In this document: positions 1 through 36,517 of the stretch, piece after piece
How positions within the stretch are numbered: position 1 is the first letter of the stretch
Layout of the letters: every line of letters begins with the position of its first letter
DNA from: a virus
Direction: 5' to 3' (one strand)
DNA: 36,517 nucleotides
IMG/VR virus record: IMGVR_UViG_3300044675_002075
Span: 1 to 36,517 of that record
Notes under the pieces: generated by a model
The model's database searches: none
What the model was told of the DNA's origin: nothing
What the model saw: only the letters and a program-made list of their open reading frames with translations
Made by a program: the position numbers and the translations under genes

Positions 1-127
1 ACGATCCGAAGTTTATTTCGGGTACGTTTGCCAACGCGCGGACGGCTGTGGCCAAAGCCGTTGGTATTGACGTGTCAGCAACCGAAGCTTACTTTGCTGG
101 CGTTGGTCAGCAGGTTGCCGAGCGCAT
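1..127. repeat. Terminal direct repeat, left copy (contig circularity)
   Basis: These 127 bases are identical to 36391-36517, and the reading frame of one gene continues in register across the two copies. The simplest reading is that the molecule was assembled as a circle and the ends overlap by one assembly word. 127 is a common k-mer length, so this should not be taken as a biological terminal repeat. The true genome ends cannot be located from it. Confidence 0.95.
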
Positions 128-431
128 CACCGCGTTCGGTGCCGGTACGGGCCTTTCGGACGCTGACCGCGATTTTGCCAAAAAGATTGCGGCGGGCGAG
201 GAGACGCTTGACGTTAACAGTATCCGCCGAATCATCCGCATCAACAACCAGTCGGCTCAAAATGTCATTGATCGGTACAACACCGAGCGCGGTATGTTGG
301 CTAAGAAAGAGCCTGAAGTGTTGGACTACTATCCCGAAATCAATGTTTCCCGTCAGGTCAAGCGTCGCGGTACATTGAACGGCCGCCCCGTAGTTGAATA
401 CGCGGACGGGAGCGTTGAGTATGGCGATTGA
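1..431 (+). CDS. Virion ejection/structural protein, C-terminal part (gene continues from 35631 across the join)
   Basis: This is the 3' part of a gene whose start lies at 35631; joined across the 127-base overlap it encodes 396 residues. The frame here starts at base 3 and ends with TGA at 429-431. The C-terminal part is helical and polar. It contains the stretch GLSDADRDFAKKIAAGEET followed by a helix ending NVIDRYNTERG, and a short tail that resembles a small beta unit (residues GRPVVEYADGSVEYGD). Such tails are common on podovirus internal or DNA-transfer proteins, and it lies next to two other probable ejection proteins. I infer a role in DNA ejection or the tail interior. No catalytic motif is seen. 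The next gene starts at the ATG at 421, inside its last codons. Confidence 0.8.
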   Translation, partial: DPKFISGTFANARTAVAKAVGIDVSATEAYFAGVGQQVAERITAFGAGTGLSDADRDFAKKIAAGEETLDVNSIRRIIRINNQSAQNVIDRYNTERGMLAKKEPEVLDYYPEINVSRQVKRRGTLNGRPVVEYADGSVEYGD

Positions 432-2268
432 CCCCAGTAAGGTTAAGTGGGACGCTCCCGCTCAGCCGACCACGGCCCGAAGAAGCGCGCCGATTGACCC
501 AAGCAAAGTTGTTTGGGATGCCACCGAAGGGCGCGGTGCGGTAGGCCAAGAGCCTGCTGGCCGCACTTGGGCACAGGTTGGCCGCGAAGCTCTTACCAAC
601 ATTCCCGAAAGCGGTGCGCGGCTTTTTAAAGGTCTGTACACCGCTGTTACCAATCCCGTCAAAACGGTAAACGAACTTGCTGAAGTGTTTACGGGCGCGT
701 ACATACGATTTCTTCCGCCCGAGTGGATAGCTCGACCCGACATAGCGCAAAGGTTTATTGACAAGGCTAATGCTGTTGGTGGCGCATACCGCGACCGCTA
801 CAGCAACGTCGAAGCGTTTAAGAACACCATTGCAACGGACCCCGTTGGCTTTCTCGCTGATGTGTCCACGCTAACGGGTGCAGGCGCCGCCGCCGCGCCA
901 GGTCGCGCCGGACAAGTGCTCGGCACTGTTTCGCGCGTTACGGACCCAACACGTGTGGTAACGCAGCCCTTGGCCGTTGCCGGTCGCGCTGGCGTCAACG
1001 CGCTAGAACGCGCAGCAATCGGCGGTAAGGCTAATGTGCTGCTTGAAGCCGCTGAAGGCCGCGCACCGGAAATTATCAACGCGCTGCGGCAGCCAGAGAT
1101 TGTGCCGGGCGCCACGCCGACGGCTGGCGAGGCGGCAGCCGATGTAGGCGCGACGCGCTTCGCTGCGCTGCAAGAGTCGGCGGAGAAGATTCTGCCGTCT
1201 GAATACATGGCACGCCGGCAGGCGCAGGACGCGGCGCGCGCGGCGTCGCTGCGTCAGGTGGGCGGCACTGAGGCGCAGCTTACTGCGGCTCGAAACGCCC
1301 GCGCGGCTGAAGCGCGGCTGCTGTACGGACAAGCTGGCGCAAAGCCTGTGGTAGAGGACGCCACCTTGCAAAGTTTGCAGGCGCGGCCGTCAGTAAAACA
1401 AGCGTTTGAACGCGCTAAAACTTTGGCCGCTGAAGAAGGCGCATCGTTTGGCTCAGGCGGTAACTACACCGCTGCCGACATGCACTACGTCAAATTGGCG
1501 CTAGACGATCTTATCCAGAACCCCGCTACGTACGGTATCGGCAAAGTTGAAGCTAGCAAAATCGCAAGCACTCGCAAAGACTTCATCAACTGGCTGGAAG
1601 GTCAAGTGCCGGAATACGGCACGGCCCGCAGCACGTTCCAAGCGCGCAGCAAGCCCATTAATCAGATGGAAGTCGGTCAGTTTCTTGAAAGCAAGTTGAC
1701 CTCGGCGCTGCAAGGCGAGCAGAAACTTCGCCCGGCAGCGTTTGCAGGTGCGGTCGAGGCTGCGCCGCAGACGATTCAGCGCGCTGCCGTTGGCGCGCCG
1801 CGCTACGAAAAGCTTTCTGACGTATTGACGCCCGATCAGGTCAAGATTGTTGAGGACATCCGCCGCGACTTGGCCCGTCAGGCTAAGTACCGCGAGCAAG
1901 CTCGCGCAGCCCGCCCGGCTGGCCCTAGCGCCGAGCGTGCCGGTACGGAGCTATTGGTTGAAGCCGCCGGTGGCGCGCAGTTGCCGACGTTGCTCAACCG
2001 CGTGACAACCGTGGCCAACGCCATCCTCAAACGGCTCGCGGGCAAGATCGACCGCAAACTCGCCATTGAGATTGCCACTGACATGTTGCAGCCGGAGACG
2101 GCGGCGTTAGCCCTTGAGGCTGCGCAGCGTCGCGCTGGCGCGGTCCAGACCGCAACCGGCGCAGTCCGTGCAGGTGGCGCCGCCGCGCAGCGTGCGGCAG
2201 CGCCCGCAGCCGTCATTACCAACGCGCTCGCTGGGGCTGAAGCGCGCCAAAATCAACTAGCCCCGTAA
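421..2268 (+). CDS. Large alanine-rich internal virion / DNA ejection protein
   Basis: This 615-residue protein is rich in Ala, Arg, Glu and Gln and is almost entirely predicted helix, as is typical of proteins ejected with podovirus DNA. The N-terminus carries two copies of a short motif, IDPSKVKWDA and IDPSKVVWDA (residues about 3-12 and 24-33), which is frequent at the front of such phage proteins. A more hydrophobic segment lies around residues 130-170 (DPVGFLADVSTLTGAG). I chose the ATG at 421 because it overlaps the preceding stop and has GGGAG at 408-412. An in-frame upstream ATG at 394 lacks this. Order and composition match the third ejection protein of P22-like phages, but there is no sequence-level proof. 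No lytic transglycosylase or protease motif was recognised. Confidence 0.75.
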   Translation: MAIDPSKVKWDAPAQPTTARRSAPIDPSKVVWDATEGRGAVGQEPAGRTWAQVGREALTNIPESGARLFKGLYTAVTNPVKTVNELAEVFTGAYIRFLPPEWIARPDIAQRFIDKANAVGGAYRDRYSNVEAFKNTIATDPVGFLADVSTLTGAGAAAAPGRAGQVLGTVSRVTDPTRVVTQPLAVAGRAGVNALERAAIGGKANVLLEAAEGRAPEIINALRQPEIVPGATPTAGEAAADVGATRFAALQESAEKILPSEYMARRQAQDAARAASLRQVGGTEAQLTAARNARAAEARLLYGQAGAKPVVEDATLQSLQARPSVKQAFERAKTLAAEEGASFGSGGNYTAADMHYVKLALDDLIQNPATYGIGKVEASKIASTRKDFINWLEGQVPEYGTARSTFQARSKPINQMEVGQFLESKLTSALQGEQKLRPAAFAGAVEAAPQTIQRAAVGAPRYEKLSDVLTPDQVKIVEDIRRDLARQAKYREQARAARPAGPSAERAGTELLVEAAGGAQLPTLLNRVTTVANAILKRLAGKIDRKLAIEIATDMLQPETAALALEAAQRRAGAVQTATGAVRAGGAAAQRAAAPAAVITNALAGAEARQNQLAP

Positions 2269-2278
2269 GGAGACGATT

Positions 2279-2485
2279 ATGCCCCCGGCAATTAAAGGTG
2301 CGCTTAAATGCAAAACGGTGTGGTGGAACGTTGCGCTGGCGCTGCTTGCCAGCCTAGAGATGTTTGCCGGGCACTTGACGACGTTGTTTGGGCAAGACGT
2401 TGCGGCGTCAATCTTGCTGGTTGGTGCGGTCACGAACCTGGTGCTGCGCACGATTACAACGCAGGCGCTTGCAGATAAGACGTGA
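2279..2485 (+). CDS. Putative holin (small two-helix membrane protein)
   Basis: This 68-residue protein has two hydrophobic segments: about residues 14-30 (WWNVALALLASLEMFAG) and 41-58 (DVAASILLVGAVTNLVL), followed by RTITTQALADKT. The pattern 'KTVWWN...NLVLRxITTQAL' is familiar from small phage membrane proteins beside endolysins. It is preceded by a strong AAGGAGA ribosome site at 2267-2273 and opens a cassette that contains an endolysin and spanins. I therefore infer a holin that permeabilises the inner membrane at lysis. The family call is by pattern and position only, and one of the next two small membrane proteins could instead be the holin or antiholin. Confidence 0.6.
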   Translation: MPPAIKGALKCKTVWWNVALALLASLEMFAGHLTTLFGQDVAASILLVGAVTNLVLRTITTQALADKT

Positions 2486-2661
2486 CGGTTGAAACCAAGG
2501 ACTTGCGCCTGCTCAAGACGGACTACGGCCACAAGGTCAAGTCGGTCGCCGATCGGGTAGCAAGATTAGAAAAACGGATTGATTGGGTTGAGAAGCTGCT
2601 GTGGCTGTCGGCGGGTGCGCTGATAAGTTGGCTTGTTACCCTAGTGCTACGGAGCGTGTAA
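2482..2661 (+). CDS. Small coiled-coil protein with C-terminal membrane anchor (XhlA-like)
   Basis: This is a 59-residue reading frame with a GTG start at 2482 that shares GTGA with the stop of the holin-like gene, so translation is probably coupled. Residues 1-37 are charged and form a likely coiled coil (VKSVADRVARLEKRIDWVEK). Residues 38-56 form one membrane segment (LLWLSAGALISWLVTLVLR). This layout, coiled coil then a C-terminal anchor, is that of XhlA-type lysis accessory proteins. The stop TAA shares its last base with the next ATG. It probably modulates holin action or anchors a lysis complex. Confidence 0.65.
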   Translation: MTVETKDLRLLKTDYGHKVKSVADRVARLEKRIDWVEKLLWLSAGALISWLVTLVLRSV

Positions 2662-2879
2662 TGGACGACGGGCAAATTCTGTTCAATATTGCGGTAGGTA
2701 TTGCCGGTCTGTTTGGCGGGTGGATACTTAATAACATCAGCCGCAGCATCGAACGGCTTGACAAGGACGTGCGCACCATGCCGTTGACGTACGTGACCCG
2801 TGTTGACTACCGCGCCGACATTGACGAAATCAAAGCCATGTTGATGCGCATAAACGACAAGCTGGACGCCAAGCCGTGA
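2661..2879 (+). CDS. Small membrane protein with N-terminal anchor, lysis cassette
   Basis: This 72-residue protein starts at the ATG that overlaps the previous stop (TAATG). An in-frame start 60 bases upstream would run through the preceding gene and is unlikely. Residues 5-25 (QILFNIAVGIAGLFGGWIL) form a membrane segment. The rest, NNISRSIERLDKDVRTMPL then ADIDEIKAMLMRINDKLD, is polar and probably a coiled coil. It is the mirror image of its neighbour, which carries its anchor at the C-terminus, so the two may pair through their coiled coils. I know the general type from podovirus lysis regions but no defined function. It could be a holin regulator. Confidence 0.65.
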   Translation: MDDGQILFNIAVGIAGLFGGWILNNISRSIERLDKDVRTMPLTYVTRVDYRADIDEIKAMLMRINDKLDAKP

Positions 2880-3217
2880 CGCTAGGCCAGAAGCAGCGCG
2901 TATACGCACGCCTGGTGGCCAAACTCATTGAAAAGGCTTACGAGCTTGGCTACGAGGTGTCGCTAGGCGACGCCTTCCGCGACCCCCGTGTACATGGCGT
3001 CATGGGCGTCCGCAAGTCCTACAGCCACCCGAGCAGCGCCCACAAGATTCGGTTGGCCATTGACCTTAATCTGTTCAAGAACGGCGAATTTCTGGAGCAA
3101 AGCGAAGATCACCGTCCGCTAGGCGAATGGTGGGAGCAGCAGCACCCGCTTGCTCGGTGGGGCGGCCGATTTAATGACGGCAACCACTACTCTTTTGAGC
3201 ATAATGGTGTAAAGTAG
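2876..3217 (+). CDS. Endolysin, peptidase M15 family (L-alanyl-D-glutamate / D-Ala-D-Ala type)
   Basis: This 113-residue protein should cut the peptide stems of peptidoglycan during host lysis. The M15 zinc signature is visible: the segment SSAHKIRLAIDLNLF gives His56 and Asp63, and DGNHYSFEH gives His104 with Asp101 as a probable catalytic or ligand residue. The length matches single-domain M15C endolysins such as that of phage T5. No signal peptide or SAR anchor is present, so export should depend on the upstream holin. The GTG start shares GTGA with the stop of the preceding gene, and the stop TAG shares a base with the GTG start of the spanin gene. Confidence 0.88.
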   Translation: MTLGQKQRVYARLVAKLIEKAYELGYEVSLGDAFRDPRVHGVMGVRKSYSHPSSAHKIRLAIDLNLFKNGEFLEQSEDHRPLGEWWEQQHPLARWGGRFNDGNHYSFEHNGVK

Positions 3218-3678
3218 TGCCTTACTGGTTACTGAAGTACGCGCCGCATTTAATCTTGACCGCTGGCTTAGGGTTGCTGGCAGTCTACGCGGTACACACA
3301 TTTCGGGAGCAAGGCCGTGAAGAAATACGCCCTCAAGTGGAGCGTCTGGAAGCTGAACTACGGACCGAGCGCGCTACTCGTATACGCGCTGAAATGGCTT
3401 CGACTGCGTACGCATCCGAACTGGCTGCTCTTGCTAGCCGCCCTGTTCGCTCTGCTCCTGTCCGGTTGTGCCGCGACCCCGGTGCAGTGCGTCCCGGCTA
3501 CGCCGCCCCCAGAACTGATGACCCCGCCCCCGCCGCCGGGAGCGGCGCAGGATCGGCTGGAGCAAATCTTGAACAAGGGCCAGACATCGGCCCCGACCTC
3601 CGCGAGCTAGCCGCCCAATGCGATTCGCAAAACGCGAAGCTGCGTGCGCTGCAAAAGTGGGCGCAACCAACGCCATAA
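3217..3678 (+). CDS. i-spanin (Rz-like inner membrane spanin subunit)
   Basis: This 153-residue protein has an N-terminal membrane segment (about residues 9-28, PHLILTAGLGLLAVYAVHTF). A charged heptad-type helix follows (about 30-75, EEIRPQVERLEAELRTERATRIRAE). The C-terminal part is Pro/Ala-rich and ends in another helix. This is the Rz architecture: anchored in the inner membrane, with a periplasmic coiled coil that pairs with the outer-membrane lipoprotein. The match is supported by a second lipoprotein frame (3317-3610) nested wholly inside it, as in lambda Rz/Rz1. The GTG start overlaps the endolysin stop by one base. Confidence 0.85.
   Translation: MPYWLLKYAPHLILTAGLGLLAVYAVHTFREQGREEIRPQVERLEAELRTERATRIRAEMASTAYASELAALASRPVRSAPVRLCRDPGAVRPGYAAPRTDDPAPAAGSGAGSAGANLEQGPDIGPDLRELAAQCDSQNAKLRALQKWAQPTP
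3317..3610 (+). CDS. o-spanin (Rz1-like outer membrane lipoprotein), nested in Rz frame
   Basis: This frame of up to 97 residues lies entirely within the i-spanin gene in the +1 frame. It has a hydrophobic stretch WLLLLAALFALLLSGC ending in a clear lipobox (LSGC, Cys51). The mature part is proline-rich (ATPPPELMTPPPPPG), the hallmark of Rz1 proteins. The only good start in frame is the GTG at 3317, which leaves an unusual extension of about 35 residues before the signal peptide core. A non-standard start nearer the hydrophobic stretch is possible. The lipoprotein would join the periplasmic part of the i-spanin and fuse the inner and outer membranes at the end of lysis. Confidence 0.82.
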   Translation: MKKYALKWSVWKLNYGPSALLVYALKWLRLRTHPNWLLLLAALFALLLSGCAATPVQCVPATPPPELMTPPPPPGAAQDRLEQILNKGQTSAPTSAS

Positions 3679-3974
3679 CACGTGGCGACGGTATTCCCCG
3701 GCAATTCCAACTTGCCGGTCACACAATCAAAGTAAAAGTTATTCCGCCTTCAAAGTGGCGGCACGGCAAAAATTGTGTTGGAATGTGGCTTCCTGACAAG
3801 TATGAGATTCATATTCTAAGCTCTTGTAAAGGCACGAATCGTCAGCAGGTTTGGGCGCACGAAGCCGTCCATGCGTTGCTTGATGTCGCCGGGCACGATG
3901 ACTTGTCGCGCCAAGAGCAACTGGTGGATCGCCTCGGGCATCTACTGCAACAAATGCTTACTACGATGGAATAA
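3618..3974 (+). CDS. HExxH putative zinc metallopeptidase-like protein
   Basis: This protein of up to 118 residues contains HEAVHALLD (His81, Glu82, His85), a zincin motif. A glutamate at about residue 100 (DLSRQEQLVDRLGHLL) is a possible third ligand. The region before the motif (IKVKVIPPSKWRHG...CVGMWLPDKYEIHIL) looks like the beta-sheet that precedes the active helix in IrrE/ImmA- or SprT-like small metallopeptidases. The ATG at 3618 overlaps the end of the i-spanin gene by 61 bases. A GTG at 3657 would shorten it by 13 residues, and neither start has a strong ribosome site. The target is unknown; host regulator cleavage is possible but unsupported. Confidence 0.65.
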   Translation: MRFAKREAACAAKVGATNAITRGDGIPRQFQLAGHTIKVKVIPPSKWRHGKNCVGMWLPDKYEIHILSSCKGTNRQQVWAHEAVHALLDVAGHDDLSRQEQLVDRLGHLLQQMLTTME

Positions 3975-3977
3975 ACG

Positions 3978-5036
3978 ATGGCTCGTAAAGTATCCGACGA
4001 TCAGCTAATGAAAGCACTGCGCGAAGCTAACGGAGTTAGAGCCGAAGCGGCGCGATTGTTGAATCTTAACACTCGGTCCATCATGGCCCGAATCGACGGG
4101 CTTAAAGCCAAGGGGTTTGAGGTTCCCGACTCAACGTACAACAAGGCTACGCTGCCTGAGAAAGACTTTGAGTTTACCCCGCTGCCGATGGACGACGTGC
4201 CGATTGAGCAGCTTATTGAACACCGCAAGCGCCAGTTTGCGCATAAGCGTGACCACGAAGAAGCCAGTAAGCTCATCCCCGTACGAATCAAGATACCTGG
4301 CGCCATAGGCATCCTGTTCTTTGGCGACCCGCACGTTGATGACGACGGCACCGACATCGACGCGCTAGAGCGGCACACGCAACTTGTTTCCGATACCGAC
4401 GGGCTGTTCGCCGTCAACGTAGGCGACACCACGAACAACTGGGTAGGCCGCTTGGCCAAGCTTTACGGCGAGCAGGGTACGTCAGCGGCGCAGGCTTGGC
4501 GTCTTGCCGAGTGGTTTGTAGGCCGATGCAACTGGCTCTGGATACTTGGCGGCAACCACGACTTGTGGTCAGGCGCGGGCGATCCGATGCGTTGGATTGC
4601 TAAACAGCAGGATGCGCTTTACAAGTCAAGCGAGGCGCGCATCGCGCTACGCTTCCCGAACGGGGCCGAGGTACGCGTCAACAGCCGGCATGACCACACC
4701 GGCTCGTCAATCTGGAACCCAGCGCACGGGCCGATGAAGGCTGCAATTCTAGGCACCCGCGACCACATCTACGTCGCCGGGCACAAGCACGAATCGGCTT
4801 ATTCGGTGCTTAAAGACCCGATTACGGGCATCGCCATGCACACGATGAAGGTCGCCAGCTACAAGGTTTACGATCGCTACGCCAAGGAACGGGGCTTCCG
4901 CGATAACGCCTTCAGCCCCTGCGCGCTCGTAACGATTAACCCAAGCCTGTCGCCAGACCATCCCGACATGGTAAAGGTCTGGTGGGCGCCCGAGGAGGGC
5001 GCGGAATATTTACGCTACCTGCGCGGGCGGGGCTAG
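3978..5036 (+). CDS. Calcineurin-like metallophosphoesterase with N-terminal helix-turn-helix
   Basis: This 352-residue protein carries the dimetal phosphoesterase motifs in order: GDPHVD (about 116-121), GDTTNN (149-154), GGNHDLW (191-197) and GHKH (about 268-271). An HDH at roughly 238-240 supplies a further His ligand. Residues 1-45 form a Fis-type helix-turn-helix (AARLLNLNTRSIMARIDGLK), which suggests DNA contact. Related phage proteins are annotated as DNA or nucleic-acid phosphoesterases, but the substrate cannot be read from sequence. The gene ends the rightward block that begins with the virion genes and lysis cassette, and its last 27 bases overlap the tail of the leftward gene at 5010. 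Confidence 0.85.
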   Translation: MARKVSDDQLMKALREANGVRAEAARLLNLNTRSIMARIDGLKAKGFEVPDSTYNKATLPEKDFEFTPLPMDDVPIEQLIEHRKRQFAHKRDHEEASKLIPVRIKIPGAIGILFFGDPHVDDDGTDIDALERHTQLVSDTDGLFAVNVGDTTNNWVGRLAKLYGEQGTSAAQAWRLAEWFVGRCNWLWILGGNHDLWSGAGDPMRWIAKQQDALYKSSEARIALRFPNGAEVRVNSRHDHTGSSIWNPAHGPMKAAILGTRDHIYVAGHKHESAYSVLKDPITGIAMHTMKVASYKVYDRYAKERGFRDNAFSPCALVTINPSLSPDHPDMVKVWWAPEEGAEYLRYLRGRG

Positions 5037-5207
5037 TAAAGCCATCATCTCAGCCCGCTCTCGCGTCGCGCGCAGGGTGCAATACCGCTGGTGCAGCCGC
5101 TCGACAAACGTGACGCGCTGGCGGTCAACCAGCTCCACGTCGAGGAGGCCTTTGACCTCAGTTTCGGTCATTTGGTTCAGTTGTGCGTTCAGTTCGCGCC
5201 AGTTCAT
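5010..5207 (-). CDS. Small helical protein downstream of helicase, function unknown
   Basis: This 65-residue protein starts at the ATG that shares ATGA with the helicase stop and has GGGAG five bases before it. A longer in-frame start at 5219 would lie inside the helicase gene and is rejected. The sequence is charged and helical (MNWRELNAQLNQMTETEVKG, then DRQRVTFVERLHQRYCTLRATRERAEMM). Small proteins of this kind often follow SNF2-like helicases in podoviruses. Coupled translation suggests a stoichiometric partner of the helicase, which is inference. Its stop lies inside the opposite-strand phosphoesterase gene. Confidence 0.65.
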   Translation of the reverse strand: MNWRELNAQLNQMTETEVKGLLDVELVDRQRVTFVERLHQRYCTLRATRERAEMMALLAPPAQVA

Positions 5208-6541
5208 TTTAGCTCCCACATTGCTACGTCCGACATGGCGCGCTTGTCATGCAACGCCGCCCAAATCTTCTCGTCAATCGTCTTGCCCGTTTGCAGGACA
5301 TAGACCCACACATCGTGCCGCTGGCCGCTACGGTGCAGCCGCCCGATTGTCTGCTCGTATTCCTCAAGCGACCACGGCAGCGACATAAACACCATCCGGC
5401 AGCCGCCGTGCTGAAGGTTCAGGCCGTGACCCGCCGACTTCGGGTGGATCAATAGCAGCTCAACCTCACCCCGGTTCCAGGCGTCAATCACGCCCGGCTC
5501 GTCAATCGTCCGCGCTTGCGGATACCAACGCTTGAGCACTTCTAGCTCGGCTTGGTAATTGTAAACAATTATCGTATTGGCGTGTTGGTTTTCGTCGAGC
5601 AAGTCTTCCAACAACTCTAACTTGTGGTCTGAAAACCACGTCGTCTTCTGCGTTACGTCAAACTTGCCGGGGCGGTCTGATGCCGTGCGGGTCGTGTCAT
5701 AGACAAACCCCGAAGACATCTGCTGTAGCTTGGCCGTGACGGCGGCAGCGTTAGTGGCAATGGCTCTAACGTCGGGAAACTCCACCATGAAGTCCCGCTT
5801 CATCTTCTCGTAGGGCTCGCGGTCAAGTAACTCGCAACGCAGCGTCACGGTGTGCAGCGGAGGCAGTTTGTCTTTGTACTCGCCAGGCTCTAGCACATAG
5901 GTCGCGGGCTTGATCCGCGCCATAACCTGCGGCAACGCGCCGGTAGCGGGCGTCCACTCGCCATATTCTCGGTTGAGACAAATAAAATACTGTTGCAGAA
6001 AAGCGCCTTTGCTGCGTCCAAGTAGGCTTTGGTTGATGATTTTGCATTGCCCAAACACGTCCTCAAGGCCGTTTGACGTGAAGCTGCCCGTCAGCCCCCA
6101 GCGAACTTTAATCGGCTCTAATGCCTTCAGAATCGCCTTAAAGCGAATCCCTGACGGATTCTTCAGTCGGGTCAATTCATCAAACACCACGCCGTCAAAG
6201 TCAAGCTTCTGCTTGGCTAACCACTGCAAGTTGTCGTAGTTGATGACCACCACGCGGGCGTCCGACGCCAGTGCTTTAGTCCGCCACGCGGGCGAGCCTA
6301 CGGCAACAGATAGGGTGAGATCGGGCGTCCATTTGGGTGCCTCAACCGGCCACACATGCTGCGCCACACGCAGCGGTGCCACGACTAGCCAACGCTTGAC
6401 CACGCCATCGCGCAGCGCGTCGCGCATGGCCGTAAGGGTGAGCGCCGTCTTGCCAGCGCCTACGGGTGCCAGCACCATCGCGCGGTCGTTGGCGTAGAGG
6501 AAGTCGGCGGCGTCAGCCTGATATGGACGTAACCCAAGCAT
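5204..6541 (-). CDS. SNF2-type superfamily 2 DNA helicase / ATPase
   Basis: This 445-residue enzyme has all the expected motifs: Q-like LRPYQADA at the front, Walker A APVGAGKT (25-32), Walker B FDELTRLKN (about 120-128), motif III LTGSFTSN (150-157), motif V SAGHGLNLQHGG, and motif VI QTIGRLHRSGQ (about 397-407). This is the SNF2/Rad54 pattern: ATP-driven translocation on duplex DNA. I chose the ATG at 6541 because GGAGGAA stands five bases upstream; a longer frame to 6604 would lie in the preceding nuclease gene. It overlaps that gene by 29 bases, so nuclease and helicase are made together, probably for recombination or fork processing. Confidence 0.9.
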   Translation of the reverse strand: MLGLRPYQADAADFLYANDRAMVLAPVGAGKTALTLTAMRDALRDGVVKRWLVVAPLRVAQHVWPVEAPKWTPDLTLSVAVGSPAWRTKALASDARVVVINYDNLQWLAKQKLDFDGVVFDELTRLKNPSGIRFKAILKALEPIKVRWGLTGSFTSNGLEDVFGQCKIINQSLLGRSKGAFLQQYFICLNREYGEWTPATGALPQVMARIKPATYVLEPGEYKDKLPPLHTVTLRCELLDREPYEKMKRDFMVEFPDVRAIATNAAAVTAKLQQMSSGFVYDTTRTASDRPGKFDVTQKTTWFSDHKLELLEDLLDENQHANTIIVYNYQAELEVLKRWYPQARTIDEPGVIDAWNRGEVELLLIHPKSAGHGLNLQHGGCRMVFMSLPWSLEEYEQTIGRLHRSGQRHDVWVYVLQTGKTIDEKIWAALHDKRAMSDVAMWELK

Positions 6542-6791
6542 CGACTTCCTCCGCGCTTGACAGTAAGGCGTACTTCTGCCGTAGCCCCACCATTTCTTTA
6601 GCAAACCGCTCCTGCAACGCCGTGCGCTTACCGCCGGGGCGCTTCAGTTCCACGAACCAGGTATCGCCGTTTGGCAGACAAACGATGCGATCCGATACGC
6701 CGCGATTGGCAGGACTGACAAACTTCCAGGTCTTGCCCCCGGCGCGCTGCACCGCCCAATCCAACCGCTGTTCGATGTCTGCTTCTTTCAT
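6513..6791 (-). CDS. VRR-NUC domain nuclease
   Basis: This 92-residue single-domain protein of the PD-(D/E)xK superfamily has the VRR-NUC pattern. An N-terminal E-x-x-I-E helix (EADIEQRLDWAVQRAGG) is followed by GVSDRIVCLPNG, with Asp34 as the metal ligand. Next come WFVELKRPGG, with the Glu and Lys of the E-x-K motif, and a Gln-containing helix (ALQERFAKEM). VRR-NUC proteins are structure-specific endonucleases, and phage versions are often Holliday-junction-like nucleases next to SNF2 helicases, as here. It is the first gene of a three-gene leftward operon that starts opposite the exonuclease gene. Confidence 0.88.
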   Translation of the reverse strand: MKEADIEQRLDWAVQRAGGKTWKFVSPANRGVSDRIVCLPNGDTWFVELKRPGGKRTALQERFAKEMVGLRQKYALLSSAEEVDAWVTSISG

Positions 6792-6819
6792 GCCTCCATA
6801 CTATTATGTAACAGAACGC

Positions 6820-6848
6820 TTGACAAGCCAAATCGTACGATTTAGGCT
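6820..6848 (+). promoter_or_regulatory. Probable sigma70-type promoter for the replication operon
   Basis: A perfect -35 hexamer TTGACA (6820-6825) is followed after 17 bases by TAGGCT (6843-6848), a 3/6 match to the -10 consensus. It points at the gene at 6878, which has an AAAGGAGAG ribosome site. The spacer contains a perfect palindrome listed separately. The host RNA polymerase would presumably use it. The -10 match is poor, so it may need an activator. Confidence 0.5.
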
Positions 6849-6849
6849 T
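6825..6849. promoter_or_regulatory. Candidate operator palindrome between divergent operons
   Basis: AAATCGTACGATTT at 6830-6843 is a perfect 14-base palindrome. It is extended outward by AAGCC on the left (6825-6829) and GGCTT on the right (6845-6849), with one extra base at 6844. It sits between the -35 and -10 of the rightward promoter and just upstream of the leftward nuclease/helicase operon. That is the position expected of a regulator that controls both directions. No matching second copy was seen in the window. Confidence 0.5.
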
Positions 6850-6877
6850 ACGCAAACACACTAAAGGAGAGTCCTCG

Positions 6878-8002
6878 ATGAGTCATAGCAACATAGTCGG
6901 CGGGTCTACCGCCAAGCGCGTGATTAACTGCCCCGGCAGCGTTGCGCTGTGCCAGCAAGTCCCCCCGAAACCGAGCAGCAAGTACGCCGACGAAGGTACG
7001 CTGCTGCACAACGTCATGGCCGAGCTTCTGGGCTCCGACAAGGAGCTGCGCCACGTGCTCGACATGGAGTACAACGGCCACAAACTTACCGGCGACCTGG
7101 TTGATGAGAAGGTTCGCCCAGCCTTGGACGCAATAAATGAAATCGACCCTGAAGCGAAGCTCGAATACGCCGTCGAACGAACCGTCAGCTTCGGTGATCT
7201 TCTGCCGGGTGTGTTCGGCTCTTGTGATCTTATCGGTCGGATTGGCGATCGCGCTATTGTATTGGATTGGAAATTCGGTGATGGCGTGGCCGTCGAAGTG
7301 GAGGAAAACCCTCAGCTTCTATTTTATACGGCTGCGGCGCTGCGCACGCCGGAGCTGGAGTGGGTATTCAAGGATGTCACGGAAATAGAGTGCATCATTG
7401 TCCAGCCACCGAGGGTCAAGCGCTGGGTGACATCGTTTGACCGCGTGCGTCAGTTTGAGCGCGAGCTGGTCTACGCCGTCAAGCAGTCGGCCAAGCCCGA
7501 CGCGCCGCTCAAGATTGGCGAGCATTGCCGCTGGTGCGCGGCCAAGCCCATCTGCCCGCAGATGACAGGCGCAGTCGATCGCGCCACGCAGACGCAGATT
7601 AAGGAGCTGGACGCCGCGCAGCTTGGGCAGATGCTGGAGCGTGCGGCAGTGCTTGAAGATTGGATTGGCGACTTGCGCGCGCTGGCGATGCAAGTGCTGG
7701 AGTCTGGCAACCCGGTGCCAGGCTTCAAGCTCGTGCAGAAGCGCGCAACGCGCAAGTGGGTAGATGACGAGCGCGCCAAGCAGGCGCTGCTTGCGCACCT
7801 GCCTTCAGAGGACGTGATTGAGACGACTGTGGTTAGCCCGGCTCAGGCGGAGAAGAAGCTTAAGAAGCTGAAGCTCCCCCTGCCGGATGACCTGGTTGTC
7901 TCAGTCTCGACGGGCAACACGATGGCGCCGGAGAGCGATCCCCGGCCCGCCGTGTTGCAAATCGGGTCTCAGTTGACTGCGGCCCTTTCTAAACTAGTGT
8001 AA
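6878..8002 (+). CDS. Cas4/RecB-like PD-(D/E)xK nuclease (DUF2800 family)
   Basis: This 374-residue protein has the RecB-type nuclease motifs: a His in the N-terminal helix (GTLLHNVM, His44), Asp117 in GSCDLIG, Asp130 and Lys132 in VLDWKFG, and the Q-x-x-x-Y motif NPQLLFY (about 144-150). Cysteines at 18, 217, 220 and 226 (NCPGS and CRWCAAKPIC) fit a Cas4/AddB-like iron-sulfur cluster that holds the ends of the domain together. This is the usual phage DUF2800 arrangement, next to a probable ssDNA-binding protein and a family A polymerase. It is likely a DNA exonuclease for recombination or end processing. It starts the rightward replication operon behind a strong ribosome site. Confidence 0.87.
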   Translation: MSHSNIVGGSTAKRVINCPGSVALCQQVPPKPSSKYADEGTLLHNVMAELLGSDKELRHVLDMEYNGHKLTGDLVDEKVRPALDAINEIDPEAKLEYAVERTVSFGDLLPGVFGSCDLIGRIGDRAIVLDWKFGDGVAVEVEENPQLLFYTAAALRTPELEWVFKDVTEIECIIVQPPRVKRWVTSFDRVRQFERELVYAVKQSAKPDAPLKIGEHCRWCAAKPICPQMTGAVDRATQTQIKELDAAQLGQMLERAAVLEDWIGDLRALAMQVLESGNPVPGFKLVQKRATRKWVDDERAKQALLAHLPSEDVIETTVVSPAQAEKKLKKLKLPLPDDLVVSVSTGNTMAPESDPRPAVLQIGSQLTAALSKLV

Positions 8003-8013
8003 GGAGTAGAGTA

Positions 8014-8661
8014 ATGTCTAATATCACAGCGTTTGCAAAAGCAGGATTGCCTGCGGTTTCTTCCCTGTCCACCGCCCTTCGCAGCATCGAAGTGGATGTC
8101 GGCCCTGCGGGTACGGCCATCCTCAAGATGGACAAGACCGGCCACTGGGTTTTCGGCGCGGACCAAACCGAGGCCGAGGGCGATAGCAAGTGGGCAATCA
8201 ATCCTTTCTCGTTCGTCCACGGCTTCATTGCCTGGGGCGACGGCGAGGTCTTGGGCGAGAAGATGGTGTCGGTGTCACAGCCGCTGCCTGAGCTCGACCC
8301 GGCACCGCCGCAGAGCAAGAAGGGCTGGGAGACGCAGGTCGGCATGAGCTTGAAGTGCATCTCGGGTGAGGATGTGGGCCTTGAGGCCCGCTACAGCACC
8401 ACGTCGGTGGGCGGCAAGCGTGCCGTGCAGGCTTTGGCAGCAGCCATTGCCGCGCAGGTCGAGCGTGACCAGAGCAAGCCGGTGCCGGTCGTGCATCTGA
8501 AGAAGGAGCACTACCAGCACAAGAGCTATGGCCGCATCTTCACGCCGGTCTTTGAGATCGTCGAGTGGGTGTCCATGGAAGGCGAAGTTGCTAACGAGCC
8601 GGAGGGTGGTGATGACACACCGCCGCCAGCCGCTGCGGCCCGCCGGCGTCGCGCTGCGTGA
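8014..8661 (+). CDS. Probable single-stranded DNA-binding protein
   Basis: This 215-residue protein has a central beta-rich core (about 20-190: SIEVDVGPAGTAILKMDK, ARYSTTSVGGKRAVQ, KKEHYQHKSYGRIFTPVFEIVEW). The C-terminal tail is short and has an acidic and proline part (EGGDDTPPP) but ends in basic AARRRRAA. Proteins of this type sit between DUF2800 nucleases and family A polymerases in many phages and are thought to bind ssDNA. I recognise that pattern but cannot show an OB fold here. The basic rather than acidic terminus is unlike bacterial SSB. It has an AAGGAG ribosome site 6-11 bases before ATG and its stop touches the polymerase region. Confidence 0.6.
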   Translation: MSNITAFAKAGLPAVSSLSTALRSIEVDVGPAGTAILKMDKTGHWVFGADQTEAEGDSKWAINPFSFVHGFIAWGDGEVLGEKMVSVSQPLPELDPAPPQSKKGWETQVGMSLKCISGEDVGLEARYSTTSVGGKRAVQALAAAIAAQVERDQSKPVPVVHLKKEHYQHKSYGRIFTPVFEIVEWVSMEGEVANEPEGGDDTPPPAAAARRRRAA

Positions 8662-8667
8662 CGGAGA

Positions 8668-8694
8668 CGGGGGCGCCCTCGGCCCCCGACTTTT
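8668..8694 (+). terminator. Terminator-like hairpin between ssDNA-binding gene and DNA polymerase
   Basis: CGGGGGC (8668-8674) and GCCCCCG (8682-8688) form a perfect 7-base stem with a 7-base loop, followed by ACTTTT. It has intrinsic-terminator form with a short T tract, lying three bases before the preferred polymerase ATG at 8697. It may act as a partial terminator that lowers polymerase expression, or it may hide the start region. Confidence 0.5.
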
Positions 8695-8696
8695 CT

Positions 8697-10652
8697 ATGG
8701 CAATACTCTGGCTTGACTTTGAAACCCGTAGCCGGTGCGACCTACCGGCGGCGGGTGCGTACAACTACGCCTTAGACGCGAGCACTGAGGTGCTGTGCAT
8801 GTCCTACGCCTTCGACGATGGCGAGGTCGAGACGTGGTTGCCGAAGCACCCGTTCCCCGAGCGCGTGGCTAACTTCAAGGGCCAGATACGCGCGCACAAC
8901 GCCGCCTTTGAGCGGCTTATCTTCTGGTATGTCCTTGACATGCCGTTTGCCTTGTCACAGTTCTACTGCACGGCCGCTCAGGCGCGGGCCAACTGCCTGC
9001 CTGGTAGCCTTGAGGACATCGGCCGCGCCCTGTCGTCCAAGATGAAGAAGGACTACCGTGGCTCGCAGCTCATCCGGCAGCTCTCCATCCCCCGCGCTGA
9101 CGGGACGTTCAACAACGACCCTGAGCTGATGGCCGAGATGGTCGCCTACTGCGAGCAGGACGTGCGCGCCATGCGCGAAATCAGCAAGGCCATGCGCGAC
9201 CTGTCGGACACCGAGCTAGCCGATTACCACGTCAACGAGCGCATCAACGACCGTGGCGTCGGCGTCGATATACCGCTCTGCGAGGCGGCGATCCGTCACG
9301 CGGAATCTGAATTGCAGGACATTGAACGGCTGGTCGCCGAGGTGACGCAGGGCGAGATTACGACCGTTCGCAGTCCCAAGATGCGCGAGTGGGTGCTGGA
9401 GCGCGTCGGGCCCGAGGCCAAGAAGTTGATGACCGTCTATAAAGACGGCGAGAAGAAGTTTAGTATTGACAAAACCGTGCGGGCGAACCTGCTCGCTATG
9501 GACAACCCCGATGAGTTGCCGCCAGACGTGGCTGACGTAGTGCAGTGCGCGGATGACTTGTGGGCATCGTCGGTGGCTAAGTTCAACCGCTTGAAGCAGC
9601 TAGCAGGAGGGGACGCCCGTGTCCGAGGAGCCTTTATTTTTGCTGGTGGAAGTGCCACCGGGCGTGCTTCAAGCTACGGAGCACAAGTCCATAACTTTAC
9701 GCGTAAGTGCAGCACCGAACCTGACGCAACCCGTCAAGCCTTGGTGCGAGGTCATAGTATCGTGCCCCGATACGGCAAGCGCGTTACGGACGTTCTTAAA
9801 TCAATGCTTCGCCCAGCTCTCGTCCCCGCCCGAGGTAACGTTTTCGTCGTGGCCGACTGGGCAGCTATAGAAGCGCGCGCGACACCCTGGCTCTCCGCCG
9901 ACCCGCTTGCAGAGTCGGTGCTGGATGTGTTCCGCGCTGGCGGCGACATCTACAAGCGTGAAGCGGCGGGTATCTACAACACCACATCGGACGCCGTGAC
10001 GGACGACCAGCGCCAGATTGGCAAGGTCGCCATCCTCTCCCTTGGTTTTGCGGGCGGCGTCGGCGCGTTCAGTGCTATGGGCCGGGCGTATGGCGTACAC
10101 ATGAGCGAGCCCGAGGCGCAGCGCATCGTGGATCGTTGGCGGCGGGCTAACCCGTGGGCCGTGCGCTATTGGCAAAAGCTTGAAGACACCTACACCCGCG
10201 CCATGCGAAATGTCAACCATGAATTCGCAATTGGCCGCGTGGTGTACATGTTTGACGGTCAACATCTTTGGTACGCGCTGCCATCAGGGCGCGTGTTATG
10301 TTACCCGTTCGCCCGTCTGGAGTCGGACGGTGTGAGTTATCTCAAGGCAGCATGGAAGCCTGCGCAGGACGCTAAAGAGTGGCCCCGCGCGCGGCTTTGG
10401 AAAGGGCTTGCCTGCGAGAACATCACACAGGCCACGGCTAACGATCTGCTAAGGCATAGCCTGCGCGAGTTAGATAACCAAGGCTTACAAACGGTGCTGC
10501 ACGTGCATGATGAAATCGTTATCGAATGTGCGAACGAGGCCGGCGAGGCTGTCGCCGAGGTGCTGAATACAGTGATGTGTACCGCGCCCGAGTGGGCTAA
10601 AGGGTTCCCGCTCAAGACCGGCGTCAAGATCATGAGCCGATACGGTAAATAA
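8697..10652 (+). CDS. DNA polymerase I-like (family A) with 3'-5' exonuclease domain
   Basis: This replicative polymerase has 651 residues from the ATG at 8697. The exonuclease motifs are WLDFETRS (Asp7, Glu9), HNAAFE (about 67-72) and YCEQDV (about 151-156). Polymerase motif A is VVADWAAIEAR (about 382-392), motif B is RQIGKVAILSLGFAGG (about 438-453), and motif C is HVHDEIVIE (about 600-608). All catalytic acids are present. An alternative GTG start at 8658 overlaps the previous stop as GTGA and would add 13 residues. I prefer 8697 because the exonuclease core begins right there, but neither start has a clear ribosome site. It belongs to the same operon as the nuclease upstream and the primase downstream. 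Confidence 0.93.
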   Translation: MAILWLDFETRSRCDLPAAGAYNYALDASTEVLCMSYAFDDGEVETWLPKHPFPERVANFKGQIRAHNAAFERLIFWYVLDMPFALSQFYCTAAQARANCLPGSLEDIGRALSSKMKKDYRGSQLIRQLSIPRADGTFNNDPELMAEMVAYCEQDVRAMREISKAMRDLSDTELADYHVNERINDRGVGVDIPLCEAAIRHAESELQDIERLVAEVTQGEITTVRSPKMREWVLERVGPEAKKLMTVYKDGEKKFSIDKTVRANLLAMDNPDELPPDVADVVQCADDLWASSVAKFNRLKQLAGGDARVRGAFIFAGGSATGRASSYGAQVHNFTRKCSTEPDATRQALVRGHSIVPRYGKRVTDVLKSMLRPALVPARGNVFVVADWAAIEARATPWLSADPLAESVLDVFRAGGDIYKREAAGIYNTTSDAVTDDQRQIGKVAILSLGFAGGVGAFSAMGRAYGVHMSEPEAQRIVDRWRRANPWAVRYWQKLEDTYTRAMRNVNHEFAIGRVVYMFDGQHLWYALPSGRVLCYPFARLESDGVSYLKAAWKPAQDAKEWPRARLWKGLACENITQATANDLLRHSLRELDNQGLQTVLHVHDEIVIECANEAGEAVAEVLNTVMCTAPEWAKGFPLKTGVKIMSRYGK

Positions 10653-10679
10653 AAAAGCCCGGCGGGTTAGGCCGGGCTT
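10651..10679 (-). terminator. Intrinsic terminator, strong in the leftward direction
   Basis: AAGCCCGGC (10655-10663) and GCCGGGCTT (10671-10679) form a perfect 9-base stem with loop GGGTTAG. A run of six A lies at 10651-10656, so a leftward transcript would end in a U tract. In the rightward direction the hairpin is followed only by TTAAAC and would be weak. The leftward early operon from 16.8 kb runs toward this point, so it may stop antisense read-through before the polymerase gene. Confidence 0.6.
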
Positions 10680-10703
10680 AAACACACAACTAGAGGGGTT
10701 ACG

Positions 10704-12998
10704 ATGAAGTTCGCTGAATATATTAACAGTATCGCTCCAGAAGGGGAAACAATTTTATTCGTGCGCCAGGTGCCGATTGTCCGCAAGGGCGAGCATCTGA
10801 AGCACAAGGACGGCACACCGCGCTACACATGGCCGCCGGGGCTCTATGGCAAGTACATGCGCAACCCCGAGGGGGCGTGGTACGCCAACACGGGTTCATT
10901 CATCGTTGACCGCATGACGGACAAGCTGTCCGCGTCGGCGCCTAACGTCGAGCGCGTGGCGTTTATGGTGCTGGATGACATCGGCACCAAGTCCAAGGTA
11001 CCGCCGATTGAGCCCACGTGGAAGCTCGAAACCAGCCCCGGCAACTTCCAATGGGGCTACACCTTCGCGCTTGACGATCAGCCGACCAAGGGCGAGTTTA
11101 GCGCAGCGATTAAGGCTATGGCCGAGGCGGGGTTTACCGACCCCGGCGCGGTGAATCCGGTGCGTAATTTCCGCATCGAAGGCAGCGTAAACCTGAAGGA
11201 AGGCCGCGACAACTTCGCCGCCGTGCTCACCGAGTTCCACCCCGACCGCGAGTTTACCGTAACGCAGATTGTTACAGCCTGCGGCGTCACGCCAGGCGAG
11301 GTTGACACGGCGTATATACAGGGCATCGCCATCGAAGACGACGGCCTTGACAGCGTGTTGGAGTGGATACAGGAGCGCGGGCTGCTGCTCGCCAAGGCCA
11401 ACCCTGAAGGCTGGTACGGCGTCGTGTGCCCGAACCACGCCGAGCACACCACTGCCGACACGCAAGGGCGGTATCACCCCGTCACGCGCAGCTATACTTG
11501 CTTCCACGGCCATTGCAGCGACTGGAACAGCGAGAAGTTCTTGCGCTGGGTCGAGGCCGAGGGCGGCCCCAAGACGGGCTACGGCCTGCGTGATGACCTG
11601 CTTGCGAAGAAGATGGAGGCCGCTTTGTCGAAGATCACCCCAACCGAGGAGTTCCCCGACGCTGCCGCCGAGGTCATCGCCCAAGTCGAGCGCCGCGAGT
11701 TAGGCCGCGTCGAGAAGTCTAAATGGTACGAGCGTTTCGCGTATGTTCTCAGCGATGACGCGTATTTTGACTTAGGCGAGCGTCACGAAATCGCGCGCGG
11801 GGTGTTCAACGCGCTGTACCGGCATGTGACCTGCCATTCTATCCACAACAACCGACGCATCGAAGCGTCCGTCTGCTTTGACGAGAACCGTCAGGCGATG
11901 GGCGCGCGTGTGCTCGCGGGCGTCACATTCGCCGCTGGCGAGTCCATCCTTGTCAGCCGTAACGGCGTCGTCTACGGCAACCGCTGGCGCGACGCGCGGC
12001 CTGCGGTGAGCGCGGGCGATGTCAGTCCGTGGCTCGCTCACGCCGAGCGCATGATTCCCGACCCCGCCGAACGCGAGCATGTGCTTGATGTGATGGCCTA
12101 CAAGCGCCAGCACGCCAACCAGAAAATCAACCATGCCGTGCTGCACGCGGGCAAGCCAGGCTCCGGTAAGGACACGCTTTGGGCACCCTTCTTCTGGGCA
12201 ATCGGCGGCGACCAGCGCGTCAATGTCACGACGGTGCGTAACGAGGAGCTGAATTCTCAGTGGGGCTACGCGCTGGAATCTGAGGTTATCGTTATCAACG
12301 AGCTGCGTCAGGCCGAGGCTAAAGACCGCCGTGCGCTTGAAAACAGCCTCAAGCCCGTAATCGCCGCGCCCCCTGAGCTGCTCACGGTCAACCGCAAGGG
12401 CTTGCACCCTTACGATGCTTTGAACCGCGTACTGGTGGTGTCGTTCAGCAACGAACGCGCGGCTATCAGCCTCCCTTCGGATGACCGCCGCTGGTTCGTC
12501 GTGTGGAGCGAGGCCGACCGTATGCCGCCCGTTGAGGCGCGCGCGCTCTGGAATTGGTACTACGCGGGCGGCTTCCAGGCTGTCACCGCGTGGCTTGACG
12601 CCCGCGATGTGTCGGCCTTTAACCCCGGCGCTGCGCCGCCCATGACCGAGGCTAAAATCATCATGATCGAGTCGGCGATGAGCACCGCCGAGTCGTTCCT
12701 TGTCGAGATGATTCGTCAACGCCAAGGCGACTTTGCCCGTGGCGTCATTGCCTCGCCGTTCTACGCCATCTGCGACCGGCTGCAAGGCGTGGCACCCTCC
12801 GGCGTCAAGGTCGTCTCTGCCGCGCTCATGCACGCGCTACGGGATGCGGGGTGGGTCGATTGTGGTCGGCTGCACTCTCGTGAGTTCCCAACCAAGAAGC
12901 ATGTATACGCCCACCCTCAGTTTGCGACCCTTGCACGCTCAGAGCTGCGGCGGATGGCGGAGGGTGCCGAACCTGCGTTATCTATCGTCGGGAAATAG
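10704..12998 (+). CDS. Primase-helicase (AEP/RepB-like primase with zinc motif and DUF5906/SF3-type helicase)
   Basis: This 764-residue protein combines two functions. The N-terminal part (about 1-200) resembles archaeo-eukaryotic-type phage primases and contains AFMVLDDIGTK, whose paired aspartates are candidate metal ligands. A zinc-binding-like cluster follows (CPNHAEH at about 241-247 and CFHGHC at about 266-271). The C-terminal part has Walker A HAGKPGSGKDT (about 481-491), an acidic strand VIVINELRQAEAKDR (Walker B region), and RVLVVSFSNERAAISLPSDDRRWF with the conserved Asn and arginines of DUF5906-like viral helicases. It should unwind DNA and lay primers for the polymerase encoded just before it. 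It starts at ATG 10704 behind AGAGGGG and ends four bases from the convergent leftward operon. Confidence 0.85.
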   Translation: MKFAEYINSIAPEGETILFVRQVPIVRKGEHLKHKDGTPRYTWPPGLYGKYMRNPEGAWYANTGSFIVDRMTDKLSASAPNVERVAFMVLDDIGTKSKVPPIEPTWKLETSPGNFQWGYTFALDDQPTKGEFSAAIKAMAEAGFTDPGAVNPVRNFRIEGSVNLKEGRDNFAAVLTEFHPDREFTVTQIVTACGVTPGEVDTAYIQGIAIEDDGLDSVLEWIQERGLLLAKANPEGWYGVVCPNHAEHTTADTQGRYHPVTRSYTCFHGHCSDWNSEKFLRWVEAEGGPKTGYGLRDDLLAKKMEAALSKITPTEEFPDAAAEVIAQVERRELGRVEKSKWYERFAYVLSDDAYFDLGERHEIARGVFNALYRHVTCHSIHNNRRIEASVCFDENRQAMGARVLAGVTFAAGESILVSRNGVVYGNRWRDARPAVSAGDVSPWLAHAERMIPDPAEREHVLDVMAYKRQHANQKINHAVLHAGKPGSGKDTLWAPFFWAIGGDQRVNVTTVRNEELNSQWGYALESEVIVINELRQAEAKDRRALENSLKPVIAAPPELLTVNRKGLHPYDALNRVLVVSFSNERAAISLPSDDRRWFVVWSEADRMPPVEARALWNWYYAGGFQAVTAWLDARDVSAFNPGAAPPMTEAKIIMIESAMSTAESFLVEMIRQRQGDFARGVIASPFYAICDRLQGVAPSGVKVVSAALMHALRDAGWVDCGRLHSREFPTKKHVYAHPQFATLARSELRRMAEGAEPALSIVGK

Positions 12999-13002
12999 CC
13001 AC

Positions 13003-13206
13003 TCAACGAGGACGGCGGCGGCAATAGTCAAGAGTAAGTACATCACGCTGTTTTGCCTGTAGTTGATTGTATCGAATGGCGACGAATTGGCGGTCACTGG
13101 GCGGCTTATAACGCCGCCCAAGCCCCTTGCGCGCCTCCCTGCGCGCTACGTCAATCCATCGGCCGATGCGCCGCGTCCACCAGTCAGCGGTCGTTAGCTT
13201 TGGCAT
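13003..13206 (-). CDS. Small basic protein, last gene of leftward early operon
   Basis: This 67-residue, strongly basic protein begins WWTRRIGRWIDVARREARKG and ends VLTLDYCRRRPR. The helical mid-part (RQFVAIRYNQLQAKQRDVLTLDY) has a faint look of a sigma-region-4 or phage antiterminator helix, too weak to name. Its ATG lies three bases after the stop of the preceding gene. Its stop is four bases from the end of the primase-helicase gene on the other strand, so coding fills the space exactly. No function is assigned. Confidence 0.55.
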   Translation of the reverse strand: MPKLTTADWWTRRIGRWIDVARREARKGLGRRYKPPSDRQFVAIRYNQLQAKQRDVLTLDYCRRRPR

Positions 13207-13209
13207 GGG

Positions 13210-13437
13210 TCATTTGCTCCCCCTCGCACGGATGGCGGCGGCGTACCTATCCCCATCGGCGTGTGTCCAACCATCACACACCTTCGCACACGCCTCCCGC
13301 TCGGCTGCGGCGACGAGGGCGGCGAAGCGAACATTAAAGACTTCCAACCATCCGGGGTGATACTCGCCTTTTTGATAAATGGTGTCGACGTAATCCTCCG
13401 CCTCCCGCGCCCACCGGATGATGTCCTCGCGTGTCAT
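13210..13437 (-). CDS. Conserved small phage protein (EACAxxC type), function unknown
   Basis: This 75-residue protein begins MTREDIIRWAREAED and carries AAEREACAKVCDGW followed by YAAAIRARGSK. This helix with two cysteines and a final 'A-x-AIRARG' is a recurrent pattern in small early proteins of phages of Gram-negative bacteria. No role is established to my knowledge. The start shares ATGA with the stop of the upstream gene, so it is translationally coupled. Confidence 0.72.
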   Translation of the reverse strand: MTREDIIRWAREAEDYVDTIYQKGEYHPGWLEVFNVRFAALVAAAEREACAKVCDGWTHADGDRYAAAIRARGSK

Positions 13438-13721
13438 TTCTTGCTCCCCCCAATCCCATGGAACCGCTCGGCGGCGCGGAAGCCTTTATAGAAAGCGTGA
13501 GGGGTGAGCAGGTACGGCAACTCTGTCGGCCATGACGCGATGATTTGCTCATCCGTCGCAGGCTCCGGCTTGGCGTCAACAGTCAAGGAATCCTTGACAG
13601 TTGGCTCCGGCTCCGCAAGCGCGGCGTCGAGGACGGCGAGGGCGGCAAAGAGTTTTTCGCCCGAGACCAATGCAGCCCGTATCTGCTCGGCTTCGGCGCG
13701 GGGCAGGGTGATCGTGGTCAT
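13434..13721 (-). CDS. Hypothetical protein of early operon
   Basis: This 95-residue protein has an N-terminal helix (RAEAEQIRAALVSGEKLFAALAVLDAAL) and a Pro/Glu linker (AEPEPTVKDSLTVDAKPEPA). Its C-terminal segment (DEQIIASWPTELPYLLTPHAFYKGFRAAERFHGI) is the more conserved-looking part. 'FYKGFRAAERFHGI' recalls the C-termini of small phage proteins that accompany EACAxxC proteins. The linker is encoded by a palindromic DNA segment (13582-13598) reported as a finding. Stop and start overlap the neighbours as ATGA on both sides. Function unknown. Confidence 0.68.
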   Translation of the reverse strand: MTTITLPRAEAEQIRAALVSGEKLFAALAVLDAALAEPEPTVKDSLTVDAKPEPATDEQIIASWPTELPYLLTPHAFYKGFRAAERFHGIGGSKK

Positions 13722-13930
13722 GATTGTCTCTCCATCCGCTCCATTTCGCTGCTCAAAGCGTCCAAATCAGCACGGAGATTGCCGACCACCGCCCGCAGTT
13801 CCGCCAACTCCTTGGCGTATGCCGCGCACCGCTCACGCAGTTGCCGTATCTCGGCGCGGTACTCTGTCGGAGTGTGTGCCGTCTTGTCCCACTCGGCATC
13901 CAGCGGGTCAGGCTCATAATGCGCGGTCAT
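13718..13930 (-). CDS. Coiled-coil protein of early operon
   Basis: Of 70 residues, positions 24-68 form a nearly continuous heptad-rich helix (AEIRQLRERCAAYAKELAEL then NLRADLDALSSEMERME). The front (MTAHYEPDPLDAEWDKTAHT) is acidic. It probably dimerises; no enzymatic motif is visible. It overlaps both neighbours by ATGA. Confidence 0.65.
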   Translation of the reverse strand: MTAHYEPDPLDAEWDKTAHTPTEYRAEIRQLRERCAAYAKELAELRAVVGNLRADLDALSSEMERMERQS

Positions 13931-14097
13931 ACAGTCCCCCTATCCGGGTAGCGGATAGCGGCGGCTAGTACGGACGCAGCCCGCACCGCCTCCACTACCG
14001 CCAACTCTAGCGCGCTAGGGTCGGTCGGCGGCTCGCACGCCAGTATCAGATTGTCGAGCGCCTCCAACGCGCGCTCGGCGGCAGTGTGTAGGCTCAT
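13927..14097 (-). CDS. Small alanine-rich helical protein
   Basis: This 56-residue frame (MSLHTAAERALEALDNLILA ... SVLAAAIRYPDRGTV) fits exactly between its neighbours. Its ATG shares ATGA with the stop of the DUF3310 gene, its TGA shares ATGA with the start of the coiled-coil gene, and GGGAGA lies eight bases before the ATG. It is a likely helical bundle of two helices joined by CEPPTDPSALE. Function unknown. Confidence 0.7.
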   Translation of the reverse strand: MSLHTAAERALEALDNLILACEPPTDPSALELAVVEAVRAASVLAAAIRYPDRGTV

Positions 14098-14441
14098 GGG
14101 TCAATCTCCCGTATCAGCCGGTCAATGTACCACCGTGCTTTTCTGTATTCCTCCGCGCGCGCGGCGTCGTGGTCGCCGTGCTTATGCCCTACGCGTGAGA
14201 GGTACTTGAGCGATGACAGGCGCAAGTATCCCTCAAATTCCTCCGGCGTACTCTTGGCTTTCATGTAATCGATTGTTTCGATCCCGCCAACCTTGTAATG
14301 GTCGGGGTCGATGGCGTCGCCTACGGTGGACTCGTCCAAGATAGCGCGCAGCTCCTCCGGCGAAAGGACAGGCCCAGGCGGGGTTGGTTCTCTGTACATA
14401 GTCTCCGGGTCGATAAGCGGGTCATCTGACGGCTTGTGCAT
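14094..14441 (-). CDS. DUF3310-containing protein
   Basis: This 115-residue protein has a disordered, Pro-rich N-terminus (about 1-40) and a C-terminal DUF3310 domain. The diagnostic pattern is present: DPDHYKVGGIETIDYMKAK, then FEGYLRLSSLKYLSRVGHKH, then AEEYRKARWYIDRLI. DUF3310 is widespread in phages, where it also occurs in T7 gp1.1-like and nucleotide-metabolism contexts, but its biochemical role is not defined. A GAGG ribosome site precedes the ATG. It is followed by a coupled small gene. Confidence 0.85.
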   Translation of the reverse strand: MHKPSDDPLIDPETMYREPTPPGPVLSPEELRAILDESTVGDAIDPDHYKVGGIETIDYMKAKSTPEEFEGYLRLSSLKYLSRVGHKHGDHDAARAEEYRKARWYIDRLIREIDP

Positions 14442-14458
14442 ACTGTCACCTCATACTG

Positions 14459-14584
14459 TTAAAGATACTCACGGCCACCGCGCCGGCACGCCCAGTTAGG
14501 CGGCGGCACGCGCCGCCAGTCGTCGGCGCGTGCTTTCCGAAGTTGACGCACTAGCCGGTACACCCACGATAGCCAGCGCATCAT
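14459..14584 (-). CDS. Very small basic protein of early operon
   Basis: This 41-residue frame (MMRWLSWVYRLVRQLRKARA, then DDWRRVPPPNWACRRGGREYL) has its ATG overlapping the stop of the exported-protein gene as ATGATG. It is rich in Trp and Arg and amphipathic, so it might bind membranes or nucleic acid. Support is the exact overlap and the filling of an otherwise empty gap in a tight operon; the evidence is otherwise slim. Confidence 0.5.
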   Translation of the reverse strand: MMRWLSWVYRLVRQLRKARADDWRRVPPPNWACRRGGREYL

Positions 14585-14937
14585 CGGAGCGCGTCCCATG
14601 CGCTCGCCTTCTTGTCGGCGACCTTGAAGTTATCCACCGGCCACCGGCGCGCAATCTGCTCAACAGACCAGACCAGCACCACCGTCCCGGCGTCGTGCTT
14701 CCAACACCCCTCGTTCGTCTTGCCGTCGCTCGTGTAGTAAAACGCGCGGCGCATCTCGCTGGTCGTGGTCTTGTTCAGCCCGATCTGTAACAGGTCGAAT
14801 TTAATCTCGCAGGGGTCAGTCGTGAGCACCGTGCGCCCGTCGCGGTCGCCTTTAACGCCCGCCGTAGCGAAAATTTCAGCGTAAGCGGGCAAGGTCAGGG
14901 TAGCCACCAAAGCGGCGGCGATTGTTGCGGTTTTCAT
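14581..14937 (-). CDS. Exported (periplasmic) protein with signal peptide, function unknown
   Basis: This 118-residue protein has a textbook signal peptide: KT basic start, hydrophobic core ATIAAALVATLTLP and an AYA cleavage site at about residue 20. The mature part has exactly two cysteines (DPCEIKF and NEGCWKH) that could form one disulfide, and a Trp-rich C-terminal half (VLVWSVEQIARRWPV). A phage early protein sent to the periplasm could alter the envelope or exclude superinfecting phages; that is inference. GGAG lies about 11 bases before the ATG at 14937, so this gene restarts translation after a 27-base gap. Confidence 0.72.
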   Translation of the reverse strand: MKTATIAAALVATLTLPAYAEIFATAGVKGDRDGRTVLTTDPCEIKFDLLQIGLNKTTTSEMRRAFYYTSDGKTNEGCWKHDAGTVVLVWSVEQIARRWPVDNFKVADKKASAWDALR

Positions 14938-14964
14938 AGTTTATTGTCTCCAGTTGGTTTTAGT

Positions 14965-15195
14965 TTACGCGGTCAAAAAAGTATCAACATAGGGCGCGAT
15001 GTGGAACGCGTCACGGGTTGGCATGTCGTCGAGGTGCCCGGCGTCTACTGTCCATTGGCACTCCCGCAGGTGTTCAGCCAATGCAGCGTCAGCGTCGCCG
15101 TAACTGTCGAAGGTTTCGGGTTCACCGTCTAGGCTCCACACATTCTCCCAATGGTTGCCGGTAAGGGTCAGCACTACCCATCGCTGCGCGGTCAT
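14965..15195 (-). CDS. Hypothetical protein of early operon
   Basis: This 76-residue acidic protein (MTAQRWVVLTLTGNHWENVW, SYGDADAALAEHLRECQWTV, DAGHLDDMPTRDAFHIAPYV) looks like a small alpha/beta fold. Similar short sequences beginning with a strand plus 'A-x-A-L-x-E' helix occur in early regions of phages, without a function. Its ATG shares ATGA with the upstream stop. Confidence 0.65.
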   Translation of the reverse strand: MTAQRWVVLTLTGNHWENVWSLDGEPETFDSYGDADAALAEHLRECQWTVDAGHLDDMPTRDAFHIAPYVDTFLTA

Positions 15196-15389
15196 GCGGC
15201 CTCCCGTTTTTCTTCCACATCATTGATGAAGTCTTCGGCGTAGACGCATCCGATATCTTTAAAGGTTTCGTCACCTTCTGCCCATGTATCAACGGCGATA
15301 TCGTGTGCCTTCTCCGGCGTGTCGGCTTCGACTTCAATTTGATATATGCGATGTTCCACACGGCAGACCGAAACTATATAGCGGCTCAT
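15192..15389 (-). CDS. Small DpnD/PcfM-like or similar alpha/beta protein
   Basis: This 65-residue protein runs MSRYIVSVCRVEHRIYQIEV, then EADTPEKAHDIAVDTWAEGD, then a short acidic tail. The strand-strand-'A-x-T-P-E-K-A'-helix order resembles the C-terminal DpnD/PcfM-like domain and many small phage proteins. The comparison is structural only. It overlaps both neighbours by ATGA. Confidence 0.62.
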   Translation of the reverse strand: MSRYIVSVCRVEHRIYQIEVEADTPEKAHDIAVDTWAEGDETFKDIGCVYAEDFINDVEEKREAA

Positions 15390-15682
15390 GCCTTATCCTC
15401 CCCATCGAAACTAGCCATGTCACCGTCAGCGTAGGCCAACGCCTCAGCAATGTAGCCATGCGCCTCGCTGCCTTCTTCGACTAGCTCATACGCTCTACGC
15501 AGCGCGACCGCGATGCGGGTCAGCTTTTCGCTATCGCTTATCTCGTCGTCGTCGCCGTTCTCCCGCGCCGCCAATATTTCATGGATAGTGAGCAGCGACA
15601 GGCCAAGAGATTCTGCAATTTCTTTTTCTTTCATGCCGTCCTCGTAATACATCGCCAAAATCTGCAGGTCTATGTCGTTCAT
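15386..15682 (-). CDS. Helix-turn-helix protein, possible early regulator
   Basis: Residues about 5-40 of this 98-residue protein (LQILAMYYEDGMKEKEIAES then LGLSLLTIHEILAAR) form a clear helix-turn-helix of the sigma-region-4/LuxR shape. The remainder is acidic and ends GDMASFDGEDKA. It is the only obvious DNA-binding regulator in the leftward operon. It is a candidate for the protein that recognises the 9-base repeat array or the palindrome at 6830, though nothing in the sequence proves either. Overlaps with both neighbours are ATGA. Confidence 0.7.
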   Translation of the reverse strand: MNDIDLQILAMYYEDGMKEKEIAESLGLSLLTIHEILAARENGDDDEISDSEKLTRIAVALRRAYELVEEGSEAHGYIAEALAYADGDMASFDGEDKA

Positions 15683-15969
15683 GCCTTATCCTCCGCCTTG
15701 ATATCGTCGAGCATATGCGTGGCGATCTCGTACCAGTTGACATCCTGCAAAAAGGCACGGGCGTAGTCCACGGCAAGACCTTCTAACGAGCCGTCCTGCG
15801 TAACAACGCTATCGGCATATTCTTCCAACAGTTGGCCGAGGCCGTAGGCGTCATCGTCGGCGACTTCGGTGGGGTACAGCCAGCGGATGTCCAGACAGTC
15901 GAATATCTCTAGCGCAACGCGCCAAGTGGCGTAGTTAGTCCATCCGTTGTATCGGGTGTCGGTTGTCAT
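15679..15969 (-). CDS. DUF7249-like conserved protein (NGWTNYATW motif)
   Basis: This 96-residue protein begins with YNGWTNYATWRVALE, a signature found at the start of many small phage and plasmid proteins. It continues as an acidic helical protein (YGLGQLLEEYADSVV ... DVNWYEIATHMLDDIK). The molecular role of the family is unknown. The ribosome-site region AGGACACTACACC is nearly the same as before the clamp-like gene. It begins the run of ATGA-coupled genes. Confidence 0.8.
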   Translation of the reverse strand: MTTDTRYNGWTNYATWRVALEIFDCLDIRWLYPTEVADDDAYGLGQLLEEYADSVVTQDGSLEGLAVDYARAFLQDVNWYEIATHMLDDIKAEDKA

Positions 15970-16034
15970 GGTGTAGTGTCCTATAGGTTAGTTAAGAGTG
16001 GGCGGCCATAAGCACCGCCCCTAGGGTCGGATGA

Positions 16035-16646
16035 TTAGGCGGCTTCGGCAACGGCGGGCGCGGTCGGCGCGACCAGCCATGCAGGGTTATCCAACGGTTG
16101 CGGGTCGCCACGCATGGGCATGAGTACGCCAATGGCGTCGCCCGGCAGGATAACGCGGGCGGCATTGTCACCATTGTGCCGGATGCTGGGGGAATACTTG
16201 CCGCCTAGCAGTTTGTGAACCTTGCCAAAGGCGCCGACATAGTCCGCGTTGAATTGTGCGACCTCGCCCGATACGGTGAGCGGCACCGCGCGCCGCCAGT
16301 CGGGGTATTTGTCGTCCATCAACGGCGTAGTCGTGGCGGCGTTGCCGTTGTCTAGCGTTGCCATGCGTGCCGTTGCGTCAATCGTCACTAGGATAGGACG
16401 CTTCAATACAGCCTTGACTGACTCCAACGCCTCACGCCGGATAATGTACTGGCCGGGTACGAGCGCGGGCGCGTCATCGGTGGCGGTGAATGCCACGGCT
16501 AACAACTTATGACCGTCGCAACCGACGGCTACAGCATCTGATGCGCGAACATCAATGCATACAGAATTAATGTTATGGCGGATGTCGTTTTTGCCCGCGA
16601 TAACGAGCAACGCTTTAATGGTGTCGGCGGAAATTGAGAATTGCAT
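16035..16646 (-). CDS. Putative sliding clamp (DnaN-like) protein
   Basis: This 203-residue protein is counted from the ATG at 16646, which has AAAGGACACTACC directly before it. A longer frame to 16721 has no ribosome site and crosses the leader. The sequence alternates strands and short helices in clamp fashion: FSISADTIKALLVIAGKND, INSVCIDVRASDAVAVGCDGHKLLAVAF, then PGQYIIRREALESVKAVL. These match the repeated 'helix-strand-D-G-H-x-L-A' unit of the beta clamp. It is shorter than bacterial DnaN (about 366) and near the length of two-domain phage clamps. I infer a processivity factor for the phage polymerase. Confidence 0.65.
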   Translation of the reverse strand: MQFSISADTIKALLVIAGKNDIRHNINSVCIDVRASDAVAVGCDGHKLLAVAFTATDDAPALVPGQYIIRREALESVKAVLKRPILVTIDATARMATLDNGNAATTTPLMDDKYPDWRRAVPLTVSGEVAQFNADYVGAFGKVHKLLGGKYSPSIRHNGDNAARVILPGDAIGVLMPMRGDPQPLDNPAWLVAPTAPAVAEAA

Positions 16647-16689
16647 GGTAGTGTCCTTTAGTAGAGTGTACGGGATAAGGTTACAGGGG

Positions 16690-16821
16690 TCAGTCGTTAA
16701 GTGCAAGGCAGATGATGGCACTCACTTGCGCGAATAGGGCGAGGCCGATCGTGGCGGCTCCCATCCATGCGCCGAATGTGAGGATCGCGGAGCAGCAAAA
16801 CAAAAGGTTGGAGAATTTCAT
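16690..16821 (-). CDS. Small hydrophobic membrane protein, first gene of early operon
   Basis: This 43-residue frame (MKFSNLLFCCSAILTFGAWM, then GAATIGLALFAQVSAIICLA, then LND) has one long or two short hydrophobic segments and almost no charge after Lys2. The ribosome-site region AGGACACACGCC before the ATG resembles those of the clamp-like and DUF7249-like genes. A strong leftward promoter lies only 34 bases upstream, so it would be the first protein made. It is probably an inner-membrane peptide acting on the host or excluding other phages; this is inference. Confidence 0.6.
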   Translation of the reverse strand: MKFSNLLFCCSAILTFGAWMGAATIGLALFAQVSAIICLALND

Positions 16822-16854
16822 GGCGTGTGTCCTAGTTGCGTTGTCGATGGGTGC

Positions 16855-16883
16855 AGATTAGCCGCGCGCGCGTAGGGTGTCAA
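16855..16883 (-). promoter_or_regulatory. Leftward early promoter (sigma70 type)
   Basis: On the minus strand TTGACA (16883-16878) is a perfect -35 box, followed after exactly 17 bases by TAATCT (16860-16855). Transcription would begin near 16848 and reach the first ATG at 16821 after about 27 bases. It drives the leftward early operon and lies at the left edge of the repeat array, so proteins bound to the array could control it. Confidence 0.65.
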
Positions 16884-17075
16884 GGATTCTTTTACATAGA
16901 CGCCTTTCAAAGTGCAAGGCATTTTCGGGCAAGGTTGTGGGCATTGTGGGCAGTCTTGTGGGCAATCTTTTCCGGGCAAATTGCCCACGCTTAAACGCCT
17001 TAAAACATAGGTCGGGATATGACTTGTGGGCAATGTGGGTCATCTCTTTATCTTTAAGTTAGGAAAGAAATACTA

Positions 17076-17091
17076 CTGTATAAACATACAG
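17076..17091. promoter_or_regulatory. LexA (SOS) box-like dyad
   Basis: CTGTATAAACATACAG is a perfect 6-base dyad with the CTG-N10-CAG form of gamma/betaproteobacterial LexA sites, and the flanking TA on the left also fits. Overlapping sequence TATAAA (17079-17084) could be a rightward -10 box, but no good -35 is seen. It lies inside the repeat array in a 111-base gap between element clusters. Confidence 0.55.
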
Positions 17092-17094
17092 CCT

Positions 17095-17139
17095 GGAGCG
17101 TGTGGCGCGCATTTCGTTGGGCGCGCTCCGATTTTTTTT
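17095..17139 (+). terminator. Rightward intrinsic terminator without an upstream gene
   Basis: GGAGCG (17095-17100) pairs with CGCTCC (17124-17129), with further GC pairing possible inside (GCGCGC at 17105-17110 and 17121-17126). It is followed by GA and a run of eight T (17132-17139). It would stop a rightward transcript begun near the LexA-like box, giving an RNA of only about 50 bases, or it would block read-through from antisense transcription of the early operon. Confidence 0.6.
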
Positions 17140-17340
17140 CCGTGACCATTTGACCCACATGACCCACAAATTGCCCACGCCCTCCGATTTGTGGGCAATG
17201 TGGGCAACCGAAAACAAATTGCCCACATTGCCCACAAATGCTCCGACCAAAGAATTGCCCACATGACCCACAACGCTTGACGGCTAGCAGTCGGGGGCGC
17301 GTAGCCGTTGCCCACATTGCCCACGCTGCCCACCGCAATC

Positions 17341-17665
17341 AGGCTAAATGCGAACGAGAATCATTTGCAACTAGGGGGGTGGGCCGGCCCGCGCGGTGGT
17401 TGTACCTGGTGCTATGGGGTCGTAAAAATTTTTTATTTTTTTACCCGCTAGCCCGTAAATTAAAGTCTTGTGCTATTCTTGCGTGGCGATGTCTGACGTG
17501 ATGCGCACGTAGCGACCGGGAGGTAGCTGAAGGGCTATAGCCCACCATCTAAGGCAATCTCCGCCCCGGCACACAGGCCACACGGTTGTTGTGGATCGCG
17601 GCCTCCCGGCAGGACAATCCTGCACATCGCTTGCTATTGCCTTACACGAAAGGTAGTGTTGCGAC
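17341..17665. other. Non-coding leader: GC palindrome, A/T tract, weak promoter and foldable segment
   Basis: No gene is supported here. Seen in order: GGGCCGGCCC palindrome at 17381-17390; an A/T tract at 17423-17442 (A5, T6, A, T7) that could melt easily; and a possible extended -10 promoter TGCTATTCT (17471-17479) without a good -35. A foldable stretch follows, with outer arms CCGGGAGG (17517-17524) and CCTCCCGG (17602-17609). Inside are palindrome GGGCTATAGCCC (17532-17543) and stem CCACA/TGTGG (17578-17582, 17590-17594). Downstream is hairpin GCAGGA-CAA-TCCTGC (17609-17623). The last part is a candidate RNA leader or a cos/pac site beside terminase. Confidence 0.5.
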
Positions 17666-18145
17666 ATGTTCAAATCGCTCCCGTTTGAGCCACGCGAGAT
17701 TAAGGCGACCGAGACACGGCTTCAGGCCATCTATGACGCGGCGGCGCTTGGGCTGAAAGGTGATAGGCTCGCCTTGGCGGCGGGGATGCTGCCTACGGAA
17801 TACCGTCGTTTATGCCAAATGGACCCCATGGCCGAGATGGCCGAAGCCAAAGGCCGCGCCGATGGGGAGGTTGAAGCCGCCGTTCAGCTGCGCGAGGCGG
17901 CTAGAAATGGCGATAGCAAGGCGGCTCTCGCTATCCTTCAGCACGTGCATGGCTGGGTGGCGAAGCAGCAGGTCCAAGTGGATGTCACGCAGCAGATCAG
18001 CGTCATCGCGGCGCTGCAAGAGGCGGAGTCTCGCGTCATTAATGGCCGAATATTGTCGCCAGCACCGGCTGCACTGATTCAAGACGCATCGCCAAGGCTT
18101 GTAAACCTGGAGCAGCACTCCGAATATGCAAACGCCGATATATAG
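17666..18145 (+). CDS. Terminase small subunit
   Basis: This 159-residue protein lies directly before the large terminase. The N-terminal half holds helices like a DNA-binding domain (ATETRLQAIYDAAALGLKGD, RLALAAGMLPTEYRRLC). The mid-part (MAEAKGRADGEVEAAVQLRE, AARNGDSKAALAILQHVHG) matches the common phage TerS pattern 'A-x-x-G-D-x-x-A-A-x-x-x-L'. The tail (QVDVTQQISVIAAL) matches as well. It should recognise the packaging site and feed DNA to TerL. A weak AAAGG lies 12 bases before the ATG. The gene overlaps the start of TerL by 20 bases, so their production is linked. Confidence 0.85.
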   Translation: MFKSLPFEPREIKATETRLQAIYDAAALGLKGDRLALAAGMLPTEYRRLCQMDPMAEMAEAKGRADGEVEAAVQLREAARNGDSKAALAILQHVHGWVAKQQVQVDVTQQISVIAALQEAESRVINGRILSPAPAALIQDASPRLVNLEQHSEYANADI

Positions 18146-19652
18146 CGCCGACGACGAGCAGCAGATTATGTCCCGGCTCTGGGCGCCGTCCATCAAGGAC
18201 GACCCAGAGGCGTTCGTGCTGTTCGCGTTCCCGTGGGGGCAAAAGAACACTCCGTTGGAACACTTTGACGGCCCGAGGCGGTGGCAGCGCAAGGTGCTGC
18301 GGGACATCGCCGCGCACATCGCCAAAAACAAGACGGCGACCAGTTATGAGGTCTTGCGCATGGCCACCGCCTCGGGGCGCGGTATCGGTAAGTCGGCCTT
18401 GGTCAGCTGGCTCATCCTATGGATGCTAGCGACCCGCATAGGCTCGACGACCATCGTGTCGGCCAACAGCGAGGCGCAGCTACGCTCGGTCACCTGGGCC
18501 GAGGTGACTAAGTGGCTGGCGCTGCTCATCAACAGCCATTGGTTTGAGGTGAGCGCGACGCGCGTGATGCCGGCCAAGTGGCTCGCGGAGATCGTCGAGC
18601 GCGACCTTAAGAAAGGCACGCGGTACTGGTCGGTCGAAGGGCGACTCTGGTCGGAGGAGAACCCCGACGCGTACGCGGGCGTACACAACCACGACGGTGT
18701 GCTGGTCATCTTCGACGAGGCCAGTGGTATCCCAGACAGTATCTGGTCGGTGACGGCGGGCTTCTTTACGGAGAACACGCCGCATCGCTTTTGGATGGCC
18801 TTTAGCAACCCGCGACGCAACGAGGGATATTTCTATGAGTGCTTCAACGCGAAAAGAGAGTTCTGGACAACGCAAAACATCGACGCGCGCCAAGTCGAAG
18901 ACACCGACAAAGCGGTCTACGAGCAGATCATCGCCGAGTACGGTGCCGACAGCAGCCAAGCCAAGGTCGAAGTGTATGGAGAGTTCCCCTCCGACGGAGA
19001 CGACCAGTTCATCAGCCCTCGCCTGGTGGACGAAGCTATGGCAAGAGTTCGTTTCAAGGATGAAAGCGCCCCTCGGGTGATTGGCGTTGACCCCGCGCGC
19101 GGGGGCGCTGACTCGACCGTCATCGTCGTAAGGCAGGGGCGCGACATCGTTGCGATCCGGCGCCACCGAGGCGAGGACACCATGACGACCGTCGGTCGCG
19201 TCATCGACGCTATTGAGGAGTTCAACCCCGCGCTCACCGTCATCGACGAGGGCGGCCTGGGCTACGGCGTACTTGACCGGCTAAAAGAGCAGAGGTATAA
19301 GGTACGTGGGGTGAACTTTGGCTGGAAGGCCAAAAACCCGGTGATGTGGGGCAACAAGCGGGCAGAGATGTGGGGCGACATGCGGGAGTGGCTACGCTCG
19401 GCGAGCATCCCGACGGATCGGCTCCTTAAGTCGGACCTGTGCGGCCCCCACGTCAAGCCTAACTCGTCAGGTACGTTGTTCTTGGAAGGGAAGAAGGAGA
19501 TGAAAGCTCGCGGCCAAGCGTCACCCGACGCAGCGGACGCGCTCGCCGTCACCTTCGCCTACCCGCTCGCTAACCGCGAGGCGCGGGACAAGCCAAGACG
19601 CATCGCCGCCGAGCGTGGAGGCAGCATGACAAGCAGCTGGATGGGAGCCTAA
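18126..19652 (+). CDS. Terminase large subunit (packaging ATPase/nuclease)
   Basis: This 508-residue motor pumps DNA through the portal into the prohead and cuts the concatemer. ATPase: Walker A ASGRGIGKS (82-90) and Walker B LVIFDEAS (193-200, catalytic Glu198). RNase H-like nuclease: Asp322 in GVDPARGGADST, Asp374 in VIDEGGLGYG, and Asp468/Asp471 in SPDAADALAV. All expected acidic residues are present and the length is normal. The sequence near the Walker motifs (TASGRGIGKSALVSWL) is typical of a broad group of podovirus and siphovirus terminases from proteobacterial phages. The stop overlaps the next ATG (TAATG). Confidence 0.95.
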   Translation: MQTPIYSADDEQQIMSRLWAPSIKDDPEAFVLFAFPWGQKNTPLEHFDGPRRWQRKVLRDIAAHIAKNKTATSYEVLRMATASGRGIGKSALVSWLILWMLATRIGSTTIVSANSEAQLRSVTWAEVTKWLALLINSHWFEVSATRVMPAKWLAEIVERDLKKGTRYWSVEGRLWSEENPDAYAGVHNHDGVLVIFDEASGIPDSIWSVTAGFFTENTPHRFWMAFSNPRRNEGYFYECFNAKREFWTTQNIDARQVEDTDKAVYEQIIAEYGADSSQAKVEVYGEFPSDGDDQFISPRLVDEAMARVRFKDESAPRVIGVDPARGGADSTVIVVRQGRDIVAIRRHRGEDTMTTVGRVIDAIEEFNPALTVIDEGGLGYGVLDRLKEQRYKVRGVNFGWKAKNPVMWGNKRAEMWGDMREWLRSASIPTDRLLKSDLCGPHVKPNSSGTLFLEGKKEMKARGQASPDAADALAVTFAYPLANREARDKPRRIAAERGGSMTSSWMGA

Positions 19653-19915
19653 TGGCGCGCAAAACGGTCAGTCTGTCGGTCGGTCGGGGCGAGAAGCAGC
19701 CCGTGTCTAAGGGCGCGGGCTTGACGGCCAAGGGTCGGGCTAAGTATAACCGCGCTACGGGCAGCAACTTGAAGGCTCCGGCCCCGAGTCCGAAGACTAA
19801 GGCGGACGCAGGGCGTAAGAAGTCTTTTTGCGCGCGAATGAAGGGCGTTGTAGCCAAGGCCAAAGGGCCGGCTGAACGAGCAAAGGCGTCGCTTAGACGC
19901 TGGAAGTGCAACTAA
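19652..19915 (+). CDS. DUF6321-like small basic protein
   Basis: This 87-residue, highly basic protein contains GLTAKGRAKYNRATGSNLKA, then KTKADAGRKKSFCARMKGVV, then AERAKASLRRWKC. This is the conserved pattern of DUF6321 proteins, which lie between terminase and portal in many podoviruses. The composition suggests binding to DNA or RNA; the role in packaging or the virion is unproven. It overlaps both neighbours by one base (TAATG). Confidence 0.8.
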   Translation: MARKTVSLSVGRGEKQPVSKGAGLTAKGRAKYNRATGSNLKAPAPSPKTKADAGRKKSFCARMKGVVAKAKGPAERAKASLRRWKCN

Positions 19916-20067
19916 TGGCCGCTAAAACGGGTTTGTACGCTAATATCCACGCCAAGCGCGAACGAATCAAGGCAGGGTCGGGCGAGAAGATGCGCAAGCC
20001 TGGCAGCAAGGGCGCGCCCACCGCCAAGGCGTTCCGTCAGTCGGCTAAAACGGCTAAAAAGAGGTAA
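19915..20067 (+). CDS. Small basic conserved protein (YANIHAKRERIKAGSGEKMR type)
   Basis: This 50-residue frame starts at the ATG that overlaps the previous stop. It reads MAAKTGLYANIHAKRERIKA, then GSGEKMRKPGSKGAPTAKAF, and ends in Lys/Arg. The 'GLYANIxAKRxRIxxGSGEKMRxPGxxGAPT' pattern recurs beside DUF6321 proteins in phage genomes. Lys and Arg make up roughly a third of it. Probably nucleic-acid associated; function not known. Confidence 0.75.
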   Translation: MAAKTGLYANIHAKRERIKAGSGEKMRKPGSKGAPTAKAFRQSAKTAKKR

Positions 20068-20071
20068 TTCC

Positions 20072-20257
20072 ATGGCTAGAATTCCGTACAACCCGATTGG
20101 CGTGAACCCGCGCGCGCTGGTTCAGGACACGGTGGTCAGCTCGCAGGCCCAGCAGCCGACGCAGCGCCCGGCGCGACCGATGCGCATGCCGATGCGGCGC
20201 CCGGACGTTATCCGTACGACGGTTGACTTTCGCCCCACGTTGATGAGGAAGCGTTAA
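20072..20257 (+). CDS. Small proline/arginine-rich protein
   Basis: This 61-residue protein (MARIPYNPIGVNPRALVQDT ... RPARPMRMPMRRPDVIRTTV, ending PTLMRKR) is rich in Pro, Arg and Met with no predicted fold, so it is probably disordered. An AAAAGAGG ribosome site ends seven bases before the ATG. It shares one base with the next gene (TAATG). It belongs to the run of basic proteins between terminase and portal. Confidence 0.65.
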   Translation: MARIPYNPIGVNPRALVQDTVVSSQAQQPTQRPARPMRMPMRRPDVIRTTVDFRPTLMRKR

Positions 20258-20397
20258 TGCCCCTCGTCAAATCCGGCAGCAAGTCTGCCTTTCGCACGAA
20301 TGTCAAGGCCGAAATGAAGGCCGGCAAGCCGCAGAAGCAGGCCGTGGCGATTGCGTACTCCGTCAAGCGTAAGGCTCAAGGTAAGAAGCGCAAATAA
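20257..20397 (+). CDS. DUF6496-like small lysine-rich protein
   Basis: This 46-residue frame reads MPLVKSGSKSAFRTNVKAEM, then KAGKPQKQAVAIAYSVKRKA, then a Lys-rich end. The 'K-x-AF-x-x-NVKxEMKAGKPQKQAVAIAYSVKRKA' pattern is common to small proteins beside portal genes in phages, annotated as a DUF6496-like family. Its stop overlaps the portal ATG by one base. Likely DNA-binding or a minor virion component; unproven. Confidence 0.78.
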   Translation: MPLVKSGSKSAFRTNVKAEMKAGKPQKQAVAIAYSVKRKAQGKKRK

Positions 20398-22610
20398 TGG
20401 CTAAAGACCCCACAGGGCTGCGCGGCGCGGCACGCGTCGCTAACACGCCCACCGACCGAGGCAAAGCCTCGCGCGATCCGGCGGACGTGCTGGCAACCGC
20501 CCGATCCCGTCTCACGACGGCGCTGGCGGCGTACTCCGACAGTCGTGAGGACGAGCTGGACGACCTGCGCTTCATGGCAGGCTCGCCCGACAACCAGTGG
20601 CAGTGGCCGCAGGACGTGCTCGCGCAGCGCGGGTCGGTGCAGGGGCAGACGCTCAACGCGCGCCCGTGCCTTACAATCAACAAGCTGCCGCTGCACGTAC
20701 GGCAGGTAACGAACGATCAGCGTCAGAACCGGCCAGCCGGCAAGGTCATTCCGGTCGATGACAAGGCGGACGTTGAGGTCGCTGAGATTTTTGACGGAAT
20801 TGTCCGTCACATTGAGTATATTTCCGATGCGGATGTCGCCTACGACACCGCGTGCGACAACCAGGTCACGTACGGCGAAGGGTATTTCCGCATTTTGACG
20901 GAATACTGCGACGAGAACACGTTTGACCAAGACCTTCGTATCGGTCGCATCCGAAATAGCTTCAGTGTTTACATGGACCCGACCATCCAAGACCCTTGCG
21001 GGGCGGATGCCGAGTGGTGCTTCATCACCGAAGACATCCAGAAGTCGGATTTTGAGCGCATGTACCCCAATGCAGAGCCGATTTCAACGGTTATGCAGCG
21101 CGGTGTCGGCGACCAGGCGCTGTCGCAGTGGATCAACCAGAATACTGTCCGTATTGCTGAGTATTTCTACAAAGAGCACAGCCGAGAGACGCTGAACCTG
21201 TACGCCGGCAACCAAACGGCGTACGCGGGTTCGCCCGAGGCGCGTGAGCTTGAGATGCTGGGCCTCCAGCCCATTCGCAAGCGCGAAGTTGACGTTAAGC
21301 GCGTTAAGTGGCTGAAAACCAACGGCTACGAGATTCTGGAATCCTCTGAATGGCCGGGCAAGTGGATTCCTGTAATCCGCGTGATTGGCAACGAGTTTGA
21401 AGTAGACGGCCGTATGTACGTGTCGGGCCTTGTGCGTAACGCCAAGGACGCCCAGCGCATGTACAACTACTGGGTGTCCCAAGAAGCCGAGATGCTGGCT
21501 CTGGCCCCCAAGGCGCCGTTTATTGGCTACGGTGGCCAGTTTGAAGGCTACGAAACCCAATGGAAGACGGCCAACACGACCAACTGGCCGTACCTAGAAG
21601 TTAACCCCGACGTGACAGACGGGCAGGGAAACATCCTGCCGCTGCCACAACGCGCACCTCCGCCGCTCGCCCAGACGGGCTTGATTCAGGCGAAAATGGG
21701 CGCTGCCGACGACATCAAGGCCTCTACCGGCCAGTATGATGCAAGTCTCGGCATGCGCTCCAACGAGCGCACCGGTCGGGCCATCTTGGCGCGTGAACGG
21801 CAAGGCGACACAGGCACATACCACTTTGTAGACAACCTCGCTCGTGCTATCCGCTATGGGACGCGCCAACTCGTTGATTTGATTCCGAAGATTTACGACA
21901 CCCAGCGCATCGCGCGCATCATCGGCTTGGACGGCGAGACATCGACCGCCCGTATAGACCCGATGCAAGTCGAACCGGTGCGTCGCATCGTGGACGAGAC
22001 GGGCGTGGTGATCGAGAAAATCTACAACCCGTCGGTGGGCAAGTACGACGTGGCGGTCACGACCGGCCCGTCTTACGCGACCAAGCGGCAGGAAGCCATG
22101 GACGCCATGGGGCAGATTTTGCAGGCTAACCCGCAGCTTTGGTCGGTCGCCGGCGATCTGTTCGTTAAGAACATGGACTGGCCGGGCGCTCAGGAAATTA
22201 GCAAGCGGCTTCAGAAGATGATTGATCCGAAGCTGCTGGCGGACGAGGAAGACCCGGCGTTGCAGGCTGCCAACATGCAGATGCAAACGATGGCGCAAGA
22301 GATGGAAATGATGCAGGAGATGCTCCAGCGCGTGCAGCAGTCGATGGAAGCCCGCGAGGTGCAGGTCAAGGAGTTTGAGGCTCAAATCAAGGCGTACCAA
22401 GCCGAAACCGACCGTATCAAGAGCGTTGAAAGCGGTTTGAGTGAGGAACAGATTCAGGACATCATAATGGGCACTTTGGCCGGCATGATGAATAACGGCG
22501 AGCTTGTGTCGCCTAGCGCCGAGCGCGAGATGCCCATGCAGCCTGAAATGGGCATGGAAGCCCCGCCGCCGATGCTACCTGAGATGGGCATGGGAGCGCC
22601 GCCACAATGA
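20397..22610 (+). CDS. Portal protein (P22 gp1-like)
   Basis: This 737-residue protein is close in size to the P22 portal (725). The N-terminal third holds SREDELDDLRFMAGSPDNQW and LTINKLPLHVRQVTNDQRQN, both typical of the family. The central part includes DDIKASTGQYDASLGMRSNE and GRAILARERQGDTGTYHFVD, the best-conserved P22-portal signature. The C-terminal part is a long coiled coil rich in Met and Gln (about 620-700), as in the P22 barrel, and ends in a Met/Pro tail (MPMQPEMGMEAPPP). It forms the dodecameric DNA channel at one head vertex and docks terminase, then the gp4-like connector. The stop shares ATGA with the next gene. Confidence 0.92.
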   Translation: MAKDPTGLRGAARVANTPTDRGKASRDPADVLATARSRLTTALAAYSDSREDELDDLRFMAGSPDNQWQWPQDVLAQRGSVQGQTLNARPCLTINKLPLHVRQVTNDQRQNRPAGKVIPVDDKADVEVAEIFDGIVRHIEYISDADVAYDTACDNQVTYGEGYFRILTEYCDENTFDQDLRIGRIRNSFSVYMDPTIQDPCGADAEWCFITEDIQKSDFERMYPNAEPISTVMQRGVGDQALSQWINQNTVRIAEYFYKEHSRETLNLYAGNQTAYAGSPEARELEMLGLQPIRKREVDVKRVKWLKTNGYEILESSEWPGKWIPVIRVIGNEFEVDGRMYVSGLVRNAKDAQRMYNYWVSQEAEMLALAPKAPFIGYGGQFEGYETQWKTANTTNWPYLEVNPDVTDGQGNILPLPQRAPPPLAQTGLIQAKMGAADDIKASTGQYDASLGMRSNERTGRAILARERQGDTGTYHFVDNLARAIRYGTRQLVDLIPKIYDTQRIARIIGLDGETSTARIDPMQVEPVRRIVDETGVVIEKIYNPSVGKYDVAVTTGPSYATKRQEAMDAMGQILQANPQLWSVAGDLFVKNMDWPGAQEISKRLQKMIDPKLLADEEDPALQAANMQMQTMAQEMEMMQEMLQRVQQSMEAREVQVKEFEAQIKAYQAETDRIKSVESGLSEEQIQDIIMGTLAGMMNNGELVSPSAEREMPMQPEMGMEAPPPMLPEMGMGAPPQ

Positions 22611-22969
22611 GCTGTGAAGTCTTTATCGGGCACATCTTTCTAGCTCGGGATGTTGCCCATTCGACGCATTTAAACACCCGTAACTACGCAAAACATAAGG
22701 CTTTGCAAAAGTTTTACGAGGGGGTTATTGAGCTATCGGACGCATTTGCTGAAGCGTATCAAGGCCGGTATGGGCTAATTGGCCCAGTCGCGCTACAGTC
22801 GGCTAAAAAGACGAACAATGTGCTCGACTTTTTGCAGGACGAACTAAAGACGCTTGAGGAAATGCGTTACACGGTTTGTAGTAAAGAGGACAGCCCTTTA
22901 CAAAATTTGATTGATGAGATACTGACGTTGTATCTTACGACCATTTATAAACTGCGCTTCTTAGCGTGA
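22607..22969 (+). CDS. DUF5856-like helical protein
   Basis: This 120-residue all-helical protein contains AHSTHLNTRNYAKHKALQKF, YEGVIELSDAFAEAYQGRYG and FLQDELKTLEEMRYTV. The pattern 'HLxTxxYAxHKALxxFYxxxxxLxDxFAExYQGRxG' matches DUF5856, thought to resemble ferritin/Dps-type helical bundles. The His/Glu positions could bind metal, but no activity is known. Its codons are more A/T-rich than those of the portal gene, from which it starts by ATGA overlap. It begins the cassette that separates portal and scaffold. Confidence 0.7.
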   Translation: MSCEVFIGHIFLARDVAHSTHLNTRNYAKHKALQKFYEGVIELSDAFAEAYQGRYGLIGPVALQSAKKTNNVLDFLQDELKTLEEMRYTVCSKEDSPLQNLIDEILTLYLTTIYKLRFLA

Positions 22970-22978
22970 GGGTAGAAC

Positions 22979-23281
22979 ATGGAACTTCTTAATCCGATGG
23001 CCGATGCCGTATACCCCGGTCGTACGGTAGCGTACACGGGCACCGCAGGCTCTACGGCGACTTGGCAGTCCGGCCCGCAGGGCGTAGTGGTATGGTGTAC
23101 GTCAGCCGCGTACGTGGTCGTGGGTGAGGGCGTGACGGCAACGACTTCCAGCACTCCGATCCCGGCCAACACGCCAATTCCGTTCATCGTGCCGCAAGGC
23201 ACTGGCGCGCCCTGGCGAGTGAGTGCCATTCGCGTAACGGCTGACGGCGACTTGTACGCCAAGCCCATTAACATCCGATGA
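22979..23281 (+). CDS. Small virion protein, possible head decoration or connector
   Basis: This 100-residue protein is made of beta strands with many Thr, Val and Gly: RTVAYTGTAGSTATWQSGPQ, VVVWCTSAAYVVVGEGVTAT and WRVSAIRVTADGDLYAKPIN. Such small beta-sandwich proteins ending in 'I-x-V-x-A-x-G-x-L-Y-x-x-P-I' occur in podovirus structural regions, often near fibres. No enzymatic motif is seen. The stop TGA overlaps the next ATG (ATGA). Confidence 0.65.
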   Translation: MELLNPMADAVYPGRTVAYTGTAGSTATWQSGPQGVVVWCTSAAYVVVGEGVTATTSSTPIPANTPIPFIVPQGTGAPWRVSAIRVTADGDLYAKPINIR

Positions 23282-23439
23282 GCTTCGGAGTTGGTTTGCG
23301 AAATGCGGTCGGGCTAGGGCTTGGCGGCATTGCTTCGTTTCTGACGGGCTACGCAAGCGACGTGATATTTGGCAATTTGGAAACCGAAACCGGCGAAAAC
23401 TTGGTGCAAGAGAACGGCGGCATGCTGCTGCTGGAGTGA
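23278..23439 (+). CDS. Very small conserved structural-region protein
   Basis: This 53-residue frame reads MSFGVGLRNAVGLGLGGIAS, then FLTGYASDVIFGNLETETGE, then NLVQENGGMLLLE. The ending 'ETGxxLVxENGxxLLLE' is a short repeated-strand motif often seen at the ends of phage tail or structural peptides. The start shares ATGA with the previous stop, and the fibre gene begins four bases after its stop. Role unknown. Confidence 0.6.
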   Translation: MSFGVGLRNAVGLGLGGIASFLTGYASDVIFGNLETETGENLVQENGGMLLLE

Positions 23440-23442
23440 TGA

Positions 23443-25236
23443 ATGGCAATCGTTAAGATTTCAGACCTTCCGCTTGTAGATAGTCCGGTTCAAGGATCGG
23501 ATTTGTTTGTTGTCGTTCAAGACAACGTAACGAAAAAAGCCTACGCAAGCGAGGTGCAAACTTACGTTGGCTACAATGAAGTACAAACCGCAACAGCGGG
23601 TCAAACCGTTTTTACTTTAACTGAAATTTCGTACGTTCCCGGTGCCAATAATTTAATGGTGTTTGTTGACGGCATCAATCAGTATTTGGGAACGCAATAC
23701 GTAGAAACAGACAGCAAAACGGTTACTTTTACCCAAGGATTGCAATTAGGCGCTGAAGTCAAGTTTTCAACGGTACAGACGGTCAGTTCTGTAAACGCCA
23801 GCGCCGATGAAGTATTTTTTGCGCCGGCGGGAGAAGGCGCGGTTTTACGAACCGTTCAGTCTAAAGAACGCGAAATTATTAGTGTTACTGACTTTATGAC
23901 GCCGGAAGAAATTGCCGACGCTCAACAATCTATTCCGACGCTTGGCGTTGAAGCAGCCGTGCAAAAGGCTGTTGATTATTGTTTGACGTTTGACCCGCCA
24001 GCAATTCTTACAGTGCCTGTTTTGTGTAGGCTTAATGCACCTGTCTATATAAACCGAGAAAACGACAGCCCGACCGCTTCAACTTTTTTCATCATTAAAG
24101 GCGATGGAATCAGCGGTGGTTTTTACGCGTTTTCTGGTTTGAATATGTTTTCGACCACGCTAAACGTCGGGAATCCCGGCGGCGGGTCATCGTCGCAAAA
24201 AGTTCATTTTGACAACATCGTATTCAAGTCGCAATTTCCAAGTAATCCGACTTATGTGTTGGATGACGCAAAGTTTTTGCGTATGCGGTTTACGAATTGC
24301 TCGTTTCACAGAATTAAGCTGCTGAACGCCACCTCGTACTTGCAGACTTATTATTTGGACAACTGCACTTCGTATGGCTGGATTGGTCCGTTTATCAACG
24401 GCACCAACGGCGCATACGACATCAAAATTAACAACCATATTGCCGAAGCCGGAACAACATTTTATTCTGTTGTATGCAACGACGTTTATAGCGGCGATCC
24501 AAACGCGCAGATTTCTATTACAAACAGTTTGTTCCAGTCAATCAACAGCGTCTGTATTCAAGCAGATAGGGCGCAGGGATTTGACGTAGACAACTGCTAT
24601 TTTGAGGGCAACGGCCAAGACGGAAGCCCTGACATTAAATTTGACACTGCGCGAAATTTGGCTAACTTAACGCCAAATGGTTCAATAAAAGTATCAGGGA
24701 GTTTCTTTTCGCAAAAGTTAGCGAATTTTAATGACCCAAACTACTACTCAATTCGTTGGGGTAGAGTTACAACAAGTGGATTTGCCGCTGGAAACTATTT
24801 GGTTGATTTAGGTACAGGGGCTGCGCTTAAACTTCATTACACAATTCCCGAATCAAGAGTAGTTTTTTGCGGTGAACCTGGAATTGCTTACCAGCTTTAC
24901 GCTAACGAGTTTGCGTATCCGGCAGGTGGGTATGTTCTTCCGATTAGTGGAGAACGCGTAACTACGATTCGAGGCGTAGTGAACGCAAACGGAACCATCA
25001 AAGAAGGTGCGGGGTTTACCGTAGTTAAAACCGCAACTGGCCGATACACCATTACGTTCTCATCGGCATTTGGTGACGATCCCGCTGTTGCCGTTACTTT
25101 ATCGGATTCTACGGGATCGCCTTTGTGTGTTGCTGTTGCGTCTACCTCAAACACTGCAACTGTTACAGTTAGAAGCCCTGCAAGCGTTGATACGGATTGC
25201 CTGTTTCATTTTATTGCAGTTGGCCCAATGCCTTAA
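23443..25236 (+). CDS. Tailspike/tail fibre with probable beta-helix domain
   Basis: This is a 597-residue protein. Residues 1-40 (KISDLPLVDSPVQGSDLFVV) match the short particle-binding segment also seen in the next gene. Residues 40-150 resemble phage fibre adaptor modules (TATAGQTVFTLTEISYVPG; MVFVDGINQY). Residues about 150-450 contain many short strands with Asn/Cys/Phe at regular positions (HFDNIVFKS, RFTNCSFHRI, YYLDNCTSYGW, SITNSLFQSI, DVDNCYFEGN), the mark of a right-handed beta-helix as in pectate lyases and tailspikes. The C-terminal 100 residues form a separate beta domain. It should bind, and may degrade, surface polysaccharide. Codons are clearly more A/T-rich than in flanking genes, which suggests exchange. 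Confidence 0.8.
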   Translation: MAIVKISDLPLVDSPVQGSDLFVVVQDNVTKKAYASEVQTYVGYNEVQTATAGQTVFTLTEISYVPGANNLMVFVDGINQYLGTQYVETDSKTVTFTQGLQLGAEVKFSTVQTVSSVNASADEVFFAPAGEGAVLRTVQSKEREIISVTDFMTPEEIADAQQSIPTLGVEAAVQKAVDYCLTFDPPAILTVPVLCRLNAPVYINRENDSPTASTFFIIKGDGISGGFYAFSGLNMFSTTLNVGNPGGGSSSQKVHFDNIVFKSQFPSNPTYVLDDAKFLRMRFTNCSFHRIKLLNATSYLQTYYLDNCTSYGWIGPFINGTNGAYDIKINNHIAEAGTTFYSVVCNDVYSGDPNAQISITNSLFQSINSVCIQADRAQGFDVDNCYFEGNGQDGSPDIKFDTARNLANLTPNGSIKVSGSFFSQKLANFNDPNYYSIRWGRVTTSGFAAGNYLVDLGTGAALKLHYTIPESRVVFCGEPGIAYQLYANEFAYPAGGYVLPISGERVTTIRGVVNANGTIKEGAGFTVVKTATGRYTITFSSAFGDDPAVAVTLSDSTGSPLCVAVASTSNTATVTVRSPASVDTDCLFHFIAVGPMP

Positions 25237-25250
25237 TTTAGGAGAGAGAC

Positions 25251-26513
25251 ATGGCTGACAAAAAGATTTCACAACTTACTGGCGCAACAACGCCGCTTGC
25301 GGGTACTGAAGTTCTGCCGATTGTGCAGAGCGGCAGCACTGTAAAGGTATCTGTTGATAACCTTACGGCTGGGAAGACCGTCAAAGCAGCGACATTTGAT
25401 ACTGACGTTGCGGCTGCAAAAGTCACGCTGACCGGCACCACGCTAACGGCAAGCGGTACGGACGCAAACATTAACATCGCTATCGACCCTAAAGGTACGG
25501 GTGCGCTGGTAGTTAGCAAAAATGTAACTGTTACGGCGGGTAACAACTACGTAAAAAACAACGTTTCAGGTACGGACTCGACGGCGTTTGTGTCAAATTC
25601 GTCGGGCACGGGCGCTAACGTCATGCAGCTAGTAAATACCGGCGGGACTTACGCGTTTGGGATTGAAAATAGCGCGTCTACCTATTTTGGTTCCACGGCT
25701 TACGCTTATACGATTTCCATTCCGTCTACCAGAGTGTTTGAAGTATTTGCCGGTGGCGTCGGTAGTTTGCTAAAAGCCAGCGCGGTAAGCACGGACGTAA
25801 CGGTAAGCCAAGGTAACTTGGCGATTGGAACCGCTGGAAAGGCTATTGTTGACTCTGGCGGCGTGTCTCGCGTAGAGATTGCTTCTGGATCAACCGTTGT
25901 CAATCAATCAGGTGCTGACCTAGACTTCCGCGTTGAAGGAGACGCCGACGCCAATCTGTTGTTTGTTGATGCCTCAACAGATCGAATCGGTATCGGTTAC
26001 AACGCACCGGACACAAAAGTTCACATTCGTGGTACCGGAACGCAAACACTTAAAATTGAAACTGCCACAAGCGGCGATCCAACACTTAGCTTGAGCGCGG
26101 CGGGCGTTGATAGCGGAGAAATTTGGTATGGCCGCGCGGATTCGCGGCTCTATGCAAGGTCAAGCAATTCTGGTGGCGTTTATCTTGCTGCTGGCGGCAC
26201 AACGTGGACTTCTGTTTCGGATGAGCGCAAGAAAGATATTCTTGAGCCAATCGAAAATGCGGTTGAAAAGGTATCCAGCCTTCGCGCCGTAATCGGCAAG
26301 TACAAGGCTGATGAAGACAACACTCGCAGAGCGTTCTTGATTGCACAAGACGTTCAAGCGGTATTGCCAGAGGCAGTTGATTCTAGCAACGCGGATGAGC
26401 TTGGCTTGGCGTATACCGACACCATCCCGCTGCTCGTTGCCGCAATCAAGGAGCAGCAAGCCATGATTAGCGAGCTCAAGGCAAAGGTCGCCGCGCTAGA
26501 GGCAAACTCATAA
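25251..26513 (+). CDS. Tail fibre with C-terminal S74 self-cleaving chaperone domain
   Basis: This 420-residue protein has an N-terminus (KISQLTGATTPLAGTEVLPI) that mirrors the preceding fibre. The middle is repetitive, Thr/Ser/Gly-rich beta structure. The C-terminal 100 residues form an intramolecular chaperone of peptidase family S74. SVSDERKKDILEPIENAVEK (Ser-Asp-Glu-Arg-Lys at about 322) is the cleavage/catalytic start, followed by RRAFLIAQDVQAVLPEAV and a final coiled coil (AAIKEQQAMISELKAKVAAL). The domain folds the trimer and then releases itself. A GGAGAGAG ribosome site precedes the ATG. Confidence 0.87.
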   Translation: MADKKISQLTGATTPLAGTEVLPIVQSGSTVKVSVDNLTAGKTVKAATFDTDVAAAKVTLTGTTLTASGTDANINIAIDPKGTGALVVSKNVTVTAGNNYVKNNVSGTDSTAFVSNSSGTGANVMQLVNTGGTYAFGIENSASTYFGSTAYAYTISIPSTRVFEVFAGGVGSLLKASAVSTDVTVSQGNLAIGTAGKAIVDSGGVSRVEIASGSTVVNQSGADLDFRVEGDADANLLFVDASTDRIGIGYNAPDTKVHIRGTGTQTLKIETATSGDPTLSLSAAGVDSGEIWYGRADSRLYARSSNSGGVYLAAGGTTWTSVSDERKKDILEPIENAVEKVSSLRAVIGKYKADEDNTRRAFLIAQDVQAVLPEAVDSSNADELGLAYTDTIPLLVAAIKEQQAMISELKAKVAALEANS

Positions 26514-26532
26514 GCTATTTGCTTTTAATAAC

Positions 26533-26560
26533 TTGACGTTTTGACGCAACAGCGTAAGAT
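26533..26560 (+). promoter_or_regulatory. Possible promoter for scaffold/coat genes
   Basis: TTGACG (26533-26538) is followed after 16 bases by TAAGAT (26555-26560), in the only sizeable gap (92 bases) between the fibre cassette and the scaffold gene. The matches are 5/6 and 4/6. A separate promoter here would boost scaffold and coat, the most abundant head proteins. Confidence 0.4.
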
Positions 26561-26605
26561 TTAACCGTACTGGCCCGGTTGACCAGGGATTCATTAGGAA
26601 TCAAA

Positions 26606-27382
26606 ATGTCTGAAATTGAAGTAGTAGCGGAACAAGTACCCGCGCCGGAACCGGTTGCTACGGCTGCACCGGAACCCGAAGTTGTTGCTCAAGAGGCAAC
26701 CCCGCCGGAGGAAAAGCCTGCCAAGACGTTCTCCCAAGAGGAGCTCGACGCGCTGGTAGGTAAACGACTTGCACGGGAACGTCGCAAGTGGGAACGAGAG
26801 CAAGCGTTGAAAGCGCCTGAGCCGATGGCCCAGACGCCTGCCGCGCTGCCTGACCGGGATATCGACCCCGACGCTTATACGGAAGCCCTCGCGGCCCGTA
26901 AGGCGGAGGAATTGCTGGCCCAGCGTGAGGCGGATCGGCAGCAGCGCGAGCTGTTGACGGCCTATAAGGAACGTGAGGAAGCGGCCTTTGAGAAGTACGA
27001 CGACTTTGAGCAAGTCGTGTACAACAGGGCGTTGCCAATCACGAACGTGATGGCCGAGACGATTCAGGCTTCGGAAGTTGGCCCCGACGTAGCGTACTAC
27101 TTGGGCTCCAACCCCCGCGAGGCTGAACGTATTTCCCGTTTGTCGCCATACCTGCAAGCCAAGGAGATTGGTAAGATTGAGGTCAAGTTGACCGACAATC
27201 CGCCGGTCAAAAAGACAACTAATGCGCCCCCGCCGATTAAGCCTGTGACGGCTAAAACCGTCGGCGCACCGGCCCGAGACACGACTGACCCCCGCTCCGT
27301 CAAGGACATGAGCACGTCAGAGTGGATTGAAGCCGAGCGTCTGCGACAGATTAAACAGTGGGAAGCCCGACGTAACCGCTAA
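26606..27382 (+). CDS. Head scaffolding protein
   Basis: This 258-residue protein starts at the ATG at 26606, with TTAGGAA upstream; an in-frame start at 26579 lacks a ribosome site. The composition is typical of scaffolds. There is an acidic, Pro/Ala/Val-rich disordered front (VAEQVPAPEPVATAAPEPEV). A central charged helix follows (EELDALVGKRLARERRKWER; AERKAEELLAQREADRQQ-like). The C-terminal helix is basic (WIEAERLRQIKQWEARRNR) and would contact coat protein. The location immediately before the coat gene is that of P22 gp8. It guides coat assembly and then leaves the head. Confidence 0.85.
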   Translation: MSEIEVVAEQVPAPEPVATAAPEPEVVAQEATPPEEKPAKTFSQEELDALVGKRLARERRKWEREQALKAPEPMAQTPAALPDRDIDPDAYTEALAARKAEELLAQREADRQQRELLTAYKEREEAAFEKYDDFEQVVYNRALPITNVMAETIQASEVGPDVAYYLGSNPREAERISRLSPYLQAKEIGKIEVKLTDNPPVKKTTNAPPPIKPVTAKTVGAPARDTTDPRSVKDMSTSEWIEAERLRQIKQWEARRNR

Positions 27383-27403
27383 CTTCTTTTTTGGAGATTT
27401 ACT

Positions 27404-28615
27404 GTGTCTAATACACTGCTTACTATTGACATGATCACCCGGAAGGCTCTCGAAATCCTTGAGAACAACCTGGTGATCACCCGCAACGTGAACCGTCAGT
27501 ACGACGACAGCTTCGCTGTCGAAGGTGCCAAGATTGGTTCGACCCTCCGCATCCGTCTGCCGGATCGCGCCCTTGTGACCGACGGCGCCGCGCTTCAGGT
27601 GCAGGACGACAACGAGCAGTTCACCACGCTCACCGTCGCCTCGCAGAAGCACATTGGCGTCAACTTCACCAGCGCCGAAATGGCCCTCCAGTTGGACGAT
27701 TTCGCCGAGCGCGTGCTTAAGCCGCGTATCAGCCAGCTCGCCTCCAGCATCGACGCCGATGTGGCCAACAGCTTCAAGAAGGTCTATCAGTCGGTCGGTA
27801 CGCCTGGCGTCACCCCCGGCACCTCGCTGGTTCTCTTGCAGGCCCAGCAAAAGCTGAACGAAGCCGCCGCCGGCATGGCCCCGCGCTACGCGACCGTCAA
27901 CCCGGCCGCCAACGCTGGCCTCGTCGAAGGCATGAAGGGCTTGTTCAACCCGGTGGACTCCATCAGCCGCCAGTTCAAGAACGGCATGATGGGTGAAGGC
28001 GTCCTCGGCTACGACGAAATCAACATGTCGCAGTCGATTAAGCAGCACACCAACGGCTCGGCCTCGCGTTCGGACACCCCGATTGTGAAGACCACGCTCG
28101 TCAACGGTGCGACCAAGCTGACGCTCGACAACGTGACCGACGGCCTCACCCTCGTCCCCGGCGACGTGTTCACCATCGCTGGCGTGTTTGCGGTCAACCC
28201 GCAGACCCGCGAGTCCACCGGTTCGCTGCAGCAGTTCGTTGTGCAGAACACCGTCACCTCGGCTTCTACCGAGTTCGTGGACGTGGAGTTCCTGCCGGCG
28301 GTCTACGGCCCGACGCACGCCCTCGCCACGGTCAGCAAGCTGCCGGCCGCCAGCGATGTCGTGACCTACGTGGGTGCCGCTAGCGGCCAGTACGCTCAGA
28401 ACTTGGTGTACCACAAGGACGCGATCACGTTTGCCACCGCCGACCTCCTGCTCCCGCAGGGCGTTGACATGGCGTCGCGTCAGGTCCACAACGGCATCTC
28501 CATGCGCGTTGTCCGTCAGTACGACATTAACAACGACCGTATGCCCTGCCGTATCGACGTGCTGTATGGCTACTCGGTGATCCGCCCGCAGATGGCCTGC
28601 CGCATCTGGGGCTAA
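27404..28615 (+). CDS. Major coat protein (P22 gp5-like, HK97 fold)
   Basis: This 403-residue protein is slightly shorter than P22 coat (430). The N-terminus (LTIDMITRKALEILENNLVI; RNVNRQYDDSFAVEGAKIGS) matches the P22 coat N-arm and E-loop region. ISRQFKNGMMGEGVLGYDEI and FATADLLLPQGVDMASRQVH are further family landmarks. A beta-rich segment at about 225-320 (TTLVNGATKLTLDNVTDGLT; VVQNTVTSASTEFVDVEFLP) corresponds to the inserted telokin-like I-domain. It forms the icosahedral shell. It uses a GTG start with TTGGAG upstream. Codons are highly biased toward C in third position, as expected for an abundant protein. Confidence 0.9.
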   Translation: MSNTLLTIDMITRKALEILENNLVITRNVNRQYDDSFAVEGAKIGSTLRIRLPDRALVTDGAALQVQDDNEQFTTLTVASQKHIGVNFTSAEMALQLDDFAERVLKPRISQLASSIDADVANSFKKVYQSVGTPGVTPGTSLVLLQAQQKLNEAAAGMAPRYATVNPAANAGLVEGMKGLFNPVDSISRQFKNGMMGEGVLGYDEINMSQSIKQHTNGSASRSDTPIVKTTLVNGATKLTLDNVTDGLTLVPGDVFTIAGVFAVNPQTRESTGSLQQFVVQNTVTSASTEFVDVEFLPAVYGPTHALATVSKLPAASDVVTYVGAASGQYAQNLVYHKDAITFATADLLLPQGVDMASRQVHNGISMRVVRQYDINNDRMPCRIDVLYGYSVIRPQMACRIWG

Positions 28616-28645
28616 TTCTTAACCTTATTCACGGAGTAACTAAAC

Positions 28646-29047
28646 ATGACAATTCCTAACGGTACTAGTGGCTACCAGGTTGGTGCTGGTAATGTCGGCG
28701 AACCGCTGATCTTCCCGCAGGGCGCCCCCACGGCGCTCACGGCGGGTGCGACTGCGACGCCGGCTGAGCTGGCGAACGGTCTTTTCACCTTCAACGGCAC
28801 GGCGGGCAATCTTGTCCTTCCGACCGTTGCTCTTTGGGAGGCGGCCTACTCGTCCGCTGAGAAGGTGGACGCGGCGTTCGACTTCTTTGTCATCAACATC
28901 GACGCGGCCGGTTCGGATGCGATTACGGTGGCGGTTGGCACGGGCTGGACGCTTGTGGGCGCGGGCGCGGTTTCGGCGGGTACGTCGGGCCACTTCCGTT
29001 GCCGCAAGACCGGCGACAATGCCTGGACTGTCTACCGCATTTCGTAA
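28646..29047 (+). CDS. Probable head decoration or minor head protein
   Basis: This 133-residue beta-rich protein runs TALTAGATATPAELANGLFT, then FNGTAGNLVLPTVALWEAAY, with the core DAAFDFFVINIDAAGSDAIT, and ends GHFRCRKTGDNAWTVYRIS. The final beta unit 'F-x-x-R-x-T-G-x-x-x-W-x-V-Y-R' is common in phage surface proteins. It lies directly after coat, where many phages encode decoration proteins. Function is inferred from position and composition. A CGGAG ribosome site precedes it. Confidence 0.65.
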   Translation: MTIPNGTSGYQVGAGNVGEPLIFPQGAPTALTAGATATPAELANGLFTFNGTAGNLVLPTVALWEAAYSSAEKVDAAFDFFVINIDAAGSDAITVAVGTGWTLVGAGAVSAGTSGHFRCRKTGDNAWTVYRIS

Positions 29048-29055
29048 TGGCAAAC

Positions 29056-29083
29056 GCCCCCTACGGGTGATACCGTAGGGGGC
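29056..29083 (+). terminator. Strong hairpin after coat/decoration genes
   Basis: GCCCCCTACGG (29056-29066) and CCGTAGGGGGC (29073-29083) form a perfect 11-base stem with loop GTGATA, nine bases after the stop of the decoration-like gene. No T tract follows (ACTGCTCA), so it may protect the 3' end of the coat message, or slow transcription, rather than act as a classic terminator. Confidence 0.55.
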
Positions 29084-29105
29084 ACTGCTCATAGGAGTAT
29101 TTTGT

Positions 29106-29426
29106 ATGCCTAATACTAAGGCGGTTGGCGTTGCGTTTTCGGACCCCGAGCTTGATGGTGCCGTAATCGGAACGTCGGGCGGCACGGTTGGCTTTTACGG
29201 CGCTACGCCGGTTGCCAAGGGTGCTGCGCTGACGACCCAGCTTACGACCATCACCGCGACGGCCCCCACCACGCCGGACTATGCGATTCAGAATTTGACG
29301 CAGACGACTCCGTTTGGCTTTGTCACGCGTGACGAAGGCAACTCGGTGCTGTCGGTGATTGCAAATCTTCAGACTCGCGTTAGCCAGCTGGAAGCGCGTC
29401 TCCAGGCTTACGGGCTTCTGCCGTAA
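29106..29426 (+). CDS. Small structural protein with C-terminal coiled coil, possible head fibre
   Basis: This 106-residue protein has a beta-rich front (GTSGGTVGFYGATPVAKGAA; TTQLTTITATAPTTPDYAIQ) of a type common in phage head or fibre-attachment proteins ('GFYGATPVxKxAA'). It ends in a short coiled coil (LSVIANLQTRVSQLEARLQA YG, about 80-102). The coiled coil suggests a trimer. A head-fibre or decoration role fits its place after coat. ATAGGAG lies upstream of the ATG. Confidence 0.68.
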   Translation: MPNTKAVGVAFSDPELDGAVIGTSGGTVGFYGATPVAKGAALTTQLTTITATAPTTPDYAIQNLTQTTPFGFVTRDEGNSVLSVIANLQTRVSQLEARLQAYGLLP

Positions 29427-29428
29427 CT

Positions 29429-29626
29429 ATGAACATATATCTTCGCCATCCCGTGCATGGGCTAAAGATAGCCATTTCCGATTTGGAAGCGGCTATGGAC
29501 TACGAGCACGGATGGGAAGAATATGACCCATTGGAACCGGCGGCGCAGGAGGAAGACCCTGCTGCGTCGCCGGAACCTATGCCGGTCGTTAACGAGCTAA
29601 AGGCGCGTCGAAAGCGGAAGGAGTAG
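29429..29626 (+). CDS. Small conserved protein of structural region
   Basis: This 65-residue protein begins NIYLRHPVHGLKIAISDLEA and continues AMDYEHGWEEYDP. It ends with an acidic stretch and VVNELKARRKRKE. The 'LRHPVHG-x-K-x-A-x-x-x-x-E-A-x-x-D-x-x-x-GW-x-x-Y' pattern is frequent in phages just before the gp4-like connector gene. It may be a short zinc-free adaptor; the role is unknown. Confidence 0.7.
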   Translation: MNIYLRHPVHGLKIAISDLEAAMDYEHGWEEYDPLEPAAQEEDPAASPEPMPVVNELKARRKRKE

Positions 29627-29629
29627 GCC

Positions 29630-30427
29630 ATGGCGACAGCGGGCGATCAAATCAACGGGGCGCTGCGTCTGCTGGGCATCTTGGCTGAGGGCGAAACGCC
29701 GTCGGCTTCGATGGCACAGGACGCACTTTCGGCGTTCGATCAGATGGTGGATAGCTGGAACACCGAGCGCCTCGCCGTGTTCTGCACCCAAGACCAGACT
29801 TACATGTGGCCTGCCGGCGAGCGTATTCAGACGCTTGGTCCAACGGGCGACTTTGTTTATGTACTCGGCACACAGTCTGAAGTGCCGATTATTACGCAAG
29901 ACGACGACTATCTGTCCTTGGAAGACGGCAACCCCGTTCCGGCACAGCAGCGTCCAATTTTGCTTGATGACTCGACTTTTTTCCGCGACCCGTCTACGAA
30001 CGTGTCGTACGGCATCAAGTTCATCAACCAGCTGCAGTACAACAACATTGCAGTCAAGACCGTGCAGAGCACCTATCCGCAGGTGATGTTCGTCAACAAT
30101 ACGTTTCCGAACATCTCCATGTCGGTCTATCCGGTGCCAAATCGGGTGCTGGAGTTCCACTTTATTTCGGTGCAGCGGCTGTTGGACCCCGCGTCGCTCA
30201 GTACGGAAATCCTCATGCCGCCGGGCTACCTGCGGGCGTTCCGGTATAACTTGGCGCTGGAACTGGCGCCGGAGTTTGGCGTTGAGCCGGCGCCGGACGT
30301 GCGCCGCGTTGCGATGTACAGCAAGCGTAACCTCAAGCGCATCAACAACCCCAACAACGTTATGGCGATGCCGTACAGCATCATCGCCCGTCGCAATCGG
30401 TACAACATCTACGCCGGTAACTTTTAA
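29630..30427 (+). CDS. Head-tail connector / tail accessory factor (P22 gp4-like)
   Basis: This 265-residue protein has an N-terminal helical part (QINGALRLLGILAEGETPSA; AQDALSAFDQMVDSWNTERL) with the family hallmark 'A-L-R-L-L-G-x-L-A-x-G-E-x-P-S-x-x-x-x-x-D-A-L-x-x-x-N-x-x-x-D-x-W'. A beta-rich centre follows (FVYVLGTQSEVPIITQDDDY), then a C-terminal region ending in NVMAMPYSIIARRNRYNIYA. P22 gp4 has 166 residues; longer versions like this are usual outside the P22 genus. It attaches beneath the portal after packaging. It overlaps the next gene by one base (TAATG). Confidence 0.85.
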   Translation: MATAGDQINGALRLLGILAEGETPSASMAQDALSAFDQMVDSWNTERLAVFCTQDQTYMWPAGERIQTLGPTGDFVYVLGTQSEVPIITQDDDYLSLEDGNPVPAQQRPILLDDSTFFRDPSTNVSYGIKFINQLQYNNIAVKTVQSTYPQVMFVNNTFPNISMSVYPVPNRVLEFHFISVQRLLDPASLSTEILMPPGYLRAFRYNLALELAPEFGVEPAPDVRRVAMYSKRNLKRINNPNNVMAMPYSIIARRNRYNIYAGNF

Positions 30428-31944
30428 TGAAGACGCCGATTCTGGGCTCGTCTTACGTTGCGCGCAGCGTAAACGCCGCCGATGCTCGGATGGTGAACCT
30501 TTACCCCGAGGTCATCCCCGAGGCCGGCAAAGAGCCTGCGTATCTTCAGCGTTGCCCCGGCTTGCGGCAGTACATGGACGTGGGCTCCGGCCCCATCCGT
30601 GCGCTGTATCCTTTGGGCGACAATCTGTACGTCGCCTCGGGGAGCGAGTTCTACAAGGTTGACGCAGGGCTTAACGCTATCAAGCTCGGCGACATCGCCG
30701 GCACTGGTCCGGTGTCGATGGCCGACAACGGTATTCAGATTTTTGTGGCGTGCAACCCCGTTAGCTACATCTACAACAGCAATACCAACGTCTTCCAGCA
30801 GATTACCGATCCTGACTTTCCCGGCGCCGTGACGGTCGGCTACCTTGACGGCTACTTCGTTTTTAACGAGCCGAACAGCCAACGCATTTGGGTAACGGCG
30901 CTGCTTAACGGCCTGTCCGTTGACCCCCTTGACTTTGCCAGCGCCGAAGGTTCGCCGGACGGCTTGGTGTCAATCATTATCGACCACCGCGAGGCGTGGC
31001 TGTTTGGCACGAACTCGGTCGAGGTTTGGTACAACTCTGGCAACCCCGACTTCCCGTTGGAGCGCATCCAAGGCGCCTACAACGAGATTGGCTGCATCGC
31101 GCCGTACTCGGTTGCCAAGCTCGACAACAGCGTGTTCTGGCTGGGCGCCGACGCGCGCGGTCAGGGTATCGTCTATCGCGCTCAAGGCTACCAAGGCGTG
31201 CGCGTCTCGACCCATGCGGTCGAGTTTGCCATCCAAGGCTACGCCGACATGTCCGATGCGCTGGCATACACGTACCAGCAGGACGGCCATGCGTTCTACG
31301 TCCTTATCTTCCCGAGCGCGGAGACGACGTGGGTGTACGACGCCGCGACGGGCGCGTGGCATGAGCGGGCGGGGTTTGCCAAGGGCAAGTTCAGGCGGCA
31401 TCGCTCCAACTGCCATGCGCGCTTCAATGGTCAGCCGGTTGTCGGCGACTTCCAGAACGGCAATCTCTACCAGTTTGATCTGCGGTACTTCCGCGACGAC
31501 GAGCAGGAGCAGCGTTGGATGCGCCGCTGGCGCGCCCTGCCGACCGGCGCCAATAACTTGACGCGCACCATCCACCATCAGTTGCAGCTAGACTGCCAGA
31601 CTGGTGTGGGCGGTCTGTACGACGATCCGTCATTCTTAACGCAGCAAGCGTCAGGGTTGGTGTTGCAACAAAACAACGGCGGCATTATCGTCGAAGGCGA
31701 GCCCAACAACAGCGTGCCGCATCCGCAGGTCATGCTGCGCTGGTCGGACGACGGCGGGCATACGTGGAGCCATGAGCGTTGGGAGTCGCTGGGGCCAATC
31801 GGGGCCACCCAAACCCGCGTCATCTGGCGCCGCTTGGGCGCTACGCTTAAGTCGCGTGACCGGGTGTACGAGCTGACAGCTGCCGATCCTATGGTGACGG
31901 CTATTATGGGCGCTGAACTGCGGCTCTCGCCGACGGCGGCTTAA
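30427..31944 (+). CDS. Packaged-DNA stabilisation protein (P22 gp10-like)
   Basis: This 505-residue protein begins PILGSSYVARSVNAADARMV, then NLYPEVIPEAGKEPAYLQRC PGL, a start typical of gp10-like tail-hub proteins. Propeller-like strands follow (IRALYPLGDNLYVASGSEFY; DGYFVFNEPNSQRIWVTALL; WLFGTNSVEVWYNSGN; NSVFWLGADARGQGIVYRAQ), ending with WSDDGGHTWSHERWESLGPI. P22 gp10 has 472 residues. In P22 it forms a hexameric hub below gp4 that closes the DNA channel and carries tailspikes and needle. It is flanked by the gp4-like gene and by fibre genes, as expected. Confidence 0.87.
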   Translation: MKTPILGSSYVARSVNAADARMVNLYPEVIPEAGKEPAYLQRCPGLRQYMDVGSGPIRALYPLGDNLYVASGSEFYKVDAGLNAIKLGDIAGTGPVSMADNGIQIFVACNPVSYIYNSNTNVFQQITDPDFPGAVTVGYLDGYFVFNEPNSQRIWVTALLNGLSVDPLDFASAEGSPDGLVSIIIDHREAWLFGTNSVEVWYNSGNPDFPLERIQGAYNEIGCIAPYSVAKLDNSVFWLGADARGQGIVYRAQGYQGVRVSTHAVEFAIQGYADMSDALAYTYQQDGHAFYVLIFPSAETTWVYDAATGAWHERAGFAKGKFRRHRSNCHARFNGQPVVGDFQNGNLYQFDLRYFRDDEQEQRWMRRWRALPTGANNLTRTIHHQLQLDCQTGVGGLYDDPSFLTQQASGLVLQQNNGGIIVEGEPNNSVPHPQVMLRWSDDGGHTWSHERWESLGPIGATQTRVIWRRLGATLKSRDRVYELTAADPMVTAIMGAELRLSPTAA

Positions 31945-32654
31945 TGGCTAACACCCCCAACACGACCAACATCCCCGCACCCCGCGTCCCGTTCATCGAC
32001 GAGCGGACGGGGCTAATTTCCCGTGAGTGGTTCCGGTTTCTTAATAACCAGTTCCAGCTTACGGGCGGGGGCACGACGGCCGTGTCGCTTGCCGATCTAG
32101 AACTCGCCCCGTTTAGCGACGCGGCTACCGAGGCGGAGCTTTCCGTCGCGCAGTCGCGTATTCAGGCGCTGGAGCTTACCCCGCCGGTTGTTCCGCCTAC
32201 CCCGGCAAACTACGGTTCTTTTTACGACACAACGACCCAAACGGCGGCGGCCATCAACACGGCCTACCCAATTACGCTTAACACCACCGTTTACTCGCGG
32301 GGCGTACGTGTAGGCACGCCCACTTCGCGTGTATTTTGCACTCGCCCTGGGCTTTATAACTTTGCTTTTTCTATTCAATTTGATAAAACGTCGGGCGGAA
32401 CCGCGCTAGCGTTTGTTTGGGCACGGCTGAATGGAGCCGACGTGGCCAATACCGCATCGCAAATCCGCATACAGGGCAATAACGGCGAAATTTTCTGCGC
32501 CGCTAATTTGTTTTTTGAGATGTCTAACGGCGACTATTTTGAATTGATGTGGGCCGCTGACAGTACCTCGGTTCAGTTGCTTTCCGAACCGGCAACGGCA
32601 TTGCACCCAGGCATACCGTCCATAATCCTTACCGTTAACCAGGTGAATATATGA
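31944..32654 (+). CDS. Tail fibre or needle-like protein with C-terminal C1q/TNF-like knob
   Basis: This is a 236-residue protein. The front (FIDERTGLISREWFRFLNNQ) matches the common phage segment that anchors small fibres. A coiled coil follows at about 50-75 (EAELSVAQSRIQALELTP). The C-terminal 135 residues are a beta-sandwich (YGSFYDTTTQTAAAINTAYP; FCTRPGLYNFAFSIQFDKTS; VWARLNGADVANTASQIRIQ) resembling C1q/TNF-like knobs. This is the plan of trimeric tail-needle or fibre proteins. It probably contacts the outer membrane. It overlaps both neighbours by start/stop sharing. Confidence 0.75.
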   Translation: MANTPNTTNIPAPRVPFIDERTGLISREWFRFLNNQFQLTGGGTTAVSLADLELAPFSDAATEAELSVAQSRIQALELTPPVVPPTPANYGSFYDTTTQTAAAINTAYPITLNTTVYSRGVRVGTPTSRVFCTRPGLYNFAFSIQFDKTSGGTALAFVWARLNGADVANTASQIRIQGNNGEIFCAANLFFEMSNGDYFELMWAADSTSVQLLSEPATALHPGIPSIILTVNQVNI

Positions 32655-33451
32655 GCGTATTTCTTTCAGCTTTTGCCGGCGCCGGGGCGCAGTTCTTCGA
32701 CAACAACGGCAACATCTTGTCGGGCGGTAAGCTTTGGACTTATACCGCCGGAACCACGACCCCGCAGGCGACCTACACGGACTCGTCGGGCGCAACGCCG
32801 AACACGAACCCGATTGTGCTGAACGCCGCCGGTCGCACGGCGCAGCCCATCTGGCTGACCGAAAGTGTATCGTACAAGTTTGTGCTGATGACCTCGGCAA
32901 ACGTCGTAATCGGCACGTACGACGATATTGCCGGCGTCAATGACTTTAGCATTGAAGGCATCAACTGGTCGGACATCCTCGGCACGCCGACGACCCTTTC
33001 GGGGTACGGCATTACGGACGCGTTGTCTACGGCCTCGGCCGCTGCAACTTACGCCCCGATTGCGAGCCCGACCTTTACCGGCACGCCGCTGATTCCCGAC
33101 AACGCGACGGTCAGCGTTGACCATGCCGTCGGGTACCGCGACGCGCCGACGAACTCCAAGACGGCTAGCTACGAGTTGGTGTTGGCTGATCGCGGCAAAG
33201 CCGTCGTGATGAATGGCTCTAGTTTGACCCTGACTATTCCGGCCAACAGCGCCACGGCGTTCCCATTGGGCACGGTCGTTATCATCGTTAACCTCAACGC
33301 TACGGCGCTGTCTATCGCTATCACGACCGATACGATGACCTTGGCCAACAGCACCACGACCGGCACCCGCACGCTCGCGCGTAATGGTGTCGCTACGCTT
33401 ATCAAGATTTCGGCGGCGTCGTGGCTTATCAGCGGGGCGGGGTTGACCTGA
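32651..33451 (+). CDS. Tail fibre protein
   Basis: This is a 266-residue protein. Residues 1-105 form the conserved unit FAGAGAQFFDNNGNILSGGK, LWTYTAGTTTPQATYTDSSG, NPIVLNAAGRTAQPIWLTES and VSYKFVLMTSANVVIGTYDD, found at the front of many fibre and tailspike proteins as a virion-attachment domain. Residues 110-165 hold repeats typical of fibre shafts (LGTPTTLSGYGITDALS; YAPIASPTFTGTPL). The rest is a beta-rich tip. It starts with ATGA overlap. It is likely an attachment fibre. Confidence 0.8.
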   Translation: MSVFLSAFAGAGAQFFDNNGNILSGGKLWTYTAGTTTPQATYTDSSGATPNTNPIVLNAAGRTAQPIWLTESVSYKFVLMTSANVVIGTYDDIAGVNDFSIEGINWSDILGTPTTLSGYGITDALSTASAAATYAPIASPTFTGTPLIPDNATVSVDHAVGYRDAPTNSKTASYELVLADRGKAVVMNGSSLTLTIPANSATAFPLGTVVIIVNLNATALSIAITTDTMTLANSTTTGTRTLARNGVATLIKISAASWLISGAGLT

Positions 33452-33452
33452 C

Positions 33453-34067
33453 ATGGGCGGCGCTACGCTCGCGTCCTTTTTCAACGGCAGCGCCGGCGGC
33501 GCGGGGGCTGGCGTATACGATTACTCCGAACCCGGTTCTGGATCGGTTGCCATCCCCGTAGGTGCTACCGGCGTCACCATACAAGTGTGGGGCGCTGGCG
33601 GCGGCGGGGCCACGGGCTTTGAGTATTTTATCGCCCCCGGCGAGTTCGATATTATTGACGGCGGTGGTGGCGGTGGTGGCGGTTACTCCAAGACCGTGCT
33701 GACTTTTAGCGGGCAAGACGGCAAGACAATCCTGTACACCGTCGGTGTTGGTGGCGCGGGTGCCGGGGCAGCTACCGCCGGCGGGTTCTCCAATGTCTAC
33801 AGCGGCACCTACACGCTTACAACCATGACCTCTAATGGCGGCCAACCGGGCAACGCCGGACCGCTGCAAACGCAGGGCGCGGGCGGCGCGGCTTCAGGCG
33901 GCAATACGACCAATACGACTGGCAACGGCGGAGCGGCGTATACTTCGGCGGGCGCCCTTCCTCTTGCCGGTGACGGGAGTTTGACGGCGGGTGGCGGTGG
34001 TGATGGCAGTTATCTTGGCGGTGAGCCTGGCCAGAACGGCCGCGTCCGCATGGTCTTTACATTCTAA
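33453..34067 (+). CDS. Glycine-rich fibre-tip adhesin-like protein
   Basis: This 204-residue protein is dominated by Gly runs (GAGGGGATGFEYF; DGGGGGGGGYSKTVL; GGAGAGAATAGGF; GGGGDGSYLGGEPGQNGRVR) and ends in VRMVFTF. This resembles glycine-rich (polyglycine-helix) adhesins at the tips of phage fibres, where loops between Gly runs bind the receptor. The ATG lies two bases after the fibre stop. It may be a separate tip subunit of that fibre. The family call rests on composition. Confidence 0.7.
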   Translation: MGGATLASFFNGSAGGAGAGVYDYSEPGSGSVAIPVGATGVTIQVWGAGGGGATGFEYFIAPGEFDIIDGGGGGGGGYSKTVLTFSGQDGKTILYTVGVGGAGAGAATAGGFSNVYSGTYTLTTMTSNGGQPGNAGPLQTQGAGGAASGGNTTNTTGNGGAAYTSAGALPLAGDGSLTAGGGGDGSYLGGEPGQNGRVRMVFTF

Positions 34068-34075
34068 GGTGACAC

Positions 34076-34411
34076 ATGGCAGTTAGCGTAAAAGTGCTGA
34101 TCCCGGCAAAAATTGCCGAATCGTCGCAGACCACCCAATACTCCGCGACTAACGTGTCAGCTATCATCGACAAGTTCACGGCGACAAACTACAGCGCGGC
34201 AGCGGCTACTATCTCGGTTAACCTCGTTACGGCGTTCGACAACGCCGGCAACCAGAACTTGATTGTCAAAGCCAAGACGCTGCTGCCGTCGGAGACGTAT
34301 ACGTTCCCCGAACTGGTCGGGCAGGTGCTTGCGCCAGGGGGGTCTATCTCGACGTTAGCCGGCACGGCCACGGCCATTAACATCCGCTCTAGCGGTCGGG
34401 AAGTGTCGTGA
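34076..34411 (+). CDS. Small beta-sandwich virion protein
   Basis: This 111-residue, strand-rich protein contains VSVKVLIPAKIAESSQTTQY, SAIIDKFTATNYSAAAATIS and TYTFPELVGQVLAPGGSIST, ending INIRSSGREVS. The pattern 'TATN-x-x-x-x-x-x-T-x-x-V-x-L ... L-x-x-G-x-x-I' is common in small phage neck or fibre-associated proteins. It could be a fibre accessory or a chaperone. Its TGA shares ATTG/GTGA sequence with the next gene's GTG or ATT region, and translation is probably coupled. Confidence 0.65.
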   Translation: MAVSVKVLIPAKIAESSQTTQYSATNVSAIIDKFTATNYSAAAATISVNLVTAFDNAGNQNLIVKAKTLLPSETYTFPELVGQVLAPGGSISTLAGTATAINIRSSGREVS

Positions 34412-34866
34412 TTGTCCGCGACGCCGTTGCCGAGGACTTGCCGCGCTACCTGCCGCTTGCGCAGGCGTTTTACGCGGCGTCCCCGGTCAACGGCGTCATC
34501 CCCTTTGACGACGAGGGATATGCCAACTTTTTCTTACAGGCTGTGCAAAACCCCAGCATGGGGGTATGGCTGGCTGAAGACGACGGCAAAATCGTTGGAA
34601 TCGCCGGCGCATTGCTTTACCCTATGTACTTCAGCCCTTCCAGTATGGTAGTGCAGGAGTTGTGGTGGTGGCTGACCCCCCAAGTACGGGGTAAGGGCGC
34701 CGGTAAAGCCATGTACGATATGATTGAATCGTGGGCAATCGCAAACAATGCAACAGCACTTTTTATGATTGCCCTTGAAGATGAACGCGCGGATAAGATG
34801 GCTAATCTTTATGCGCGAAAAGGCTTTCGTCCTATGGAACGCACGTATATTAGAGAGGTGGCGTAA
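34408..34866 (+). CDS. GNAT-family N-acetyltransferase
   Basis: This 152-residue protein has the GNAT fold order: strand (IVRDAVAEDLPRYLPLAQAF), central strands (GVWLAEDDGKIVGIAGALLY; VVQELWWWLTPQVRGKGAGK), the acetyl-CoA loop Q-x-R-G-K-G-A-G (92-99), and a C-terminal part (ANLYARKGFRPMERTYIREV). It would transfer an acetyl group from acetyl-CoA to an unknown amine. It lies between virion genes, which suggests a substrate made late or a virion component. The start GTG shares GTGA with the previous stop, and its stop TAA shares a base with the next ATG. Confidence 0.85.
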   Translation: MIVRDAVAEDLPRYLPLAQAFYAASPVNGVIPFDDEGYANFFLQAVQNPSMGVWLAEDDGKIVGIAGALLYPMYFSPSSMVVQELWWWLTPQVRGKGAGKAMYDMIESWAIANNATALFMIALEDERADKMANLYARKGFRPMERTYIREVA

Positions 34867-35627
34867 TGGCCATTGGAACCGCAGCAGCAATTCTTGGCAG
34901 CGCCGTCGTTGGTGGCGCTGTCGCATCGCGGGGGGCTAGCAAAGCCTCCCGAGCGCAGCAGCAGGCCGCCGATCAGGCTGCCCAAGTCCAGCGGGAGATA
35001 TTTGAGCGGCAGACGGAGCTGCAAGAGCCGTTTCGTCAGGCGGGCATTACGTCGCAAAACGAAATGCTGCGGTTGCTAGGTCTTGGCGGCGACGCCGCTT
35101 CGGCCGGGTACGGCTCGCTAGGGCGGCCGTTTAGCGCCGCCGACATGCAAACGGACCCCGGCTACGCGTTCCGTCTGGCGGAAGGTGAGAAGGCGCTAGA
35201 GCGCATGCAGGCCGCGCGCGGTCAGTACCTTGGCGGCGGAGCAATCCGTGCCGGTGCGCGCTACGGTCAGGAGATGGGTTCGCAGGAGTACATGAACGCC
35301 TTTAACCGCGCCCAAGCGTTGCTCGGCAACCGCCTCGGCGTCCTCGGCAGCCTCTACGGCGCGGGGCAAGCGGCTACGCAGCAGGTTGGTCAACAGGCTG
35401 GCCAGATGGGCACCAATGTCGGCAACCTGCTCATGCAGGGCGGTCAGGCTCGCGCGTCTGGCTATCTCGGCCAAGCTAACGCGCTCTCTAACGCACTTGG
35501 CCAAGCGGCCATGGGCTACGGTCTGTCTAGGGGCGGCTATTTCGGCCCGACCGGCGTGTCATCGCCCGCTAGCAACAACCTGATGGCGTTTAACTATCAG
35601 GGTCCGCAATACGGGAACGTGGGGTAA
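34866..35627 (+). CDS. Virion ejection protein, small Gly/Ala/Gln-rich (P22 gp7-like position)
   Basis: This 253-residue protein begins with a hydrophobic Ala/Gly segment (AAAILGSAVVGGAVASRGAS). A helix AAQVQREIFERQTELQEPFR follows, then the pattern DPGYAFRLAEGEKALERMQA and ARGQYLGGGAIRAGARYGQE, a signature frequent in phage tail or DNA-transfer proteins. The tail is Gln/Gly-rich. The front could insert in membranes. It is the first of three consecutive ejection-type genes that cross the contig join. GAGAGG lies upstream of the ATG. Confidence 0.75.
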   Translation: MAIGTAAAILGSAVVGGAVASRGASKASRAQQQAADQAAQVQREIFERQTELQEPFRQAGITSQNEMLRLLGLGGDAASAGYGSLGRPFSAADMQTDPGYAFRLAEGEKALERMQAARGQYLGGGAIRAGARYGQEMGSQEYMNAFNRAQALLGNRLGVLGSLYGAGQAATQQVGQQAGQMGTNVGNLLMQGGQARASGYLGQANALSNALGQAAMGYGLSRGGYFGPTGVSSPASNNLMAFNYQGPQYGNVG

Positions 35628-35630
35628 GTC

Positions 35631-36517
35631 ATGGCAGTCATCGGTGCAACCCAACTGGAGCCGGTCAACATCCTCGGCTCGTATGTGCAGGGGCTTGAGG
35701 CCGGCCGTGGCGTCCGCGCCCAGCGCCTTAAGGAGCAGCAAGAACTGGCGGCCGCGCAGCGGGAGTTGGAGTTCCGCAACTACCTGTCTTCCGCCGATCT
35801 GAGCACGCCCGAAGCGCAGAACCAGCTTTTGCGTTTTGGCAAGCCAGGCGCCGAGCTCGCCGCATCTATGGCGGACCTTGCGAGCAAGCGCGCCACGGTA
35901 AAAAAGACCGGCGTGGAAACTGCCGCCGCCGAAGCTAAACTGGCCGACGATAACTATGGCCGGTTTCAGAAAATGCTTGGCGACTTTGCGTATGGCCAAG
36001 CGCCGCCCACCAAGGCGCAGGTAATTGATCAAGTAGACTTTATGATTGCGCAGGGCACCATTGTGCCGCAGTTCCGCGACTACGCCGTAAACTCGTTGCC
36101 CGATGACCCGGCGCAGCTCCAAGCGGCGTTGCGCGGACAGTTCCTGTCGCAGATTCCGGCGGCTGAACGCGCTAAACTGTTTGTGCCCATGTCGCCCCAA
36201 GTTGAGGCGCAAAAAGCGCGTATCGCGGGCGCGGGAGCTGCGCGCACTACGGTCAACTTGCCGCCGGCGGCTAAAGAATTTAGCAGAACGCTGGGTGAAA
36301 CGGCAGCCAAGCGGCTTGATGATTTCCGTACGAAAGCCGAGTCAGCCGTATCTTCGCTGCAAAATTCTGAACAACTTTCGCCGCTGTTGAACGATCCGAA
36401 GTTTATTTCGGGTACGTTTGCCAACGCGCGGACGGCTGTGGCCAAAGCCGTTGGTATTGACGTGTCAGCAACCGAAGCTTACTTTGCTGGCGTTGGTCAG
36501 CAGGTTGCCGAGCGCAT
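35631..36517 (+). CDS. Virion ejection/structural protein, N-terminal part (continues at 1-431)
   Basis: This open frame begins at ATG 35631 and runs off the end of the window; after removal of the 127-base overlap it continues to the stop at 429-431 and gives 396 residues. The front reads MAVIGATQLEPVNILGSYVQ, then GLEAGRGVRAQRLKEQQELA and a long charged helix. Helical, Ala/Gln-rich sequence continues with few strands. The opening 'P-x-N-I-L-G-S-Y-x-x-G-x-x-x-G' is familiar from podovirus internal proteins. The probable role is DNA ejection. Start support: it lies three bases after the previous stop with GGGG 5' of TAAGTC. Confidence 0.78.
   Translation, partial: MAVIGATQLEPVNILGSYVQGLEAGRGVRAQRLKEQQELAAAQRELEFRNYLSSADLSTPEAQNQLLRFGKPGAELAASMADLASKRATVKKTGVETAAAEAKLADDNYGRFQKMLGDFAYGQAPPTKAQVIDQVDFMIAQGTIVPQFRDYAVNSLPDDPAQLQAALRGQFLSQIPAAERAKLFVPMSPQVEAQKARIAGAGAARTTVNLPPAAKEFSRTLGETAAKRLDDFRTKAESAVSSLQNSEQLSPLLNDPKFISGTFANARTAVAKAVGIDVSATEAYFAGVGQQVAER
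36391..36517. repeat. Terminal direct repeat, right copy
   Basis: These bases are identical to 1-127, as described for the left copy. They fall within one gene, so the duplicated ends carry no regulatory feature. This supports an assembly overlap at an arbitrary point of a circular map, from either a circularly permuted or terminally redundant genome. Confidence 0.95.

Follow-up and report, generated by a model that had tools for sequence, protein, structure and literature searches.

The 18 short repeats that lie between the leftward and the rightward genes of this virus very likely form a podophage replication origin. From sequence comparison, structural modelling and analogy with known systems, it would be bound by the phage's own primase-helicase through a C-terminal winged-helix domain. 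The array is best read as an iteron origin like those of P4 and SaPI-PICI, here carried by a complete phage. The window, that is the whole stretch of DNA analysed, comprises 36517 bases and corresponds to one whole IMG/VR virus record. It is the genome of a P22-like podophage that encodes a PolA and a primase-helicase of its own. P22-like late genes (portal, scaffold, major head protein, head closure and DNA ejection) are present, and PHROG/Pfam searches assigned an exonuclease, a family A DNA polymerase and a primase-helicase to replication. The same searches, carried out with selected open frames, found neither an integrase nor a phage repressor. The putative terS is the first gene of the rightward packaging operon. 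The sign of the GC skew flips near 16 kb and, since the gene direction changes at the same place, the skew is uninformative on the origin. The coordinates of all the features are collected in Table 1.

Table 1. Features of the window discussed in the text (strand: + or -; a point where none applies)
Feature	Position	Strand	Basis or remark
Family A DNA polymerase	8658..10652	+	PHROG/Pfam; same replication module as primase-helicase
Primase-helicase, proposed initiator	10704..12998	+	PHROG 1156 DNA primase; Pfam DUF5906
Predicted C-terminal winged-helix domain, residues 661-752, proposed iteron reader	12684..12959	+	AlphaFold2 model
Small helix-turn-helix protein	15386..15682	-	PHROG/Pfam; unlikely reader of array
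Beta-clamp-like processivity factor	16035..16646	-	Weak PHROG/Pfam match; first sizeable leftward gene
Left iteron block, six 9-mers	16936..17042	.	16936-, 16945-, 16957-, 16981+, 17025-, 17034-
Imperfect palindrome CCT-N8-AGG, within left block	16998..17011	.	Conserved, alignment of 18 relatives
Spacer between iteron blocks, 108 bp	17043..17150	.	Layout of window and relatives
LexA/SOS-box-like palindrome TACTGTATAAACATACAGCC	17074..17093	.	16/20 to E. coli consensus
G+C-rich hairpin, right half of spacer	17095..17129	+	-19.2 kcal/mol, RNA parameters
Right iteron block, twelve 9-mers	17151..17334	.	17151+, 17160+, 17171+, 17190-, 17199-, 17219+, 17228+, 17255+, 17264+, 17308+, 17317+, 17326+
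A/T tract TAAAAATTTTTTATTTTTTTA / AAAATTTTTTATTTTTTTA, between array and terS	17423..17443	.	Similar tract in nearly all relatives examined
Extended -10-like TGCTATTCT	17471..17479	+	In some relatives only
Putative terminase small subunit (TerS)	17666..18145	+	Position only, no family match

The array was first described in an earlier note, and its account of the DNA itself was confirmed. All 18 nine-mers were present within the 399 bases from 16936 to 17334, seven on the minus and eleven on the plus strand, at the border of the leftward and rightward genes, with one AT-rich stretch inside the locus (50 bp from 17038) and another to its right (~17420). Of the 18, 15 touch a neighbour head to tail without any gap, as pairs or as a triplet; the units at 16957, 16981 and 17171 are unpaired. 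The calculation that a 9-bp step falls about 50 degrees short of a turn also holds (~309 degrees at 10.5 bp per turn). When up to one mismatch to TTGCCCACA was allowed, 26 matches were counted in the window, compared with 9.35 expected, and none of 100 shuffles reached 26. Eleven of these matches fall within the 399 bp, while the remaining 36 kb contain 15 (Poisson p ~6e-17). The clustered short repeat of an iteron-type origin is found here as 18 copies in the genome's single cluster.

The nine-mers are distributed over two blocks. With < and > for the two orientations and gaps in brackets, the left block reads <<[3]<[15]>[35]<< and the right block >>[2]>[10]<<[11]>>[18]>>[35]>>>. The left layout is common to most close relatives, and a similar one was observed with another nine-mer in L014/L067. 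The right block contains a perfect 21-bp inverted repeat (17187-17207/17219-17239), and the inner nine-mer pairs of both blocks face away from the spacer. The six left and twelve right units are suggestive of hexamers; these numbers vary in relatives and were given no weight. In many relatives the inner AAACATA of the CCT-N8-AGG palindrome occurs also in the LexA-like box of the spacer.

An adjacent AT-rich region, as it is expected for an iteron origin, was also found. The left half of the spacer (17043-17096) is 69% AT in a genome with 58% GC, and the 50 bp from 17038 (72% AT) belong to the top 0.03% of the genome; together with the stretch at ~17420 they represent two of its only three such AT-rich places. 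The left half is probably the DNA-unwinding element. The hairpin of the right half is followed by a T run (17132-17139), and both together possibly act as a terminator or structural element; the stem is not clearly conserved in distant relatives. To the right of the array, the A/T tract is probably a promoter upstream element or bent DNA, and the packaging operon has a candidate promoter in TGCTATTCT.

When viral DNA was scanned for two exact nine-mers in direct contact, 105 stretches matched, and relatives of the primase-helicase were encoded on 246. Where such a relative and an array were both visible, the array was nearly always upstream of terS. It was recovered from dozens of related contigs, at the same place and with the same layout, which in close relatives is maintained almost base for base, 108-bp spacer included. 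Spacer lengths in relatives ranged from 108 to 124 bp where no extra unit intrudes. The two-block layout <<[108-124 bp]>> persists when the nine-mer switches from TTGCCCACA to TTGC[CT]TACA (L014 and L067, <<[121-122]>>) or to TTG[CT]CCACA (L071/L036, <<[123-124]>>). The nine-mers of further lineages are ATGACCTAT or ATTGTCAT, and in L028 and L065 the nine-mer pairs are repeated at 36-bp steps.

Other repeats were encountered during this survey. Six relatives (L012, L047, L075, L078, L088 and L109) carry a second repeat, CACTAAC/GTTAGTG, with up to 16 near-copies in alternating orientation ~125-345 bp upstream of terS; it comes after the TTGCCCACA pairs and, in most of the six, one exact TTATCCACA DnaA-type box. 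Only some relatives, namely L018 (~360-445 bp upstream of terS) and L074, have short tandem arrays (GGCTGACGGCTGACG..., GTCGGCTGTCGGCT...) on the right-hand side of the iterons. Two apparent matches were discarded. The array of phage DSL-LC05 (L008) looked identical by regular expression; its actual repeat, located at the corresponding place (3600-4000), is the palindromic TGACCCACTGGGT, and this phage has an unrelated prim-pol and a family B polymerase. Similar TGTGGGCAAT repeats with ~10-bp spacing (L079, 9865-10289) lie on a contig without a DUF5906 helicase and belong to a different system. The cultured Rhodoferax phage P26218 (L220), which has a DnaB-type helicase, shows up to six copies of TGCTACAA at 33000-33800, between terS and the helicase genes, perhaps another iteron origin.

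The proposed initiator contains a zinc-ribbon-like Cys/His cluster and the DUF5906 helicase P-loop GKPGSGKDT. Its N-terminal half appears to be of the primase type, as judged by its resemblance to annotated prim-pols. The protein has no Pfam match to the TOPRIM family, and the relatives of its model include ASFV PrimPol and pox E5. For the helicase region, the best model match was the NrS-1 primase-polymerase, followed by pox D5/E5, ASFV PrimPol and SaPI5 Rep; NrS-1 was also the best sequence match (E 1e-10). Residues 661-752 were modelled by AlphaFold2 as H-E-H-H-E-E-H with a core pLDDT mostly above 90, and the predicted fold of the C-terminus is a winged helix. A structure search with this domain yielded generic winged helices as best matches and no specific match to P4 alpha.

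In order to evaluate which protein tracks the repeat, partial Mantel tests on repeated k-mer similarity were carried out for 26 dereplicated phages with 500 permutations. Repeat similarity correlated with that part of the primase-helicase which comprises helicase and C-terminal domain (partial r 0.49, 0/500 permutations), as read with a crude motif measure and with phylogeny incompletely removed. In the same set no correlation was detected with the N-terminal primase half (partial r -0.02) or with TerS (-0.04), and the one with TerL was marginal (0.11, 31/500 permutations). When the protein was analysed by segment, the winged helix did not stand out (partial r 0.185 for the C-terminal domain, 0.195 for residues 321-450 and 0.375 for the helicase), the helicase core correlating with the repeat at least as well. 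Two comparisons come close to natural domain swaps. The primases of L071/L082 and L014/L009 are mostly at least 90% identical, with 57-83% identity at residues ~330-450 and 660-764, and their repeats differ; residues 330-450 switch along with the C-terminal segment. L012 and L109 are ~94% identical in the C-terminal domain and only ~73% in the helicase, and TTGCCCACA pairs are common to both.

The earlier note had proposed "origin or master operator". The first part is well supported by the conserved position and architecture in related phages and by the repeat tracking the initiator helicase. The second, an operator set from which a phage regulator would switch leftward early against rightward late genes, is improbable. 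The array does sit between divergent operons, with a LexA-like box inside and the extended -10-like element to its right. However, the only helix-turn-helix candidate, the protein that had been suggested as binder, has a detectable relative in just 6 of the 64 loci with primase, TerS and TerL, for which reason it was rejected as the likely reader of the array. Moreover, a consensus scan of the array region revealed no full promoter, 18 sites and a conserved AT-rich spacer exceed what an operator needs, and the repeat sequence tracks the helicase.

Recruitment of the host initiator, with TTGCCCACA as a drifted DnaA box (TTATCCACA, or TTGTCCACA of GC-rich hosts) and host DnaA as reader, is somewhat less probable again. 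TTGCCCACA matches the E. coli box at 7 of 9 bases, and exact copies of TTGTCCACA and TTATCCACA occur within the same arrays of some relatives. Against this, the canonical TTWTNCACA box is absent from the array, the window's one match being at 34542, there are lineages with TTGCTTACA, ATGACCTAT or ATTGTCAT instead, and the repeat covaries with a phage gene. A packaging (pac/cos) site read by the terminase small subunit is the least probable explanation, and was rejected: in almost all relatives terS follows directly after the array, but the repeat does not follow TerS once helicase identity is accounted for, and L031/L015 retain the primase-helicase and the TTGCCCACA array although their terminase and portal have no BLAST relation to those of the window.

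For an origin read by the primase-helicase, the following sequence of events may be envisaged. By analogy with known initiators, the protein would bind the 9-bp iterons via its C-terminal winged-helix domain, and rings of it would assemble on both iteron blocks, one on each side of the spacer. Its AT-rich half would then melt, again by analogy, and helicases would load at the melted DNA and presumably move outward. The primase-helicase would prime synthesis, which the phage PolA would extend.

The statement that no known phage origin has this form proved wrong in kind, as the origins of P4 alpha and of PICI/SaPI are precedents (PMC4234260, PMC6092414). In PICI/SaPI origins two iteron sets flank an AT-rich region (PMC6092414), and the window likewise has two sets of short iterons around such a region. 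In both SaPI Rep and SCCmec Cch2 it is the C-terminal domain that recognises the iterons (PMC7581432); a self-loading helicase that reads through a C-terminal DNA-binding domain would also be present here, given the predicted winged helix and the match of the model to SaPI5 Rep (7ola). In contrast to these islands, the window is a complete podophage and not a satellite, its iterons are 9-bp, abutting and on both strands, and its spacer contains a LexA-like box. Furthermore, the PICI/SaPI origin lies immediately 3' of the initiator gene, whereas here the initiator gene ends at 12998 and the array starts at 16936, ~4 kb away and beside terS.

Other systems share part of this arrangement. P4 alpha combines primase, helicase and a winged helix that binds the origin repeats in one protein (PMC4234260). 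However, the P4 primase is of the TOPRIM type, whereas the structural relatives of the window protein carry archaeo-eukaryotic-type prim-pol domains, and no second iteron site like P4 crr was found in the window. NrS-1, the closest in sequence and fold to the helicase region, differs in that its reported candidate origin consists of two copies of an 8-nt site, one per strand (PMC7102993), not of an iteron array. SCCmec Cch2 is a helicase whose C-terminal domain binds direct-repeat iterons, but these are three of 5 nt, its polymerase is separate and the element is different (PMC7581432). The domains of the pRN1/BIP-1 type replication proteins come in a similar order, an AEP prim-pol being followed by an SF3 helicase and a winged helix. 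Proteins built in this way had been proposed to use stem-loop origins (PMC4234260); the phage family of the window has an iteron array, and argues for iterons, not stem-loops.

The LexA/SOS-like box of the spacer deserves separate consideration. None of 200 shuffled genomes reached its score of 16 of 20 to the E. coli LexA consensus. Close relatives keep the half-sites ACTGTAT and (A/G)TACAG of a CTGT-N8-ACAG operator with different centres (AAAC, GGAT, AGAC, AGGC, ACGC). Constant half-sites around a variable centre are what a real operator would show. Distant lineages lack the box, as do L021 and L148/L013/L032; the spacers of the last three have another palindrome, TTTTATGCGCATAAAA, where the box would be, which suggests an operator swap. 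A second LexA-like site at 10712, at the primase start, was rejected as it is coding sequence and not conserved. From its form, the box presumably indicates a beta- or gammaproteobacterial host. Two relatives are in a contig bin named Rhodoferax, which is weak host evidence as phage contigs are easily misbinned. Control by host LexA is known for phage GIL01, where it acts at a promoter (PMC4551915). It may tentatively be suggested, as a rather doubtful possibility, that host LexA bound in the AT-rich spacer directly hinders melting or helicase loading, or transcription across the origin, such that this phage, which apparently does not integrate, would hold back replication until the SOS response sets in or the phage itself neutralises LexA. 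The box suggests that phage replication is connected with DNA damage in the host.

As nine-mer and initiator domain change together, the origin-recognition specificity of this helicase class becomes directly testable. In the open-access literature that was searched, this layout is described as a feature unique to small islands that parasitise viruses, and here it is found in a complete phage. It appears to be present also in a widespread group of environmental podophages, which bears on the origin of satellite replicons.
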